In this document: positions 1 to 64,000 of the stretch, piece by piece
Numbering within the stretch: position 1 is the first letter of the stretch
Layout: every line of letters begins with the position of its first letter
Source of the DNA: Lysobacterales bacterium 66-474
Lineage (GTDB): Bacteria; Pseudomonadota; Gammaproteobacteria; Xanthomonadales; Rhodanobacteraceae
NCBI GenBank assembly: GCA_001899805.1
Contig: MKWP01000015.1
Span: forward strand, 868,001-932,000
Direction: 5' to 3'
Length of the DNA: 64,000 nucleotides
The notes under the pieces: model-generated
What the model was told of the DNA's origin: nothing
Databases searched by the model: none
The model's input: only the letters and a program-made list of their open reading frames with translations
Made by a program: the position numbers and the translations under genes

Positions 1-507
1 GATGCGGAGGTAGCAAACGATGACGCGCGAACACGCATGCACGGCGCGCACGAGCTCGGTCGCCAAATTTTCTTCCAGGATGTGGCTAAGGATCAGCCCT
101 GAAAGTGAGTCATGGGAAGCCAGATGCCCGGCGGCGCTTTGCAGGGGTACTTGCTCGGAAATGTCACGCAGGGTGCACAGGGAATGCGTGGCGCGACCCC
201 CGTCGGTATCGGGCACTGGACGCACCACGAGCCGGCACAAGAATGGCTCGCGTCGGCCCGCCCTGCAGGTCAGGACAGCATCAGAAGACGTATGCAAGTC
301 GATGTCGACGGCACCGTCCGCCCATCCCAGGAGCTCACGGCAGGAACGGCCGACCAGCTCCTCTCGATCCAAGCCTAGCAATGTCTCGAGTGCGGTATTC
401 ACCCGCACAATCGGGTACTCCGGGCTCGTCAACGCCACGATCATGTTGGGATGGACGCTGACTTCGAAACTGCGCAGCACCAACCCTGCCGCATTTGTCC
501 GCTTCAC
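1..507 (-). CDS. PAS-GGDEF diguanylate cyclase-like protein, 5' part only
   Basis: The frame is open from the window edge and reads toward base 1, so only the N-terminal part is present. The translation has a PAS-like segment at about residues 10-120 (a predicted small-ligand or redox sensor fold, ending in a typical LRDISEQ-type strand), followed by HDSLSGL, the usual opening of a GGDEF domain; the GGDEF signature itself would lie outside the window. I chose the GTG at 507 because GGGGGAG lies five bases upstream; an in-frame ATG at 576 is possible but has no clear ribosome site. The likely role is cyclic-di-GMP synthesis under PAS control, inferred from domain order. Activity cannot be judged without the missing part. 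Confidence 0.7.
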   Translation of the reverse strand, partial: MKRTNAAGLVLRSFEVSVHPNMIVALTSPEYPIVRVNTALETLLGLDREELVGRSCRELLGWADGAVDIDLHTSSDAVLTCRAGRREPFLCRLVVRPVPDTDGGRATHSLCTLRDISEQVPLQSAAGHLASHDSLSGLILSHILEENLATELVRAVHACSRVIVCYLRI

Positions 508-976
508 AACGTCTCCCCCGTACCCGACATGGACGACCTGCCTCCTCCTTGGACGGAACGCAGATGTGGATTTCATCGCGGCCCACTTCGAGTCGCGCGA
601 CGCTAAATAGCACGACTGCAAATACTGTTCTGTGCGCGGATGCAGAACTCTTGCATCCCATAGTGCCCATCCGCGACTTTCGGTGAACGGCACTGGCACG
701 CGTGCCTCCTTGCCACCCCAGACGGCTTGCCCGAGACCCGCGCTTCATTGACGGTCAAAGCAAGCGCAGCGAAACAAACGTCGTGGCGCACGCGGCGTGT
801 GCGGCCGGGCTCCGGCAACGGGCGAAAGTGATGGGCGGCCAAGGGCTCGGCTCGACATGTGCCTGTGCGGTAGCCGGCTACGCCGCAGCGGCGCACGATG
901 GCGAGATCGGTCCCGTTCGCACGGAAAATGGGGAGACCCGGGAGTGGTGCGTAGCCTGCAATCGTAAAGAAAAGTG

Positions 977-998
977 ACTTTGTGATTGGTCACAAAGT
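977..998. promoter_or_regulatory. Perfect inverted repeat, possible operator or hairpin
   Basis: ACTTTGTGA at 977-985 and TCACAAAGT at 990-998 are perfect 9-base arms around a 4-base centre (TTGG). It contains TGTGA and TCACA, but with a spacing of 4, not the 6 of a CRP/Clp site. It lies 165 bases before the small gene at 1164, so regulatory use is an inference from position. Confidence 0.45.
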
Positions 999-1067
999 TG
1001 GCCGCAAATCATGTCGTCATGATGCGCGTTGAACCGCCACCCCTATCGGCTTTGGGTAACCACGGGC

Positions 1068-1083
1068 TTGGGTGCGCACCCAA
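1068..1083. promoter_or_regulatory. 16-base perfect palindrome, possible operator
   Basis: TTGGGTGCGCACCCAA reads identically on both strands with no spacer. It is 80 bases before the start codon at 1164, a usual distance for a repressor or activator site. No matching regulator family could be assigned. Confidence 0.4.
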
Positions 1084-1163
1084 CTTTGAACCCCACGTGC
1101 GCGAGATGCCTAGCGTTGGACGCTCAGGTTTTTTCAGTACAAACACAGGATCGAGAGGATCAG

Positions 1164-1472
1164 ATGATTAATGTGGCCACCGCGCGGCAGCGAAGGTTCA
1201 CTGCTGAACGGGATGAAGTAGCGTATGAACTCGCCGGCGGATTGCTGCCCCTCAGGGATTGGCGTAGCGAAGCACGACGTGCGTTGGCACCGGATGGCCT
1301 AACCCTGGACGGTGACGGTCGCATCATCCGCACCAACGGTGCGCCGACAGGATTCATGCTTGAACCGCTCATCTACGGCCGACAGGTTTACATCCGGGAT
1401 GAGCACGGAACGCGATATTGGCTTGGTTCCCCGAATCGCGCGCGCGCCGTGCTTCGCTGGCTTCTGTCGTGA
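1164..1472 (+). CDS. Small protein of unknown function (102 aa)
   Basis: I do not recognise this family. The protein is 102 residues, charged, with no signal peptide or membrane segment; a basic N-terminal part (about 1-45) is followed by a short strand-rich part ending in WLLS. The ATG at 1164 is preceded by GAGAGG at suitable spacing; the frame is open further upstream to 1029 but without a ribosome site. Its last bases overlap the GTG start of the next gene as GTGA, so the two genes are almost certainly co-translated. The two upstream palindromes suggest specific regulation. Confidence 0.6.
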   Translation: MINVATARQRRFTAERDEVAYELAGGLLPLRDWRSEARRALAPDGLTLDGDGRIIRTNGAPTGFMLEPLIYGRQVYIRDEHGTRYWLGSPNRARAVLRWLLS

Positions 1473-1780
1473 CCCGTTCTGCGCCAATCGCTCTGCTGAC
1501 GGCGCTTGCCTTGATCGCGATTGATGGGACCAACGCCGCGTCGAAGAAGGACGACGCGATGACGGCTCCGCCGGGCGAGGTCAGGTTCAAGGGCTCTGTC
1601 TTGGTGCCCGTGGGAGCTCACGCCGCCGCTGACGTGCGTAGCGTCGCTCCACTGCCCCCCGGCCGGATCATTCGACGCGGTAGCGCTGATACAGAGAAAC
1701 ACGATCCATTGCGGACCGTGGTCGCGCTGCCGCCACCTCGCAACGCCGGTGTGCGAGTCGTGCTGATTACCTATGACTGA
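1469..1780 (+). CDS. Small predicted secreted protein (103 aa)
   Basis: The reading frame overlaps the previous gene by four bases (GTGA), which decides the GTG start. The first 25 residues look like a Sec signal: a short basic start, a hydrophobic run of Ala/Leu/Ile, then an Asn-Ala-Ala cleavage region. The mature part is about 78 residues, proline-rich and strand-prone, without cysteines. I do not recognise the family. The coupled order, a small cytoplasmic protein followed by a small exported one, hints at a paired function, but nothing in the sequence says what it is. Confidence 0.55.
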   Translation: MTRSAPIALLTALALIAIDGTNAASKKDDAMTAPPGEVRFKGSVLVPVGAHAAADVRSVAPLPPGRIIRRGSADTEKHDPLRTVVALPPPRNAGVRVVLITYD

Positions 1781-1973
1781 TCCTGCCGAAGTATCGAGAA
1801 GAGGTTGCGTGCTCCAGGTCGTCGGTTTCGCGGAAATTTCGTTTTCATCAGCGAGTTTTCAGCAGACTCGGTCGCCCGCGGAAATTCAAGATCACGAGCT
1901 GCCGCGCAGATCAGACGCCGGTAGGACGGCGGCAACGGACGCGCGATGCAGCGCCCCCCCCCGGACCGGGAAC

Positions 1974-2726
1974 CTACATCTGCCGGAACCGGTGCGCGAA
2001 CGGTCGACTGACCGGCAGCCTTTCAGGACGTTCGCCCACGCGCAGATGCAGATGACCATCGAGCCCGTGCTGCACGCTGGCAATCGCGTTGACATTGACC
2101 AACGTCGAACGATGGATTTGCCAGAACTGGTCGGGATCGAGTTCTTTCAGCAAGTCGCGTATCGTCTTGCGGATCAGGAACTCGCCATTGCCCGTCACCA
2201 TCTGCGTGTACTTGTAGTCGGCCCTGAAATACAGGACTTCCTCCACCGCGGTCAGGTACAACTCACGGCCCCGTGATGCGGTGATCCAGCGCAGGTAGTC
2301 ACGGCCATGGTCGAGCTTCTGCAGCAGGATGCGCAAGGTTGCATCGAGGTTGGCCGGGGGTTCGTGCAGGCGCTGCTTGAGCCGCGTCACCGCAGTCGCG
2401 AGACGCTCCCCGGAAAAAGGCTTCAGCAGATAATCGACCGCGCCCTCCTCGAAGGCCGCCACGGCGAATTCGTCATAGGCGGTGATGAACACCACGTGTC
2501 CGCGGCCGCTGGCGCGGCGGGCCACTTCAAGGCCACTGGCGCCCGGCATCCGGATATCCAGGAACAGGATGTCCGGGCTGCACTGTTCCATCGCGCGGAT
2601 CGCGGCATCACCGTCTGCGGCTTCGGCACAGATGCTCAGCTCCGGCCACGCCGAAGCCAGTGCCTCGCGCAACTCGCTGCGCAACAACGGCTCATCCTCC
2701 GCGATCAGCGCGGTGGGAGCGTTCAT
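1974..2726 (-). CDS. LytR/AlgR-type response regulator (LytTR DNA-binding domain)
   Basis: The 250-residue protein starts with a CheY-like receiver (about 5-120): an acidic pair at D11-E12, the phosphoacceptor D57 within FLDIRMPG, and a conserved Lys in LLKPF. A LytTR domain occupies about 145-245, with the typical IHRSTLVN strand region. Such proteins bind direct repeats in promoters after phosphorylation. Its start overlaps the stop of the upstream sensor gene as ATGA (2723-2726), so it is the third gene of a kinase-pseudokinase-regulator operon. The target genes are unknown. Confidence 0.92.
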   Translation of the reverse strand: MNAPTALIAEDEPLLRSELREALASAWPELSICAEAADGDAAIRAMEQCSPDILFLDIRMPGASGLEVARRASGRGHVVFITAYDEFAVAAFEEGAVDYLLKPFSGERLATAVTRLKQRLHEPPANLDATLRILLQKLDHGRDYLRWITASRGRELYLTAVEEVLYFRADYKYTQMVTGNGEFLIRKTIRDLLKELDPDQFWQIHRSTLVNVNAIASVQHGLDGHLHLRVGERPERLPVSRPFAHRFRQM

Positions 2727-3868
2727 TGCGGAATCTCGATAAGGGTTTCGACATCGCAGCGCGCACCCTGCACCTTTCGCTGACGCACGAACCTCGCACG
2801 TTCGCCATACAGGGTCGTGAGACGAACGCGTAGGGCTTTGATCCGATCGTCATCGCGATCCGAGGCATCCGTGGTGACGGCGCAGATCCTGACCCGCAGG
2901 CACGCTTGCGCAAGATCGGCTTCGACGCGCAACGCGGCCTCGGGTGCAGTCCGCCCAGCCAGGCCCTCGACCTCGTTTCGTATCACGCACGGCAGGACCA
3001 TGGCCGGAAAGGCGGCCGCAGCGGCGGTGGGCGGCAAGTCGGCTTGCAGCGTGATCGTTTCGCCTCGGGCGTTGCGCAAGACATCCAGGTAGGCACGCAC
3101 GAAGGCCATTTCCCCGCCCAGCGTCGGCACGGTGGCCTGGCCTCGCGGCATGGCCGCACGGAGATAGACGATCAAGGCATCCAGCGCGTGCAATGCCCGT
3201 GTGGCATCGGTACCTTGCAGTTCCTCGATGCGCGCCAGCGTATCGATCAGCAGCTCGGGTTCGACATGCCCCTGCATGGCCTGCAGGCGCGCCTCGGCGA
3301 GGTGCCGACGCGCGCTCACCCGCTCCTGCTGCACCGCATGCAACCGGGACTGCAGCAGGCGCAATCGACGCAACCACGCGTAGGTGAACAGCGCCACCCC
3401 GCCGGTGACGAAGCCGTCGACGACCTCGGTGAGCGTGTGCATGCGGTGCAGGTCTGCCGGTTTGGCGTAAGCATCCATCATTGAACGAAGCGGAATCAGG
3501 TACTGGAAACACCATGTGACCAACAGGTTGACGAGCAACCCGCCGAGCAGTGCGCCCGCCACGTACGGCGTCCACCACGGCCAGCGCTTGGGGACCACAC
3601 GATCGGCGACCGCGACCACCAGCAGCATGCCCATGGCGATCATGGCGTTGTCGCAGACTATCCAGGCGCGTGCCTGCCAGGGTGCCTGCAGGTTCATGCG
3701 CAGCCAGGCAAGGACATCCCAGGCATCGACCAGCAACGCGATCAGGCTGACGACCAAAATTTGCTTCAGAGTGATCTGTCGCCAGCTGTCGAGCAGGAAG
3801 CGCAACCAACGTGCAGGCGTGCCCGCCGTGGCGCCCGAGGCAACACGCGTGCGCACGGCCACGTTCAT
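2723..3868 (-). CDS. LytS/YehU-like membrane sensor, predicted pseudokinase
   Basis: The 381-residue protein has hydrophobic membrane segments from about 35 to 165, then a coiled linker and a region aligning with the His_kinase domain of LytS/YehU proteins. The key residues are gone: the PHFLFN phosphorylation box reads PELLID (E205 where His is expected), the VENAIKHG N-box is replaced by an unrelated RNEVEG stretch, and no DxGxG remains. The fold pattern (an AYL helix, the TLYG segment) is kept. It overlaps the genes on both sides by ATGA, so it is made in fixed ratio with the active kinase and the regulator. An inferred role is as a sensory or dimerising partner, not as an enzyme. Confidence 0.8.
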   Translation of the reverse strand: MNVAVRTRVASGATAGTPARWLRFLLDSWRQITLKQILVVSLIALLVDAWDVLAWLRMNLQAPWQARAWIVCDNAMIAMGMLLVVAVADRVVPKRWPWWTPYVAGALLGGLLVNLLVTWCFQYLIPLRSMMDAYAKPADLHRMHTLTEVVDGFVTGGVALFTYAWLRRLRLLQSRLHAVQQERVSARRHLAEARLQAMQGHVEPELLIDTLARIEELQGTDATRALHALDALIVYLRAAMPRGQATVPTLGGEMAFVRAYLDVLRNARGETITLQADLPPTAAAAAFPAMVLPCVIRNEVEGLAGRTAPEAALRVEADLAQACLRVRICAVTTDASDRDDDRIKALRVRLTTLYGERARFVRQRKVQGARCDVETLIEIPQ

Positions 3869-4965
3869 GCCGGCTCCTGCGTGCAGAAAGGCAGGCTCAG
3901 CGTCGCGACCACGCCGCGCGGCGTGTTCATCGCGAGGCGCAATTGTGCCTGGTCGCCGTACATCAGCCCGAGCCGGGTCCGCACGTTGGCGAGTCCGGTG
4001 CCGCCGCCGGAGCTTTGGCGGAAACCGGCCCCGTCGTCGCTGACGCGCAGCTGCAGGCGGGCATCGACCACGTGCGCGGCAACGCGCACGGTTCCACCGC
4101 CGGGCAGCGGTCCCAGACCGTGCTTGATCGCGTTTTCGACCAGGGTCATCAGCAGCAACGGTGGCAGCATGCCGGCCGCCGCGTCGGCATCGGCCTCGAT
4201 GCGCCAGTCGAGGCGCGCACCCATGCGCACGGCCTGGATGCGCAAGTACGCGTCGACCAGGTCCAGCGCCTTGGAGACGCTGACCAGTTCTGCGCTCAAG
4301 TTCGACCACGACGTGCGCAGGTAGCGCTGCAAATGACGCAGCATCTCGCGGCCGGCTGCTGGATCGGACTGCAGCAGTCGCCGTACGTTCGCCAGCGTGT
4401 TGAACAGGAAATGTGGTTCGATCTGTGCCTGCAGCGCCTGCAGGGTGGCTTCCGTCTCCTGCTGGGAGAGGCGTTCCTTGATGACCTCTGCGGCGTGTGC
4501 GGCATCGACGAGCCGGCGGGTACGCGCATGCAACACGTAGATCGCCGCGAGGCCGAAACACAGGAGCAAACGTTCCATCCAGTAGCCGGTGATTTCCTCG
4601 AGGTCGCCTTTCGGGAAACTGCCCGCCGAGGGCGCCAGCCCAGCGAGCGCCACGCGCAGACCGACCCCCAGCAACGTGGCAAGGATCACGGCGCCTGCCA
4701 ACACTGCGTTGCGCGGCCACGGAGCCATTCCGGTGGTGCGCCGCTCGGCCAACACGACGATCGGCAATACGGGCAATGCGACCAGAAGATTGACGAACCA
4801 TGCTGCCCCGAGAAAGGCCGGCAACGCCACGGCCACCTTGCCCTCGGCGTAGAAGCTGGCAACCGGACGCACTGCGAGGCACAGGGCGAACAGACAGGTT
4901 ATGCCGCCCCAGCGCACGATTTCGCCCAGATTGCCGCGCGTGCGAATAGCCTCGACGGGATTCAT
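3865..4965 (-). CDS. LytS/YehU-like sensor histidine kinase
   Basis: The 366-residue protein has N-terminal membrane helices (about 20-150) followed by the short histidine-kinase form of the LytS family: phosphoacceptor H185 in EPHFLFN, N-box LVENAIKHG at about 275-283, DDGAGF at 310-315 and GTGLANVR near 322. All catalytic motifs are intact. The ATG at 4965 is preferred because the in-frame extension to 5130 lacks family features. It is the first gene of the three-gene two-component operon and overlaps the next gene by ATGA. It should phosphorylate the LytTR regulator at D57; the stimulus is unknown. Confidence 0.88.
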   Translation of the reverse strand: MNPVEAIRTRGNLGEIVRWGGITCLFALCLAVRPVASFYAEGKVAVALPAFLGAAWFVNLLVALPVLPIVVLAERRTTGMAPWPRNAVLAGAVILATLLGVGLRVALAGLAPSAGSFPKGDLEEITGYWMERLLLCFGLAAIYVLHARTRRLVDAAHAAEVIKERLSQQETEATLQALQAQIEPHFLFNTLANVRRLLQSDPAAGREMLRHLQRYLRTSWSNLSAELVSVSKALDLVDAYLRIQAVRMGARLDWRIEADADAAAGMLPPLLLMTLVENAIKHGLGPLPGGGTVRVAAHVVDARLQLRVSDDGAGFRQSSGGGTGLANVRTRLGLMYGDQAQLRLAMNTPRGVVATLSLPFCTQEPA

Positions 4966-5376
4966 CGCGGATGGCAACTCGGTATCATGAATCGTTGCTG
5001 CGCGGCGGCCGGCAGGCCACGTTTTACCGATTGGCATCTTCGCGGTCATCGCTTGCCGCCTCATCGGCAATCCGGACATCGCATCGAGCCCGCATCTTGC
5101 GAAGCATTCCGGCATCCCTTGTAGACCCATTGCCGATCGCAGGCAAGCTCACGCTGAATACGGTTCGCGAACCCCTTGCTGCGTGCAGGATTTCTGTCGA
5201 GACGTCACACGAGAGCCATTGCTGTTTTGTGGTTGCAAAAGGCGCCCCATCCGCCTTCGGCACCTTCCCGCGCTCTAGGCGCAGGGGAAGCAGATACCTT
5301 GCTTCCCCAGCTTGCGGGGGAACTGCCCGAAGGGCCGAATGGGGTGTCTTCTCGTTGGGACTTGAATCGGAAAGCC
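4966..5376. other. Non-coding stretch with a REP-like doublet
   Basis: No supported gene lies here. The left part should hold the promoter of the minus-strand sensor operon. The right part holds an inverted pair of REP-like units (listed separately), downstream of the small secreted protein gene that ends at 5377. Confidence 0.55.
5245..5344. repeat. REP-like inverted doublet
   Basis: Two related units of about 45 bases face each other: 5245-5290 (reverse orientation) and 5302-5344 (forward). Both follow the pattern CTTCCCC, a GC-rich loop, GCGGG, then GCC-GAAGG and ATGGGG. Their junction forms a perfect hairpin, GGGGAAGCA at 5284-5292 and TGCTTCCCC at 5300-5308. The layout resembles the REP palindromes that are common between genes in Xanthomonadaceae. 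It may act as a terminator or mRNA stabiliser for the convergent side. Confidence 0.55.
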
Positions 5377-5712
5377 CTAGTTGGCGGCGATCGGCGCGCC
5401 CGCCGCATGGGGTACGTCGACGTGCGCTTGCAGCAGCGTCTGGTAGCGCCTCTGGAGCGCATCGATCCCGCCGGTCAGGTACTCGGGATAGGACGAGCGA
5501 TTGCCGAACAGCATGCCGATCTCATGCTCGGAGAAGTTCGCTCGAATCCAGCGGTGGAAGTTCTCGCAGCGCGACGCCTCGACGGGTGGCGCGCAGCCCG
5601 AAATATCCGATGCGACGATCCGTAGAGTCGGCAGCGACTGTTGATTGCCGGCGGCCGCAGTTGCGGAACATGCGGCGATGGCGATGGCGATGATGGTTGC
5701 GTGCAGTTTCAT
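5377..5712 (-). CDS. Small predicted secreted protein (111 aa), unknown
   Basis: The 111-residue product begins with a clear Sec signal (about 1-21: a Lys start, a hydrophobic Ala/Ile core, then ATAAAG). The mature part has two cysteines about nine residues apart (SGCAPP and SRCEN), which could form a disulfide. The ATG at 5712 has GAGGA nine bases upstream, which excludes the longer frame starting at 5757. No family is recognised. Export to the periplasm is inferred from the signal. Confidence 0.6.
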   Translation of the reverse strand: MKLHATIIAIAIAACSATAAAGNQQSLPTLRIVASDISGCAPPVEASRCENFHRWIRANFSEHEIGMLFGNRSSYPEYLTGGIDALQRRYQTLLQAHVDVPHAAGAPIAAN

Positions 5713-6206
5713 GGTGGGTTCCTCGAGCTTGAACGTTCCTTCATGGGCGGCGTGCACAAGTGCACGACTGGCGGTGCGAGCGCGCGACGGGGCGAGGGTT
5801 CCCGGGACGGCGCGATCGTGCCGTTGTGCAACCTAGCGGGAGTTGCGTGTGGCGGTAAGCCGTCGTGCGATGAAGCCCGCAAAGGATGGAATGAAACGCC
5901 GGAAATGCGGCGTCAGCGTTCGAGGGCGGCGAGCCATCCCGAGAGGGTGAGCCAATGGGGACATTCAACCCGGGGAATGCGTGCTCTTGGCCGGATCTGC
6001 GCCCATGGCTATGTTGCCCCCGAGACATCTTTTTTACTGACGGTCACGACCATCAGAACCCGTGGCCAACGCGAAGAGTCCCTTTCGATTCGTTCCGGCG
6101 ACGTTCGCCCATCACCCGCGCCGGCTACTTTGGGCGTTGGGCGGCGCAAGAACACCCTGCAAGGGGGCGCAATCATCGCCGGACTCCTCTGTGAACTCGC
6201 GATGCG
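5713..6206. other. Non-coding stretch of about 490 bases
   Basis: No frame on either strand has a credible start, domain or codon pattern. It includes the promoter side of the minus-strand secreted protein gene and the 3' side of the flavoprotein gene. A weak hairpin (ACGCCG / CGGCGT) is seen near 5893-5910 and may be a terminator remnant. Nothing else is supported. Confidence 0.5.
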
Positions 6207-7622
6207 TCACTGGCGCGCACTCTTGGATGGCACGCTCTCGGATGGCACGTTCGAGAACAGCGGACCGAGCCCTTCGGCCATCGTCGGATGCGTGAGAATG
6301 GCGTCGCGCAGCCCTCGATAGGGCAAGCCGGCCAGCATGGCCGTCTGGACCACAGCCACGACTTCGCCGGCATCCGTACCGATCATCGTGAAACCGAGGA
6401 TGCGGTCGTCCGTGCCGACGAGTGCCTTCAGGAAGCCTTGCGATTCGCCGGTCGTCCGCGTCCTCAGCACGGCGCGCGTCGGCAGTTTCGCGACGCGGAC
6501 CGCGATACCTTGCTGTTGCGCTTCGCGCTCGCCCAAGCCCACGCGGGCAAGCGGAGGATCCGTGAACATGCAGTAGGGCACGAGCCGGTCACGCGTCGTG
6601 CGTTGCCCTCCTGCGAGGTTGTCACGGATGACCCGGAAGTCATCGAAGGAGACGTGCGTGAATTGCGGGCTGCCGGCGCATTCGCCGATCGCCCACACGT
6701 CGGGCGCGCTCGTCTCCAGCCGCTCGTTGACACGGATGTAGCCCCTGGCGTCCAACGCGATCCCGGCCAGTTCGAGACCGATCCCGGTCGTGTTGGGCCG
6801 CCGTCCGGCCGAGACCAGAATGTCGCTGCCTTCGATCGTCCGATCGCCCGAGGCCGTCCGCACGAGGATGCTGACGTGCGCGCCCGATCGACCCCGGACA
6901 CGCAGCGTCTCGGCCGACAGGAGCACCTCGATGCCATCCCCTTCGAAGATCCGGTGCACTTCTGCCGCGACATCCGGATCCTCCCGCCCGGCGAGTTGAG
7001 GCCCGTGTTCGATGATCGTGACGCGGCTGCCGAAGCGGCGATACGCCTGCGCCAGTTCGAGGCCGACATAGCCACCACCGAGCACGATCAGGTGTGAAGG
7101 GGCGTAATCGAGTTCCAACGCCTCGATGTTCGTCAACGGACCGGCGGCATCGAGGCCGGCAATGTCCGGTATCGCCGCGTGCGTTCCGACGTTGAGGAAG
7201 ACCTGGCCGCCCTTCAGCACGCGTGTCCCGCCATCATTCAGGCGAACCTCGAGCGTCTTCGGCGCCACGAATTGCCCGGTGCCCATGATCAACTCGGCGC
7301 CGCTCGCCTTGTAATTTTCCAGGTGCATGGCGATCAGGCCTTCAACCATGTCGCGTTTGCGCTGGCGGACCTTGACCATGTCGATCGTTACGGGTCCCGT
7401 TTGCGTGCCGAACTGGGCACCATGCCGTGCCAGCTCCGCGACCTTGGCACTCCAGATCTCGTTCTTGCTGGGAAGGCAATTGATATTGGGACAAGAGCCG
7501 CCGATCCAGCGACGCTCCACCACGGCCGTCCGTTTGCCTGCCCGCGCCATGTGCCAAGCCAGGTACTTGCCGCCTTCGCCACTGCCAAGGACAAGGACAT
7601 CGAACTGTTCTGGTTGAGTCAT
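6207..7622 (-). CDS. FAD-dependent pyridine nucleotide-disulfide oxidoreductase (MerA/Lpd-like)
   Basis: The 471-residue protein has the class I flavin disulfide reductase layout: FAD motif GSGEGG (13-18), redox pair C44/C49 within GGSCPNINCLPSK, NAD(P) motif GGGYVGLELA in the middle, and a C-terminal dimer domain with HPTMAE carrying the catalytic His and Glu. MerA/Lpd proteins move electrons from NAD(P)H through FAD to a disulfide-type acceptor or metal ion. It lacks an N-terminal HMA domain and no mer genes are nearby, so mercury reduction is not supported. The spacing of the two cysteines is normal, but CPNINC differs from the common CxNVGC. The start at 7622 was chosen at the beginning of homology; the upstream in-frame extension looks non-coding. 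Confidence 0.85.
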   Translation of the reverse strand: MTQPEQFDVLVLGSGEGGKYLAWHMARAGKRTAVVERRWIGGSCPNINCLPSKNEIWSAKVAELARHGAQFGTQTGPVTIDMVKVRQRKRDMVEGLIAMHLENYKASGAELIMGTGQFVAPKTLEVRLNDGGTRVLKGGQVFLNVGTHAAIPDIAGLDAAGPLTNIEALELDYAPSHLIVLGGGYVGLELAQAYRRFGSRVTIIEHGPQLAGREDPDVAAEVHRIFEGDGIEVLLSAETLRVRGRSGAHVSILVRTASGDRTIEGSDILVSAGRRPNTTGIGLELAGIALDARGYIRVNERLETSAPDVWAIGECAGSPQFTHVSFDDFRVIRDNLAGGQRTTRDRLVPYCMFTDPPLARVGLGEREAQQQGIAVRVAKLPTRAVLRTRTTGESQGFLKALVGTDDRILGFTMIGTDAGEVVAVVQTAMLAGLPYRGLRDAILTHPTMAEGLGPLFSNVPSESVPSKSARQ

Positions 7623-7970
7623 GTCGGCCTCATGGCCATGGGGTGTCCACCGGGCAGGGCGATCCGCTTGGATTCTACGCCTGCCGCTGGATTCTGCCGG
7701 CCTCCGCCATGGCCCATGATCCGGGCAGCATCGCCCGGACGGCATCAAGACCACGGTGACGGCGATCTCGCCGACGAAGTGGCCTGCATCATCCTGCAAC
7801 CCGCAAAGCGGGCATCCCCGAGACTTCGCCCAATATCGACTTCGGGCACGGTCAGCGCCCATGCGACGGCAATTCTCGCGGGTGATGTTCGCAGTGGGCG
7901 ACATGCGCCCCGAAGCGGTCCTGCGCAGGTGCGGCGATTGTCCGCTTCTGTTGGCTCGAACAAAGGCTCC

Positions 7971-8010
7971 CCGCCTGAGTGGCTACAAAAAACAACCGCA
8001 GGTCAGGTGC
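7971..8010 (+). repeat. Direct repeat copy 1 flanking the qorB-like gene
   Basis: CCGCCTGAGTGGCTA (7971-7985), then an A-tract and GGTCAG. The same 15 bases, the A-tract and GGTCAG recur at 8970-9008, about 1 kb away on the other side of the qorB-like gene. Confidence 0.6.
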
Positions 8011-8051
8011 TCTGCAAAAACCACCGCCCCTCGCGAAGTTGTCAACGCAAC

Positions 8052-8080
8052 TTCACCGTAGCTGGCGACCGGCATATAGT
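8052..8080 (+). promoter_or_regulatory. Predicted sigma-70 promoter of the qorB-like gene
   Basis: TTCACC (8052-8057) and TATAGT (8075-8080) are separated by exactly 17 bases. They match 4 of 6 and 5 of 6 consensus positions and lie 33 bases before the ATG at 8113. This is a sequence-based prediction only. Confidence 0.5.
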
Positions 8081-8112
8081 CGATAACCTCCAACTACAAC
8101 AGGTGAAATGCC

Positions 8113-8958
8113 ATGACCGTAGCAATCACTGGGATCACCGGCCACCTCGGCCGACTCGTCCTCGCCAAACTCAAGTCTGCAGGGCTTTCACCGGACGTCA
8201 TTGGATTGGCACACTCGCCTGCCAAGGCAGCTGATCTCGGATTGCCGATCCGCGAGACCGACTACGAGCAACCCGCCACCCTTGCCCGCGCGCTGAAAGG
8301 CATCGATACGTTGTTGCTGATTTCGGCAAGCGAGCTCGGCAAGCGCGCGCGCCAGCACCGCAACATCATCAATGCTGCTTCGCAAGCCAATGTGAAGCGC
8401 ATCATCTATACCAGCCTGCTGCACGCCGACACGTCCACGCTGAATCTTGCGGGCGAGCACCTTGCGACCGAGCGGATGCTGAAGGATTCCGGTATCCGGC
8501 ACACCATCCTGCGCAATGGCTGGTATACCGAAAACTACACCGGCTCGATTGCGGGCGCGCTTGCTGGCGGCGCCTTCATCGGCAGCGCCGGTGCGGGCAG
8601 GATTTCGTCCGCCGCACGCGCCGACTACGCGGAGGCCGCCGTGAAAGTGCTGACCGGACACGACCACGATGGCCGAACCTACGAGCTTGCTGGCGATTCG
8701 GCTTGGACGCTTGCGGATTTCGCTGCCGAAATTTCACGCCAGACGGGCAAGTCGATCGCGTACCAAAACCTGCCCGAAGCGGAGTACGCCGCCGCATTGC
8801 AAGGTTTTGGCGTACCGACCGACTTCGCCCGGGCCATTGCAAGCTGGGACGTTTCCGCCTCGCAAGGGGTCCTCTTCGACGACAGTCACGAGCTGTCAAA
8901 GTTGATCGGACGAGCCACGACTCCGATGTCCATAACGGTGGCCGAAGCGCTGGCTTGA
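8113..8958 (+). CDS. QorB/NmrA-like NAD(P)H:quinone oxidoreductase
   Basis: The 281-residue protein is an atypical short-chain dehydrogenase: Rossmann motif GITGHLG at 6-12, a Thr-Ser pair near residue 100 (IIYTSLLHAD) where the family lacks the classical YxxxK, and the RNGWYTENY segment typical of QorB/YtfG-type proteins. These enzymes reduce quinones with NADPH in the cytoplasm. The length matches the family (about 280). It is a single gene with its own promoter and is bracketed by a direct repeat at both ends. The regulator often found beside it (HxlR type) is not present. Confidence 0.88.
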   Translation: MTVAITGITGHLGRLVLAKLKSAGLSPDVIGLAHSPAKAADLGLPIRETDYEQPATLARALKGIDTLLLISASELGKRARQHRNIINAASQANVKRIIYTSLLHADTSTLNLAGEHLATERMLKDSGIRHTILRNGWYTENYTGSIAGALAGGAFIGSAGAGRISSAARADYAEAAVKVLTGHDHDGRTYELAGDSAWTLADFAAEISRQTGKSIAYQNLPEAEYAAALQGFGVPTDFARAIASWDVSASQGVLFDDSHELSKLIGRATTPMSITVAEALA

Positions 8959-8969
8959 GCCGAGACTGA

Positions 8970-9008
8970 CCGCCTGAGTGGCTATAAAAAAATGATCTTA
9001 GGTCAGTG
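8970..9008 (+). repeat. Direct repeat copy 2 flanking the qorB-like gene
   Basis: This is the second copy of the repeat at 7971-8010: CCGCCTGAGTGGCTA is identical over 15 bases, followed by an A-run and GGTCAG. It lies just after the qorB-like stop codon. Confidence 0.6.
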
Positions 9009-9184
9009 CCATCATCAAGTTCGGGTTGGATCGGATGATCGATCTGTCCGGTGGACGCTGCCAAGACCCACATCACAGATGTCAGGGAAGCGGATTGGGG
9101 AGCAGCCATCAATCTGCAACGCGCCTTCTGTTTCTGAAGTTGATTTCCACGATGGCTCGACTCAACTGTCGCTTCCGATGTCAC

Positions 9185-9532
9185 CTAAGCCCAGATGTAT
9201 TCTTCGGCAATCGCACCGTCTCGCCATTTGGCGACAGTTACCATGCGTCCTCCGCCCTCAAATTCACCGACGACGCAGGTCCACTCACCCGATCCGAAAG
9301 CGATCGGGTGAGAGGTTATTCGTGGAGGCGTGCCTCCCGCCGATTTCACGTACGCCTTCATGGCATCGATGTGCTGCTGAATCCCGTGTGTCGGAGGCTG
9401 CCCCTTCCAGTCGACCAAAACATCTTTGGTGTGGTGATGGGCGAACACTCCGTGCCAGTCCGCATCGTTCCATCCGATGAAGTCGAGATCATCCATGGCT
9501 TTCAGGTTGTGCTTGACTACGTCGCCTTGCAT
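9185..9532 (-). CDS. NTF2-like/SnoaL-like protein
   Basis: The 115-residue product has the short helix-then-sheet pattern of the NTF2/SnoaL superfamily, with motifs of the cone fold such as DWHGVFAHHHTKDV and the C-terminal VTVAKWRDGAIAEEY, where the strand residues line a hydrophobic pocket. Proteins of this fold bind small molecules or act as isomerases or cyclases. The ATG at 9532 has GGGAGA upstream; the longer frame to 9682 is not supported. It stands alone, facing away from the dioxygenase gene. The substrate cannot be inferred. Confidence 0.72.
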   Translation of the reverse strand: MQGDVVKHNLKAMDDLDFIGWNDADWHGVFAHHHTKDVLVDWKGQPPTHGIQQHIDAMKAYVKSAGGTPPRITSHPIAFGSGEWTCVVGEFEGGGRMVTVAKWRDGAIAEEYIWA

Positions 9533-9820
9533 GAGCTTCTCCCGTTTTCGCTGGGAACGCAGCTTGCAATATGTACGCCCGGTGAGATACCGAGTCAAGG
9601 TCCTCCATTCGCAAGGGTTGTACGCCGTCGGCTCGGTGACCGGTGGGAGTACTCGCCACCGAACCGATATCTGGCAGTACATCCATTTCGATGGTCAAAG
9701 CCAGTCTCGAAGGCGTCACGAGCGGGCGGTCACGCTGGCTTCGGCCCCTCCAGCTGAAGGAGTAGGATCGGCCCAGGTTCCGGCACGTCCGCTCATCGTG
9801 CGCCTTTTGGGTTCTGAGCC
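9533..9820. other. Divergent promoter region, no gene seen
   Basis: This 288-base stretch separates the minus-strand SnoaL-like gene from the plus-strand dioxygenase gene. Open frames on both strands are incoherent. It presumably contains both promoters; I could not pick convincing -35/-10 pairs. Confidence 0.45.
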
Positions 9821-10630
9821 ATGAGATTCCCAACCTTTTTCATCTCGCACGGCGGTGGCCCCTGGCCATGGATGAAGGATGAGTGGCGTGGTGTTTACGA
9901 TCAGCTTGCAGCGGCGTTGCGCCGCTTGCCGCAGGACGCTGGTCTCCAACAGCCGCAGGCGGTGCTGATGGTCTCGGCACATTGGGAGGAGCCTGAGTTC
10001 ACTGTTCAGTCGCATCCCGAGCCGGGCATGATTTACGACTATGGCGGCTTCCCCGACTACACCTATCGCATTCGCTACCCTGCGCCCGGTTCGCCGGCGC
10101 TGGCACAGCGCGTGCAGGCGCTGCTGCAAGACGCCGGCATCGCGTCTCGCGAGGACGCCCGGCGCGGCTTCGACCATGGGATGTACGCACCGATGGTGGT
10201 TATCTATCCCGAGGCTGACATGCCGACGGTACAACTGTCACTCAAGCGCGGGCTCGATCCACAGGATCATCTGGCGATGGGTCGCGCGCTTGCTCCGTTG
10301 CGCGACGAGGGCGTGCTGATCATCGGTAGCGGGCTCAGCTACCACAATCTGCACGCCTTCGGCCCGCAGGCCAAGGGCCCCTCAGCCGCCTTTGACGCCT
10401 GGCTGGACGAATCTTTGGCCGCACCCGGCGCGGCGCGTTCGGCGGCCCTCGCCGCCTGGCAGCAGGCGCCCTCTGCACGCCAAGCGCATCCGCGCGAGGA
10501 GCATCTGTTGCCGCTGATGGTGGCCGTCGGCGCAGCGGAGCACGACCGAGCTCAGCGGGTCTACCACCAGGCTGATTTCTTTGGTGGCATCTCGGTGTCG
10601 AATTGGCGCTTTGGGGCGCCGGTGGGCTGA
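9821..10630 (+). CDS. ygiD: DODA/YgiD-type extradiol ring-cleavage dioxygenase
   Basis: The 269-residue protein matches the class III extradiol (LigB-like) family in its DODA/YgiD branch. Four histidines expected for the metal site are present: H10 in ISHGGG, H54 in SAHWEE, H175 in SYHNLHAF and H228 in REEHLLPL. Known members cleave 4,5-DOPA or related catechols and use zinc or iron in the cytoplasm. The length is normal. The next gene starts 14 bases downstream, so they may be co-transcribed. The symbol is given for family likeness; the physiological substrate is uncertain. Confidence 0.85.
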   Translation: MRFPTFFISHGGGPWPWMKDEWRGVYDQLAAALRRLPQDAGLQQPQAVLMVSAHWEEPEFTVQSHPEPGMIYDYGGFPDYTYRIRYPAPGSPALAQRVQALLQDAGIASREDARRGFDHGMYAPMVVIYPEADMPTVQLSLKRGLDPQDHLAMGRALAPLRDEGVLIIGSGLSYHNLHAFGPQAKGPSAAFDAWLDESLAAPGAARSAALAAWQQAPSARQAHPREEHLLPLMVAVGAAEHDRAQRVYHQADFFGGISVSNWRFGAPVG

Positions 10631-10644
10631 AGGAAGCGCGTTGG

Positions 10645-11214
10645 GTGTCAATACTGGGCCCGGAATGTCTGATGGACGTCGCTTGCAATTTCGCCAATCC
10701 CAACCAGTGCTTCGCGTGGGCCCGCGCAGCCTTTCCCGGGCCGGGGCCGCTCACTCTGCTGAAGATGAGCGAAGATCACACCCAACTCATCTACGGCGCC
10801 GGTGACGTGCCGCAGGGGACGGCCCACGTGCACTTGGGCTATCGAAGCCTGGCCGACGCCTGCATTTCGCACTGGCCGCCCGTGCCAGTGGAACTTGAGC
10901 GGGCCATTGATCTGACCGAGGAACGGCTGATGCTCGCCACTCCGCCGCTACGCGACGCGACTGTGGTCACCAACGGTGACATCATCCGGCGATTGCTAGC
11001 CGGTTCGGTGTCGGAGCCGCCGCAGATGGTGTCAATGACAACCGAGGAGGTGGAGCAGGAATTCCAGCGCTTGGCATCCGTGTCTCTGGGTCGCCCGATG
11101 GGTCATGCCGGAGCGGTCGCGAACCGATACGACGCCGCGGCGCTGCTCCTGCTGCGTGAGCTGATGCACCACTGGGGAGTCGCTGGCATTGTCTTGCCTG
11201 CGGTTCATCTATGA
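10645..11214 (+). CDS. Conserved-looking protein of unknown function (189 aa)
   Basis: The GTG at 10645 has AAGGAAG about ten bases upstream, so it is preferred over the ATG at 10672. The protein has no signal or membrane segment. Its C-terminal half (about 90-189) has a pattern loosely like the end of Ppx/GppA phosphatases: a TNGDIIRRLL helix, a TTEEVEQEFQRL helix and a final RYDAAALLLLRELM helix. The N-terminal ATPase-fold motifs of that family are absent, so this remains a weak resemblance. It follows the dioxygenase gene closely. Function unknown. Confidence 0.5.
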   Translation: MSILGPECLMDVACNFANPNQCFAWARAAFPGPGPLTLLKMSEDHTQLIYGAGDVPQGTAHVHLGYRSLADACISHWPPVPVELERAIDLTEERLMLATPPLRDATVVTNGDIIRRLLAGSVSEPPQMVSMTTEEVEQEFQRLASVSLGRPMGHAGAVANRYDAAALLLLRELMHHWGVAGIVLPAVHL

Positions 11215-11360
11215 AGGACACCTGTTGGCCGCAACCTGCCTTCACGTCGATGAAACGCCGAGTCGTCTAAAAGGTTCTGCTGGCCTTGCGCGCCAGCCAC
11301 TGGTCGCGCCTACACACGTTCAGTCGTGGCGGTGCCAACAATCGCTCAACGGAGATGCCC

Positions 11361-12740
11361 GTGAACCAATCCGGCCGTCCTGTCGCGTCGCTCGTGGATC
11401 TGATGTCCGGGCTGTCCGGAACGGAACCGCGCGTGCTCGAACTGAAAACCTCGGTGGCCTGTCCCCATTCGATCATCTTGCCGCCCGGGTTCTCGCTGAT
11501 CGGGGCGGACAAGGATCGCTGCATCCTGAGTTTCGGGAACGGCGATGGCATCGGTCTGACCGCAAACAACCGCGTCGAAAACCTCACCGTGATCGCCCCG
11601 CCCGCCGCCCGCGCGATCTACACCCAGACCGGGATTGCCGACCTCGGCACGCTCACGCTCGACAACCTCGCGGTGACTGGACAGGTTTCCATCATCACGC
11701 ACGCCGGGACGGACACGTTGAACCTCGTGGTGGACGGGTTGCACATCGCGGCCTGCGATGCACGCCGTTACAGCGAGCAGCCGCAAAAGTACGGCGTCAA
11801 CGTGTACCAGGGTGCGCTCACGGTCTACAACTTCAACGGCAGCACGAACTCGCGGATCAAGGCGTCACTCGCCCATGTCAGCGTCGGTGCGAAGAACGCG
11901 CCGGTGCTGGGCTCGGGCATCTTCGTCAGCGGCTTCGGCGATGAGAGCGGGCTGGTCGAACTCGACGTGCTCACGACCGGAGCGGTCCACTCCACCGGGA
12001 TGTTGCCCTACGGCACGGCGGACATGATCACCGGCGGCGTCTTCATCGTGTACGGCGTGCACGCTAAACGCGTCGAGCACTTCGGCGAGGTCGTCACCTA
12101 CGGCGTCAACGACATGGTGCTGGACACCTGGGGCGCGGTGGAGACCTGGATCGCGCACGCGCCGGTGGTGTCGTACGGACCGAGCGGGATCGGCTTCGTC
12201 AACTTCGGCACCGTGGGAGACTTTCTCGCTGAAGCCGAGATCGTGACTCATGGCCTCGGTGCGCGCGGCTTCAACCAGTACGACGGCACCGTGAAGAACA
12301 TCCGCTTCAAGTCGATCGAGACCTTCGGTGACGGCTCGATCGGCATCCAGGTGAGCAAACCGGTCGGCACGATCACCGTCGATGGCAACGTCACGACGCA
12401 CGGTTCGATCGGCAACACGCTGGTCAAGGGCGTGAACATACAGCTTCCGGCCGAAGCCTTCGGCGTCAAGCCGGGAGGCATCGTCGAGAAACTGGTCGTC
12501 GGCGGCAACCTCGTCACCCATGGCACCAAGGTCACGACCTACGCCATCGAAGGCGGCAGGGTGAACGCCATCGACATCAAGGGTGAGGTCATCGCCGACG
12601 GCGAAAGTTCCAACGCTGTGCTGGTCGCCGACAAGGGTTCGACGCCGCTCACCAAAATGCGTGCGCGCGCCAAGGCAGGCAAGGCACTGGTGGAAGCGGG
12701 CGGCGAGATCGCCGATCGAACGGGGTTTTCGGCTGCGTGA
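11361..12740 (+). CDS. Right-handed beta-helix protein
   Basis: The 459-residue product is made of repeated short beta-strand segments rich in Gly, Val, Thr and Asn (for example the ITVDGNVTTHG and VVGGNLVTHG repeats between about 340 and 410), as in pectate-lyase-like parallel beta-helices. No signal peptide is evident, so it may act in the cytoplasm or leave by another route. The GTG at 11361 is preferred because GGAG lies six bases upstream; the ATG at 11355 is too close to it. It is followed 30 bases later by a pirin gene, and the pair looks like one operon. The biochemical role is unknown. Confidence 0.68.
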   Translation: MNQSGRPVASLVDLMSGLSGTEPRVLELKTSVACPHSIILPPGFSLIGADKDRCILSFGNGDGIGLTANNRVENLTVIAPPAARAIYTQTGIADLGTLTLDNLAVTGQVSIITHAGTDTLNLVVDGLHIAACDARRYSEQPQKYGVNVYQGALTVYNFNGSTNSRIKASLAHVSVGAKNAPVLGSGIFVSGFGDESGLVELDVLTTGAVHSTGMLPYGTADMITGGVFIVYGVHAKRVEHFGEVVTYGVNDMVLDTWGAVETWIAHAPVVSYGPSGIGFVNFGTVGDFLAEAEIVTHGLGARGFNQYDGTVKNIRFKSIETFGDGSIGIQVSKPVGTITVDGNVTTHGSIGNTLVKGVNIQLPAEAFGVKPGGIVEKLVVGGNLVTHGTKVTTYAIEGGRVNAIDIKGEVIADGESSNAVLVADKGSTPLTKMRARAKAGKALVEAGGEIADRTGFSAA

Positions 12741-12770
12741 TCCATCCGTCTACAAGGTTTGGAGACGACA

Positions 12771-13691
12771 GTGAATATTCGACCCATCAAGCGGCTTTCA
12801 AAATCCCGCCCGACGCTGGAAGGCGCGGGCGTGCACCTCCACCGCGCCATCGGTTTCAACGGCGCCGACCGCGACGTCGATCCGTTCCTGCTGCTGGATG
12901 ATTTCCGCAGCGACGTGCCGGAGGATTACATCAAGGGTTTTCCGTGGCACCCGCATCGCGGCATGGAAACCATCACCTACGTGCTGGCCGGTACCGTGGA
13001 GCACGGCGACAGCCTCGGTCACCACGGCGTGATCGGCACGGGCGACGTGCAGTGGATGACGGCCGGCAACGGCATCATCCACCAGGAGATGCCGAAGGGA
13101 AACCCGGCCGGCCAGATGTACGGATTCCAGCTGTGGGCGAACTTGCCGCGCGCGCTGAAGATGACCGAGCCGCGCTACCAGGAAATCAAGGCGCGCGACA
13201 TTCCGGTGGTGAGCGACGACGACGGCACGCACGTGCGCGTGGTGTGCGGACGCTTCCGCGACACGGCCGGACCGGTCGAAGGCGTGGCGGCTGATCCGAT
13301 CTATTGGGACGTCTCGGTGGCGCCCGGCGGCCACAAGACCTTCCTCGTGCCGGCGGACCACCAGGCGTTCGCCTACGTGTTCGCGGGCAGCGGAACCTTT
13401 TGCAACGCCGAGGCGCCCCTGTCGGTGCCGACCGAAAGCACGCGCTGGCTGGATACCGCGCCACCGGCGCAAGCGGGCAACCGGGCTTTGGTGCTGTTCG
13501 GCGAAGGTGATGCCATCGAAGTCCACGCCGAAGGCGAAGGCATTCGTTTCCTCCTCGTCGCAGGCAGGCCGTTGCGCGAGCCGGTTGCGTGGTACGGGCC
13601 AATCGTCATGAACACCCAGGCGGAGTTGCGCGAGGCTTTCGATGAACTCGAACGCGGCACGTTCCTGAAATCGGGAGCCGCACCAGACTGA
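12771..13691 (+). CDS. Pirin-family cupin protein
   Basis: The 306-residue protein has two cupin barrels. The first (about 20-130) carries the metal-binding set of pirins, HPHRGMETITYV with a later His (HGDSLGHHG) and the HQEMP segment; the second (about 170-290) is less conserved, as usual. Bacterial pirins include quercetinases and redox-dependent regulators. GTG at 12771 is chosen because GGAG is at a distance of six; a TTG at 12759 is in frame but lacks a site. It lies 30 bases after the beta-helix gene. Whether it has enzyme activity cannot be told from the sequence. Confidence 0.88.
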   Translation: MNIRPIKRLSKSRPTLEGAGVHLHRAIGFNGADRDVDPFLLLDDFRSDVPEDYIKGFPWHPHRGMETITYVLAGTVEHGDSLGHHGVIGTGDVQWMTAGNGIIHQEMPKGNPAGQMYGFQLWANLPRALKMTEPRYQEIKARDIPVVSDDDGTHVRVVCGRFRDTAGPVEGVAADPIYWDVSVAPGGHKTFLVPADHQAFAYVFAGSGTFCNAEAPLSVPTESTRWLDTAPPAQAGNRALVLFGEGDAIEVHAEGEGIRFLLVAGRPLREPVAWYGPIVMNTQAELREAFDELERGTFLKSGAAPD

Positions 13692-14064
13692 GGCTGCGCG
13701 CGGGAATCTACATTTGTTGGCCGACCTCAACGTACCCTCGACGGCCATCCACCGCCTGAGCTTGAGGTCCGGCTGCTGCTTCTACAGTCAAGACGAGGAG
13801 CTGTTATTCGTCTACCGACGCTGAAATGGGAAGAAGTGCGTCCGACGCGGTGACAGCAGGCTGGGCGGGTGTCTGCAGGATGCTCGCCGAACGCTCTGCG
13901 AGTTTGAGTTGCAATGACAGCTGTTGGGGGAATCGGAGGTTCGGCGATTCCGCGTCAATGTCCGGATGGGGTCGCAATGCGACCTCTCGGTTAGCGTTCG
14001 ACCCGCCAACCGTCGTTGCCGACCCATGGGTCTGGAAGCGCCTGTCGAGAATGGATGAAAAGTG
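13692..14064. other. Intergenic stretch, nothing recognised
   Basis: About 370 bases between the pirin gene and a small membrane protein gene. Frames on both strands lack starts and coherent composition. No promoter pair, terminator or repeat could be supported. Confidence 0.45.
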
Positions 14065-14430
14065 ATGGCCGGACAATGTCACAAACAGGATTTGCTGGGC
14101 AAGCCGTTGGCGTTGGGACTATTCTGGATCGCGCCATGGTTGCTGATTATCGCAAGCAGTCACGGCAGCGGTATCGTCCACACGGTCGGGTGGACTTTTG
14201 GCTTTGCGGTGATGGGCGTAGCCTGTTTGGCAAACGCCCGCAGATGCGGGCGTCGACACTGTTTTTATACTGCGCCGCTGTTCCTGCTTGCTGCGCTCGC
14301 TTCGCTACTTTATGGAATCGACGCAGTGCCCTTTGGCCCAAACGGCTGGAACTGGATTGGCGGCGTTGCAGTGGTAGGCGCCATCTTGGCGTGCTGCGGT
14401 CTGGAACCGTTTCTTGGCAGATATTGTTGA
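14065..14430 (+). CDS. Small integral membrane protein (about 121 aa)
   Basis: Four hydrophobic helices are visible (about 15-35, 40-60, 70-90, 97-115). A conserved-looking CLANARRCGRRHC segment sits between helices 2 and 3: three cysteines with a basic stretch, which could bind metal or form a cytoplasmic loop. An in-frame GTG at 14062 is an alternative start. I recognise it only as a small membrane protein of a type often left as hypothetical. It ends just before the IS21 remnant and may have lost its original neighbours. Confidence 0.6.
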   Translation: MAGQCHKQDLLGKPLALGLFWIAPWLLIIASSHGSGIVHTVGWTFGFAVMGVACLANARRCGRRHCFYTAPLFLLAALASLLYGIDAVPFGPNGWNWIGGVAVVGAILACCGLEPFLGRYC

Positions 14431-14436
14431 TTTCCG

Positions 14437-15215
14437 TTTAAAGCTGAGCCGGGATTTTCATCGGAAGTTGAGCCACCCGGATGGGGTGCAGCTTACCTCA
14501 TGGGGTGGATGATTTTGCTTTGGCCTCCTGCTTCGTGTCGGTGGAATGGGCCTTGAAGCGGTAGCGGTCGTTGCCGGTTTCCAGGGTGTGGCAGTGGTGG
14601 GTGAGCCGGTCGAGCAAGGCCGTGGTCATCTTGGGATCGCCGAACACGGAAGCCCACCCGGCGACGCGGAGGTTGATGGTGATGACGAGGCTCGCGTGTT
14701 CGTAGAGCTTGCCGATCAGGTGGAACAGCAAGGCGCCGCCGGCCTGTGAGAACGGCAGGTAGCCAAGCTCGCCGAGGATCACCAGGTCAAGGGTCGCCAG
14801 ACGCGCGGCCAAGGCGCCTTGCTTGCCAGCGGCCTTTTCCTGTTCGAGCGCGTTGACCAGTTCCAAGGTGGAGTAGAACCGGACGCGCCGGTGCAGATGG
14901 GGGATGGTCTGTACGCCGAGCGCGGTGGCGAGGTGGGTCTAGCCGGTCCCGGATCCGCCGACGAGCACGACGTTGTGGGCTTGCTGCATGAACTCGCCGC
15001 AGTGCAGCTGGCGGACCAGCGCTGCGTTCACCGGGCTCTGGGCGAAGTCGAAGCTGGAGAGGTCGCGGTACGCTGGTAAGCGTGCGGCTTTCATCTGGTA
15101 GGCGGTCGAACGCACGGCGCATTCTGCGACTTCGGCCTTGAGCAAGGCTGCGATGAACGGCAGCGCCTCGTGGTACAGCGGCGAGCCTTGTCGGGCCAGC
15201 TCATCAAGGGCCTCG
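14437..15215 (-). mobile_element. IS21-family remnant
   Basis: The remnant keeps most of istB and one IS end. AGCTGAGCC (14442-14450) and AGTTGAGCC (14466-14474) are repeats 24 bases apart, like the multiple terminal repeats of IS21-type ends. The istA gene and the other end are missing, and the istB 5' end is replaced by the phosphatase gene at about 15212. The element can no longer move by itself. Confidence 0.75.
14498..15212 (-). pseudogene. istB: istB (IS21 transposition helper ATPase), 5'-truncated with an in-frame stop
   Basis: Read through, the frame gives a standard IstB: the DELARQG helix region, LKAARLP, FDFAQ, Walker [16 protein letters not shown], Walker [13 protein letters not shown], and C-terminal sensor motifs. 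A TAG at 14939-14941 stands exactly where the Walker A lysine codon should be (AAG to TAG), so full-length protein is not made. The first 20-30 residues and the start codon are also missing; homology begins abruptly near 15212. IstB normally loads the IstA transposase onto target DNA. Confidence 0.85.
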
Positions 15216-15779
15216 GAGTTTTTTGAGGAAGCGTTCCTGCTCCAGAGTCTCTATGGCTCCTGGGCGAACGCTTCTGACCAACGAGATCGCATCCTCGGCA
15301 GTCTGCACAGCCCCTGAGCCGATCAGCAGCATGCAAGCCACGGTGCCAGCTCGTCCGAGCCCACCCTTGCAGTGCACGACGACGCGCCGCCCTGTGACAA
15401 GGCCCTGTGCGAGCGATGGGCCGAGCGTTGCCCACGCGTCAAGAAAACGATCGTCCGGTGCGCATCCATCGGTAATCGGCAAGCCGTACCAATGCAAGCC
15501 CGCCGCTCGCGCCTGATCGGGCAAGGACGGGATCCTCAGTTCCGTGAACTCGTGGGGTTCGATAAGACTGATCAGGTCGGACGCGCCCCACTTCACGATG
15601 GCTCTGATGTCTGCATCCAAAGTACGCGCCCAAGGAAGACCCGATATCGGGTTACCTTGATGTTTGCCTGGTGCGAAAGTGATGCCGACGGCACCGCCTG
15701 CTTTGCCGACTGGAACCGTAGCGATGCGGAGCGGGTGTGATTCACTCGTCCGTGCGGCGTGTAGGGATGATCCACTCAT
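15204..15779 (-). CDS. Dual-specificity-type protein tyrosine phosphatase
   Basis: The 191-residue protein carries the PTP loop HCKGGLGRAG with nucleophile C137 and R143, and a likely general acid D104 in PITDG. The layout matches the CDKN3/DSP-like bacterial phosphatases, which remove phosphate from Tyr or Ser/Thr residues in the cytoplasm. The end of the gene lies in the junction with the IS21 remnant: the last residues (KKLRGP) run into IS sequence, so the natural C-terminus may be shortened. No strong ribosome site precedes the ATG at 15779. Activity is plausible since the catalytic core is complete. Confidence 0.75.
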   Translation of the reverse strand: MSGSSLHAARTSESHPLRIATVPVGKAGGAVGITFAPGKHQGNPISGLPWARTLDADIRAIVKWGASDLISLIEPHEFTELRIPSLPDQARAAGLHWYGLPITDGCAPDDRFLDAWATLGPSLAQGLVTGRRVVVHCKGGLGRAGTVACMLLIGSGAVQTAEDAISLVRSVRPGAIETLEQERFLKKLRGP

Positions 15780-16003
15780 TTCGGCATGTCGGATTGTTGG
15801 GTGACGGTGTCGCTTCTGAAGGTGCCTTGCGCGGAGCGCAAGGTCTCACTCTACTGGCGGGTGAGCGCTGGGCATACGAGACACCGCGAACCAGCGAAAG
15901 CAAAACCGCTGCCCATGCGGGCCCGACGAAGCGACCGTACCTCTACTCATGTCCAGCTTCCCACATGGCTGTCCCGCCGAATGAGACGCCGCGATGAGAC
16001 GCG

Positions 16004-16534
16004 ATGGTTGCCGGGCCTCCGCTGAGTCACCTGTTTCAGCCGATGCGCCACGGTACCGAAACCATGGGCGACCGGTCGCAAAGCACGGACCCCGTGGTGC
16101 AAGCCTTGTTCAAAAGTTTCGATGCGCCGATACGAGACTATCTTGACCGTATCGGCGCTGGAGCCGACCCACTGCGACGCCGCAACGCCGGCAGCCATCG
16201 ATTCAGCGGTAGTTGGGCAGTGAAGCTGCACGCACCCGGCTTCCACCAGAACCACGTGCACCCCAACGGCTGGATTTCATCGGCCTGCTACATTGATTTG
16301 CCCGACGTCATCGGCGACGCGCAGAACCGGGACGGCATGCTCACGTTCGCGGAGCCCGGCATCCTGACGACGCCGCACTTGCCGCCGGAACACAAGGTTC
16401 ATCCTGCGGTTGGCACGCTCGTGCTGTTCCCGTCGTACTTCTGGCGAGGCACGGTACCGTTTTCGGGCAAGCAATCGCGGCTCACGGTTGCGTTTGACGT
16501 TGTACCCAACCTGCGTCACGCCGGAATGATGTGA
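16004..16534 (+). pseudogene. 2OG-Fe(II) oxygenase C-terminal fragment, distal His replaced
   Basis: This is the C-terminal half of a protein type in which TPR repeats are followed by a putative 2OG-Fe(II) oxygenase domain. The first metal ligand region is kept (QNHVHPNGW, H84 and H86), as is the final RLTVAFDVVP strand. The distal iron His, expected in a FPS-W-HGTVPF motif, is R148 here (FWRGTVPF). The N-terminal TPR part is absent. Missing half and missing ligand together point to a decayed gene, although a short protein could still be made. It lies next to the IS21 remnant. Confidence 0.6.
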
Positions 16535-16705
16535 ATGCAGCGGGCCAGCACGCATGCCTGGCAACCGTTGAGCTGATGGCCCAGACTGCAAAGCCGAGCA
16601 AGACACATTCCGACATCGCCTGTATTGCACGAGTCCGCGTGACTACGCTGGCTGCCGAACTCACCGCCGTTGCTCCCAAGTCTCATTGGTCCCGTAGACT
16701 GAGCT

Positions 16706-16733
16706 GGGCACGCGCAGTCCTTCACGCGTGCCC
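16706..16733. terminator. Hairpin between converging genes
   Basis: GGGCACGCG (16706-16714) and CGCGTGCCC (16725-16733) form a perfect 9-base stem with a 10-base loop. It lies between the plus-strand oxygenase fragment (ending 16534) and the minus-strand zinc-ribbon gene (ending 16747). There is no long U-tract, so factor-independent termination is uncertain. Confidence 0.5.
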
Positions 16734-16746
16734 AAACTCTTGCAGG

Positions 16747-17226
16747 TCAGTGCGCGTCGCCAGGATCCGTGCCGAATGATTGCTGCAGCTCGTCCAAGGC
16801 CGGTGCAGCGACTGGCGACCGCTTCCACTTGAGGTCGAAGCAGGTGTCGATCCACTCGCGCAGCGTCAGCGCGATGTTCTCGACCATGGCGTACGGCGTC
16901 TGATAGGGCGCGTACACGCGGCGGGCCTGCATGTCGAAAAAGCTTTCGAGCGGCTTGCCGGTGTGGCCCTCGCCCCAGGCGCGCGTCTCGTCGGGCGAGG
17001 ATTCGACCACCCGCAGGTACTTGCCCAAGAGTTCGTAGAGGCAGCGGTCGCACAGGTCGCCTTCGACCTTGTTGCCGTCGCCGAACAGGCTGGCGTATCC
17101 GGCGCGGAAGCGGATCTGGGTGCGGTTGTTGTAGCCATCCCAGGGCCGGTCTTCGCGAAGCTTGGTACCACAGCGGTCGCAGGTGACGACCTTGACGTCG
17201 CGCGGATTGGATTCGATCGTGTACAT
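16747..17226 (-). CDS. CxxC/CxxC zinc-ribbon-like protein, paralogue B
   Basis: The 159-residue protein has TCDRCG near residue 17 and DLCDRC near residue 58, a pair of CxxC knuckles that probably binds one zinc. The rest has a conserved YNN-RFRAGYASLFGDG core and a helical C-terminus. It is a clear paralogue of the gene just upstream (same order CDRCG, FR-G-FG-G, GD-CD-C, ELL), separated by 11 bases, so the two arose by tandem duplication and are co-transcribed. GAGGAGA lies before the ATG at 17226. I do not recognise a functional family; a nucleic-acid or metal-related role is only a guess. Confidence 0.68.
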   Translation of the reverse strand: MYTIESNPRDVKVVTCDRCGTKLREDRPWDGYNNRTQIRFRAGYASLFGDGNKVEGDLCDRCLYELLGKYLRVVESSPDETRAWGEGHTGKPLESFFDMQARRVYAPYQTPYAMVENIALTLREWIDTCFDLKWKRSPVAAPALDELQQSFGTDPGDAH

Positions 17227-17237
17227 GATATGTCTCC

Positions 17238-17690
17238 TCAAAGGGGTTCGTCGGTGGAATGCGGTGTGGTTTCGTCTGGCAGCAACGGTTGCCGCGGCAA
17301 TGCCGGGTCGAAGGCTTGCTTCACCCACTCCCGCATTGTCGCGATGAGGCCGTGCGCCATCGCATTGGCGAGCTGGTGTTCGGCGTACAGCCGCCGCGGC
17401 GCATCCATGCGGAAAAAATCCGCCGAATCCGGCGTGCCTTGGTCGTCCACCACCCGCACGTGGTGGGCCAGCAATTCGAACAGGCAGGCATCGCAGAAGT
17501 CGCCTTCGATCAGGCGGCCTTCGCCGAAACGGCTGCCGGCGCCGCCGCGAAAGCGCAACAGCGTGAGGTTGTGGTAGCCGCTGCGCGGCGCTTCGGCTTC
17601 ATCCATCCGCAAGCCGCAGCGGTCGCAGGCGGCGCAGCCGTACTCACGCGTCACGCTGTGCGTGTGCGTCCTGGTTTCAGTCTGGAACAT
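17238..17690 (-). CDS. CxxC/CxxC zinc-ribbon-like protein, paralogue A
   Basis: The 150-residue protein has ACDRCG near residue 22 and DFCDAC near residue 66, giving a four-cysteine site like that in its downstream paralogue. Between them lies a Gly-rich FRGGAGSRFGEG segment matching FRAGYASLFGDG of the other copy; the C-terminal halves are more diverged. Start ATG 17690 has GAGGAG seven bases upstream. First gene of the two-gene unit. Function unknown; two diverged copies in one operon could form a heterodimer. Confidence 0.68.
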   Translation of the reverse strand: MFQTETRTHTHSVTREYGCAACDRCGLRMDEAEAPRSGYHNLTLLRFRGGAGSRFGEGRLIEGDFCDACLFELLAHHVRVVDDQGTPDSADFFRMDAPRRLYAEHQLANAMAHGLIATMREWVKQAFDPALPRQPLLPDETTPHSTDEPL

Positions 17691-17991
17691 GGTTTTTCTC
17701 CTCTCTCGGAACGAGTCAATCCGTCATCCGTGGAATACGGACAGCGATCAGAGGAGCGCCGGAACCAGTGGTTGGCTACTACGGCGGGTCTTTCGGGACC
17801 GGCGGGAAGTATAGCTGCAACTTGATCAGGGGGATGTGCGCACGCGCACGGAATACACGATAGCCCCGCCAGAGTTGTAGGTAGGCTGGACAGCCACAGA
17901 ACGACACTTGTACTAACCGCGGGTTTACTCCTGATACCATCGTTTAGTAATACGATGATAAGCACACCGACGTCGGCAGAAAGGATGAGCC
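17691..17991. other. Divergent control region of the zinc-ribbon pair and gntR
   Basis: No gene is seen. A TATACT hexamer on the minus strand near 17808-17813 may be the -10 of the zinc-ribbon operon, without a good -35. The right part has an inverted repeat before gntR, listed separately. Confidence 0.4.
17938..17957. promoter_or_regulatory. Inverted repeat, candidate autoregulatory operator of GntR
   Basis: CATCGT (17938-17943) and ACGATG (17952-17957) flank an 8-base AT-rich centre. It lies 34 bases before the gntR start, where an autoregulatory site of a GntR dimer is expected. TTTACT at 17924-17929 could be an overlapping -35. Binding is an inference. Confidence 0.4.
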
Positions 17992-18753
17992 ATGGTTGAT
18001 GCCCGCCCGTCGCAGTCGCTTCGGCTCACGATCGACAGCAATAGCTTTACTCCCTACTACCAGCAGATCACTGATCAAGTTCGTGCGCTGGTCAAGTCTG
18101 GCAAGTTGTCCGAAGGGGATGTGTTCCTGTCGGAAGGCGAGGTAGCGAGCCACCTTGGCATCAGCAAGATGCCTGTCCGGCAGGCATTCTCCACGCTTCG
18201 CTCGGAAGGCCTGTTGGTCATCAAACGGGGCAAAAAGCCAGTCATCGGCACAGAAAAGGTTTCGTGGGATTTCCGGCAGCTTCGCGGCTTCAGTGAAGAG
18301 ATGAGACGCCGCGGCCTGAAGCCCTCCAGCAAGGTTTTGAAGCTCGAGAGAGTCGGCGCCGAGAGCGAAGTCGCGGAAGCGCTGCGCTTGAAGAAGGCGG
18401 ATCCTGTCTACCGCCTGCAGCGGCTCTACTACGTTTCCGGGGAACCCGTCGCCGTAGTGACCAGCCACTTGCCAGCTGCGCTGTTCCCGAACCTCGAACA
18501 GCAGCAGCTGGATGGCAAATCACTCTATGAGGTGTTCGAGAAGATCTACAAGAAGCGCTTGAAGTGGGCTGAAGAGGAAATCAGTGCCGTCGTCGCGACC
18601 AAGGAAGATGCGGCGACCATGAAGACCACGCGCGGCGCGGCGCTTCTCTCGATAAGAGAGACGACCTACGACACCCGTCAGATTCCCATTGAATTCAGCA
18701 TATCGCGCTTGCGCGCGGATCGTTACACGGCAACCCTGAGATCTGTCCGATAA
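17992..18753 (+). CDS. GntR-family regulator, HutC subfamily (UTRA domain)
   Basis: The 253-residue protein has an N-terminal winged helix (about 18-85, with the SEGEVASHLGISKMPVRQAF recognition region) and a C-terminal UTRA effector domain (about 95-240, with VYRLQRLYYVSGEPVA). HutC-type regulators sense a sugar phosphate, amino sugar or similar metabolite and normally repress neighbouring genes. It converges with a TonB receptor gene and lies beside a sugar-hydrolase operon, which makes that operon its likely target. The effector may be a phosphorylated amino sugar, judging from the ROK kinase and SIS-domain genes; that is inference. Confidence 0.88.
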   Translation: MVDARPSQSLRLTIDSNSFTPYYQQITDQVRALVKSGKLSEGDVFLSEGEVASHLGISKMPVRQAFSTLRSEGLLVIKRGKKPVIGTEKVSWDFRQLRGFSEEMRRRGLKPSSKVLKLERVGAESEVAEALRLKKADPVYRLQRLYYVSGEPVAVVTSHLPAALFPNLEQQQLDGKSLYEVFEKIYKKRLKWAEEEISAVVATKEDAATMKTTRGAALLSIRETTYDTRQIPIEFSISRLRADRYTATLRSVR

Positions 18754-18865
18754 CGCGCTTGGCGCGACTTGGAACAAGCGGAGCCGGCTACGCCCTGCGC
18801 CGATTCAATGTTCCGGCGGATGCACATCGTTCCCGGACCAGGCGCCAGCGGGCGCGAATCTCGTA

Positions 18866-18910
18866 GCCAAGATTGCCTCGCAACTTCAAGCCGCGAGGCG
18901 ATATCTTGGC
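18866..18910. terminator. Strong hairpin between convergent gntR and TonB-receptor genes
   Basis: The left arm, 18866-18881 (GCCAAGATTGCCTCGC), pairs with 18893-18910 (GCGAGGCGATATCTTGGC) with one small bulge and an 11-base loop. It lies between the gntR stop (18753) and the receptor stop (18926) and can serve both strands. Confidence 0.6.
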
Positions 18911-18925
18911 GATTCGCGACTGACG

Positions 18926-21900
18926 TCAGAAGTGTGCGCGGACCCCCAGCACGTACCGGCGTTCGAACTGGGTGGTATGACCCACCTGGTCCGGCCACAC
19001 CAGGTAATAGCGCTCGTGCTCGTTCGTGAGGTTGGAAACCTGTGCGAAGATCTGCACGTGCGGCGCCACCTGCCAGCTCGCCGACGCATCGACGTAGAAG
19101 GTAGGCGCCTGATACATCTCCAATCCGTTTACGCCCCCGAAGTTTTGCGAGACGGCGCGCTTGGACCGATAGTTGCCGGCAATTCGTGCCTGGAACCGGT
19201 TGTTCTGGAACCACAGGATCAGGTTGGCTTGCTGCTTTGAATTGTCCTGGAATGGGATCTTGTTGCCAGCCAGGTCACTCTGCCCGCTGTTGCTGGGCGA
19301 GTAGGTATAGTTGACCTCGACTCCCGTATGCGACAGCAAGCCAGGCAGAAACGTCAGCGCTTGGCGATAGTCGACCTCCACGCCGTGCAACGCATTGCCA
19401 GTTCCCTGTATCGGTTCGAAAATGGCCACGCAATGGCCTCGCACGACTCCGTCCTGGTCCGGCAGATCGCAATTTTTTACGCTTCCGCTGTTGATGAAAC
19501 TCGCAACGTCAATATAAAAAGCCGCCACGCTTAGCATGCTGGACTTGTTGATGTAATACTCCAGCGATGCTCCATAGTTGGTCGACCGCCAAGGATCAAG
19601 ACTGGGGTTGCCATCCGAACTGCCACCCAACACACGAAAGATCGTCGACCCGGGAATCGACGTGTCGATGCCGTAGTTGAGGGTCAATCCGCCGCCCCAC
19701 TGATTCAGGTCGAGCGGCATCATGTTCTTGGAATAAGCCAACCGAAGTTTCAGGCTGGGCGTCAGGTCGAGCGCGAGATTGGCCGAAGGCAGGAAGTCCT
19801 GATAGTTCCGTACCGTCTGCACCGTCCCGATATCATCAGACAGCAGGCCGTAGGGTTCAGGATCGCCGGTGAGATGCTGCGTCACGTGCAGATCTGTCTT
19901 GATCACACGGACGCCAACGTTCCCCTCGTAAGGAACGCTCCCAAAGTCACCATCAAAATTCGCCTGCGCATAGGCAGTCGTTTCCTTGAGCAGTACATCC
20001 CAAGTCGTACCGGGATTGATCTGACGTTGCTGCCCTGGATACAAGGCATTGTTGAAGCCCACCACATTGTCCATCACCTTGGGATCGAGTCCCCAGATCG
20101 TCACGCCCTGCACGCCCGCCAGATCGGTATATTGTTTGAAATTGTTGCCAAGCACACCCGGCAACTGGCTGGGGTTCAGGCCCGATAGCACGCCAGCGCG
20201 GAAGTAACCATCCGCGTTCCCGGCCGTGCATGCGCCGTCGATTCCGGCTCCATCGAGCACGACGTCGGCAGCGTAGTAGTGCACCAGACAGCCGCCGGGA
20301 TCGCTTGCACCCATTCCGCCGTAGACAGGCGCGTTGAGCTGAAAGCCGATATTGGATGCGCTTCGGATACTGTTGCGCAATCCAAAGTCGATCTTGAACC
20401 CGTTGGAAAAATCGTAGTGCCCATCTGCACGGACCACACTCATGCCAGTGCGGCGGTCATAATCGTTTTCGCTCGCGATGGTCTTGAGCACCCAAGCATC
20501 GCGATTCGCTAAAACGTTCTGAAGGTCGCTGGGCATCGTGATGCCCAAGCGGGTGCCGCGCATGTCGATGACAACCGGGACCGTATTCTGCAGGACGCCA
20601 TTGGGATTGAAGACGCGATTGCCGCCCAGTTCCTCCGGGTAGATGTACGTGCCCGGAGGTGCCGCGTCCTCCGGATCGTTCGGCCACTCGACGCCGGTGG
20701 AGTCGGTGAACTGGATGTAGTTGGACATGAAAAGCTGGTGTGCGGTCGACCGCACGCCACGAAGGCTTGCGGTGAACGGGCCGCCATTGTCGTAATCCAG
20801 CTGAATGTTGAAGTTGTGTGCGACGGAATTGGTCACGCCGATCGAGCTGTAGGTCTCGATATCCCCGGGCCACTTCTTGTAGACCTGAGTCGTCGACAAT
20901 GTCGTACCGTCCCAGCCATCTTCGCCATCGTTGAACTGCCCGGTGACGGGGGCACCGGTGTTCCTCGATACCACCGGTACGAAGGTCGCGCCTTGCCAGT
21001 TGGTCGAGTTGAACTCGTAGCCCGTGTTGCGGTTGTATTGGTCCTGGCGCGTGAAGAAGAGGTCGCTGGTCAGCGTGAATCCGGAACCGAAGTCGAATTG
21101 CCCGGAAGCATTGAAGCTGTGACGCTTGCGTTGCATCTGGGTGTCGAACACCGTGAAGTTTTCGCTCCCGACGAAGGCGTCGTGCGAGTTCCCATTGCCA
21201 TTGACGTCTACGCTGCCGTCGGGGAACTGATGGATATCGGAGGGGATCGGCATTCCGTTGAATGCGCCCAGGAAACCGCTGTAGTAGCCCGCACTGGCCG
21301 CATTTTCGCCGTCGAGTACCACTCCGTACTGATCCATCCCGGTACTGGAGTTTTCACGCGTCACGTCCGAATAGTCTGCGGACAGCAGGATTCCCCAACG
21401 GCCACCCGCGTTGTAGCTGATCAGCCCGTTCGCCTCCGGCTGCCACTTGTCGGTCTCATCCCCGTGCGCGGTGTTGACCGCACCGCCGAAGGTCCAACCA
21501 CTCGGCAGATCCCACGGCCGGTAGGTATGCAGGTTGATGGTGCCGCTGATGCCTGCGTTGGTGAGCGTCGCGCGGGATGACTTGATGACGTCGGCCCCGC
21601 TGAACAGTTCTGACGGAATCGTGGAGAAGTCGGGTTGCTGCGAGACGATCTGATCGGGCGTAATGAAAGCCTCGCCGTTGAGGAGCGTTCCGACTTCCGG
21701 CAAGCCCCGAACGTCCACCGAACTTCCGACACCGCCATCGCGATTGATCTGTACACCAGTAATCCGCTGCAAGGAATCCGTGATCGTGGCATCGGGCAAC
21801 TGTCCGATATCGACGGCCGAAATGCTGTCCTGGATGTCGACCGCCGTGCGTTTGAGTTCCACGGCGCGCATCTCGGACGCACGAACACCCACAACCTGGA

Positions 21901-22117
21901 TGGTACCGAGCGTGGCCGTCTTTTCACCTTTCTTTTTTTCCGGCGGTTGCGCCGTACCGCCCTCGGCGGCCTGTTGCGCTTGGGCCGTATCTTGGCTGGT
22001 TGGAGACGATCCAGACGGTGCTTCCTGAGGAGTTGCCGCCACCGAGGTCGCCATGACTGCCATCAGCGAGAAAGCTATTGCGCATGACAGCGGATGCTTG
22101 CGGAGAGTGCTTCCCAT
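18926..22117 (-). CDS. TonB-dependent receptor, Xanthomonas/Caulobacter carbohydrate type
   Basis: The 1063-residue protein has a signal peptide (about 1-30), a Pro/Gln-rich spacer, a TonB-box-like stretch (LGTIQVVGVR), a plug domain (about 90-230, with INRDGGVGSSVDVRGLP) and a long 22-strand-type barrel ending in FERRYVLGVRAHF with the terminal Phe needed for outer-membrane assembly. This size and the plug wording fit the large receptors that import oligosaccharides in Xanthomonadales and Caulobacterales. The ATG at 22117 begins the signal; the upstream frame to 22291 lacks one. It is divergent from the sugar-hydrolase operon. Substrate is probably an oligosaccharide. Confidence 0.9.
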   Translation of the reverse strand: MGSTLRKHPLSCAIAFSLMAVMATSVAATPQEAPSGSSPTSQDTAQAQQAAEGGTAQPPEKKKGEKTATLGTIQVVGVRASEMRAVELKRTAVDIQDSISAVDIGQLPDATITDSLQRITGVQINRDGGVGSSVDVRGLPEVGTLLNGEAFITPDQIVSQQPDFSTIPSELFSGADVIKSSRATLTNAGISGTINLHTYRPWDLPSGWTFGGAVNTAHGDETDKWQPEANGLISYNAGGRWGILLSADYSDVTRENSSTGMDQYGVVLDGENAASAGYYSGFLGAFNGMPIPSDIHQFPDGSVDVNGNGNSHDAFVGSENFTVFDTQMQRKRHSFNASGQFDFGSGFTLTSDLFFTRQDQYNRNTGYEFNSTNWQGATFVPVVSRNTGAPVTGQFNDGEDGWDGTTLSTTQVYKKWPGDIETYSSIGVTNSVAHNFNIQLDYDNGGPFTASLRGVRSTAHQLFMSNYIQFTDSTGVEWPNDPEDAAPPGTYIYPEELGGNRVFNPNGVLQNTVPVVIDMRGTRLGITMPSDLQNVLANRDAWVLKTIASENDYDRRTGMSVVRADGHYDFSNGFKIDFGLRNSIRSASNIGFQLNAPVYGGMGASDPGGCLVHYYAADVVLDGAGIDGACTAGNADGYFRAGVLSGLNPSQLPGVLGNNFKQYTDLAGVQGVTIWGLDPKVMDNVVGFNNALYPGQQRQINPGTTWDVLLKETTAYAQANFDGDFGSVPYEGNVGVRVIKTDLHVTQHLTGDPEPYGLLSDDIGTVQTVRNYQDFLPSANLALDLTPSLKLRLAYSKNMMPLDLNQWGGGLTLNYGIDTSIPGSTIFRVLGGSSDGNPSLDPWRSTNYGASLEYYINKSSMLSVAAFYIDVASFINSGSVKNCDLPDQDGVVRGHCVAIFEPIQGTGNALHGVEVDYRQALTFLPGLLSHTGVEVNYTYSPSNSGQSDLAGNKIPFQDNSKQQANLILWFQNNRFQARIAGNYRSKRAVSQNFGGVNGLEMYQAPTFYVDASASWQVAPHVQIFAQVSNLTNEHERYYLVWPDQVGHTTQFERRYVLGVRAHF

Positions 22118-22520
22118 GAATGTCTGCCTCTGTCCGGAATGCGCAGCCCCGACTGCGCCTGCGTGAGGGGATCCCGTGCCTTGCAGCGACTCTGGCCGTT
22201 CCACGAAACCGGCGCAGGCGTCTCGGACAGACTCCGAGGCACCGACGTCATCCGTGTTGCGATTGACGGCGCACGTGACGTTCAAGGTCACGCGCCTTCA
22301 TCGCTGTTTCGCGAAATCGACTTCCATTCCTAGAATCTCTACTGTATCCTAACCACATAACATGATATGTGCAAGGGTATGTGATACTCGGAGTCGTCAC
22401 GCAGGATCGGCAGACAAGACAAATCGCCATGGCAGCGGCGAACGCCTTCAGGCGCGCCCTTCACGTGAGAGGCGCACGGTTCACAATGCGCAAACCACAT
22501 CCCGGGGAGGAATCGTCAAC
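22118..22520. other. Divergent regulatory region of the sugar locus
   Basis: About 400 bases separate the TonB-receptor gene and the hydrolase operon. No gene is supported. An AT-richer part at 22330-22390 probably holds promoters; GTATGTGATAC at 22377-22387 is a small inverted repeat (GTAT/ATAC) and a possible GntR site. The receptor mRNA leader may be about 200 bases long. Confidence 0.45.
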
Positions 22521-24710
22521 ATGCATGCACGGGTAACCTCAAGCGGCTCGCGCGCCCTTTACCTCGTTGGCCTCTTGATTGGCTGCGTTCTCTGGGGATT
22601 GGCGCCAACAGCACAAGCCCGTCCGGACGATGCCGGGGCCCACTCAGCGTTGCCGACAGTGACGCTTGAGGGCAACTACTTCTCGAAAGGCGGCCACCGT
22701 TTCGTCGTGATCGGGGCCAATTGGGTCTCCGCACAGCAAGGCCTGCTGTGGCCGGTGCACTGGGACCCGCGTGCGATCGAGGCCGACTTCGCGACGATGG
22801 CCCGCATGGGCTTCAACACGGTCCGGCTGGATCTCATGTGGGCCTGGTTCGAGCCCCGCCCTGGGTATTACAACCCCGAGGCGTTCGAGCAATTCGATTA
22901 CCTCATCAAGCTCTCGCACAAATACCGGATCTATCTCAACCCGATTCTGTTTACAGGCGGAGAGGTCGGGGAGGCTTGGTGGGATGTGCCTTGGAGGATG
23001 GGGCGGGACCCGCAGTCCGATCCGCTCATGCTGTACTTGGAGACCAATCTCGCCGAAGAGTTCGGACGCCGGTATGCGCACGAAACGGCGATCCTTGCTT
23101 GGGATCTGGCTGACGAGCCCCCGTTCTGGATCTCGCGACAAGCGACGACCGACGCCATGGCTGCGAACTGGACGCGACTGATCGCGGGCGCCATCCGCAA
23201 GCATGACAAGACGCACCCTATCGTTGTCGGTACCGACACGGCTGACATCAACCACGGTCCGTTCCGCCCGGACGTGATCGCCGACGACGTCGATTTCTTC
23301 AGCATCCATCCGTACACCATTTACACGTCCAGCCTGTTCCCGGACCCGATGGTTTCGGTGCGCGGAACCTATGGCGCAGCCTTCGCGACCACCTTGGATC
23401 TCGGCGCCGGCAAACCTGTCTTGCTGCAGGAATTGGGCGCCTCGTCGGCCCAGTACTCGCCGGAAAAAATCACGCAGTTCGAGCGCACCAGCTATTACTC
23501 CGCGCTCGCCGCGGGTAACAACGGCTTCCTGCCGTGGGTCTTCAGCGACGCCGCGCCCGAGCAGTATCGCAAGGTGCCGTACCTGCGATCACCCCATGAA
23601 ACGCAATTTGGACTGGTCACCTGGGATCACAAGATCAAGCCTCGCGGAAGCGCCTTCGAGCGGTTCGGGAAAATCGTTTCACGCATGGATCTTGCGGGTG
23701 TCTCGGTACCGCAAGGCGATCTGGCCATCCTGATGCCGACAGAATGGTCCATCGTGCGCGGTAATCATTCTGGCTTTGGGTTGACCGGCCCTTCCAGCAT
23801 CCCGTACGTGTCGGTGTCCGAAGGCGGTGCGGTGAACGGAGACGCTACGGCCCCTTATGAAGGCAACCAGTGGCTGATGAGCTCGGTCTTGTCCGCTTAC
23901 ATCTTGGCTCATCAGGCCGGATGGAACCCCGCGCTCCCACGCGAACAAGACGACTGGACTCGATATCCGATGCTCATCTTGCCGTCGCCGGTCACCGCGA
24001 CGGACCCCATCGATGTCCATGTCCGCACGGATTTCTGGCTCAAAGCGGAGGACTACGTGCGTAAGGGCGGAGTCATCTACGCATCCATCGGCGCCGATGC
24101 AGCGATTCCGGGCATGACGACCCTGTTCGGCACGCGCATGACGGACTCCCAGCCGGTGGACGAACTGACCCTCAAGTTCGTCAAGCCATTCGGCAGTTTC
24201 CAGCCTGGAGACACCCTGCAATATCCGGTCCCCGGCAAGGACATGAAGTACTGGGGCACCGGGCTTGATGTGACCTCGGGCGAGGTGATCGCGGTCGATC
24301 AGCAAGGCCGCCCCGCGCTGGTCGCCCACACGCTCGGCGCCGGCAAGACACTTCTGTCGGCGTATCCCTTGGAAGCGTATCTCGGGAACACAGTCAATGC
24401 ATTTGAAAGTTCGAGTGCCGGCTACGCCCGATTGTTCTCGGCGATTCGAGACTGGTCGGGCGTTCAGCCGTTGGTGCGGACCGATCAACCCGACGTCGAG
24501 GCAGCCGCGCTGAACGCCACCAACCGCGGTTATATCGTCCTCGTCAACCACGGCGGAGCTGCCCGACAAGCCCGCATCATCACCAAGCTTCCGATCCATT
24601 CCTTGAAGAAGCTCGACGTCGGTGCAAGCACCGCGGTTCCCTGCACGCTGGATGCTTGCAACATTGACGTACCGCCGTACGACGGCGTCATCCTCGAATG
24701 GAGCCGTTGA
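22521..24710 (+). CDS. GH5-like glycoside hydrolase with C-terminal domains
   Basis: The 729-residue protein has a signal peptide (about 1-33) and an N-terminal TIM-barrel of the GH-A clan (about 45-420). E199 in LADEP is the expected acid/base and E304 in LLQELG the nucleophile, as in GH5 and related beta-mannanases or glucosidases. The C-terminal 300 residues form a glutamine-amidotransferase-like or accessory beta part, as in larger GH5/GH42-like enzymes. GGGGAGG precedes the ATG at 22521. It is the first gene of an operon with the kinase, SIS protein, permease, a second hydrolase and a sulfotransferase, so it likely cleaves the imported glycan. The precise linkage is unknown. Confidence 0.8.
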   Translation: MHARVTSSGSRALYLVGLLIGCVLWGLAPTAQARPDDAGAHSALPTVTLEGNYFSKGGHRFVVIGANWVSAQQGLLWPVHWDPRAIEADFATMARMGFNTVRLDLMWAWFEPRPGYYNPEAFEQFDYLIKLSHKYRIYLNPILFTGGEVGEAWWDVPWRMGRDPQSDPLMLYLETNLAEEFGRRYAHETAILAWDLADEPPFWISRQATTDAMAANWTRLIAGAIRKHDKTHPIVVGTDTADINHGPFRPDVIADDVDFFSIHPYTIYTSSLFPDPMVSVRGTYGAAFATTLDLGAGKPVLLQELGASSAQYSPEKITQFERTSYYSALAAGNNGFLPWVFSDAAPEQYRKVPYLRSPHETQFGLVTWDHKIKPRGSAFERFGKIVSRMDLAGVSVPQGDLAILMPTEWSIVRGNHSGFGLTGPSSIPYVSVSEGGAVNGDATAPYEGNQWLMSSVLSAYILAHQAGWNPALPREQDDWTRYPMLILPSPVTATDPIDVHVRTDFWLKAEDYVRKGGVIYASIGADAAIPGMTTLFGTRMTDSQPVDELTLKFVKPFGSFQPGDTLQYPVPGKDMKYWGTGLDVTSGEVIAVDQQGRPALVAHTLGAGKTLLSAYPLEAYLGNTVNAFESSSAGYARLFSAIRDWSGVQPLVRTDQPDVEAAALNATNRGYIVLVNHGGAARQARIITKLPIHSLKKLDVGASTAVPCTLDACNIDVPPYDGVILEWSR

Positions 24711-25663
24711 TCGTGGCCAACCGACGGGCCATCGGTGCGATCGACATCGGCGGCACGAAGATTGCCGCGGGAATCGTGGACTTCAACGGCCAGCTCATGG
24801 CTTACCGTGAAACCCCGACGGCAGCGAACGAAGGATTCGCTGCCGCAATGGACCGCATCCATGCCATGTTGAACGACGCCAGCCACAACGCCGACGCCGA
24901 ACTGCTTGGCATCGGCATTGGCTGCACGGGCCCGGTCGATCCGCGCAGCGGCACGATCGGGGAAGTGGAGTTCCTGCCTGGTTGGAAGGATCGCAACCCC
25001 GTGCAGTACCTTGCGGAAAAGTTCGAGCTGCGGGTGGCAATGGAAAATGATGCCGACGCTGCGGCCCTCGCCGAGGCCGAGTGGGGCGCAGGCCGAAACA
25101 AGCGCAGCCTCATCTGCGTGATGGTGGGCACCGGGATCGGCGCCGGCATCATTTTGGACGGAGTTTTGTACCGCGGCGCTGCGGGCTCGCACCCTGAGCT
25201 TGGCCACCACGTTATCGACTGTTCCGGTCCGAAGTGTTTTTGCGGGGCCAATGGTTGTTGGGAAGTCCTGGCGCGCGGTCCTGCGATGGAAGAACGCATG
25301 CGAACCCGGATGCCGCCAGGCGGGTCAGCGCAAAGTCCCTTGACCGCGAAGATGATTTGCGAACTCGCAAGGGCCGGCGATGCCGCTGCCAGGCGTGAGG
25401 TCGAGCGAGAGGGTCGCTACCTCGGAATTGGCGTGGCCAACCTCGTCACGCTCTTCGCGCCGGAGGTGATCGTGCTCGGCGGCAACGTGATGCTCGCGGC
25501 CGACCTGTTCATGCCGATCATCCAGGCGACCGTGCGCCGCAATTGCGGCCTCGTTGATCCGAAAGCCACCACCATAACCTCGACTTCGCTGGGCAGCGGT
25601 GGACCGTTGATCGGTGCCGCAGCTGTGTGGCGTCGCCGTTTCGAAGGAGCGAGAGTCTCATGA
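24698..25663 (+). CDS. ROK-family sugar kinase
   Basis: The 321-residue protein has the ATP motif DIGGTK (16-21), a GTGIGAG glycine loop, and the ROK zinc signature CFCGANGCWE in the second third. ROK kinases phosphorylate glucose, GlcNAc, ManNAc or similar sugars at the cytoplasmic side. No N-terminal winged helix is present, so it is an enzyme and not an NagC/XylR-type regulator. It overlaps the hydrolase gene by 13 bases and the SIS gene by ATGA, showing tight co-expression. In-frame TTG (24707) and GTG (24713) starts are alternatives. With the SIS protein next to it, an amino sugar is the most likely substrate. Confidence 0.88.
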   Translation: MEPLIVANRRAIGAIDIGGTKIAAGIVDFNGQLMAYRETPTAANEGFAAAMDRIHAMLNDASHNADAELLGIGIGCTGPVDPRSGTIGEVEFLPGWKDRNPVQYLAEKFELRVAMENDADAAALAEAEWGAGRNKRSLICVMVGTGIGAGIILDGVLYRGAAGSHPELGHHVIDCSGPKCFCGANGCWEVLARGPAMEERMRTRMPPGGSAQSPLTAKMICELARAGDAAARREVEREGRYLGIGVANLVTLFAPEVIVLGGNVMLAADLFMPIIQATVRRNCGLVDPKATTITSTSLGSGGPLIGAAAVWRRRFEGARVS

Positions 25664-26709
25664 GGCAACCCACGATTCCAGTCGTCGAAGGCGCCTATTT
25701 CAGCGATCTCATGGCACAACCCGATGCGCTGAAGGCGACCTTCAACCACTTGACGCAGTCCGGCGCATGGCGCGCGGCAAAAGACTTTGTGGTCGATCGT
25801 GCGTGGCGGCGCGTTGTGCTGACAGGCATGGGCTCCTCGTACCATGCCTTGCACGCTTTGAACCTGTCGTTGATCGCCGCTGGTTTCACCCCGATCATGA
25901 TCGAGACCGCGGAATTGGTGCATTACGCGCTCCCTCTTTGCGATGCGGGCACGCTCGTGATCCTCGTTTCGCAGTCGGGCCGTAGCGCGGAAACACTGCG
26001 GCTGCTCGATGCCAATCGAGACGCCGCAGTCCTTGGCATCACCAACACGCCTGGAAGCCCCTTGGCCAGACGCGCTGATCTGAGTCTGCTGACACAGGCC
26101 GGAGCCGAGTCCTCCGTATCATGCAAAACGTACGTCACGACCATGCTGGTGCTGGCGTGGTTGAGTGCCATCGTTTCCAACCGCGGTGAGAGCGAGACGC
26201 TCGCCAGGCTGCGCCCGATCGCTCTGCATGTCGCGAAATATCTGGCGAAGTGGCGCCACCACGTGGACGAGCTCGGAGGCCTTCTGGATGGATCGAGGCA
26301 CCTCTTCCTCGCGGGCCGCGGCCGTTCGCTTGCGACGGTGGGCACTGGCGCGCTCATCATCAAGGAATCCTCGCACGTCCACGCCGAAGGGATGAGCAGT
26401 GCTGCGTTTCGGCACGGGCCGCTCGAGATGCTCCAGGACGACATGACCACCATCGTGTTCGATGGCGACGAGCCGACCCGCATGCTCAATCAACGGCTGG
26501 CCAGCCAACTGAGCGGTAGTGGGTTCAGGTGCAGCCAGGTCGGCGTCGATGCCGGGCTGGAGTCCCTGCGAATCCATGACTGCGACACGGACCTGCTGCC
26601 GATCCTCGAAATACTTCCCGTGGAAATGATGACGCTTGCACTGGCGGGGCTCGCCGGCCGCGAGGCCGGAAAGTTCGAGCACGCAAGCAAAGTGACCGAA
26701 ACCGAATAA
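25660..26709 (+). CDS. SIS-domain sugar-phosphate isomerase/deaminase (NagB-II/AgaS-like)
   Basis: The 349-residue protein has two SIS domains. The first (about 40-190) has the sugar-phosphate loop SQSGRSAET; the second (about 200-340) has SSHVHAEGMSSAAFRHGPLEM, the region matching the isomerase half of GlmS and the NagB-II/AgaS proteins. The N-terminal glutaminase domain of GlmS is absent, so it probably consumes amino-sugar phosphate instead of making it. It overlaps the ROK kinase gene by ATGA, consistent with acting on the kinase product. Assignment to deaminase or isomerase is open. Confidence 0.82.
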   Translation: MRQPTIPVVEGAYFSDLMAQPDALKATFNHLTQSGAWRAAKDFVVDRAWRRVVLTGMGSSYHALHALNLSLIAAGFTPIMIETAELVHYALPLCDAGTLVILVSQSGRSAETLRLLDANRDAAVLGITNTPGSPLARRADLSLLTQAGAESSVSCKTYVTTMLVLAWLSAIVSNRGESETLARLRPIALHVAKYLAKWRHHVDELGGLLDGSRHLFLAGRGRSLATVGTGALIIKESSHVHAEGMSSAAFRHGPLEMLQDDMTTIVFDGDEPTRMLNQRLASQLSGSGFRCSQVGVDAGLESLRIHDCDTDLLPILEILPVEMMTLALAGLAGREAGKFEHASKVTETE

Positions 26710-26732
26710 CGAACGAGTGGCTTGGGGGCGTC

Positions 26733-27995
26733 GTGGCACGAAACACGCTGGCAGTTGGGATGGTCTTGCTGATCTTTTTCGTCATATCGTTTCTGACGAA
26801 CATCCTCGGCCCCATCGTCCCGGACATCATCCGCGACTTTCACGTCTCGCTGGCGATGGCGGCGTTGCTGCCCTTCTGTTTCTTCATCGCCTATGGGGTC
26901 ATGTCCATTCCCGCCGGCTTCCTGGTCGAACGCTGGGGCGAGAAGCGACTGATCATCGTCGCGTTTGCCGCGGCTGCCATCGGTGCGCTCAGCTTCGCCA
27001 TCTTCCACACCTATGCGGTTGCGACGATTTCCCTGTTTGTCATGGGAGCAGGCATGGCGGCGCTGCAGGTCGCGATCAATCCATTGCTTCGGGTTGCCGG
27101 AGGTGAGGAACATTTCGCGTTCAATTCGGCGTTCGCTCAACTGGTTTTCGGCGCTGCGTCGTTCATCAGCCCCTTCGTCTATGCGTACCTCGTCGAAGGT
27201 TTGAGCTCGCCTTCGCAGCGCAGCGGCATCGTGCAATGGTTGGCGCCCATCACCCCGCCCACACTTCCGTGGGTCTCGATCTACTGGATTTTTGCCGCGG
27301 CGGCGATCGTCATGGCTGGAGTCATTGCCATCGCCAGACTTCCAAGTGTCAAGCGGACGGAGGAAGAATCGGCGGGCGCGATCGAGATGTACATCGCGCT
27401 TCTGCGCAAGCCGGTGGTCTGGCTTTACCTGCTGTCCATCATCGCGTACGTGGGTTCGGAACAAGGAACCGCCGACTGGATGTCGCAGTTCCTGTACCAG
27501 TACCACGGCGTGGACCCGCATACCGGAGGCGCTTCGGCGGTTGCCTATTTCTGGGCGTTGTTGACCGCCGGCTGTTTCATCGGCATGTGGCTGTTGAAGT
27601 TATTCGACAGCCGGCGCGTGCTGATCGCGTTTTCCGTTGGGGCATTGTGCATGCTCACCTTGGCGCTGTTCGGCCCGCGCGGGGTGTCGCGCATCGCGTT
27701 TCCGTGCATCGGATTGTTCGCCTCGATCATGTGGCCTACGTTGATCTCGCTCGGACTCAATTCGGTTCGGACCCATCACGGTCCGCTTGCGGGCATCTTG
27801 TGCACCGGAATCATGGGCGGCGCGCTTGTGCCGCTGCTCATCGGAAGCCTGGGTGATGTCTTTGGCCTCAGGACGGGGATGCTGCTCCTCTACGTGACAT
27901 TCGGAATCGTCCTGAGCGTCGGATTCTGGGCGCGGCCGTTGATCGGCAATGCCATTCGTGGAGACCGGGGAAGGGCTGTCGCGGAACGCGCGTAG
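26733..27995 (+). CDS. MFS sugar permease (FucP/NagP-like)
   Basis: The 420-residue protein has about 12 hydrophobic helices and the MFS signature region after helix 2 (GFLVERWGEKR). The helix pattern and loop wording (VPDIIRDF, NPLLRVAGGEEHFAFNSAFAQLVFG) resemble the FucP family, proton symporters of fucose, glucose or GlcNAc. The GTG at 26733 is preceded by a G-rich ribosome site. It lies 23 bases after the SIS gene and most likely moves the released sugar across the inner membrane. Confidence 0.85.
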   Translation: MARNTLAVGMVLLIFFVISFLTNILGPIVPDIIRDFHVSLAMAALLPFCFFIAYGVMSIPAGFLVERWGEKRLIIVAFAAAAIGALSFAIFHTYAVATISLFVMGAGMAALQVAINPLLRVAGGEEHFAFNSAFAQLVFGAASFISPFVYAYLVEGLSSPSQRSGIVQWLAPITPPTLPWVSIYWIFAAAAIVMAGVIAIARLPSVKRTEEESAGAIEMYIALLRKPVVWLYLLSIIAYVGSEQGTADWMSQFLYQYHGVDPHTGGASAVAYFWALLTAGCFIGMWLLKLFDSRRVLIAFSVGALCMLTLALFGPRGVSRIAFPCIGLFASIMWPTLISLGLNSVRTHHGPLAGILCTGIMGGALVPLLIGSLGDVFGLRTGMLLLYVTFGIVLSVGFWARPLIGNAIRGDRGRAVAERA

Positions 27996-28036
27996 AACTC
28001 CCACCATTCAGAACTGCCAACAGCGAGGTCGCCATC

Positions 28037-29011
28037 ATGATGCGCTTCAAAACGATGTGGATTGCAGGTGCCGCCATCGCCCTTGGTTTTAGCATTGCCA
28101 CCGCAGGATCAGCAGCACCCGCTCGCACGGCATCGATTCCCTACCTGAGCCTTTCGGCGCCACAAAAGATCCTCGATGATCCACAGCACTGGGAAGGCGA
28201 TCAACAGCCGCATACGCTTTCAGTGGTCGAACTGAACCGCGATGGTTACAGGTACTGGGCGTGGTATGGGTTGAACCAAGGGCGCGGGATGGGGTTGGCG
28301 CGTAGCAACGATCTGGTGCACTGGGCCAAGTATTCGGACAATCCCATCTGGCTCAATGCGCGGTGGCCATCCGTTCTGGCGGGTTCGGATTCCCGAGGAC
28401 ACGCTGTCCTGTACTTCGCCATTACCCGCAACTACGACACGCCAAGCAGCCATATTGTGCTGGCCAAATCTACGGACGGCATCCATCTTGAGCAGGTGGG
28501 TGTGCTTGTGAAGACCGTAACCGGCCAACGCAACCAGAATCCCAACCTGTTCCACGACCCGCGCTCGGGGAAGTTTTTCCTGACTTTTTATCGTGGCAAC
28601 GACCACGATGATTTCAATCTCGTCAGCAAGAGCGCCAGTACGATCGAAGGTTTGGCAGGCGCGCCGGAAAGGCTCTTGATGCACACCTCGACGACCGTCG
28701 CGGCGCCGACCTTGCTATACGTTCCCAATGCCGGGCCAGAGGGTCGCGGCCTGTACTATCTCGCGACCGAAATCTATCCCGGGCGCTACTCGAAAGATGG
28801 ATCGGGGTGGCAAGTGAAGGTCTTTTACTCGGATCGACCGGATGGAAAATTTCTTCCCGTCGCAGACAATCCCGTCCAGTCAGGCGATCGCGCGTGCATG
28901 TTCCAGTTCATCTTCGACGGGAAGTTCTACGGCTACCAGTCGCATCTCGATGCCAGGACAGACAAGTGGGAAATGGAAGTCGTGACCGCACCTTTGCCAC
29001 GCGGACGTTGA
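28037..29011 (+). CDS. Secreted five-bladed beta-propeller glycoside hydrolase (GH43/GH130-like)
   Basis: The 324-residue protein has a signal peptide (about 1-28) and a repeated pattern of short strands typical of clan F/J propellers, with sugar-hydrolase wording such as RSNDLVHWAKYSDNP, HDPRSGKFFLTFYRG and KSTDGIHLEQV. These enzymes act on arabinosides, xylosides, mannosides or fructosides. It probably works in the periplasm on glycan fragments brought in by the TonB receptor. GAGG lies eight bases before the ATG at 28037. Family and catalytic acids cannot be fixed by eye. Confidence 0.7.
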   Translation: MMRFKTMWIAGAAIALGFSIATAGSAAPARTASIPYLSLSAPQKILDDPQHWEGDQQPHTLSVVELNRDGYRYWAWYGLNQGRGMGLARSNDLVHWAKYSDNPIWLNARWPSVLAGSDSRGHAVLYFAITRNYDTPSSHIVLAKSTDGIHLEQVGVLVKTVTGQRNQNPNLFHDPRSGKFFLTFYRGNDHDDFNLVSKSASTIEGLAGAPERLLMHTSTTVAAPTLLYVPNAGPEGRGLYYLATEIYPGRYSKDGSGWQVKVFYSDRPDGKFLPVADNPVQSGDRACMFQFIFDGKFYGYQSHLDARTDKWEMEVVTAPLPRGR

Positions 29012-29079
29012 TCGCCGGATTTGTCCGGAACGATATGGCTACACTTTCCATCATTGTCCGCAAGAACTGAGTTCTGCAG

Positions 29080-29925
29080 ATGACCCTGGACGCGCAGATC
29101 GATCCACCGCCAAGCAAATTCCATTTCATTTCCGGATTGCCGCGCTCGGGAAGCACCCTCTTGTCAGCAATCCTGAAGCAGAACCCGCGCTTTCATGCGG
29201 GCATGACCAGCCCGCTGGCGGACATGCTGAGCGTCATGGTTGCCGAGATGAGCAGCAAGAACGATTTCTCGGTGGTGATTTCGGACAAGCAACGCGCGGC
29301 AGTCCTCGACGCGGTCGTACGCGCGTTCTACAGAGGTCTTCGCGGCGTTGAGATTGCGTTTGATACGAGCCGTGTGTGGTGTGGCCAGATGCCCTTGCTC
29401 GCGAACCTGTTTCCCGAATCGAAGCTGATCGTTTGCGTGCGCGAGATACCGTGGGTACTGGACAGCATTGAGCGACTCGTGCGCGAGCAACCACTCAACG
29501 TCAACAAGATCTTTCGCTTCAACCCACATCTGAACGTCTTCTCGCGCGCTGAGGCACTGACAGATCCGAAAGGGATGGTTGGCTTTTCGTTCCAGACCAC
29601 CAAGGATGCGTTCTACAGCGATCTCGCTCCTGGCCGTATCCTGTTGCTGACCTACGAAAGCCTGACCGCGAATCCCAAGGCGTCCATCGAGGCGATCTAC
29701 AAATTCATCGATGAACCTTGGTTCGAACACGACTTTGAACATGTCCAGTACAACGCAGACGAATTCGATTCAAGGCTCGGCCTTCCGGGATTGCACACCG
29801 TCCACAAGAAGGTCGCCAAACCAGACCGTGCGTCGATATTGCCTCCCGAGCTTTTCAACCGGTATGTCAACGAGTCATTCTGGCTGAATCCGCGGAACAA
29901 CACACGCAAAGTCCCCGTCATTTGA
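29080..29925 (+). CDS. Sulfotransferase-family protein
   Basis: The 281-residue protein has the PAPS 5'-phosphosulfate loop GLPRSGSTLL at 19-28 and the 3'-phosphate region around VCVREIPWVLDSIERL (about 120-140). Such enzymes add sulfate to sugars, peptides or small molecules in the cytoplasm. It is the last gene of the sugar operon, 68 bases behind the beta-propeller hydrolase. A sulfotransferase at the end of a catabolic operon is unusual, but the TonB-receptor/sulfotransferase neighbourhood recurs in this window at 49-54 kb. Two hairpins follow the stop codon. Confidence 0.85.
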   Translation: MTLDAQIDPPPSKFHFISGLPRSGSTLLSAILKQNPRFHAGMTSPLADMLSVMVAEMSSKNDFSVVISDKQRAAVLDAVVRAFYRGLRGVEIAFDTSRVWCGQMPLLANLFPESKLIVCVREIPWVLDSIERLVREQPLNVNKIFRFNPHLNVFSRAEALTDPKGMVGFSFQTTKDAFYSDLAPGRILLLTYESLTANPKASIEAIYKFIDEPWFEHDFEHVQYNADEFDSRLGLPGLHTVHKKVAKPDRASILPPELFNRYVNESFWLNPRNNTRKVPVI

Positions 29926-29940
29926 TCAGGAATCGTGTGC

Positions 29941-29995
29941 CACTTCGCGCATCAACGTCTTGACCTACCTTGGCCATGCGATGACCCGCGAAGTG
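29941..29995. repeat. Inverted repeat with long loop after the sulfotransferase gene
   Basis: CACTTCGCG (29941-29949) and CGCGAAGTG (29987-29995) are perfect 9-base arms with 37 bases between. It could be part of the operon end or a boundary of the recombinase element downstream. Confidence 0.5.
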
Positions 29996-30015
29996 GTCAC
30001 TGTGCTCTTGCGCAT

Positions 30016-30040
30016 GTCCGTTCTCACTCAGTGAACGGAC
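30016..30040. terminator. Perfect hairpin, terminator or recombinase site
   Basis: GTCCGTTC (30016-30023) and GAACGGAC (30033-30040) form a perfect 8-base stem with a 9-base centre, followed by TTTACCTACT. It can be read as the operon terminator. The symmetric 8-9-8 layout is also what a tyrosine-recombinase core site looks like, and the giant recombinase gene ends 160 bases away. Confidence 0.5.
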
Positions 30041-30200
30041 TTTACCTACTATCAGCTGGTACGACTGGCGGGGGCAGGTCACAGCGGCGGAGACGTGACG
30101 ACAACCAGCAAATCCACGGCCTCCACCGGTTCTCTGAACTGACAGTAGCGTCCGTCGGTAGCGGAGATGCGATCGCGCGCCTTACGGAATACGCCTGCCT

Positions 30201-33200
30201 CTACCCAAGGAATTTCGAATGCTCATACGCGGCAACGTACGACAGCACCCAACGCGTCGCTCGGGTATCGCGGTTGATGATCCGGCCCGTCTGGTCGCGA
30301 CACTTGATGCGCATGCGAGGGATCGGTTTCGTCGTCAGACGAAGGCGCTCGTTGGGAACGATGGCGCCACTGATTCGGATGTCAATTTGCTTTGGATCGG
30401 CGAGGCTTCTGGCCCGATCCACCTCGCTCGCGTCGTTGAGACGGATCCGGCCGCGCTCGTTTTCACTGGCATGTACCCACTTCTCAAGAAACCACGAAAA
30501 ATCCTCACGGCGAGTCTCCCGCAGCCTCTCTAGCCACATGCAAAGCACAGCTGCAGCATCCGTAGCCGAACCGGCCGCCAAAGGCCGCGGCAGCCATACC
30601 CCGGCGCGCACCTCCTGCAAGAAATGCCGTCGCATGTCCGAGTGCCGTTTCCCCTTCTTGCCGGTTCTCACTGACGCCAGCCATCGGAGACCTTCCGCAT
30701 ATGCATCAATCTCATCCTGCGCCAAGCGGCTCTGCCCGTCTCGCAAAGATTGGTCCACTTGCTCCAACCTGGCGAGGCTAATGACGTCTGACGCAGCATT
30801 TTCTGTATCCGCCTCCGATCGCGGAGTTTCGTCGTAATCGATGCCCTTTCCGTGAAACCGTTGTTCAATCCGATCCCGCATCGCACGATTGATGGCCCGG
30901 CGCTGCGATTCAGCATTTCCCTCGTCCTTCAGTGAAGCACGAGCTTGCATGGCCCAACGCTGCACGGTGGACTTGCCAGAGATACGGTTCTCAAAACTGC
31001 GTGAAATATCCAAGGTGTCCGTCTTGCGAAGGGCGCCGTAAAGGGCGATGCCCAAGACGTGCACATAGTGCCGAATCGTCGTCGTCGGATGCGAGTGGCC
31101 GACCATTGCTGAGACCGCACGCATTCCCTGCCCCGCATCACCCTCTGCGCCCAACAACGCATGCATGCGACGCTTCGAGCCGATCATCAAGTCCTTGATC
31201 CACGGTAGATCCTCCTCAAGTCGATCCAGTCCAGCAGGTTTTCTAAGCAGTGTCAGAACGAGGCGGCTTGCCAAGGTGTGCCGCAGGTGGTGCGAACCCA
31301 TGCTGATATCGCCTGTGACCTCCTTCACCAGCTGGTTCACCTTGTCAAAGAAGTTGTCGGGGTTTGCGGGTGTACCGGCAGCCGGATCGATCAAGAATGT
31401 GTAGCGCCGGCGCTGCGCTTCACGCATCCATGCCTGCGTATATCCCTCGGCGAAATCCAACGGCAGAACGCGATCCGACCATCCTGTCTTGAGCCTTCGG
31501 CCCTCGTACACCTGCACCCGGCAGAGGTCCTGCTGAAGATCCAGCGTCCTCAGATAGGCGCTTTCTGATCGTCGGGTGCCATAGGTCGCCATCAACTCAA
31601 AGTTGCGTTGGGCACTTGCGCGTAGTTCTGCATTGCCGATGTTTGAACGGCTCGAAATAAGCGCCGCGTGGATCTTGCCAAGCTCGTCGGCCCGCAAGAT
31701 CTTTGCTGAAACGGCACGCTCGGGATGCGGCCCAAGTTGCACAACCTCGAACCCGGCATGGTCCGCCGTCTTGTCGCCAAGAAATCGATCGAACTGGAAC
31801 CATGCACCGTGCTGCAGTCGCTCCGGAAACTCGTGCCGGCTAGCCTCTTGTAGTTCCAGCAAGACGTCACCGTCGATCGTCCCTGCACCACCATCCCACG
31901 TTGCATACCCCAGAACCGCAAACGCAACGACTTCCACTCGCCCGGCAATGTAACGCCTTTCGTGGGCGGAAAGCCGCGGGTAATCGCCTTCAGATCCAGC
32001 CCGCTCCACCATCCAAATCGCAAATTGACGCAACAGCGCCTCGACGGGCGGCGTTGTCGCCTTGGGCATCAGAACCTCCCGCCAGTACGACTTGTAGTTG
32101 CTCCGATGAGTGCGCAGCATTTGCGCGATAGGAACCTTGACGTCCAACAGCTTGAGCGGAACGTCTTCGGCACTGGGCTCGACCTGCTTGCTGTTTGGCA
32201 ATTCCATTGCAGCACACGCCCGGGACTTGCGCGTTGGCTCCAACTTGGCAAGGCGGCGTAACTCGTCGTCTCCAAGATCCCACGTGTGGAGTTCGCCGCG
32301 CGCATACGCGGCGAGTATCGGTGCGCTGTCGAGCATGATCTTCTGCGCCGCCGCTGCGGTCATTGCCGAAAGCGTGATGCGATGGCTCCCCGCGCCCAGG
32401 AACCGCAAGTACGCTTGGACGGCCCTTCCCACTCGCGCGCGTCTTTGTGCAGGTGTGACGCGATGAAACAACGGCTCCAGGAGCTCTTGCCGAACCCATT
32501 CGCGATCGGCTGCCAGACAGGACGACGTAAACGCATCCAGAAACACCGTACGCCGGACCACTTCACGCGCACCGTCAGTCTTTACTTGCACAACCATGTA
32601 CCGATTGGGACCTTGTGCCAAGACGGGAGCATCCTCGCGCACCGATCGCAGCCAGCACTCGATGAGTCTCCATCGTGAGAGCCCCAGACGCCAAATGGCC
32701 ACCATCGCGAGACGGCCGAGTTCAATCTCCCATGCACCCTTGTCCTTCACCCTGACCGCAGCAGTGTCCGCTTGCTGTGCGTTGAGCGGCAATGGCACAT
32801 CAGCAGGGTCTCTCTGGACTTGCTCCTCACCCTTCGGCCGCAAGCCGCCTTCTACCGCCTCTTTGCATGCCGGCGCCTGATCGGCCGTCCGGCTCAGCCG
32901 CAACGAGTCTCCACAAGATGTAGCCGAAGGATCGACAGCGACCGGCGTGCGCGTCGGCAGACATGTCAAATCCGCCAAGAACGGCGGGAGCACGCGTTGC
33001 TGCATGTAGGCCAGCGTTTGCAACGCATCCGCCGACAACACCACCCTGTTCGTGAATAACGGTCGGGGCTTGGCCGCGAATATTGGTATCTGCTTCTTGT
33101 CGCGGACCAACGCGCACGCAGCCTCGGCAACCTCACGTTGCCATTCAACGGACTCGCGCTGCTGGCTCGAGACAGTGCGACGGACCAAATCCAATGCATC

Positions 33201-35924
33201 CACAGGGAGAAGCTTTTGCTTGTCATCCAACAGTGCGCCTGCGCGCGCCGCATCGACCTCGCGCAGCAGGTCCACGATGTCCAGCTTCCTGCTTGACGGT
33301 GGGGGCGTGCCCAAACTGGACCGTGCTAACTCCGCCTCAGCCTTGGCCTTTGCCCTGGTCTTTGTCTCCGATGTTGCAGGCCATAACGGTGAAAGGCGGT
33401 CTCGCTTCCAAAAGTGCACCGGCTTGATGACCTTGAACCCAAGACGTTTCTCCATCTTGGCCTGCAGCTCCAGCCAGCTCGCGCGAAAGTCGGCGGCATC
33501 GAAAGTGCTGGTTGCGTCCCACGCGTGCCGACCCCGTACCCAATGACCCATCTCCGCGTCGCGGTAACGCCCTGGCAGCTGTGAAGAAACCGAACGCAAC
33601 ACTTTTCGTCCCCAGTTTGCGGGCAACGAGGTAAGGTGTTCGTGTTGTTCTTGATATTTGGGCCGGTAAGGCACCACTCCCTTGACGAGGTCGATGTACT
33701 GCAGACGGAGCTCGTTTCCCCGCTCGGTACGAACAATGGGATCGAGCTTCGGCGCAGTGATGCTCAGCGCGCTTGCAAACGTCACATACGCATCAATCTG
33801 ATCGCGCAAGGGGCCGCTGAGAGGAACCAACCGATCGGTCGATCCGTCGATCCGGTGCTTGTCCATCACCAACGCCCAACCGTCGTCGATCAACACGTTT
33901 GGCACCGGGACCAGGGTCTTGCGTCCTGCGACCCCGAGACCCAGCCAATACGACAGGTACAACGTCATCAGGTTGAACAGCCGCGGCCAGTCATTCTTTT
34001 GCTGGGCTGTCCAAGCGCGACGTTTGATGCTCCTGAAATATTTGGCCAGCTTTGAAACATCGAACGCATGCTGCGCCCCAACGTAGCGATTCCGCCCTGC
34101 CCCTTGCACGCCACTTGGCAGCACCCCCACCAACGATTCTGCCGCTGCGCGCCATTGCGACTCCAGCCGTCGTGCGTGGTAGGACGCGTAGTGGATGATG
34201 TTGCGAGCGTTGACAGCGCCATCGTCGGTAATTACCTGCTGCGCTCCCAGGTCGCCCCGCGTGCGCTCGGCTAGCGCACGGGTAAAGGCATGGCGCACAC
34301 CTCGCCCCGTGACTCGGAATTCCCGTGCACGTCCACTTTTTCCACCGAGCTCCTTCAGGGCCCGGCGCGCTCGCGGTACAACACGCTGACGCGCCATCCT
34401 GTTTCCCGGCCCGATCGCATCGACAAGCGCCCACCAGCCCCTCGGCAGCGGGAGGGACAGTGCATTGGCTTTCGAGTGACACAACGGTGGGGTTTCATGC
34501 GGTGGATGGCGCAGGTCTGGCTCGCCCGGATACAAATACAAGCGATGCGTCCGAAGTCCAATCATCACCGGTTGCTTTTTGCTCACTTCCGGCGTTTCGC
34601 GCGCGATCTCGAAATTCCCAACCTGCTCTAGCGATCGGCCCGTCAGCAAAGTCAGCCCGATCGCGAGCCGCGCACATCGATCCAGCTGCGTCTCGCTGAT
34701 TGAGGTTGGAGCACCAACCAGATCAACCACAGCGACAATTGCCGACCGGGACAACGTCCAATTGCTCCAGCGCAGCATCGCGTTGCCGTACTCGACACCG
34801 TTTTGTTGTCCCTCTGATGCGTAGTAGCCACGGATCAGTTCCTTGCCGTCGGCAAGGAATATCGAAAGCTGGGGCTCCTGCTGGGGCAGGTCCTCGGGAT
34901 CGTCTTCGAATGTGGATTCGCCGCTCCCAGATCGACCGCCACGCGCCTTCGGTTGGCGCGGATAGAATTCCACCACCGTGCCGGCGTGTACTTCATCCGC
35001 GTCCACCCGCTGCAAAAGCTCGGTCAGCCGCTCACCGTGGATGATCTCCGGACGGTACCTATCCCGGCCGTAGAATTCGCGCCGCCAGCGTTTGGTGCGA
35101 ACGCTCCGGCGAGTCCGGTCGACCCACAGCAGAGATAGAAGCCTCCCAATCTCGGTGGGCATCACGCTACGAATTTTCTTGACCGCGGCAACCGCCTCCT
35201 GCTCACGATTTGCGGACGGCATCCATGCCGCCGCCTGTTGCAGAAGTCGCTCACGATCCCGCCTGGCCATGCGGCGATACCCGAGGTCAAAAAGAACCGC
35301 CAGTTGCTCACTGTCTTCGGGCGAAAAGCGCATCGTGAGCGACGCAAGCTCACGCAACTTCTGCCTCGCACTGTCACCGGGAGCAGCCAACCTGCGCAGT
35401 CCGAGCCAAGCTTCGTAGAGTCGATTCCCCGGAGGGCGCTTGCTCAGGCGGCTTGTTTTCGACATCAAGTACGTTTCGTACGCTCCCCGGCTCATGGTTC
35501 GGGCATGGAATCGCTGCGCTTGCCAAATCAGCCAGGCTGAGACTTGCTCGAAATCCGCCGAACTCGCAGCCCGTACGCGTTGACACAGCAGCAATTCCGC
35601 GATCACGCTGTCGCCACCCAAGCCAAAGAGCGGTGTCCAAGGGTTTTTGATGTCTGCAATTTTCCGCCCCATCAGATGATCATCCGGGACGCTCAGTCCC
35701 GCGATCGCATCCAGCACGGCGAGGCATCGGGCGTAGTTTTGGACCTCTGGGAGCAAATTGAGCGCGGGGTACTTTTGACGCCAGTCTTGGAACTGGCCAC
35801 ACATCACGATGATTCCTTTGAGGCTGCGCGGAGCCCGGATTGCATACAGCGCGTCGATCAGCTCGCTGAGATCAATGCCCCTGCCCAAGTGCCCGGCGAG
35901 TTTCAGGAGGCCTTCATGCATCAC
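30201..35924 (-). CDS. Giant tyrosine-recombinase protein (1907 aa) with three recombinase-like domains
   Basis: The C-terminal domain (about 1400-1640) has a full tyrosine-recombinase site: R1451 in YGTRRSE, H1545 and R1548 in HHLRH, H1610 in MVGHSHP and the nucleophile Y1620 in IRHYVH. Two earlier segments follow the same plan with altered residues: about 420-600 (R430 in TGRSLEQ, R544 in GVRHAF, Y579/Y582 after HYASYHA) and about 655-810 (R668 in AGRK, R777 in VLRS, H794 in MGHW, F808 where Tyr is expected). About 1060-1200 may be a fourth, very weak one. The last 260 residues are unassigned. The small upstream gene overlaps its start. Codon usage looks less GC-biased than that of its neighbours, suggesting transfer. 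DNA cutting and joining by the C-terminal domain is expected; the other roles are inference. Confidence 0.8.
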   Translation of the reverse strand: MMHEGLLKLAGHLGRGIDLSELIDALYAIRAPRSLKGIIVMCGQFQDWRQKYPALNLLPEVQNYARCLAVLDAIAGLSVPDDHLMGRKIADIKNPWTPLFGLGGDSVIAELLLCQRVRAASSADFEQVSAWLIWQAQRFHARTMSRGAYETYLMSKTSRLSKRPPGNRLYEAWLGLRRLAAPGDSARQKLRELASLTMRFSPEDSEQLAVLFDLGYRRMARRDRERLLQQAAAWMPSANREQEAVAAVKKIRSVMPTEIGRLLSLLWVDRTRRSVRTKRWRREFYGRDRYRPEIIHGERLTELLQRVDADEVHAGTVVEFYPRQPKARGGRSGSGESTFEDDPEDLPQQEPQLSIFLADGKELIRGYYASEGQQNGVEYGNAMLRWSNWTLSRSAIVAVVDLVGAPTSISETQLDRCARLAIGLTLLTGRSLEQVGNFEIARETPEVSKKQPVMIGLRTHRLYLYPGEPDLRHPPHETPPLCHSKANALSLPLPRGWWALVDAIGPGNRMARQRVVPRARRALKELGGKSGRAREFRVTGRGVRHAFTRALAERTRGDLGAQQVITDDGAVNARNIIHYASYHARRLESQWRAAAESLVGVLPSGVQGAGRNRYVGAQHAFDVSKLAKYFRSIKRRAWTAQQKNDWPRLFNLMTLYLSYWLGLGVAGRKTLVPVPNVLIDDGWALVMDKHRIDGSTDRLVPLSGPLRDQIDAYVTFASALSITAPKLDPIVRTERGNELRLQYIDLVKGVVPYRPKYQEQHEHLTSLPANWGRKVLRSVSSQLPGRYRDAEMGHWVRGRHAWDATSTFDAADFRASWLELQAKMEKRLGFKVIKPVHFWKRDRLSPLWPATSETKTRAKAKAEAELARSSLGTPPPSSRKLDIVDLLREVDAARAGALLDDKQKLLPVDALDLVRRTVSSQQRESVEWQREVAEAACALVRDKKQIPIFAAKPRPLFTNRVVLSADALQTLAYMQQRVLPPFLADLTCLPTRTPVAVDPSATSCGDSLRLSRTADQAPACKEAVEGGLRPKGEEQVQRDPADVPLPLNAQQADTAAVRVKDKGAWEIELGRLAMVAIWRLGLSRWRLIECWLRSVREDAPVLAQGPNRYMVVQVKTDGAREVVRRTVFLDAFTSSCLAADREWVRQELLEPLFHRVTPAQRRARVGRAVQAYLRFLGAGSHRITLSAMTAAAAQKIMLDSAPILAAYARGELHTWDLGDDELRRLAKLEPTRKSRACAAMELPNSKQVEPSAEDVPLKLLDVKVPIAQMLRTHRSNYKSYWREVLMPKATTPPVEALLRQFAIWMVERAGSEGDYPRLSAHERRYIAGRVEVVAFAVLGYATWDGGAGTIDGDVLLELQEASRHEFPERLQHGAWFQFDRFLGDKTADHAGFEVVQLGPHPERAVSAKILRADELGKIHAALISSRSNIGNAELRASAQRNFELMATYGTRRSESAYLRTLDLQQDLCRVQVYEGRRLKTGWSDRVLPLDFAEGYTQAWMREAQRRRYTFLIDPAAGTPANPDNFFDKVNQLVKEVTGDISMGSHHLRHTLASRLVLTLLRKPAGLDRLEEDLPWIKDLMIGSKRRMHALLGAEGDAGQGMRAVSAMVGHSHPTTTIRHYVHVLGIALYGALRKTDTLDISRSFENRISGKSTVQRWAMQARASLKDEGNAESQRRAINRAMRDRIEQRFHGKGIDYDETPRSEADTENAASDVISLARLEQVDQSLRDGQSRLAQDEIDAYAEGLRWLASVRTGKKGKRHSDMRRHFLQEVRAGVWLPRPLAAGSATDAAAVLCMWLERLRETRREDFSWFLEKWVHASENERGRIRLNDASEVDRARSLADPKQIDIRISGAIVPNERLRLTTKPIPRMRIKCRDQTGRIINRDTRATRWVLSYVAAYEHSKFLG

Positions 35925-36657
35925 GCCAGCCCTTGAGTCGAAAGAAATGCGCTCGGCTGTATCCAGTCAGGAATTGCGCTTCCCAGTCGTCTATGCTGAT
36001 CTCGGCAATGAATCGACGGTGCAGAACGTACAGCGGCGCCAGAACCTCGAGGGTGTCCGCGCAGACGTCGAAAAATGAACGCTTCCTGGGGATTGTCGCG
36101 CGAAGCCAGCGGACCCTCACCGCTGCGTCAGGCCTACGCTGCCGGGCAATGACCGCAGGTACATGGCCCGCGACGACCCAGTTCTCTCCGTTCTTGGCGT
36201 TAGGTATCACGACTGGCGTTGTCCACCCGAGCAGGCGGTCCACGACCACATCCGGAAGATCGTCCAGGAATTTCTGGGTACGCCGAAGCGGACGCACATT
36301 CTTGGCAGCGCTCCCTGTCCAAACAAGGGTGCTCGCCGGAACAGACAGCCACCCACGCTCGAGCTTCTGCTTATTTGATCGCGCACTGGTCGACCCGGAG
36401 ACCACGCCGGAGTCGCTGACCACGCGCTCCACAATCTGGTATGTGAGCGCTGCCAGTCGCAAGGCATCCTTCAACTTCGGCGACCACAGTTTCGGGTCCG
36501 GATTCTGTATCAGCTTCCGAAGGCAGGCCACGACGGTGGGGCGGCCGCTCGCAAGGATCGGCGGCGCAATTTCAAAGAGAAGTCCCTGATCAAGGCGGGC
36601 AGCCGCCACGGGGAGCCCTACGGTCGAAGTCGATGAGACTAATGATACCTCATCCAA
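35914..36657 (-). CDS. Unknown protein (up to 247 aa) coupled to the giant recombinase
   Basis: The frame ends in TGA at 35914-35916, inside the start of the recombinase gene, so the two are translationally coupled. The product is basic in its middle and C-terminal half (RTQKFLDDLPDVVVDRLLGW, ARQRRPDAAVRVRWLRA, KRSFFD) with no membrane segment. I recognise no family. The listed start is a TTG at 36657; internal GTG codons are possible and the ribosome site is weak. Context suggests a partner of the recombinase, perhaps DNA-binding or a directionality factor, but this is not shown by sequence. Confidence 0.6.
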   Translation of the reverse strand: MDEVSLVSSTSTVGLPVAAARLDQGLLFEIAPPILASGRPTVVACLRKLIQNPDPKLWSPKLKDALRLAALTYQIVERVVSDSGVVSGSTSARSNKQKLERGWLSVPASTLVWTGSAAKNVRPLRRTQKFLDDLPDVVVDRLLGWTTPVVIPNAKNGENWVVAGHVPAVIARQRRPDAAVRVRWLRATIPRKRSFFDVCADTLEVLAPLYVLHRRFIAEISIDDWEAQFLTGYSRAHFFRLKGWRDA

Positions 36658-37002
36658 GCGACCCAGATCGGCGAGAATTGGGCGCGCCGGCTCCTATGGG
36701 TTGCGCATGAAATCCATAGAGGGCGCCATTTTGTACCGACTTATGCCTATACAAATCGATCTGCAATAACTACCCAGTTTGGGTTATGAGCGAGCTGCCA
36801 GACTGCTCCACCCCGCATCAGGTGAGCCGCCTATTGTACGTGTCGGCACCTCACTACGCAACAAACGCCCTGAAAGCTTGCTGCGCAAGGACCTCCGCGG
36901 CTCCGTGTGATGGTCACGGGCATCGCACGCGACGTCGGGAATGTGTCGCCGCGTGCGCACCTGGCACTCGAATCCGTTGCTGCCCACCGCGTTGAAGATG
37001 AA
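36658..37002. other. Non-coding right flank of the recombinase gene pair
   Basis: No gene is supported in these 345 bases. The stretch is AT-richer near 36725-36785 and holds small inverted repeats: CTATGG/CCATAG (36694-36719), the 8-base palindrome GGCGCGCC (36681-36688) and ACCCA-GTT-TGGGT (36772-36784). It probably contains the promoter of the two minus-strand recombinase-element genes and one end of the element. The opposite end could not be matched to it. Confidence 0.45.
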
Positions 37003-38241
37003 TCAGTGCAATTCGGGCGATGCCGACGCGGGACACTCCGTACTGGTCGATCCTTCATCGGCCCTGCCGTAAAAGTCGCGGCGAATCGTTCCCCCGGGAC
37101 TTGTCCACAGCAAGTTCTCAGCCGCGCAGGTTTCGCCGTAGTCGAACAACTGCTGCATGTGCTTCCGGCTGAAATCGAGAAAACTTCCGGCGGGATAGTC
37201 GACCGGCATGTCGGTGAGATGAAAAACCATGTGGTAGCGGCGGGACAGCGCCATGACCAGCCCCAGCGCATCGCGCGTCTTGTAGGTAAGCTGGGCGGAA
37301 AAACTTTCCTCGAGTATCTTCACGGTATTGATCGGTGTTTGCCTGGGTCGCATGCCAAGCTGGCCGTTGACGATCACGTAGACGCTTGCGCCTTCCGCCT
37401 CCGCTTCGTTTCCCTGCACCGTCTGCGCGATCAACGGCGCGATGAACAGGGGCGTCGTGACGCTGCCATCGACGTGCATTTCGTCGTAGGCATGTTTGCC
37501 CTCCTGCACCGGGATCAGCACCGGCGGGAACACGCCCGGCACGCTGGCCGACGCGACCAGCACCTTGCGGAACAGGTCGTGCGCCGCCGTACCGCCCTGC
37601 GCCGCGATGGCGCCCATGTTCCACAACATCGTTTCCTGATCGTCGAGATCGGTGGTGGCGACGACCAGCATGCGTCCTGTCGCCGCCTCCCGGCCCACGG
37701 CATCGATCATCGCGTCGGTGATGTTGCGGTCGACCAGTTCGACCAGCGAATCATTGCCGCCTGCGCTGCGTGGAAACAGGAACCTGCCGATCGTTGACCA
37801 CCTTCCCGTCGAGTGCTGCAGGCGTTCGATATCGCCGCCCTCGAAGACCTTTTCCATCTGCGGGTCCCATGCCGGACCAAGGAACGCGAACGGCGCCAGC
37901 AGTGCGCCGGCGCTGACGCCGGTGACAAGATCAAACTGCGGACGTGCCCGGGCACGTGCCAATCCCGCCAATGCGCCCGCGCCGAACGCTGCACCGGCGC
38001 CGCCGCCGGACAGGACCAGCACGTTGATCTTGCGACTTCCCGCGGCCCGATGCAGGCCCTCCAGCCATTGCGGCAACTCTTGTACGAAGCGCTGCCTGTC
38101 GACGGTGAGCAAGCGAATGTCCGCAGGGAACCCGGCGGGCACCGCGGCATTGATCAGGGTGGGTGGCGGTGGGCGCCGCGGTGTCAGCACACAACCGCCC
38201 AGCGCGGCGATGCACGGCAGAAGCACCCACCAGCGTTTCAT
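37003..38241 (-). CDS. Patatin-like phospholipase lipoprotein
   Basis: The 412-residue protein has a lipoprotein signal (lipobox LGGC at about 14-17), then a patatin domain: oxyanion loop SGGGAGAAFGAG near 80-92, nucleophile Ser in GVSAG, and the dyad Asp in VDGSVTTP. Patatins hydrolyse acyl esters of phospholipids. The lipid anchor suggests action at the membrane face of the periplasm. It overlaps the upstream TDT gene by ATGA, so it is the second gene of that operon. The frame to 38301 lacks features; the ATG at 38241 starts the signal. Confidence 0.88.
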   Translation of the reverse strand: MKRWWVLLPCIAALGGCVLTPRRPPPPTLINAAVPAGFPADIRLLTVDRQRFVQELPQWLEGLHRAAGSRKINVLVLSGGGAGAAFGAGALAGLARARARPQFDLVTGVSAGALLAPFAFLGPAWDPQMEKVFEGGDIERLQHSTGRWSTIGRFLFPRSAGGNDSLVELVDRNITDAMIDAVGREAATGRMLVVATTDLDDQETMLWNMGAIAAQGGTAAHDLFRKVLVASASVPGVFPPVLIPVQEGKHAYDEMHVDGSVTTPLFIAPLIAQTVQGNEAEAEGASVYVIVNGQLGMRPRQTPINTVKILEESFSAQLTYKTRDALGLVMALSRRYHMVFHLTDMPVDYPAGSFLDFSRKHMQQLFDYGETCAAENLLWTSPGGTIRRDFYGRADEGSTSTECPASASPELH

Positions 38242-39344
38242 GCGTCCGTCCCCCAGGCCCGATCGCCGAATCGGTCGATGCCCATGTGGCCCACGTTCCA
38301 AACCATGGTCACCAGCCAGAACAGCAGCGTGGCGTAACCCGCAGCGAGTCCCAGGCTCCGGAACGCGGGGGACTGGAGAATGTCCCCTGTCTCAAGGCAG
38401 CCGAGCGCGAACACCGCGGTCGAGAACGTGGGCGGCCACGGCGCCGGCGCGCGGAACCGGCAACGCCGCAGCAGGAACGCCGCGCTGCACACGAGGACCG
38501 GCACGCACAGGATCGCTGCAAAGATGCAGGTGACGACCATTGCCTGGACCAGGAACGCGTGCAGCGCCCACCCCGATCCGGGAGCTTTCAGCACGCGGCC
38601 CAGCGCTGCGGCGGCAAGCCCCGCGCAACCCATGGCGATCCACCACGGCGCCTGCGGCACGCCAACCAGCCCGAAGCGCCACACCCGGACCAGGGCGGCC
38701 AATGCGACGACCCAGTATCCGGCCCAGCCGAGCAATGCGCCCGCAAGCGCCAACGCCGCCAGCATCGTCGCGCCGGCCTCCGGCGCAAATCCCGCAAGCG
38801 CATCGGTGGCTATCGCAGCTCCCAGCAAGGCCGCGGGCACCAGGAACCAGGCGCCGCCAACCATGCGCAACGTGCAGTCGCACACCACCAGCGACCACAA
38901 GAAACGGCCGAGGCAAACGATCGTCAGCACCCAGGTCAGGACAAGACACGCGACCGCGAGCGGCCAGGGCCACCGTGCGATGCCGCTTGCGGCCAACGCG
39001 ACCAGGCCGCCGGCAATCACCGCCAGGCCCAGCGGCACCGTATGGATTCCGCAGTGTTCGTGCGCCGGGCCGAGCTTCCACCACGCCCGGCACTCCATCC
39101 GGAACGTGGCGCGGCGACGCCAGATGCCGGCAACCGGTAGCCACAGCGTCTGCAGGATGGCCAGCACCAGCAGCGGCACGACGAGGATGTGCAATCCGCA
39201 TCGGCCCGCCACCGCCGACGCGCCCGCGGTGGCCATGACTGCGCCAAAAGGCAGGCCCTGATGGAGCGCCGTGCCGCTTCGACCGGATGCATCCGCAATG
39301 GCCTTGGGCCGCACTCGATTCAGTCCCATGCGGGAAGCCATCAT
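38238..39344 (-). CDS. TDT-family (TehA/SLAC1-like) membrane protein
   Basis: The 368-residue protein shows about ten hydrophobic helices with very few charged residues between them, in the pattern of the tellurite-resistance/dicarboxylate transporter family (TehA, Mae1, SLAC1). The conserved Phe pore of SLAC1 cannot be located by eye. It may be an anion channel or exporter in the inner membrane. The first in-frame ATG of the likely protein is at 39344, with a second ATG three bases on; no strong ribosome site is seen. Its stop overlaps the patatin start. Confidence 0.72.
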   Translation of the reverse strand: MMASRMGLNRVRPKAIADASGRSGTALHQGLPFGAVMATAGASAVAGRCGLHILVVPLLVLAILQTLWLPVAGIWRRRATFRMECRAWWKLGPAHEHCGIHTVPLGLAVIAGGLVALAASGIARWPWPLAVACLVLTWVLTIVCLGRFLWSLVVCDCTLRMVGGAWFLVPAALLGAAIATDALAGFAPEAGATMLAALALAGALLGWAGYWVVALAALVRVWRFGLVGVPQAPWWIAMGCAGLAAAALGRVLKAPGSGWALHAFLVQAMVVTCIFAAILCVPVLVCSAAFLLRRCRFRAPAPWPPTFSTAVFALGCLETGDILQSPAFRSLGLAAGYATLLFWLVTMVWNVGHMGIDRFGDRAWGTDA

Positions 39345-39518
39345 GGTATCGGACGGGATGCGAAGTGCGGCACTTCCGCGGCTGCGAAACGGACGCCCAG
39401 GCAAGCCTTTGCCATCACGCGATCGTCACTTTCCCGGGCGTAGCGTGAAAGTGTTTCGCATTCGAACACACGGACGTGCGGACGCGGCTTCGCGTTGGCT
39501 CTCCCTCGGTGCAATTCC

Positions 39519-39908
39519 ATGTCGCCGCAACAGCAACAGCACACCGGCCTGAGCCGGGAGTTCATCGAGCAGCAGCGCCAGCGCCTGCTGACGCTGCGCC
39601 ACCTGTTGCTTGGCGGTGAGGAAAGCAACGCCGCGCAAGAACGGGCATTCCAGTTGCAGCACGGCGACGAAGCCGCGGAAGAAGAGGACACGGCACAGGA
39701 CATGGCGCAACGGGAAGTCGACCAGGCCCTGCACGACGTGGACGACCATCGCATCGCGAACATCGAGCGTGCGCTGCAGAAGATCGGGGAAGGCAGCTAT
39801 GGCCTGTCCGACCTCAGCGGCAAGCCGATCCCGCAAGACCGCCTCTTGACCACGCCCGAGGCGATCCTCACCGTGCAGGAAGAGCGGGAACGTGAAACGC
39901 ACCGCTGA
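39519..39908 (+). CDS. TraR/DksA-like protein without zinc cysteines
   Basis: The 129-residue protein has the coiled-coil N-terminal helices of DksA/TraR proteins (about 10-85), then IGEGSYGLSDLSGKPIPQDRL, which matches the C4 zinc-finger segment with Ser replacing the first two Cys. The C-terminal CxxC is missing too. DksA-type proteins bind the RNA polymerase secondary channel; cysteine-lacking forms can work without zinc, as known for DksA2. The ATG at 39519 is taken over the upstream in-frame TTG at 39495. Acidic tip residues of the coil (DDHRIANIE) are present but not in a standard arrangement. Confidence 0.75.
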   Translation: MSPQQQQHTGLSREFIEQQRQRLLTLRHLLLGGEESNAAQERAFQLQHGDEAAEEEDTAQDMAQREVDQALHDVDDHRIANIERALQKIGEGSYGLSDLSGKPIPQDRLLTTPEAILTVQEERERETHR

Positions 39909-40239
39909 CCGGCGCTGCGTGTCATCGCCGACGAAAACCCGAAACCCCACGCCACCGCCGAAGGGTTCTTCGGAATGCCCGAACGTGGGGTGGTGGATCG
40001 ACGGCACCATCACAGCATCGCCGAGACCCGCGGCGAACCGTTCGACTGCATCGAACGGTTCCACGACCCGCGCCTGCAACGTCGACTGGATGCGCAAGAC
40101 GAAGCCGTTGGATTCTTGACCCGACCGTCCGCGAAAACGGGTTGGAACCCACTCCAGATCATCGTGCTACTCAAAGATCGCGCCACGCAAAGATGGCGAG
40201 ACGTCGCTACCCGGGGTTTCCTCGCCCGCGTGCGCGGTG
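39909..40239. other. Intergenic stretch with a perfect hairpin
   Basis: No gene is supported in this 331-base region between the DksA-like gene and the minus-strand TonB receptor. A perfect hairpin, GAACCGTTCGA (40035-40045) and TCGAACGGTTC (40051-40061) with a 5-base loop, is the only clear structure. It may terminate transcription of one or both flanking genes, but lacks a T-run. Confidence 0.5.
40035..40061. terminator. Perfect 11-base hairpin between convergent genes
   Basis: The arms 40035-40045 and 40051-40061 are perfectly complementary with a CTGCA loop. Position between convergent genes fits a bidirectional terminator; the missing U-tract leaves this open. Confidence 0.45.
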
Positions 40240-42396
40240 TCACTGCCGAAGCACGACCTTGACGCCCAGCCAGAAGTTGCGCCCGGGCGCGGCCTCGATG
40301 CTGCCGCCGCTGGACTGGTTGACGATCACCGAACCGATGTAGCGGCGGTCGAACAGGTTGTCGAGACGCGCGAATGGTGCGATCCGGTACCGCCGCGTGT
40401 TCACGACATAACCCGCGCTCACGCCCGCGATCACGTAACCCGGTGCGACCAGGGTGCCGGCGTCGTCGGCCGTGACCGCGCCGGCGGCGTCGATGCCAAC
40501 TCCCGCATGCCAGCCGGCATCGCCGCCCCGGCGCAGTTCCGCATGCAGCAGGCGCCGCGGCAGGCCGGGGATGCGCGTACCGGCGGGGACTCCGCAGCCG
40601 CCGGGCGCGGCGCAATCCTTGAACGCATCCAGAAAGCGCGCGTCGAGCCAGGTGTACGCCGCATCGAGTTGCCACTTGTCCGCCAGCGGGAGATGCAACC
40701 CGGCCTCGACGCCGCGTCGCCGCGAGCGACCCGCGTTCTGGTAAATCGTGCGGCCGCCCGAACTTGAAAGCACCGTGATTTCATCCCGCGTGTTGGTCTG
40801 GAACAACGCGATATCCAGCCTGCCGCCATCCGCGAAGCTCCATTTCGATCCGACCTCGCCGTTTTTCGAACGATCCGGACGCAGCGCGAAGTTCAACCCG
40901 CTGGCGCCGTTCGCGCGATAGCCGAGCTCGCTGAACGTGGGCGTCTCGAATCCGTTGCCGTACGACGCATACAGGTGCCACGCATGGCTGGCGCGAAACA
41001 GCAAGCCCGCCACGGGATTGGTGGCGCCATAGGCGGCGCGTCCGCTGTCGTCGGGATTGCTGCCGGTGATGTGGAAATCGGCCGACTTGAACCGCACCAC
41101 GCTGTGTCGCGCACCCAACGTCAACGACCAGCGATCCGAAAAATGCCAGGTGCCTTGCGCGTATTCGTCGATGTTGTACACATTGTCCTGTTCGTCGCGG
41201 CGCAATGCGCCGACCACGCCCAGCCTGATTCCGGAGGGCATGCTGCCGACGAAGTTCTCGTAGCCGTTGCGGTGTTGGGCTGCGTCGTCCCAGGCGACGC
41301 CTGCCGCGAAATCGAAGGGCCGGCCCGCCAGGTCTCCCCGCCAGGTCCAACGCAAATCGGTGCCCTTGTACACCGTCGCGAGATCCACCACCCCGCCGGA
41401 ATTCAGCGGATTCTCCTGCGCGGCGACCGGAACGGACAGGAACTGCAGGACACCGCGCTGGCCGTAGTACACGAGCGCGCGCAGGCTCTGGTGCGCGCCG
41501 AACGGCTGCGTGTACACGGCACCGCCCTGCCATTGATGCACGCTCTTGCGCGTGTCGTACTGCAACGCCGAGGGCGCGGCCTGGCGCGGATCGGCCTGGT
41601 ATTGCGCCCATGTCAGCCCCTGCGGATCCAATGCCTGCGGCAATGACACGCTGTTCAACACGACGGCCAACTTTCCGTCCCTGCCGACCTTGAAATCGAG
41701 CTTGGCGTTGCCGTTGATGCGCTCGGCCCGGCTGTGGCGACGATAGCCATCGGTGTGGAACCCGGACAGGTCGAGGTTGTAACCGAAGCCACCACGCGTG
41801 CCGCGCGCGCCGACATCCGCCAGCCACTGTCCGTAACTCCCGCCACCGGGGTTGGCGAGAATTTCCGGCGGTTGGCTGCCATCCGCGGTAAAGATCTGGA
41901 TCACGCCGCCCGAGGAATTGCCGTACAGCGCGGAAAACGGCCCGCGCAATATTTCGATCCGGTCCGCGCCACCGAAATCGAAATGGGAAACCTGGCCCTG
42001 TCCGTCGGGCATGGTGGCCGGGATGCCGTCCGTGTACAGGCGCACGCCGCGCACCCCGAAGGTCGCGCGCGATCCGAACCCGCGGATCGAAATCTGTTCG
42101 TCCTGCGCGTAGTTCTGGCGGTCGCGCGCCAACACGCCCGGCACCGTGCGCAGGTACTCGGAGGCGTTGACGCCGGGTGTGTCGTTCCCGGGATGACCGA
42201 CCTGCACCACCGAGATCGAGGCCGGCACGTCGAACGCCGGCTCGGGAATGCGCGTGGCCGTCACCACGATCACCGGCAACGCCCGCGGTTTCGACGAGGC
42301 GGGCGTCGCGTCCGATTGCGCCGACGCACTGAACGGCAACCACAGCCACATCGCGGGTACCAGGATGGCAGCGGCGATGGCGCGCGTGGACACCAC
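40240..42396 (-). CDS. TonB-dependent receptor
   Basis: The 718-residue protein has a signal peptide (about 1-27), the TonB box VIVVTATR near 42-49, a plug (about 55-160, ISIRGFGSRATFGVRGVRLYTDG) and a barrel ending in FWLGVKVVLRQ. The size matches siderophore, vitamin or metal receptors more than the large oligosaccharide type. Start is a GTG at 42396, with no clear better choice. It follows the PQQ-type dehydrogenase gene on the same strand with 129 bases between. Substrate unknown. Confidence 0.87.
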   Translation of the reverse strand: MVSTRAIAAAILVPAMWLWLPFSASAQSDATPASSKPRALPVIVVTATRIPEPAFDVPASISVVQVGHPGNDTPGVNASEYLRTVPGVLARDRQNYAQDEQISIRGFGSRATFGVRGVRLYTDGIPATMPDGQGQVSHFDFGGADRIEILRGPFSALYGNSSGGVIQIFTADGSQPPEILANPGGGSYGQWLADVGARGTRGGFGYNLDLSGFHTDGYRRHSRAERINGNAKLDFKVGRDGKLAVVLNSVSLPQALDPQGLTWAQYQADPRQAAPSALQYDTRKSVHQWQGGAVYTQPFGAHQSLRALVYYGQRGVLQFLSVPVAAQENPLNSGGVVDLATVYKGTDLRWTWRGDLAGRPFDFAAGVAWDDAAQHRNGYENFVGSMPSGIRLGVVGALRRDEQDNVYNIDEYAQGTWHFSDRWSLTLGARHSVVRFKSADFHITGSNPDDSGRAAYGATNPVAGLLFRASHAWHLYASYGNGFETPTFSELGYRANGASGLNFALRPDRSKNGEVGSKWSFADGGRLDIALFQTNTRDEITVLSSSGGRTIYQNAGRSRRRGVEAGLHLPLADKWQLDAAYTWLDARFLDAFKDCAAPGGCGVPAGTRIPGLPRRLLHAELRRGGDAGWHAGVGIDAAGAVTADDAGTLVAPGYVIAGVSAGYVVNTRRYRIAPFARLDNLFDRRYIGSVIVNQSSGGSIEAAPGRNFWLGVKVVLRQ

Positions 42397-42525
42397 GTCG
42401 TTCTTCGCGATCAGGCGCCGCGAATCGCCGATGTGCCGATTGTCGCGACCGGGGTCAAGGTGGCGGGTGTGAGCGAGGCGTGGTCTTCTGCGTGCACGAC
42501 GAGACCTTTTGCAGTGCGGTCGGCC

Positions 42526-43896
42526 CTAGTTTCCCGACTTGTCGGGAGAGCCGGGCGCCACGCCCGCTGTGGCCGGCGTCGCCGGTTCCGCTGGCGCGGA
42601 CGGTGCGTTGGGCGTCACCCGCCAGACCGTGTTCGAGAGGTCGTCGGCGACGATCAGCGCGCCGCGTGGATCGACGGTCACGCCGACCGGACGACCGCGG
42701 GTCAAGCCGTCTTCGCCACGGAAGCCGGTCACGAAGTCGACCGGATTGCCGGCGGGATGGCCGTCGTGGAACGGCACGAACACCACCTTGTAGCCGACGG
42801 GATCGGCGCGGTTCCAACTGCCGTGCTCGCCGACGAACACGCCGTCCGCGAACTTCGCGCCCATCGCGGGTGACGAGAATGCGACGCCGAGTGCGGCGAC
42901 GTGCGAGCCGAGGCTGTAGTCCGGCACGATCGCCGAGGCGACCTTTTCCGGATCCTGCGGCTGGGCGCGCGGATCCACGTGCTGGCCCCAGTAGCTCCAC
43001 GGCCAGCCGTAGAATCCGCCATCGCGTATGGAAGTGAGGTAATCGGGCACCAGGTTGGGGCCGATTTCATCGCGTTCGTTCACCACCGCCCACAGCGCGC
43101 CCGTGCCCGGCTGGATCGCGAGCGCGGTGGGATTGCGGACGCCGGTGGCGTACGCACGATGCATCCCGGTCTGCGCATCGACCTGCCAGATCCGTGCGCG
43201 ATCGACCTCGGCCGTCATGCCGCGCTCGGTGATGTTGCTGTTCGAGCCGATGCCGACGTAGAGATAGCGCCCGTCTGCACTGGCGGCGAGCGCCTTGGTC
43301 CAGTGGTGGTTGATCGCCGACGGCAGCTCGGTGACCTTGACCGGTGGCCCGTCCGCATGGGTCTGGCCAACCGTGTAGTGGAACTTCACCAGCGCATCCT
43401 GATCGGCGACGTAGAGCATGTCGCCGACCAGCGCGAGTCCGTAGGGCGCGTTGAGGCCCTCGGCAAACACGGTCTTCGTTTCATACGTGCCGTCGCCATT
43501 GGCATCGCGCAGCAGGGTCAGGCGATTGCCCCCCTTGACCCGGCTCGTGCCCTTGGCCTTGATGTAGCCGGCGATCACATCCTTCGGCTTCAGGTCCGGC
43601 GCGCTGCCGCCACGGCCTTCGGCCACCAGGATGTCGCCGTTGGGCAGCACCAGCGTCTGGCGCGGGATGCGAAGGTCGGTGGCGATGGCCTTGATCGAGT
43701 AGCCCTGCGGCACCGTCGGCAGTCGATCGCCCCACGCGGCCGGCTTGGCGATGACCATGTCCGGCAACAGGCCGCGATGCTGGGCGGGAAGTGTCGGATT
43801 CGCGCCGTATTGTTCCGCAGGCGCGTTGCCGCCACCGCTGCAACCGGCAAGCAGCGCCGCGAGTGTGGCGGTTGCCAACACATGGAGGCGCTTCAT
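42526..43896 (-). CDS. PQQ-type sorbosone/sugar dehydrogenase lipoprotein
   Basis: The 456-residue protein starts with a lipoprotein signal (LLAGC lipobox at about 15-19) and forms a six-bladed propeller of the soluble glucose/sorbosone dehydrogenase type. Visible motifs are LPNGDILVAEGRGG, GLNAPYGLALVGD, GVRNPTALAIQPGTG and HGSWNRADPVGYKV. Members oxidise sugars using PQQ, though many in this group are untested. It should act in the periplasm, anchored to a membrane. It overlaps the DUF2231-like gene by ATGA and is the second gene of that pair. Confidence 0.85.
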   Translation of the reverse strand: MKRLHVLATATLAALLAGCSGGGNAPAEQYGANPTLPAQHRGLLPDMVIAKPAAWGDRLPTVPQGYSIKAIATDLRIPRQTLVLPNGDILVAEGRGGSAPDLKPKDVIAGYIKAKGTSRVKGGNRLTLLRDANGDGTYETKTVFAEGLNAPYGLALVGDMLYVADQDALVKFHYTVGQTHADGPPVKVTELPSAINHHWTKALAASADGRYLYVGIGSNSNITERGMTAEVDRARIWQVDAQTGMHRAYATGVRNPTALAIQPGTGALWAVVNERDEIGPNLVPDYLTSIRDGGFYGWPWSYWGQHVDPRAQPQDPEKVASAIVPDYSLGSHVAALGVAFSSPAMGAKFADGVFVGEHGSWNRADPVGYKVVFVPFHDGHPAGNPVDFVTGFRGEDGLTRGRPVGVTVDPRGALIVADDLSNTVWRVTPNAPSAPAEPATPATAGVAPGSPDKSGN

Positions 43897-44315
43897 GACG
43901 CACCTCCCGTGCGCATTCCGGCGAAGGCGATCCACAAGGCCGCGCAGGCCAGCACCACCACGATCACCGACAACACCAGGCCGGCCGGCATCGTGGCCCA
44001 TGCGTCCTTCGCATGCACCAGCGCGTCGATGAACCCCAGTACCCAGGTCGCAAGCAGCAACAGCCCGTAGACCGCGGGCCACGCGCGCCTGCGGCTGCGG
44101 AACAGCGCGACGATGCCGCACAGGAATGCGAACGCGCCGATGACGAGCCCGCCGGCGAGCAGCCACGACGAGAAATTGTTCCACTGGATCTCGTAGGTCC
44201 GGAAATAGGCGATGTCGCTCAGCAGCGCGCCGAGGAACAGCGCAAGCGCCCCGGCCAGCAGGACCGCATTGAGCGGAGGGATCACGCTTCCGGCGCGTTC
44301 GACGGTGATGGACAT
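43893..44315 (-). CDS. DUF2231-like membrane protein
   Basis: The 140-residue protein has four hydrophobic helices and the P-N-LL and SSWLLAGGL motifs of the DUF2231 family, often found beside PQQ sugar dehydrogenases and cytochromes. It may be a membrane partner for electron transfer. Translation is coupled to the dehydrogenase gene by a four-base ATGA overlap. Confidence 0.75.
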   Translation of the reverse strand: MSITVERAGSVIPPLNAVLLAGALALFLGALLSDIAYFRTYEIQWNNFSSWLLAGGLVIGAFAFLCGIVALFRSRRRAWPAVYGLLLLATWVLGFIDALVHAKDAWATMPAGLVLSVIVVVLACAALWIAFAGMRTGGAS

Positions 44316-44404
44316 GACAACGCCCTCCTCTGGACGAATCGTGCGACCACGTCAACGCAGGGTACAGCAACCGGGTGGGCTGCGACGGCTACGCCATTTG
44401 CAGC

Positions 44405-45286
44405 TCAGGCGATGTCCCAGTCGAGCGTCCCGTGGACGATCGTATGGGTGCGGCCACCGACCCAGACATCACCGCCGTCCATGCGTACGATGAGTTCGGC
44501 GTCGTGGCCAACCTCGCGTCCCTGGCTGACCACGTAACCGCGTGTCCACGGACCCGCGGGCTCGGCTTTCGCCAGATAGGCCGCGATCAAGCCATTGGCT
44601 GCACCGGACGCCGGATCTTCCGTGATCCCGACGCCCGCGGGAAAAGCACGCACGACCAGCGCCGGGGCGGAAGACGTCCTGCGCGCGAAGGCACACAGAC
44701 CCATGCTTTCGGTGGCGCGGGCCAGCGCGCCGATGGCGCCATGGTCGGGGTTCCACGCGCGCAGCATGGCTTCATCCGCAACTTCCGCCAGCCACCACTT
44801 GCGTCCACCCGCGACCAGCGCGGGAGGCAAGGTACCGATGCGGATGTCACGCAGCGAAGCCGCCAGCAACGGATGCGCATCGAGCCCGGTGCGGACGATT
44901 TGCTCCGGCGGCGGGCGCAGCAACAGGCACCGCGAGGCGCCTTCACCCTCGACGCGGATGGGCAACACGCCCGCGTCGCACTCCTGCCACAGCAGGCCAT
45001 CACGGGGCTGCGCCAGGCCGCAATCGAGGAGTGCGTGGGCGCTCCCGATGCTGGGATGGCTGGCGAACGGAATTTCCTGGTGTGGCGTGAAAATGCGCAC
45101 GCGATAACTGGCTTCCTGCCGGGTCGGCGCGAGCAGGAACGTGGTCTCCACGAGGTTGTTCCAGCGCGCGAAGCGCTGCATCGCGGCACCACTCCAGTGC
45201 GCGGCGTCGAGCACCACCCCGAGGTGATTGCCGCCCCCGGCGCTGGCGGCAAATACATCCAGATGCAGGTAACGTGCGCGTGCCAC
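44405..45286 (-). CDS. PhzF-family epimerase/isomerase-like protein
   Basis: The 293-residue protein matches the PhzF family: the N-terminal LDVFAASAGGGNHLGVVLDA segment, the catalytic-Glu region before WNNLVETTFLL, and the C-terminal EDPASGAANGLIAAYL. PhzF-type proteins include isomerases and epimerases with a diaminopimelate-epimerase fold. The GTG at 45286 has GGGA nearby and begins the family homology; the long upstream extension does not. It lies 148 bases after the beta-lactamase-fold gene, last in the omega-amino cluster. The substrate is unknown. Confidence 0.85.
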   Translation of the reverse strand: MARARYLHLDVFAASAGGGNHLGVVLDAAHWSGAAMQRFARWNNLVETTFLLAPTRQEASYRVRIFTPHQEIPFASHPSIGSAHALLDCGLAQPRDGLLWQECDAGVLPIRVEGEGASRCLLLRPPPEQIVRTGLDAHPLLAASLRDIRIGTLPPALVAGGRKWWLAEVADEAMLRAWNPDHGAIGALARATESMGLCAFARRTSSAPALVVRAFPAGVGITEDPASGAANGLIAAYLAKAEPAGPWTRGYVVSQGREVGHDAELIVRMDGGDVWVGGRTHTIVHGTLDWDIA

Positions 45287-45434
45287 GATGATCCCGGTTC
45301 GCGAAATTCCATAATGGTAGCGGTATCGTTGTGCGCGGCCGTGGTTTCGGCCAGCGGATCGGGGTCCGGCATTCGTCGCCACGCACGCATGCTCCCGTGC
45401 ACCGCGCCGACGCGACAAGCAAACGTCCACACCC

Positions 45435-47195
45435 TCAGTGGCAATAGTCCCGGATCGCGCGCGCGACCGGCGCGCTTGGCCCCCAGTCGAACGCCGTGGC
45501 GGTGCCGCTGTCGGACACGTTGTAGTACACCACGCCGTTCGGATACATCACGACGGAAATGCCGCCGAAGCCTGACATGAACGGTACCCAGGCCGGCGAT
45601 GCGCATCCCGCGATGGACGCGACATTGCGCGCCCAGAATCCGAGCTGGTAACGGAACTCGGGATAGGACGTCACCACCGAGCCACGTTGCCCATCGATCC
45701 GCTGCATGGCCAGGTCGAGCAGTCCGGGATCCAGAATCTGCCTGCCGCCGATCCTCCCGTGATCCTGCCCGATGAACAGCGCCAAGCGGGCCATGTCGTC
45801 GCGGTTGAACTGCAGGCCATAACCGAAGAACGGCTGCGCCGCCGCATCAGCGGTACGGCGCGTCACCCGCGCCGTCGCGCTGAGGTCGAGCGGCTTGTAG
45901 ATGTCGGCATCGACCACGTCGCGGAAGATGTCCGCATGCGCTTCACCGGGAAGGCGGCGCAGGTAACGATTCAACGCATCGCCAAGCAGAAAGGTGTCGG
46001 ATGTGTGGTAGACCCACGTCGTGCCGGGCCTGGCGCGCAGCGGATACGCGCTGCAACTGAAAGCCGCCTTTTGCGGCTCCGTCGTGGCGTAGAAGAACCG
46101 CTGGACCTTTGGCGCATCCTCGTCGGCCATGTAGGCCGTGGAGTCGCAGTGCCCTGTCGTCATGTCCAGCAGATCACGGAAGGTGACTCCATCCCAGCTT
46201 TCCGCGTTGCATCCGGACGCAGGCGCGAACTCGTTGACTTTCAACTCCGTGGTTCCGGGGTGGCGCTGTTCCATCGCCATCAGGGCCAGCGCAGCTTCGG
46301 CGGATTTCGCGGTCGAGTAGGACGGAAACGGCAACACGCCACAATAGGAGTAATCACCATGCCGCGTGGGACACGACGACACGTAGTTGACGCCATCGAC
46401 CACGAGCCCGTACAGGGTGCGCGCATGGGATTCTCCGATAGCCAGCTTTGCCGGGTCGGTTCCCGGATAATCCACCGCCAATTGCGCGATCGGGCGCTCG
46501 GGAAGCCGACGCGCTTGGTTCTGCCGGTACGCCGCGATCACGGCATCCCTGTTCGCAACCGGATGCGGCGAATAGTGCGCATCGAGCATTCCCCACATGT
46601 CCAGCTTGAAATACTTGCAGGTTTCGCTGCCGATCTGCACCGCGGCGTGCGAAATCGCCCCGCCTCGCTTGAACAGGAACGTCATCACGCCATAGTGCGT
46701 GCAGTTCATGTGCTTCTGGACCAGCGCGAACGGAAGCGCTGCCCGTGAATAGCCACGGTCGCCCGGTTCGCTCCAGACCCTGCCCGGCTCCAGCACGACA
46801 TCCCAGTACGGATGGCTCGTGACGATGTAGCCGCGGCGAACCGGCAACAGGACATCGCCGTCCTGCACGAAGTCGTAATCGAAGTCGTCAGGAAACGTCC
46901 GCGCCGCGGCGACCTGCGTCCGTGACAGGAACCCGGGTTCGAGGTGGATGGTGCGCGTGCCCACCTTGCCCGAAACATGCAGGGTGCCCTCGAACGTTTC
47001 GCCCGGCGCGCTTGCATTGGCGGGCAGCGCGTAGGCCGAAAAGTCGACGTCGGCGCGACCACGGCCATCCATCAGGGTCGCATGGGTCAGTTGCGTGCGC
47101 GTGGATAACGCATCCTGCGCAAGGGCCTGGAATGGGATCGCCGACATGGCGCAAGCGCAAATCGCGGCCGCGCCAACGGTGGAGACCCGTTTCAT
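45435..47195 (-). CDS. Secreted beta-lactamase-fold serine hydrolase
   Basis: The 586-residue protein has a signal peptide (about 1-26) and a C-terminal class C beta-lactamase/esterase domain (about 240-586). The SxxK motif is S294-T-A-K297 (FPSYSTAK) and a YHTSD element stands at the place of the YxN motif. The N-terminal 220 residues are unassigned. Relatives include D-aminopeptidases, esterases and the 6-aminohexanoate-dimer hydrolase. The start at 47195 overlaps the gabD stop by ATGA. Its position among omega-amino acid genes suggests that it releases an amino acid from an amide or ester outside the cell membrane. That is inference. Confidence 0.78.
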   Translation of the reverse strand: MKRVSTVGAAAICACAMSAIPFQALAQDALSTRTQLTHATLMDGRGRADVDFSAYALPANASAPGETFEGTLHVSGKVGTRTIHLEPGFLSRTQVAAARTFPDDFDYDFVQDGDVLLPVRRGYIVTSHPYWDVVLEPGRVWSEPGDRGYSRAALPFALVQKHMNCTHYGVMTFLFKRGGAISHAAVQIGSETCKYFKLDMWGMLDAHYSPHPVANRDAVIAAYRQNQARRLPERPIAQLAVDYPGTDPAKLAIGESHARTLYGLVVDGVNYVSSCPTRHGDYSYCGVLPFPSYSTAKSAEAALALMAMEQRHPGTTELKVNEFAPASGCNAESWDGVTFRDLLDMTTGHCDSTAYMADEDAPKVQRFFYATTEPQKAAFSCSAYPLRARPGTTWVYHTSDTFLLGDALNRYLRRLPGEAHADIFRDVVDADIYKPLDLSATARVTRRTADAAAQPFFGYGLQFNRDDMARLALFIGQDHGRIGGRQILDPGLLDLAMQRIDGQRGSVVTSYPEFRYQLGFWARNVASIAGCASPAWVPFMSGFGGISVVMYPNGVVYYNVSDSGTATAFDWGPSAPVARAIRDYCH

Positions 47196-48685
47196 TGGAT
47201 GCCGCCGATGCAGGTGTATTTCAGCACCGTGTAGTCGAGCAGGCCGTACTTCGATCCTTCCGAACCGACGCCGGAGTGCTTGATGCCGCCGAACGGCGCG
47301 ACCGCGGTGGAGATGATGCCGGTGTTGATCCCGACGATACCGTACTGCAACGCCTCGCCGACGCGCCAGCTGCGCGCGAGGTCGCGGGTGTAGAAGTACG
47401 CGGCGAGCCCGCTGTCGGTGTCGTTGGCCATGGCGATCGCATCGCTTTCGTCGTCGAACCGGAACAGCGCGGCGACCGGTCCGAACGTCTCCTCGTGCGC
47501 AAGCCGCATTGCGGGCGTCGCGCCGGCGATGACGGTCGGTTCGAAGAAGGTCGTGCCGAGCAGATGGGTACGGCCGCCGCACAGCAGGCGTCCACCGAGC
47601 TCCAGTGCGTCCTGCACGTGCGCCTCGACCTTGTCGATCGCATGCCGATTGATCAGCGGGCCCTGCGTCGTCGCCTCGTCGATGCCATTGCCCACCTTCA
47701 AGCCTTCGACCGCGCGCACCAGCGCGGCGGCAAACGCATCATGGATGCCGCTTTGCACCAGGAACCGGTTGGCACACACGCAGGTCTGGCCGCTGTTGCG
47801 GAACTTGCTGGCGATCGCACCCGCGACGGCAGCCTCGACATCGGCATCGTCGAACACGATGAACGGTGCGTTGCCACCGAGTTCCAGCGACACCCGCTTC
47901 ATGGTCTCGGCGCAGCGCGCCATCAACAGCTTTCCAACGGCCGTCGAACCCGTGAAGCTGAGCTTGCGCACGATTGGGTTCGACGTGATCTCCTGTCCGA
48001 TCGCCTCGTCGTCGCGGCCGGTCACGATGTTGATCACGCCCGGCGGGATCCCGACACGCTCCGCCAGCTCGGCGAAGGCCAGCGCGGAGAATGGTGTTTC
48101 GATCGCAGGCTTGCAGACCACCGTGCACCCCGCGGCCAGCGCGGCCGCGAGTTTGCGTCCCAGCATCGCGGATGGGAAATTCCACGGGGTGATGGCTGCC
48201 ACCACACCAACAGGCTGGCGCGTCACCAGGATGCGCTTGTCGGGCTGGTGGCCCGGGATCACGTCGCCATAAAGGCGCTTGCCCTCTTCCGCGAACCATT
48301 CGATGAACGAGGCCGAATACGCGATTTCGCCGCGGGCTTCCGCGATCGGCTTGCCGCCTTCGGAAGTCAGCATGACCGCGAGATCCTCCTGGTTCGCCAT
48401 CATGGCGTCGTGCAGGCGACGCAGCAGCTGCGCACGATCACCTGCCGTTCGCCGCGACCATTCCTGCAGCGCCTGCGCGGCGGCCTCGATGGCGCGTCGT
48501 GTTTCCGCAGCGCCCATGTCCGGCACGCTGCCGAGCACATCGCCGGTAGCCGGGTTGTGGACCGCCACCTGCCCGCCACCATCGGCATCACACCACGCCG
48601 CGCCGATCCGGCATTGCTCGCGCAACAGCCGACGGTCGCTGAGCTGCATGCTCCCGTCCGCATTCACCACCGAATCCGCGCCCAT
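47192..48685 (-). CDS. gabD: Succinate-semialdehyde dehydrogenase (NAD(P)-dependent)
   Basis: The 497-residue protein is an aldehyde dehydrogenase with general base E268 in LELGGNAP and catalytic C302 in SGQTCVCANR. ITPWNFPSAM and GRDDEAIGQEIT fit the GabD (SSADH) subgroup, which turns succinate semialdehyde into succinate. Length is normal for the family. It lies three bases after the MFS gene stop (48689) and overlaps the next gene, and forms a pathway with the gabT-like gene 8 kb upstream. A related omega-semialdehyde could be the real substrate. Confidence 0.88.
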   Translation of the reverse strand: MGADSVVNADGSMQLSDRRLLREQCRIGAAWCDADGGGQVAVHNPATGDVLGSVPDMGAAETRRAIEAAAQALQEWSRRTAGDRAQLLRRLHDAMMANQEDLAVMLTSEGGKPIAEARGEIAYSASFIEWFAEEGKRLYGDVIPGHQPDKRILVTRQPVGVVAAITPWNFPSAMLGRKLAAALAAGCTVVCKPAIETPFSALAFAELAERVGIPPGVINIVTGRDDEAIGQEITSNPIVRKLSFTGSTAVGKLLMARCAETMKRVSLELGGNAPFIVFDDADVEAAVAGAIASKFRNSGQTCVCANRFLVQSGIHDAFAAALVRAVEGLKVGNGIDEATTQGPLINRHAIDKVEAHVQDALELGGRLLCGGRTHLLGTTFFEPTVIAGATPAMRLAHEETFGPVAALFRFDDESDAIAMANDTDSGLAAYFYTRDLARSWRVGEALQYGIVGINTGIISTAVAPFGGIKHSGVGSEGSKYGLLDYTVLKYTCIGGIQ

Positions 48686-48688
48686 CTG

Positions 48689-49909
48689 CTAAGCCACCTC
48701 TTTTGCCAACGTTGCTTCCAGCTTGTCCACGCGGATCGAGACGAGGGTCATCGCGATTCCCGACACCACGAGAAACGCCAGCGCCACGCTGATCATCGGA
48801 ACGAAATCATGCGGCCGCGCAAGCCAACCGGCAACGAGTGGACCGGATGCAAGCCCCAGCCCGGAAACGAAACCCGCCAACGTGGCGAGCCGTCCGCTGC
48901 GGTCCAGCATCGACACGATCCCGAACAGGTAAGGCACCACGAACGACCAGGTGATCGCGGTGGTGGCATTGGCGGCGAAGAAGATCGATTTGTGGTGGGC
49001 CATGTAAAGCCCCGCCATCCCGAGCAGGGTCACGAACATCGCGATGGCGAGCGGTCGGGCGCGTCCCATGCGCGTGCCGAACGCGATCACGCACACCGCG
49101 CCCAGCGCGCCGATCCAGGTCGTCCAGCCGACGGTCTGGCTGATGAACGGCAGCGTCAAGGCGCTGTTCTCGCCAAGCGGGATGATGAATGCAAACAGCC
49201 CCATCTGCGCGGCCTGGAACAGGAACAATGCCAGCAGCGTGGCGACCGTCAGCGCGAACACGAGCTTGTCCGGCGCGGCGGCCTTCATGACGGTCTTTGC
49301 GTGCCCGTCATCGCGCATGCGCAGGAAAATCGCCGCGATGATCGCGGCGAGATCCATCGCGGCCATGCACACGAACAGCACCCACGTTCCGTGTTCCTCG
49401 ACCAGGCCGGGCAACCACATGCTGCCCAGGCCACCGAACACGAACTGGAATACCAGCAGCGCACCGAATGCGCGGTCCGGGAACCGGGTGCGCGCAAGCA
49501 ACGCCAGCGCGACGCCGACCGACATGCCGCCTATCACTCCGTCGAGGGCACGCAGCGGCAACAGCACCCGATAGGAATGCGCCAACAGCGAAGCAAGCTC
49601 CAACGCCAGCAGCACGCACAACAGCCCCACCAACACCGGTCGCCACGGGAAGCGCCGCACCATGAACACCGCGATCAGCCCACCCACGCTGGCGCCGTAG
49701 ATGTTCGCCGACATCACGCCGCCGGCCTGGGCGCTGGTGAACCCGAGCGTGCCGGTCAGCCCATCCACGATGGCGGCGGCGAGGTTCACGTAGAAGAATC
49801 CGGCCGTGCCGAGCAGCGCCAGCAGCGCGTACAACCAGGGACTGTCCCGGTCGTCGTTCCCGGCCCGACGCGCCGTTTCCTGCCCCATGTGTTCGGCCAT
49901 CCCGTTCAC
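48689..49909 (-). CDS. MFS transporter
   Basis: The 406-residue protein has about 12 hydrophobic helices, a conserved loop after helix 2 (VRRFPWRPV), and long helices with few charges. It looks like an inner-membrane permease of the major facilitator family; no sugar or drug signature can be assigned. It overlaps the sulfotransferase gene by ATGA and is followed three bases later by gabD, so it likely moves a pathway substrate. Confidence 0.82.
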   Translation of the reverse strand: MNGMAEHMGQETARRAGNDDRDSPWLYALLALLGTAGFFYVNLAAAIVDGLTGTLGFTSAQAGGVMSANIYGASVGGLIAVFMVRRFPWRPVLVGLLCVLLALELASLLAHSYRVLLPLRALDGVIGGMSVGVALALLARTRFPDRAFGALLVFQFVFGGLGSMWLPGLVEEHGTWVLFVCMAAMDLAAIIAAIFLRMRDDGHAKTVMKAAAPDKLVFALTVATLLALFLFQAAQMGLFAFIIPLGENSALTLPFISQTVGWTTWIGALGAVCVIAFGTRMGRARPLAIAMFVTLLGMAGLYMAHHKSIFFAANATTAITWSFVVPYLFGIVSMLDRSGRLATLAGFVSGLGLASGPLVAGWLARPHDFVPMISVALAFLVVSGIAMTLVSIRVDKLEATLAKEVA

Positions 49910-51297
49910 GCCCGGGCTCCTTCGTCAACGGCAACGCCATGCGTGCGGAACAAATCCACGAGCGGCGCAAGGGCCTTGGCGTGGTGTCGCCAGAGTCCCA
50001 CCGAAGTCGCATAGATCGGCTGGCGCACCTGTGCCGCGCTTGCGGTCAGCGACGGAAGCGGGTTCGCGTCGAAGTGCAGGCAGGCGTCTTCCCAGGGCAT
50101 CCCGATGTGGCCCAGCATCGCGGTGATCGTCGCGGCCGGATCCGCGACCAACCGTTCGTAGTCGACCACCAGCATCCGCCCGGCCGGGAGCATGTCCTGC
50201 CAGTGGCGCATCAGCGCATCGAAGGCCAGCCAATATCGACCGAGATCCCCGAGGTCGTACGAATAGGGATACGCCATCCGGAACAGGGTCTTGTACATCG
50301 CGTAACACACGTCCATGGGATCGCGTCTCGCGTAGATGATTCGCGCGTTGGGCAACGCCCGGGCGATCAGGCCGAGATAGAGGAAGTTGGCCGGTGTCTT
50401 GTCCACGATCCGGTCGTCGGAATGCATCGCGAGTCGACGACTGTAGGCATCCCCGAGCTGCCGCGGATCCATCTTCATCGAGCGCCCCAGCAGCTCGGCC
50501 TTGTCCCGGCAATGCCCCGCCAGGTGCATCAAAGACAGTGCGAAGTCCGCGCTCTCGCCGTGGCTGCCGACCCGGCTATGCGAACTGAGGATGCGATCCA
50601 CCAGCGTCGTGCCGCTGCGCGGCAGGCCGACGACGAACACGGGACGCTGGTCGTCGCATCCGGATACCGATTCCCGCACGACCTGCTCCGTGAAAGCCGC
50701 ACCGATCTCGCGCATGATCGATTCGTCGTCCTCCACGCGATAGGACAGCATCGCGCGCCGTGACGACGCGCCACGCGTCAGCGCCTGGAACGAACGCTCG
50801 AATTCGCCGAGGTCTTCCAGTTCCTTGGCCAGGGCGTAATGGAGCGGCACCGCATCCCTGGGCTGTAAACCCGGCCGGGACAGTTCACGTTCGATCGCCG
50901 CAACGTGATTGCGATCGGGTGTCTGCCGCCTGAGCGTGGCGCGGTTGTACCAGGCATCGCCATCGCGTGGCTGCGCGGCAATCACGCTGTCCAGCGCCGC
51001 CTCGGCTTCGTCCATCCGGCCCAGCGCGATCAACGCGGTCGACAGGTTGTAGCGATAAGCCGCCAGGCCGGGTTCGATCGCCACGGCACGCGCATAGAAA
51101 TCCGCCGCGCGTCCCGCGTCGCCGAGGCGCATGTAGAGCTGCGCGATTTCATGTGCGGACCGCGCGGATGTTCCCACCCGCCCCGCGACAGCATCGAGCT
51201 CGCGGCGCGCAGCGACAGGGTCGCCGCACGCCAACCATTGCTCCACGCCGTCCGTCGATGGATGCGAATCCGCGCTCGCCGCCACTTTCGCAGTCAT
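49906..51297 (-). CDS. TPR-sulfotransferase
   Basis: The 463-residue protein has TPR-like repeats at about 40-130 (AHEIAQLYMRLGDAGRAADFY, AYRYNLSTALIALGRMDEAEA) and a sulfotransferase domain from about 215 with the PAPS loop VVGLPRSGTTLVDR. The domain order is common beside TonB receptors in Xanthomonadales and sphingomonads. It follows the TonB-receptor gene by three bases and overlaps the MFS gene. The acceptor is unknown; it may modify the receptor ligand or a cell-surface product. Confidence 0.88.
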   Translation of the reverse strand: MTAKVAASADSHPSTDGVEQWLACGDPVAARRELDAVAGRVGTSARSAHEIAQLYMRLGDAGRAADFYARAVAIEPGLAAYRYNLSTALIALGRMDEAEAALDSVIAAQPRDGDAWYNRATLRRQTPDRNHVAAIERELSRPGLQPRDAVPLHYALAKELEDLGEFERSFQALTRGASSRRAMLSYRVEDDESIMREIGAAFTEQVVRESVSGCDDQRPVFVVGLPRSGTTLVDRILSSHSRVGSHGESADFALSLMHLAGHCRDKAELLGRSMKMDPRQLGDAYSRRLAMHSDDRIVDKTPANFLYLGLIARALPNARIIYARRDPMDVCYAMYKTLFRMAYPYSYDLGDLGRYWLAFDALMRHWQDMLPAGRMLVVDYERLVADPAATITAMLGHIGMPWEDACLHFDANPLPSLTASAAQVRQPIYATSVGLWRHHAKALAPLVDLFRTHGVAVDEGARA

Positions 51298-51300
51298 GTC

Positions 51301-53766
51301 CTAGAACCGGTACGTGAAGGTTACCCCGACGGTTCGCGGCAATGTCGTGAGCAGTTTGGATCCGTTTCCGTAGAACCCCTCCGAGGGCGCCGTGCCCATG
51401 TACTCCGTGGTGTACACGCCGGTGGCGCCTTCGGTATTGGCCAGGTTCTTGAGCCACAGGGTCGCGGTCCACGCTTCCCGCCTGTAGCTGGCCGAGGCGT
51501 TCCAGAGGGTGAAGCCAGGGAGCGTGTACTTGTACAGCGGACTCAAGCTGATCGAGTTTTGCGACGACGACTGGTACGAGCCATCCAGGTGCAGCCTGAA
51601 CAACCCGCCCGCGGCCTCGAACGAATAATCGCCGAACGCGTTCAGATGGTTCCGCGACACGCCGGGCAGGGCCGCGCCGCTGGTATTGATCAGGCCGCCG
51701 GTAGGCGTGTAGGCGTCTTCGGCGAGGGTGGCATCGGTATACGTATAGCCGACTCCGTAGCCGAAGTGGTCTCCCAGCCTGCCCTGCAATTCCAGTTCCA
51801 CGCCCCTGGATTTCGCGCGGCCCATGTTCTGCACCGCGAAAAATCCCCAGTTGGCGGTGGCGGTATTCAACTGCGGATCCTTCCAGTTCGTGTAGAAGAT
51901 GTCCGCGGTATAGGTCATGCCGCCGACGATGCCCTTGAACCCCGCCTCGTAGTTGTCGACCGTGTCCGGCCGATAGAACAGCCAGGCCGGACTCTCCGCG
52001 AAAAAGCCGCTGGTCGGGGTGCCGTTGGCACCGCCGCGTCGATAACCCTGCGATGCCGTCGCATAGAACTGGTTGGTGTCGTTGAGCCACCACGACAGGT
52101 TGGCGTAGTACAGGGTCTTGTTGTTTTTCTGCTCGTTCCCGGCATGCCCCGGCGGGAACAATCCCACCCACAGCGGAAGCGCGGAGTCCACGCTGGCGGT
52201 GAGCTTGTCGCGGAAGCTGCGCACGCCCAGCGTCAGGTCCAGCCGGCTGGTCGCGTGCCACGTGCCTTGGCCGTACAGCGCGGTTTCCGTGTAGTGGCCA
52301 TTGGCCACGTAACGATAGTCGTCGCTGCTGGCGTCGACCACGTCCGCCAGGGCGGGGTACGCCGCATCCCACCAGTCCTTGAAGCCGCGCAACTCGCTGA
52401 GCTGCGTCGTATAGGTGTGCTGGTTACGGAAATAGGCCCCCACGATGTAGTCGAACGCGCCGCCCGTCTTCGACACCAGCCGGAATTCCTGAGTGAAGGC
52501 CTTGTCGCCGTAGGTCCGGAACGCCGTCGACATGGGACGCGGATAGTTGTAGTACAGGCTCGAATACCAGCCCAGCTTCGCGTAGAAACCCGTGTTGTCG
52601 CTGGTGATGTCGCCTTCGTGGTTGTAGTAGGACGTGCTGGAGGTCAACGTCGCGAATCCGACATCGAGATTCGCCTCGAGGCTGGTCAGGTTGACGTGGC
52701 GGTCGGAGGGCTCCAGCTGGGCCGCGCCCAGCTGGTTGCGCTGGTAGGGAACGCCGTATCCGTCGGTCCCCAGCGACGTCCCGCGGCGCGCGCCGAAACG
52801 GTCGGCCTGGGCCATGTAGCTAAGTTGCACGTCGAACGCATCGTTGGGCTTCCACAGCAGCGAAGCCCGCCCGTAATCCTGCTTGACCGTGTCGGCGTCC
52901 TTCTTGGAATAGTACGCGGCATCACGAGAAAGGATGCCGTTCGGGGCCACCGGGATTCCGTTGGCATCGAGTTGGTACAGATTGACGTAATCGGTGACGC
53001 CCGGAAAATCGTTGCGCATCCCGTCCACGCGCAGCGCGAACGTGTTGCCCAGCGGCGCGTTCAACACCAGCGACTCCGAGTTGCCGATGCCCGACGAGCC
53101 GTCCACGCTGGACAGGCTCGCGCTCACGCTGCCGTTGAACTGGTTCAACTGCGGTTTGTTGAGGATGTAGCGCACGGTGCCGCCGAGCGAACCCGACCCG
53201 TACAGCGTTCCCTGCGGGCCACGCAGCACCTCCACCCGGTTGATGTCGAACAGCAGGAAGTTCGCGAACAATGGCACCGTGTCGACGTAGGTCGCCACCG
53301 GCGCCACCGAGGTCACCGCGTAGTCGCCCAGCGCGGAACTGTCGACGTTGATGCCGCGGATGCGGATGTTGTTGACCACGCCCGAATTGCGTGGCCCGCT
53401 GTCCACGACGTTGACGCCGGGAATGCTGCGGAACAGTTCGGCGTTGTCGAGGATGTGGTCCCGCTCGATCGTGTCGCCGGTCACCACGCTGACGTTGTAC
53501 GGCACCGCGACGACCTGCTGGACGCGGCCACTGGAAGTGACCGTGATGGTGCCCAGCGTCTGCGGCGTTTTTTTCTTCTGCTCGCCATTGCCCTGGGCGC
53601 CGCTGCCGGCGTCCTGCTGCGGCGCCGATCCCGGATCGGCCGGTGCCGCCTGCCCCGTCGCCGCGAACGCCGGCGCCGACATCAGCAGGCCCAGCATGAT
53701 CGCGGCCGGCAATGTTCGGGTCCGGCATGTCTTGTTGCGTGTTGCATTGGTGTGCTGCGTGTTCAC
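51301..53766 (-). CDS. TonB-dependent receptor
   Basis: The 821-residue protein has a signal peptide (about 1-36), a short Gln/Pro-rich spacer, a TonB-box-like LGTITVTSSG, a plug (about 80-190, IRIRGINVDSS, EVLRGPQGTLYGSGSLGG) and a barrel ending in GVTFTYRF. The GTG at 53766 is taken since GGGAGG lies six bases upstream; the TTG at 53772 is weaker. It is the partner of the TPR-sulfotransferase, three bases downstream. It is probably the outer-membrane importer of this cluster. Confidence 0.88.
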   Translation of the reverse strand: MNTQHTNATRNKTCRTRTLPAAIMLGLLMSAPAFAATGQAAPADPGSAPQQDAGSGAQGNGEQKKKTPQTLGTITVTSSGRVQQVVAVPYNVSVVTGDTIERDHILDNAELFRSIPGVNVVDSGPRNSGVVNNIRIRGINVDSSALGDYAVTSVAPVATYVDTVPLFANFLLFDINRVEVLRGPQGTLYGSGSLGGTVRYILNKPQLNQFNGSVSASLSSVDGSSGIGNSESLVLNAPLGNTFALRVDGMRNDFPGVTDYVNLYQLDANGIPVAPNGILSRDAAYYSKKDADTVKQDYGRASLLWKPNDAFDVQLSYMAQADRFGARRGTSLGTDGYGVPYQRNQLGAAQLEPSDRHVNLTSLEANLDVGFATLTSSTSYYNHEGDITSDNTGFYAKLGWYSSLYYNYPRPMSTAFRTYGDKAFTQEFRLVSKTGGAFDYIVGAYFRNQHTYTTQLSELRGFKDWWDAAYPALADVVDASSDDYRYVANGHYTETALYGQGTWHATSRLDLTLGVRSFRDKLTASVDSALPLWVGLFPPGHAGNEQKNNKTLYYANLSWWLNDTNQFYATASQGYRRGGANGTPTSGFFAESPAWLFYRPDTVDNYEAGFKGIVGGMTYTADIFYTNWKDPQLNTATANWGFFAVQNMGRAKSRGVELELQGRLGDHFGYGVGYTYTDATLAEDAYTPTGGLINTSGAALPGVSRNHLNAFGDYSFEAAGGLFRLHLDGSYQSSSQNSISLSPLYKYTLPGFTLWNASASYRREAWTATLWLKNLANTEGATGVYTTEYMGTAPSEGFYGNGSKLLTTLPRTVGVTFTYRF

Positions 53767-53799
53767 GGACAACCTCCCTCTCTCGTCAGGTTGTTGCGT

Positions 53800-54711
53800 T
53801 CAGGCCTTGCCCGGGTCGTCGCCGCCGTCCGTTGCGATCGCGAGCCGCCCAAGGCGCGCCAGCGTTTCGGACGGCGCGACGCCCGCGCCGTAAGCGGGAA
53901 ACACGATCTTGCTGTCGCGGAAGCTCTTGAGCGGCTGCGTCAGGCACTGCCAGCCGCGTTCGCGGACGTTGCGCAAATACGCAAAGTCGACTTCGAAGGC
54001 GATGATTTCGCGGCCGCTGCCGGCCTGGTGTATGACTTCGCCGCCCGGGCCGCAGACGATCGATCGGCCCAGCCCGAGCGAGCCGGCGACATTGACGTCG
54101 ACGAAGTAGCACTGGTTGCTCGCGGCCGACGCGCGCGCGATCGCGAGCTCCACGTCGCGGTCGATGGTGTAGGTCATGGTCGGATGCAGGATCACTTCCG
54201 CACCCATCCAGCACAGCGAGCGGGTGGTTTCCGCAAACCACATGTCGTAGCAGATCGAGATGCCGAAACGGCCCACGCCGGGTACGTCGAACACGATCGA
54301 TTCGTGGCCCGGCTCCACACCCTTCTCGTAGGGATAGAACGGAAACTGCTTGCGATAGCGCGCCACCACGTTGCCGGCGGGATCGATGACGGGCGCGGTG
54401 TTGAACACCAGGCTGCCCTTGCGTTCGTAGATCGACCCCGGCACCAGCCACAGCCCGTGCTTGCGCGCGACCTCGCAGAAGCGTTGTTCCGCGGGACCGG
54501 GCATTGCCTGCGCGCGGGCGGGGTCGGCGCCGAACGCCGCGAGCTCGCCCACCACCACCATGCGCACCCAGGGCATGCGCTTCTTCAACATGGCGACTTC
54601 CGCGGCGATGCGCGCCACGTTGTCGCCCCTGTCGAGGTCCAGTTGCAGCGCGGCGATGCCGAATCCGCGGGCCGCTGGCTCCGGCTTGCTGGTGCGTGCG
54701 CGACTGGCCAA
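53800..54711 (-). CDS. Nitrilase-superfamily amide hydrolase
   Basis: The 303-residue protein carries the Glu-Lys-Cys set of the nitrilase fold: E56 in VVVGELAAF, K121 in RYRKQFPF and C154 in SICYDMWF. In this superfamily these residues cleave C-N bonds of amides, nitriles or carbamoyl compounds. The TTG at 54711 has GGAG six bases upstream and fits the usual length; frames to 54837 have no ribosome site. It lies between the MocR and the TonB-receptor gene. An omega-amidase or carbamoyl-amine hydrolase role would fit the neighbours, but the substrate is not shown. Confidence 0.83.
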   Translation of the reverse strand: MASRARTSKPEPAARGFGIAALQLDLDRGDNVARIAAEVAMLKKRMPWVRMVVVGELAAFGADPARAQAMPGPAEQRFCEVARKHGLWLVPGSIYERKGSLVFNTAPVIDPAGNVVARYRKQFPFYPYEKGVEPGHESIVFDVPGVGRFGISICYDMWFAETTRSLCWMGAEVILHPTMTYTIDRDVELAIARASAASNQCYFVDVNVAGSLGLGRSIVCGPGGEVIHQAGSGREIIAFEVDFAYLRNVRERGWQCLTQPLKSFRDSKIVFPAYGAGVAPSETLARLGRLAIATDGGDDPGKA

Positions 54712-54796
54712 TGCCGACTCCGGTTGCGGTGGGTTGCGTCGTGACCGAAAGTAGGTTGAAACGCACCGCCGTCTTAGAGCCAGATGCGGCACGCCG

Positions 54797-54806
54797 ATGG
54801 TGCCAG
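54797..54806 (-). promoter_or_regulatory. Candidate MocR half-site before the nitrilase gene
   Basis: CTGGCACCAT on the minus strand, 86 bases before the nitrilase start. The same ten bases appear before gabT at 57990-57999, and no other copy was noticed in the cluster. A site for the MocR regulator is inferred from the shared motif. Confidence 0.35.
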
Positions 54807-54814
54807 TACAGCGG

Positions 54815-56578
54815 TTACGCAAGCCGCCTCTGCGCATTGCGCAGGATCACCGCCTTGTCGACCAGATGGCCCGTGGCGTCGTACCAGTAAAGCCGTTCGC
54901 CTTCCACCGCGATGGCGTAGCCTTCCGCTTCGCCGTAGGCCCAGTGGTCCCACTGCCGGTACCAGCGGTTGCCCTCGATCCACCAGCGTCCCGTGTCGGG
55001 GTCGTCGTTGGCGTAACCCGCCATGCCGATCAGTTCACCGGACCGGCATACCTCGATCGTGCAGGGTTCGCCGTACACCGTGTTGTACAGGAACGTCCTG
55101 CCCGCCAGCGCCCGCCGCAACGCGCTCCCCGACAAGGTGCGGCGCGGACCGGTTTCGACGTCGCTGCGCGATGCGCGCAGCAAACCCGCCAGCGCGCGCA
55201 CGCCCTCGCGGATACGCGCTTCGGGAATGCTCGTCACCCCCATGCTGAACGCCTGCCGTGCTTCGTCGAGCCGCGCCGGCTGGATCAGCACGCCGGCAGC
55301 GGCCGCCTGGGTTGCCAACGCCTGCGCATCCCGCCCGTCGCGGCAACGCACCCAGTAGGCGCTGACGCCCGGGATCGTTCCGATCTGGACGTCCGGGTGC
55401 AGATAATGATTCAACGCGTCGCGCAGCGCGGTCTTGCGCGTGGTCAGCGCGCGCCGCGCCCGGTGCAGCGCGGAAGCGTAGTAACCGAGCGCCAGGAAGT
55501 ACGCCCAGGCGCGCTGCTGCGGCAGGTTGGGCAGGGCACCGGATACGCGCCGCAACATGCGCAATCGCGCGATCACCGACGCATCGGACACGACGTAGGC
55601 AAGCGGCATGCCACACGCGGCAACGGGTGAAAGGCAGGCCACGTGGATGACGTTTCCGGGACCTGCGGTAGCGTACAGCGCCGGTCGCGCGGCGCCGGGT
55701 TCCAGCGTATCCGCCGGCATCGCCAGCTCGATCACGACGCCGTTGCCGCGTGCGATGGCGTCGACGCGCGAGGGGCCGGTCAAGCTTCCGGAGGCGACGC
55801 CCGCGCGCGCACTGGTCACCACCAGCACGCCATCCGGCGGCGCGGTCGTTGCATCCGGGTGGAAGCGTTCGACCCGCGCACCGCGTCCACGCAGTGTCGC
55901 CAGCAGTTCCGGATCGACCGGCTCCTCCACCCATACCGGCATACCCGGTCGCAGCAGCAACGTCACCAGGAACTGGAGGGCCTGGCGCATGGAGTGCGTC
56001 ACCAGCACTTCTTCCGGGTGGGCATTGATGCCGCGTTCCGGAAGTACCTTGGTGCAGAGCTCGTCGATCAGGATCGGATCGTCCAGTTCACCATTGCCGT
56101 CCGACCATTGCGCGGCGTCGCGCGGGCACGAAGCCAGGCGGACGGCCTTGCGCCATTCCTGCACGGGCACCAGCGAAGCCTCGACGCGCCCATCCCAGAA
56201 CGGATAGGGATACTGCCGCCAGTTTTGCGGGCAACGGATGCCCCCGTCGACGGGCACGTCCACCATCCGGTCCGCGATCGGAGATGCATTCGCATCGGGC
56301 AGGCGCCGTCCAACGATGCTGCCATCGACCGATTTGTGCGACACGAAGATGCCGCTGCGATCGCGCGTCTCCAGGTGGCCATCGGCCACGAGATCGCCGT
56401 ACGCCAGCACCACCGTGTTCCGCGACACGCCCAGGTCCGTCGCCAGTGCGCGCGAGGACGGCATCTTGCGGCCCGGCCGCAACGCGCCTGCGTAAATGGC
56501 CTCGACGATCTTCCGGCGCAACTGGTCCTGCAGCCCCAGCGCACTCGTCTTGTCCAGCACGATGGTGAAATCGGCCAT
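54815..56578 (-). CDS. MocR-family regulator with degenerate aminotransferase domain and extra C-terminal domain
   Basis: The 587-residue protein has a GntR winged helix (about 10-80) and an aminotransferase-like domain (about 130-470). The PLP lysine motif (SFSK in GabR/MocR proteins) reads ACLSP at 314-318, and no other lysine lies between 260 and 380; the DDYD segment is also lost (ELAMPAD). PLP binding as an internal aldimine is therefore unlikely. From about 480 a further 110-residue domain follows, rich in Trp, Tyr and Gly (RTFLYNTVYGEP, GRWWIEGNRWYRQWDHWAYGE), not found in standard MocR proteins of 450-490 residues. GGAG precedes the ATG at 56578. It lies just after gabT. Confidence 0.8.
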   Translation of the reverse strand: MADFTIVLDKTSALGLQDQLRRKIVEAIYAGALRPGRKMPSSRALATDLGVSRNTVVLAYGDLVADGHLETRDRSGIFVSHKSVDGSIVGRRLPDANASPIADRMVDVPVDGGIRCPQNWRQYPYPFWDGRVEASLVPVQEWRKAVRLASCPRDAAQWSDGNGELDDPILIDELCTKVLPERGINAHPEEVLVTHSMRQALQFLVTLLLRPGMPVWVEEPVDPELLATLRGRGARVERFHPDATTAPPDGVLVVTSARAGVASGSLTGPSRVDAIARGNGVVIELAMPADTLEPGAARPALYATAGPGNVIHVACLSPVAACGMPLAYVVSDASVIARLRMLRRVSGALPNLPQQRAWAYFLALGYYASALHRARRALTTRKTALRDALNHYLHPDVQIGTIPGVSAYWVRCRDGRDAQALATQAAAAGVLIQPARLDEARQAFSMGVTSIPEARIREGVRALAGLLRASRSDVETGPRRTLSGSALRRALAGRTFLYNTVYGEPCTIEVCRSGELIGMAGYANDDPDTGRWWIEGNRWYRQWDHWAYGEAEGYAIAVEGERLYWYDATGHLVDKAVILRNAQRRLA

Positions 56579-56635
56579 GGCACTCCACGTGATGCCTGCG
56601 CATCGCATCCGGCCGACGATCCACCGATGCAAGGC

Positions 56636-57916
56636 TCAGGTCTGTCGCAACGCCCGTTCCAGCAACGCCATGCCCTCGTCCAGTTGGGCGTCGGGGATCG
56701 TCAGCGGATACAGCAGCCGGATGGCTTCGCCCTGTCCACCGCAACTCAGGATGATCAACCCGAGCGCGTGCGCGCGCTGCACCACGGCCTTCGTCGCCAC
56801 GGGATCGACGGCATCCGAACCGCGCGCCGCCAGCAGGTCGAAGGCGATCATCGAGCCGAGTCCGCGCACGTGACCAATCGGACGCAGCGCCGGATTCGAT
56901 GCGAACGCGTGCAGGCGCTGCACGATGCGCTCGCCCAGGGCCACCGCTCGCGCAGAAAGGTGCTCCTCCTCGATCACGCGCAACGTGGCGAGCGCCGCCG
57001 CGCAGGACACGGGCGAACCCGCATAGGTTCCGCCGAGGCCTCCGGGCGCCGCCTTGTCCATCAATTCCGCACGGCCGACGACACCCGAGAGCGGGAACCC
57101 GCCGGCTAGCGATTTCGCGACCGTGATCAGGTCCGGCTTCACGCCGGAATGCTCGATCGCGAACATCCTGCCGGTGCGTCCGAAACCCGACTGGATCTCG
57201 TCCGCGACCATCACGATGCCGCGCGCGCTGCACAGCTCGCGCAGTTCGCGCAGGAATCCGCCCGGCGCGGGCGTGAAGCCGCCTTCGCCCTGGACCGGTT
57301 CGATGATGATCGCGGCGACCCGGTCGGCGGGAACGTCGTTGTGGAACAGTTCTTCGAGCGCGGCGAGGCTCTGTTCGCCGGTGACGCCGCGGTACTCCGC
57401 CGGGAACGGTGCGTGGAATACCTCGGCCGGCATCGGCCCGAAGCCGTTCTTGTACGGCGTCGCCTTGCCGGTCAACGCCAGCGTCATCAGGGTGCGGCCG
57501 TGGAAGGCGCCCGAAAACGCGATGACCGCGGACCGGCCGGTCGCGGCGCGCGCGATCTTGACCGCGTTCTCGACCGCCTCCGCGCCGGTGGAGAAGAACA
57601 CCGACTTGGCATTGCCTTCGATCGGCGCGATCGCGTTGAGTTTTTCGGCCAGCGCGACGTAGGACTCGTAGCCCGTCACCTGGAACGCGGTGTGCGTGAA
57701 CAGGTCGAGCTGTCCACGCGCGGCCTCGACGACCGCGGGATGGCGATGCCCGACATTCAACACGGCGATGCCCGCCGCGAAATCGATGTAGCGGCGCCCG
57801 TCCACGTCCCACAGCTCGGCATTCTCCGCACGCGCGGCGAATATCGGCATGGCCGTTGCCAGGCCACGCGGCAAGGCGGCGCTCCGCCGGGCCCAAAGCG
57901 ATTCGTTGCTGGTCAT
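56636..57916 (-). CDS. gabT: 4-aminobutyrate transaminase
   Basis: The 426-residue protein is a class III aminotransferase with PLP lysine K268 in VAKSLAGGFPLSG, the PLP-phosphate region STGAEAVENAVK and D239 in VADEIQSG. Sequence wording and length match GabT, which moves the amino group of GABA to 2-oxoglutarate. A partner gabD-like gene lies at 47192, in the same long minus-strand cluster. The SD before ATG 57916 is AGGAG, directly after a hairpin (57927-57970). Other omega-amino acids may be used. Confidence 0.9.
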   Translation of the reverse strand: MTSNESLWARRSAALPRGLATAMPIFAARAENAELWDVDGRRYIDFAAGIAVLNVGHRHPAVVEAARGQLDLFTHTAFQVTGYESYVALAEKLNAIAPIEGNAKSVFFSTGAEAVENAVKIARAATGRSAVIAFSGAFHGRTLMTLALTGKATPYKNGFGPMPAEVFHAPFPAEYRGVTGEQSLAALEELFHNDVPADRVAAIIIEPVQGEGGFTPAPGGFLRELRELCSARGIVMVADEIQSGFGRTGRMFAIEHSGVKPDLITVAKSLAGGFPLSGVVGRAELMDKAAPGGLGGTYAGSPVSCAAALATLRVIEEEHLSARAVALGERIVQRLHAFASNPALRPIGHVRGLGSMIAFDLLAARGSDAVDPVATKAVVQRAHALGLIILSCGGQGEAIRLLYPLTIPDAQLDEGMALLERALRQT

Positions 57917-57926
57917 TTCAAGGCTC

Positions 57927-57970
57927 CTACGCCAACCGCAAGCGTGCCAAGCGAGGCCGCTTGCGCGTAG
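57927..57970 (-). promoter_or_regulatory. Leader hairpin next to the gabT ribosome site
   Basis: On the minus strand CTACG...CGCAAGCG and CGCTTGCG...CGTAG pair (57958-57970 with 57927-57944). The end of the 3' arm, TAG, runs directly into GAG, so the stem overlaps the start of the gabT Shine-Dalgarno. It could affect translation or be a terminator of the nuo operon. Confidence 0.45.
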
Positions 57971-57989
57971 GTCCAGTATTCAGATGCCT

Positions 57990-57999
57990 ATGGTGCCAG
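57990..57999 (-). promoter_or_regulatory. Candidate MocR half-site before gabT
   Basis: CTGGCACCAT on the minus strand, with a related CTGGACC about 22 bases downstream (57970-57976). The ten bases are repeated before the nitrilase gene at 54797-54806. A MocR binding role is inferred. Confidence 0.35.
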
Positions 58000-58037
58000 A
58001 AGCCCTGCCCGCCCGCTGCAACCAACGGCGATGGCCG

Positions 58038-59480
58038 CTACCCCCCGAACGCGGCCCGGCACCAGGCCAGCAGCGGGCCGGAAAAGAAAATCATCGCGAC
58101 CAGACCCAGCGCATTGATCGACAGCAACCCACGCAACGCGAGATCCGGCTTGGCCTGCAAAGGCTCGACGCCTTCGGCAGGTTGCTCGAAATACATCACC
58201 CAGATCACGCGCAGGTAGTAGAACAGCCCGATGATCGAGCAGATGATCGCGACGATCGCGAGCCACAGCATGCCGCCATCGATCGCGGCCTTCAGCACCA
58301 GCACCTTGGCGATGAAGCCCCACAGCGGCGGGATGCCGGCCAGCGAGAACATCGCGATCGCCATCATGCCCGCGAACCACGGCGAGCGACGATTGAGCCC
58401 CTTCAGGTCGTCGATCATCTCGCACTCGAAGCCCTTGCGCGCCAGCGCCAGGATCACGCCGAAGGCCACGGTTTCCATCAGCGCGAAGCAGACCGCGTAG
58501 AACAACGCCGCCGAATAGCCTTCCGGGGTCGGATTGGCCAGCCCGAGGAACACGAAGCCCATGTGCGAGATCGTGGAATATGCCAGCATGCGCTTCAGGT
58601 TCTTCTGCGCGATCGCGACCACGTTGCCGACCACCAGCGACAGCGCCGCCATGATCGCCAGCATGATGCGCCAGTCGTCCGCGAACGGACCCATGCCCAC
58701 TTCCAGCAGCCGGTACGCCAGCCCCACCGCGGCGAGCTTCGGCACCGCGCTGATGTACATCGCGATCGGCGTGGGCGCACCTTCGTAGACGTCGGGCAGC
58801 CACATGTGGAAAGGCACCGCGCCGAATTCGAAGCCGATGCCGACCACCAGGAACACCAGTCCGAACTGCAGCAGGTGCGGGTGCGTGGTGGTGCCGGCAG
58901 CGGCGAAGATGCCGTGCAGGTCGAGGGTGCCGGTGGCGCCGTAGATCAGCGACATCCCGAACAGGATCAGGCCGGACGCGAGCGAACCCAGCACGAAGAA
59001 CTTGATCGCGGCCTCCGACGACAGCTTCGATTCGCGGTTCAACGCGACCAGCGCGTAGGCCGGCAGCGCGAACAGCTCCAGCCCGAGGTACACGGTGATC
59101 AGGTTGCCCGCGGATACCAGCAGCATCACGCCCAACACCGAAAACATCGACAACGAATAGAACTCGCCCATGAACAATTGGCGGTCGCGCAGCCATGGCC
59201 GCGCCATCACGTACATCAGGATGGTCGCGATCAGCACCGTGACCTTGAGTATCTCGGCCATGCGATCGCGCACGAACATGCCGCCGAACGCGGTCGCCGT
59301 CGTGTCCGGCTGGCCGTGGACCACCAGGAAGATGCCCACCAGCATCACGATGATCGCGACCCAGTGCGTGGCATCGCGCTGGTCGTCGTTGATGAAGACG
59401 TCGAACAACAACACGAAGCAGGCCGCCGCGGTCAGGTACAGCTCGGGGACCATCACCAGCAGGTCGTTGAGGGTAATCAT
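58038..59480 (-). CDS. nuoN: NADH-quinone oxidoreductase subunit N
   Basis: The 480-residue protein is a multi-helix antiporter-like subunit of complex I with the proton-translocation wording (GSLASGLILFGMSLIYGATGT, EFGAVPFHMWLPDVYEGAPTP, YSTISHMGF). It forms part of the membrane arm together with NuoM and NuoL. It begins with ATG at 59480 and lies seven bases behind nuoM. It is the last gene of the nuo operon in the direction of transcription. Confidence 0.96.
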   Translation of the reverse strand: MITLNDLLVMVPELYLTAAACFVLLFDVFINDDQRDATHWVAIIVMLVGIFLVVHGQPDTTATAFGGMFVRDRMAEILKVTVLIATILMYVMARPWLRDRQLFMGEFYSLSMFSVLGVMLLVSAGNLITVYLGLELFALPAYALVALNRESKLSSEAAIKFFVLGSLASGLILFGMSLIYGATGTLDLHGIFAAAGTTTHPHLLQFGLVFLVVGIGFEFGAVPFHMWLPDVYEGAPTPIAMYISAVPKLAAVGLAYRLLEVGMGPFADDWRIMLAIMAALSLVVGNVVAIAQKNLKRMLAYSTISHMGFVFLGLANPTPEGYSAALFYAVCFALMETVAFGVILALARKGFECEMIDDLKGLNRRSPWFAGMMAIAMFSLAGIPPLWGFIAKVLVLKAAIDGGMLWLAIVAIICSIIGLFYYLRVIWVMYFEQPAEGVEPLQAKPDLALRGLLSINALGLVAMIFFSGPLLAWCRAAFGG

Positions 59481-59487
59481 GAGGTTT

Positions 59488-60999
59488 TCAAACCTTGCTG
59501 GCCATCAAATGGGTCACGAGTTGCGCGACCGAGGAATCCATCAGGTGCATCAACGGCCACGGGTACACGCCCATCGCCAGCACGGCCACCGCGAACGCGC
59601 CCAGCACCAGGCCTTCGCGGGTGTTGATCTCGGGCATCGCCGCGGCTTCCTTGCTGGGCGCGGTGCCCCACACGATGCGCTTGATCAGCCACAACGTATA
59701 ACCGGCGCCGATGATCAGCGAATACGCCGCGAACAGCGCGATCCACGGATTGGCGGTGAAGCTGGACAGGATCACCATGAACTCGCCGACGAAGCCCGAG
59801 GTGAACGGCAGGCCGCAATTCGCCATCGCGAACAGCACCCAGAACGCCGCGAACCACGGCATCACCTTGGCGAGTCCGCCGTAGGCCGCGATTTCGCGCG
59901 TGTGCAAGCGGTCGTACATCACGCCGATGCAGGTGAACAGCGCGCCCGACACGAACCCGTGCGAGATCATCTGCACCACCGCACCCTGCACGCCCAGCGC
60001 CGCGGTCTGCACGTCGTGCTGCTGGCGCGCCAGCATGTACACGATGAACAGGCCCAGCGTCACGAAGCCCATGTGCGCGACCGACGAATACGCGACCAGC
60101 TTCTTCATGTCCGGCTGCACCAGCGCGACGTAGCCGATGTAGATGATCGCGATCAGGCTGAGCACGATCACCAGCCACGCGAATGACTCGGAGGCATCCG
60201 GCACGATCGGCAGCGAGAAGCGGATGAAGCCGTAGGTACCGACCTTCAGCATGATCGCGGCCAGGATCACCGAACCGCCGGTCGGCGCCTCGACGTGCGC
60301 ATCCGGCAGCCAGGTGTGCACCGGCACCATCGGGGTCTTGATCGCGAACGCGATCAGGAACGAGAAGAACAGCCACGACTGTTCCTTCATCGTCAACGGC
60401 AATGCCCACAGCGCCTGCAGGTCGAAGGTGCCGGCGCGGTGGTAGAGGTACAACAGGCCGATCAGGAAGAAGATCGAACCGAAGAACGTGTAGATGAAGA
60501 ACTTCAGCGTCGCGTACACGCGGCGCGGGCCGCCCCAGATGCCGATCAGGAAGAACATCGGGATCAGGATGGCCTCGAAGAACAGGTAGAACAGCAACGC
60601 GTCCATCACGCAGAACACGCCGATCAGCAATCCTTCCAGCACCAGCATCGCCGCCATGTACTGGTGGACCTTGTCCTTGATCACCTGCCACGCGCCGCCG
60701 ATCACCAGGATCGAGGTGAACGTGGTCAGCACGATCAACGCGACCGCGATGCCGTCCACGCCGAGGTGGTAGCTGGAATTGATGCCGGGAATCCAGCGAT
60801 GCAACTCCTGCAACTGGAAGCCGCCCGGGCCGGCGTGGTATTCCGACAGCATCACCAGGCTCAGCGCGAAGGTGACGACGGTGAGCGCCAGCGTCAGCCA
60901 GCGCGCCACGCGCGGGCGGGCGTTGCCGGCCAGCAACACGAGGATCGCGCCAAGGCACGGCAGCCAGATCAGGATGCTGAGGATGGGCCAGTCAGACAT
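59488..60999 (-). CDS. nuoM: NADH-quinone oxidoreductase subunit M
   Basis: The 503-residue subunit shows the NuoM wording VHTWLPDAHVEAPTGGSVILA, AYSSVAHMGFV and a late PFTSGFVGEF segment, and about 14 hydrophobic helices. It pumps protons in the membrane arm of complex I. The ATG at 60999 begins the conserved part; the frame to 61029 is not supported. A 135-base gap with an imperfect palindrome separates it from nuoL. Confidence 0.96.
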   Translation of the reverse strand: MSDWPILSILIWLPCLGAILVLLAGNARPRVARWLTLALTVVTFALSLVMLSEYHAGPGGFQLQELHRWIPGINSSYHLGVDGIAVALIVLTTFTSILVIGGAWQVIKDKVHQYMAAMLVLEGLLIGVFCVMDALLFYLFFEAILIPMFFLIGIWGGPRRVYATLKFFIYTFFGSIFFLIGLLYLYHRAGTFDLQALWALPLTMKEQSWLFFSFLIAFAIKTPMVPVHTWLPDAHVEAPTGGSVILAAIMLKVGTYGFIRFSLPIVPDASESFAWLVIVLSLIAIIYIGYVALVQPDMKKLVAYSSVAHMGFVTLGLFIVYMLARQQHDVQTAALGVQGAVVQMISHGFVSGALFTCIGVMYDRLHTREIAAYGGLAKVMPWFAAFWVLFAMANCGLPFTSGFVGEFMVILSSFTANPWIALFAAYSLIIGAGYTLWLIKRIVWGTAPSKEAAAMPEINTREGLVLGAFAVAVLAMGVYPWPLMHLMDSSVAQLVTHLMASKV

Positions 61000-61031
61000 G
61001 CGTGTTCCTTGGCACTGAAGCAAAAGCATGG

Positions 61032-61104
61032 GTCCGCGAAAAACGCGAAGAACGCAAAGAAATTTCTCTTGTTCCCTTTCGCGTGCTTTGCGCCCTTTGC
61101 GGAC
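61032..61104. repeat. Imperfect palindrome between nuoL and nuoM
   Basis: 61032-61062 and 61077-61104 are inversely related: both start or end with GTCCGC and share GCAAAG and GCGAA blocks. The structure lies within an operon, so it is more likely an interspersed repeat or mRNA-processing hairpin than a terminator. Confidence 0.5.
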
Positions 61105-61134
61105 TGCCGTTGTTGCTGTTGTTCATGCCTGCCA

Positions 61135-63141
61135 TCAGCGCAACCCCCAGTACCACAACCCGCCCAGCAGCAGGATCAGGCCCACGATCATCACGAACGC
61201 GTAGTGGTAGAGGAAACCAGTCTGCAGGCGGCGCAACACGCGCGAGCTGCGTTCGACCAACGACGCGGAACCGTTGACCATCGCGCCGTCGATCAGGCCC
61301 GCGTCGCCGCCCTTCCAGAACGCACGGCCCAGTTTCACGCCGCCGCGCGCGAACAGGTTGTAGTACACCTCGTCCACCCAGTACTTGCGGGTGAGCATCT
61401 TGAACACCGGCAGGAAGGTGCGCGCCGCGCGATCGGCGAGCCCGGGGTTGAACAGGTACACCCAGGTCGCGACGGCAAAGCCTGCCACCGCGATCCAGAA
61501 CGGCGCGCTGGTGAAGCTGTGCAGGAACATCGCCGCCGGGCCGTGGAATTCCTCCGCCATCTTCGCCAGCACGTCGTGGCCCGGCAGCACCTTGATCGAC
61601 TCGCCGAACCATCCGCCGTACAGCAACGGCTCGATGGTGAACCAGCCGATGATGACCGACGGGATCGCCAGCAGCACCAGCGGCACCGTGATCACCCACG
61701 GCGATTCCCTGGGCGCATGCGCCAGCACTCCGGGCTGGTGGTGCGCGTGGTCGTCATGCCCGTGCTCGACCTTGAAGCGTTCCTTGCCGTGGAAGGTCAT
61801 GTACAGCAGGCGGAAGCTGTACAACGCGGTCACGAACACGCCCAGCAGCACGCACCAGTAAGCGTAGGTCGCGCCGAAGATCTGCGACTCGCCGACCGCC
61901 TCGATGATCTGGTCCTTCGAGTAGAACCCCGAGAAGCCCGGCGTCGCCACCAGCGCCAGCGAGCCGATCCACATCGTGATCCATGTGATCGGCATGCGCT
62001 TGCGCAGGCCGCCCATGTAGCGCATGTCCTGCTCGTGGTGCATCGCCACGATCACCGAGCCCGCGCCGAGGAACAGCAGCGCCTTGAAGAACGCATGGGT
62101 CATCAGGTGGAAGATGCCGGCGGCGTAGGCCGACACGCCCAGCGCCACCACCATGTAGCCGAGCTGCGACAGCGTGGAATACGCAATCACCCGCTTGATG
62201 TCGTTCTGCACGATGCCGATGAGGCCCATGAAGAACGCGGTGGTCGCGCCCACGATCAGCACCACCGACAGCGCGGTCGTGGACATCTCGTACAACGGCG
62301 ACATCCGCGCCACCATGAAGATGCCGGCGGTGACCATGGTCGCCGCGTGGATCAGCGCCGAGATCGGGGTCGGGCCTTCCATCGAATCGGGCAGCCACAC
62401 GTGCAACGGCACCTGCGCCGACTTGCCGCAGGCACCCACGAACAGCAGCAGGCAGATCAGCGTGGCCAGCGACCACGGATGGCCGCCGACGATTTCAATC
62501 GTGCGGCCGGCGAGGTCCGGAGCCTGCGCGAACACGGCCGAGTAATCCAGCGTGTGGAACGCGTACAACACTGCAGCGATGCCGAGGATGAAACCGAAAT
62601 CGCCCACGCGATTGACGATGAACGCCTTCAGCGCGGCGAAACTGGCGCTCGGTCGCTCGAACCAGAATCCGATCAGCAGGTACGACACCAGCCCCACCAG
62701 TTCCCAGCCGATGAAGAGCTGCAGGAAGTTGTTGGCCAGCACCAGCATCAGCATCGAGAAGGTGAACAGCGCGATGTAGGCGAAGAAACGCTGGAACCCC
62801 GGATCGTCGCGCATGTAGCCGATGGTGTAGACGTGCACCATCAGCGACACGAAGGTCACGGTCACCAGCATCAGCGCGGTCAGGCGATCGACCAGGAAGC
62901 CGATGCCGATGCTGAGCTTGCCAACCTCGAGCCAGGTGTAGACGTCGTGGTTGAACACCGGCGCCCCGCCCCACACGAGTTGCCAGAACACCACGCACGA
63001 CAGCGCAAAGGAAATCGCCACCGACAGGATCGCGATCGCGGCGGCGCCGGCGCGCCCGACCTGCTTGCGGCCGAGCCCCGCGATCAGCGCGCCGACCAGC
63101 GGCGCCGCGGCCAGCACGATCAGGAGGTTCTGGCTGATCAC
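61135..63141 (-). CDS. nuoL: NADH-quinone oxidoreductase subunit L
   Basis: The 668-residue protein is the largest antiporter-like subunit of complex I: GWELVGLVSYLLIGFW, VPLHVWLPDSMEGPTPISAL, AYSTLSQLGYM and a long C-terminal part containing the lateral helix region. The GTG at 63141 with GAGG upstream starts the conserved N-terminus; the 300-base frame upstream is not coding. It is followed by the palindromic gap and nuoM. Confidence 0.96.
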   Translation of the reverse strand: MISQNLLIVLAAAPLVGALIAGLGRKQVGRAGAAAIAILSVAISFALSCVVFWQLVWGGAPVFNHDVYTWLEVGKLSIGIGFLVDRLTALMLVTVTFVSLMVHVYTIGYMRDDPGFQRFFAYIALFTFSMLMLVLANNFLQLFIGWELVGLVSYLLIGFWFERPSASFAALKAFIVNRVGDFGFILGIAAVLYAFHTLDYSAVFAQAPDLAGRTIEIVGGHPWSLATLICLLLFVGACGKSAQVPLHVWLPDSMEGPTPISALIHAATMVTAGIFMVARMSPLYEMSTTALSVVLIVGATTAFFMGLIGIVQNDIKRVIAYSTLSQLGYMVVALGVSAYAAGIFHLMTHAFFKALLFLGAGSVIVAMHHEQDMRYMGGLRKRMPITWITMWIGSLALVATPGFSGFYSKDQIIEAVGESQIFGATYAYWCVLLGVFVTALYSFRLLYMTFHGKERFKVEHGHDDHAHHQPGVLAHAPRESPWVITVPLVLLAIPSVIIGWFTIEPLLYGGWFGESIKVLPGHDVLAKMAEEFHGPAAMFLHSFTSAPFWIAVAGFAVATWVYLFNPGLADRAARTFLPVFKMLTRKYWVDEVYYNLFARGGVKLGRAFWKGGDAGLIDGAMVNGSASLVERSSRVLRRLQTGFLYHYAFVMIVGLILLLGGLWYWGLR

Positions 63142-63236
63142 GGCTGCACCTCGCGAATGCGAATGACGTTTGCCTGCCCGGCCGCACCGGAAGGGGTGCG
63201 GCATCGTTTGCGGCGATGTGGCATCGAACGGCCCCT

Positions 63237-63548
63237 CTAGTAGCGCAGCGTATTGATTTCGTCGACGTTGATCGTGCGACGGGTGCGGAACATCAGCACG
63301 ACGATGGCCAGACCGATCGCCGATTCGGCCGCCGCCACCGTCAGGATGAAGAACACGAAGACCTGTCCCCCGGGATTGCCGAGGAAGCGCGAGAACGCGA
63401 CGAAATTGGTGTTGACCGCGAGCAGCATCAGCTCGATGCACATCAGCAGCACGATCACGTTCTTGCGGTTGATGAAGATGCCCGCGATCGCGATGCAGAA
63501 CAGCACCGTCGCGAACACGATGTACCAGGACAGCGGGATGGCCATCAT
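63237..63548 (-). CDS. nuoK: NADH-quinone oxidoreductase subunit K
   Basis: The 103-residue protein has three hydrophobic helices and the NuoK Glu in [17 protein letters not shown], a conserved part of the proton path. The ATG at 63548 overlaps the nuoJ stop as ATGA; another ATG follows at once. nuoL follows after about 95 bases. Confidence 0.95.
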
Positions 63549-64000
63549 GCCTGCGAATCCTCCCCGACCGTGGTGGGCCCGGGCGCCGTCGTCGACGCCG
63601 CCATCTTGACCATGCGTACGCGTCCCGCCGCGCGCACCGCGGATTGCGCGGCCGGGTTCTGGCGCCTGGAGAAGGTGCGCACGCGCAGCGCCAGCACCAC
63701 CGCGGCGACCAGGCCGACCGTCAGGATCAGCGCCGCGATCTCGAACGGCAGCAGGAAGTGCGTGAACAGGGCCGTGCCCAGCCACTCGATGTTCGACATG
63801 CCCGCCGGATTCGGGCCGGCCGGCACCTGCAGTGTCTTGATGCCGATGATGCCGAGCATTTCGAGCAGCATGATCACCGCCGCGCCGATGCCGATCGGCA
63901 GGTACTTGATGAAGCCTTCGCGCATCGGTTCGAGGTCGATGTCCAGCATCATCACCACGAACAGGAACAGCACCATCACCGCGCCGACGTACACCACCAC
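63545..64000 (-). CDS. nuoJ: NADH-quinone oxidoreductase subunit J, partial
   Basis: Only the C-terminal 151 residues are in the window; the start is beyond the right edge. NuoJ wording is seen in [20 protein letters not shown] and in later hydrophobic helices. The C-terminal tail after about residue 115 is polar and variable. It overlaps nuoK by four bases. Confidence 0.93.

Follow-up and report, generated by a model that had tools for sequence, protein, structure and literature searches.

A giant protein with an intact tyrosine-recombinase domain and probable degenerate lobes at the left edge of an inferred tRNA-fMet island

What would a 1907-residue protein ending in a tyrosine recombinase (TR) domain do, and would it act alone? 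The question is raised by positions 30201–35924 of the 64,000-nt stretch of Lysobacterales bacterium 66-474 DNA analyzed here (the window), where the minus strand carries a single unbroken open reading frame (ORF) of 1907 codons with a GTG start. Full-length relatives of this giant recombinase gene were found in Rhodanobacteraceae, Nevskiaceae, another gammaproteobacterial MAG and Acinetobacter. The ORF is real and conserved: a chance ORF or an annotation artefact is ruled out because the full-length relatives preserve both the frame and the catalytic residues. A contig scan with the single giant protein as query returned no relatives; repeated with an alignment as query, it returned 14 loci. 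A search across the order listed 14 of 398 genomes. Eight of the 14 match the catalytic stretch only, with ORFs of 297–551 aa, and were not counted as giants; the G273 match, a tail of 154 aa from a short contig, was likewise left out of the count, and the match in G481 contains an internal stop codon. No relatives were found in the viral contigs searched, and the phage records gave a single weak match (E 0.9), to the C-terminal domain only.

The C-terminal lobe (residues 1395–1640; 31005–31742, minus strand) matches Pfam family PF00589 with an E-value of 8.1e-12 and was recognized by hhalign at 98.9% (E 3e-17). Its six catalytic residues, R1451, K1479, H1545, R1548, H1610 and Y1620, are invariant in all 14 aligned fused proteins, and the set is kept in 20 of 20 rows when six split relatives, described below, are included; the C-terminal residues named by the first-pass annotation of this DNA were correct. 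In G069, a more divergent giant found later, the box-II His of this domain is replaced by Tyr. Judged by its sequence, the C-terminal domain is a tyrosine recombinase with a complete RKHR(H/W)Y set.

The first-pass annotation had proposed two further TR domains upstream in the same chain. PF00589 was the sole Pfam family reported for the giant, in two stretches (the best at residues 1410–1556), which comes close to the outcome, one match over the full length, that would have refuted the proposal by its own terms. Profile-profile comparison is more sensitive than a Pfam search, and hhalign was run three times on two upstream segments, N1 (residues 395–605; 34110–34742, minus strand) and N2 (residues 612–835; 33420–34091, minus strand). 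With 14 fused and five split rows, and 20 column shuffles as controls, N2 scored 33.0 versus 16.9 for the best shuffle, and N1, at 17.4, stayed below its best shuffle (19.4) and was not significant. Once two divergent giants had been added to the rows, N2 scored 45.6 (best shuffle 17.4) and N1 15.6 (best shuffle 14.8), the latter again not significant. In the third run, with three further giants included, five near-copies removed and 25 shuffles, N2 reached 57.9 (E 1.9e-7, probability 93.7%; best shuffle 18.6) and N1 reached 31.2 (E 0.0012, probability 19%), above all 25 shuffles (best 17.0); two control slices were negative (residues 10–260, 13.2 versus 16.7 for the shuffle; residues 200–390, 11.5 versus 12.5). 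Neither segment gave a significant hhalign score against the giant's own C-terminal domain, nor did N1 against N2. AlphaFold models, built from input alignments of 11–12 rows, were poor both for the part covering residues 395–835 (pLDDT 61.7) and for the C-half (pLDDT 59.6), and a Foldseek search with the N-half returned no match at E-values up to 0.001.

The individual residues of the two segments point to decayed active sites. N2 keeps R668, K689, R773 and H794, carries Asn 770 in place of the box-II His (Asn in 14 of 14 fused rows) and Phe 808 in place of the Tyr, and lacks a complete catalytic set. The box-II Arg, previously assigned to R777, could also be R773; neither residue varies among the fused proteins. 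Phe at position 808, also noted at first pass, holds for 13 of the 14 fused rows; the remaining one has Leu, and the split rows have Tyr (4/5) or Leu (1/5). N1 keeps R430 and the pair H578-Y579; R544, previously assigned to the same segment, is not conserved among the aligned fused proteins. Of the three proposed domains, the C-terminal one stands, residues 612–835 are well supported by the profile comparison as a degenerate TR domain, and residues 395–605 are probably another, more degenerate one, graded lower because N1 rose above the shuffles only once divergent giants had been added.

The giant is accompanied by a small partner gene (35914–36657, minus strand; 247 aa from a TTG codon, the start being uncertain) that overlaps it by 11 bp. 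Wherever another fused locus includes the 5' side, a gene of 219–259 aa stands at the corresponding position; the partner was recognized by blastp in 12 of 14 loci (L031–L044), and a Pfam search with it gave no match. In G108, G130 and G165, a small gene, an N-half gene (877–915 aa) and a C-half gene (855–1004 aa, the shortest ending at a contig end) follow in succession. These split relatives back the earlier suggestion that the giant unites in one chain what a multi-gene TR system spreads over separate genes. In fused and split forms alike, the full active site is found in the last domain only. In a tree of the C-half with 22 rows, built before the giants of G079, G219 and G097 were known, one branch separates fused from split forms (support 91/92), and L172 and L174 form long branches; the tree cannot say how many fusion events took place.

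Upstream of the small gene, the sequence reveals where the element meets its target. A 15-bp arm ending in GTAGT (36769–36783, minus strand), found at the same position in other fMet elements, adjoins the heptamer CTCATAA (36784–36790, minus strand), which is identical to the anticodon loop of tRNA-fMet. Next comes a displaced 27-nt fragment of the 5' part of tRNA-fMet (36791–36817, minus strand), which matches the intact tRNA at G000:C15:818184–818260 and from which 5 nt are absent before CTCATAA. It is preceded by a promoter-like GTACAAT (36833–36839, minus strand), and the same letters precede the intact tRNA. All seven fMet-type left junctions that were read (the window, L028, L029, L031, L032, L033 and L104) consist of a tRNA-fMet 5' piece, CTCATAA and the 15-bp arm. 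The att sites were located by homology to tRNA-fMet; a repeat search of positions 29500–37400 of the window did not reveal them, and no att repeats were found at four loci outside tRNA-fMet (G108, G130, G069 and G068). The words CCGACGGTCA/TGACCGTCGG were spotted near both ends, by eye only.

In its own genome, the displaced and intact tRNA-fMet copies lie 86.6 kb apart, and we infer from the position of the intact copy, outside the window, an 86.6-kb island in tRNA-fMet with the giant and the small gene as its left edge. Within the window, the island interior (1–30200) carries genes for a GntR/UTRA regulator, a TonB receptor, GH5-type, ROK, SIS and MFS proteins, and a sulfotransferase. The far end is formed by the intact tRNA-fMet, a conventional TR and a Cro-like helix-turn-helix (HTH) gene. 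The locus shows the displaced fragment, the intact tRNA at the other edge and an uninterrupted site in a relative that characterize a tRNA-integrated genomic island: in G004, of the same genus, nuoN, the tRNA and rimP follow one another without interruption. In the window, nuoN (58047–59477, minus strand), the upstream neighbor of tRNA-fMet in G004 and G031, is separated from the left junction by a 21-kb block. The block has no tRNA remnant, so the locus must have been rearranged as well. Related sites vary in content: G157 is a tandem accretion of two giants, fragments of others and two HTH copies; in G014, nuoN and tRNA-fMet stand 7.4 kb apart, and the interval contains a PDC-S06 gene but lacks a giant. 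Some large islands of this type carry candidate phage-defence genes.

This arrangement bears on the idea, put forward at first pass, of a minimal self-mobile element of the recombinase-in-trio (RIT) or Gamma-Mobile-Trio (GMT) kind with no cargo gene. A single chain with three TR-like domains and the gene trio of the split relatives would suit such an element, but we consider it highly improbable. It is contradicted as to cargo because cargo fills the region between the two tRNA-fMet copies; moreover, the giant marks one edge of the inferred 86.6-kb island, a second, conventional TR with its HTH gene sits at the other, and in H. effusa a defence-type gene lies behind the giant.

The right edge is as constant as the left. 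The HTH gene precedes the intact tRNA-fMet in six of six cases (the own genome, G157, G009, H. effusa, Solimonas and the L033 MAG), and the TR does so in all five loci whose contig extends that far. We favor, at roughly 55%, the reading that the three-lobed giant and its small partner would form the left-end half of the island's recombination machinery, and the TR and HTH protein the right-end half, as gene order and conserved residues suggest. The main competing reading, tentative but to be taken seriously, makes the right-end TR with the HTH protein the sole integrase and gives the giant another role (e.g. DNA processing or stabilization) or sees in it an element of earlier origin kept at the left edge. 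The TR is built like a complete canonical integrase (Arm-DNA-bind_2 and PF00589), and in L147–L149 a TR of this type adjoins a tRNA-Met without the fMet motif, both of which suit a self-sufficient enzyme. So does the left terminus of L104 (G159), which follows nuoN and has an ATPase-like ORF inward but no giant within 3.1 kb. Against this, a small gene and a giant lie immediately inward of the left junction in six of the seven fMet elements.

The pairing of the two edges speaks further to this point. Eleven loci with a TR of the same family were followed into the island for 18 kb or more; 9 of them hold a fused or split giant, again at odds with a sole integrase. The two genes are convergent in all nine same-family loci that have both, and also in H. 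effusa and the L033 MAG, a co-occurrence that spans several genera. Following the right-end TR to the far end exposed five giants unseen by direct search (G068, G069, G079, G219 and G097). Those of G219 and G097 escaped hmmsearch under its default filters; they were noticed because each locus had a long ORF convergent with the TR, and the N-profile matched both once the filters were switched off (E 2.4e-18 and 3.5e-20, with four targets); an unrelated 1894-aa ORF of G079 gave E 0.44 in the same four-target search. Of the two exceptions, G088, whose TR is accompanied by no giant over 134 kb even with HMMER filters off, favors the TR as sole integrase. In G083 no giant was found with filters off either, but the locus stops at a contig edge and contains a long ORF 97% identical to the 1894-aa cargo ORF of G079, whose giant lies 45 kb from its TR, which weakens this case as support for that reading. 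The two modules need not be edges in G108, because its TR and HTH genes are immediately flanked on the outer side by methyltransferase, Vsr and MzaA-type genes.

In Acinetobacter, the giant travels with a terminus of its own: AAAAATAAAGTTAGT stands at the position of the 15-bp arm, and this conserved left terminus adjoins differing sequences at different loci. No TR of the right-end type was found in the available flanks of any of the 13 loci, which come from 12 records that include several short contigs. This again argues against the TR as sole integrase, and it equally suits the proposal that the giant and small partner alone are a transposase-like engine, with the TR secondary (e.g. in resolution or target choice). 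We judge that proposal quite unlikely: no right end could be located for the Acinetobacter elements, and the TR and giant are strongly associated in chromosomal islands. A right border common to the Acinetobacter loci was considered as the element end and rejected; it seems to consist of IS copies and a motif that we take to resemble a pdif site.

Under the favored reading, of a machinery divided between the two edges, the island would excise as a circle and reinsert in tRNA-fMet, and insertion would rebuild the tRNA-fMet gene by supplying it with a promoter and 5' half. Both ends would supply one joint recombination machine and work together. The two degenerate TR-type lobes of the giant probably bind and hold DNA, and the last lobe has the complete active site; an architectural role of this kind would parallel that suggested for Tfp of SE elements. 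The HTH protein might give directionality or repression. Weighing against this reading are L104, G014 and G088, where no giant was found in the stretches searched, the Acinetobacter giants without a right-end TR in their available flanks, the lack of att repeats outside tRNA-fMet, the outer genes of G108 and the 21-kb block of the own genome. A stricter version, which we regard as unlikely, has three lobes from the giant (one active) and a fourth from the TR, with the island moving only when both edges are present; it includes the replacement of a synapse of four like subunits by one giant and one small protein.

RIT elements consist of three separate adjacent recombinase genes. The locus shares with them three recombinase units in a row but differs in having one chain, with two lobes degenerate, and a small gene; even in the split relatives the small gene is joined by just two large ones, and the RIT identity considered at first pass is not supported. 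For GInt islands, Bardaji et al. 2017 (PMC5385486) describe a one-ended ginABCD operon whose three TR-type proteins and small protein are needed together, GinC being without a full catalytic set, in site-specific cargo islands. The likeness to that description lies in several TR-type units, one or more of them degenerate, with a small protein in a site-specific cargo island. The gene plan, on which the comparison rests, is different: GInt has all four genes (three integrases and GinD) at one end, whereas here the lobes are fused, a further TR and an HTH gene lie at the opposite end, and the target is tRNA-fMet. SEs, described in PMC10214605, which also names RIT elements, have an intA-tfp-intB-srap operon encoding two catalytic TRs and a TR-fold protein without catalytic residues, imperfect inverted-repeat termini, a 6-bp spacer and strand-biased circularization. 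They resemble the present system in combining catalytic TRs with a TR-type unit without catalytic residues, but theirs is a one-ended operon of separate genes, whereas the giant is fused and the modules occupy both edges. Profiles of the giant's N- and C-halves found no match in three 50-kb stretches of pAQU1, in which no SE was recognized. GMT (Mahata et al. 2024), compared by description only, likewise combines proteins related to recombinases with defence cargo in an island. No family named after GMT appeared among the NCBIfam matches up to E 1, and a GMT identity is not supported. Finally, in tRNA-targeting islands with tyrosine integrases, as described for Islander (PMC4383910), integration splits the tRNA gene, the island restores it and a displaced fragment is left. 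The present locus fits this pattern, except that its displaced fragment comes from the 5' side of the tRNA and that a giant three-lobed recombinase stands at the end away from the intact gene.

GInt, SE, RIT and GMT all pose the question of why one reaction should call for a set of recombinase-like proteins of which some lack an active site. The three-lobed giant may be a way of building an island-moving machine that has so far gone undescribed. With an intact lobe joined to two degenerate ones in a single chain, and with split relatives alongside, it makes stoichiometry and the role of inactive lobes directly testable, and the step from a right-end TR to the convergent giant across the island offers a route to finding both modules of large islands.

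The giant gene lies on the minus strand at window positions 30201-35924, as a single open frame of 1907 codons, and a small partner gene (35914-36657) overlaps its 5' end by 11 bp. The window corresponds to C15:868001-932000 of a 3.73-Mb genome. PF00589 was the sole Pfam family matched by the giant (best stretch 1410-1556, E 8.1e-12); NCBIfam returned weak XerC/XerD-type matches, and PADLOC and PDB sequence searches yielded nothing useful. AlphaFold models of the giant were too weak to help with its domain plan.

Three segments of the protein were compared by hhalign with a reference profile of 32 conventional tyrosine recombinase (TR) rows. The C-lobe matched at 98.9% (E 3e-17), N2 (612-835) at 93.7% (E 1.9e-7; score 57.9, with 25 shuffles at or below 18.6), and N1 (395-605) at 19% (E 0.0012; score 31.2, with 25 shuffles at or below 17.0), the N1 alignment spanning 152 columns in the expected order. 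Earlier, with a smaller number of divergent rows, N2 had been supported and N1 had not; control slices 10-260 and 200-390 did not match the profile. Among relatives that encode the giant as one gene (fused) or two (split), C-lobe residues R1451, K1479, H1545, R1548, H1610 and Y1620 are retained in 14/14 fused rows and in 20/20 rows of both kinds, and the divergent giant of genome G069, found later, has Tyr for the His of the catalytic box-II motif. In N2, R668, K689, R773 and H794 are kept in all 19 rows; position 808 is Phe (13/14) or Leu (1/14) in fused rows and Tyr (4/5) or Leu (1/5) in split rows. For N1, R430 is found in 17 of 19 rows and Y579 in all 19. Thus, the plan of three TR domains in one chain, proposed in the first-pass annotation, is right in outline: judged from profile matches and residue conservation, the C-lobe is an intact TR domain, N2 is clearly a degenerate one, and N1 probably is as well.

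Relatives of the giant were detected by tblastn in 43 of 72,556 plasmid records, 42 of them from Acinetobacter, with query coverage of at least 80% in 35 and identity of 27-30% in the best 40 of the 43 matches. A profile scan of genome contigs gave 14 loci in addition to that of G157: Hydrocarboniphaga effusa, Solimonas sp., a gammaproteobacterial MAG, a Rhodanobacteraceae MAG (the G009 element), nine Acinetobacter and one fragment labelled Wohlfahrtiimonas. Within the same family, direct protein search found relatives in 7 of 233 genomes. Every fused locus with its 5' side present has a small gene (219-259 aa) overlapping that of the giant; a second giant in G157 (L028, 5500-10653) has a truncated N-terminus. 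In G108, G130 and G165 the giant is split into overlapping genes for an N-half (877-915 aa) and a C-half (855-1004 aa, a contig end truncating the shortest), and a small 172-191-aa gene stands before them. More distant split pairs occur in G258 and G481, the latter with a stop inside the match. In an unrooted C-half tree of 22 rows, the 16 fused and 6 split rows fall on opposite sides of one branch (support 91/92).

The left edge of the island was located just outside the small partner gene, at 36769-36839 on the minus strand, where GTACAAT, 27 nt of tRNA-fMet starting at the first base of the tRNA, CTCATAA (the tRNA-fMet anticodon-loop heptamer) and a 15-bp arm ending in GTAGT follow one another in minus-strand order. 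The tRNA piece, CTCATAA and the arm ending in GTAGT are present at all seven fMet-type left junctions examined (the window, L028, L029, L031, L032, L033 and L104), the tRNA stretch ahead of CTCATAA measuring 14 to 31 nt. Six of the seven continue with the small gene and giant. The exception is L104 (G159), in which no N-half or C-half match was found over 3.1 kb inward of the junction with filters off. In L104 (1-3140) the left terminus directly follows nuoN, and an ATPase-like ORF replaces the small gene and giant; this locus is perhaps a derivative that lost the giant. In L032 and L033 the junction lies ~120 bp past a tRNA-Leu, downstream of a gene whose product, by eye, has a triosephosphate isomerase-like start.

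G004, a genome of the same genus lacking the element, has nothing inserted in the series nuoN, tRNA-fMet and rimP, and ~80 bp separate nuoN from the tRNA. G014, also without the element, has 7.4 kb between nuoN and tRNA-fMet, including a PDC-S06 candidate defence gene (L121, 14897-17116) and no giant. In our genome, although nuoN adjoins tRNA-fMet in G004, a 21-kb GC-rich block (36840-58046; patatin, SLAC1, TonB receptors, sulfotransferase and others) separates nuoN from the left junction. Its GC content is 0.664, versus 0.60-0.63 on the island side; the nuo stretch has 0.64 and the rimP-infB stretch 0.66. No tRNA remnant was found at the outer end of the block. A 97-bp tRNA-Gln called by ARAGORN inside the nuo genes (59785-59881) is probably spurious.

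A DNA search placed tRNA-fMet at two sites in the genome. The intact copy (C15:818184-818260) is followed by rimP, nusA and infB, and we infer that the island spans 86.6 kb between the displaced and intact copies. L100, L124, L101 and the window together cover all of it, and internal boundaries were sought by that DNA search only. Comparable islands measure ~35 kb (G157), ~62 kb (H. effusa) and ~46 kb (L033 MAG). At all six right ends (our genome, G157, G009, H. effusa, Solimonas and the L033 MAG), a Cro/C1-type HTH gene reads towards the intact tRNA from 196-288 bp away; our HTH protein matches Pfam HTH_26. A conventional TR of ~400-420 aa follows on its inner side at all five right ends with a long enough contig (the G009 contig stops short of this position), and ours carries Arm-DNA-bind_2 and PF00589. 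By eye, four of the six right ends have CCGACGGTCA where the HTH gene ends, at its stop or final codons; six of the seven left ends, the window being the exception, have TGACCGTCGG or a form differing by one letter in the matching stretch. G157 carries a further copy of the right-end sequence and its HTH gene upstream of the left junction, and two giants plus pieces of others lie within its island, a pattern that tandem insertion would produce. An apparent toxin-antitoxin pair lies between the two tandem giants of G157 (L028, 10650-12090; by eye). Adjoining the right-end TR of L100 is an HD-domain protein (8323-9393) with YhaM-like and TraI_2/MobH-like similarity, and H. effusa, Solimonas and G108 have proteins resembling it after the TR. 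Between the HTH gene and tRNA, the right ends of L100, L123, L125 and L132 have short tandem repeats at 10-11 bp spacing (TGGGCT.., TGGGCC.., TGGTCTC..), possibly protein-binding sites.

Island cargo in the window comprises genes for a GntR/UTRA regulator, TonB receptor, GH5-type hydrolase, ROK, SIS, MFS and sulfotransferase proteins. A PDC-S06 candidate defence gene lies behind the H. effusa giant (L031, 16094-18445), and PDC-S01 downstream of an Acinetobacter giant. Acinetobacter giants share a left terminus that adjoins differing, mostly IS-like sequences in L013, L014, L035, L040, L041 and L042, suggesting that targets are chosen with little specificity or that IS elements are preferred. 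Solo left-terminus copies 2-3 kb upstream of complete Acinetobacter elements (L015, 6746; L039, 6952) look like partial or older insertions.

The right-end TR was found at 21 places in 19 of 230 same-family genomes (E up to 1e-60). Across 20 such loci (L138-L157), the extracted flank contains an HTH gene in 14 and the tRNA-fMet motif in four. In three genomes of one genus (L147, L148 and L149), the TR and HTH genes lie beside a tRNA-Met without the fMet 5' motif; methionine tRNAs as a whole may therefore be targets of this TR type.

The split giants of G108 and G130 were already known when we examined the island side of the TR in seven genomes with no giant by direct search. Giants were found at the far side in five: G068 (1798 aa), G069 (1925), G079 (1788), G219 (1742) and G097 (1725). 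None was found across 134 kb from the TR in G088, or in G083 in the 18 kb before the contig end; an eighth locus, G082, ends 119 bp on. G083 and G079 share a 1718-aa cargo ORF (97% identical); since TR and giant are 45 kb apart in G079, the G083 giant may lie off the contig. Overall, of 11 loci covered for at least 18 kb or with both modules known beforehand, a set that takes in part of L138-L157, TR and giant occur together in nine (our genome, G157, G108, G130 and the five new ones). They are convergent in 9/9, as well as in H. effusa and the L033 MAG, at distances of ~6 kb (G108) to ~78 kb (our genome). No att repeats were found outside tRNA-fMet loci (G108, G130, G069 and G068), and in G108 the TR and HTH genes have defence-type genes immediately on their outer side; the TR and giant modules there are therefore convergent neighbours, not proven island edges.

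The pairing weakens the main rival explanation, that the right-end TR suffices alone and the giant has another function. Among the titles and abstract openings surveyed, mostly outside the subscription literature, no fused three-lobed recombinase or two-ended TR island was described. The observations themselves establish the anatomy of the giant, the edges of the tRNA-fMet islands and the co-occurrence of TR and giant. In the likeliest mechanism, which involves both proteins, the intact C-lobe and the right-end TR would be the two catalytic partners. The degenerate lobes would clamp DNA, by analogy with Tfp, a TR-fold protein of SE elements without catalytic residues that is suggested to act as a DNA clamp (PMC10214605). 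In lacking catalytic residues, Tfp resembles the GInt island protein GinC. The HTH protein would govern direction or expression, and tRNA-fMet, once interrupted by insertion, would be repaired by a promoter and 5' half that the right end brings with it.
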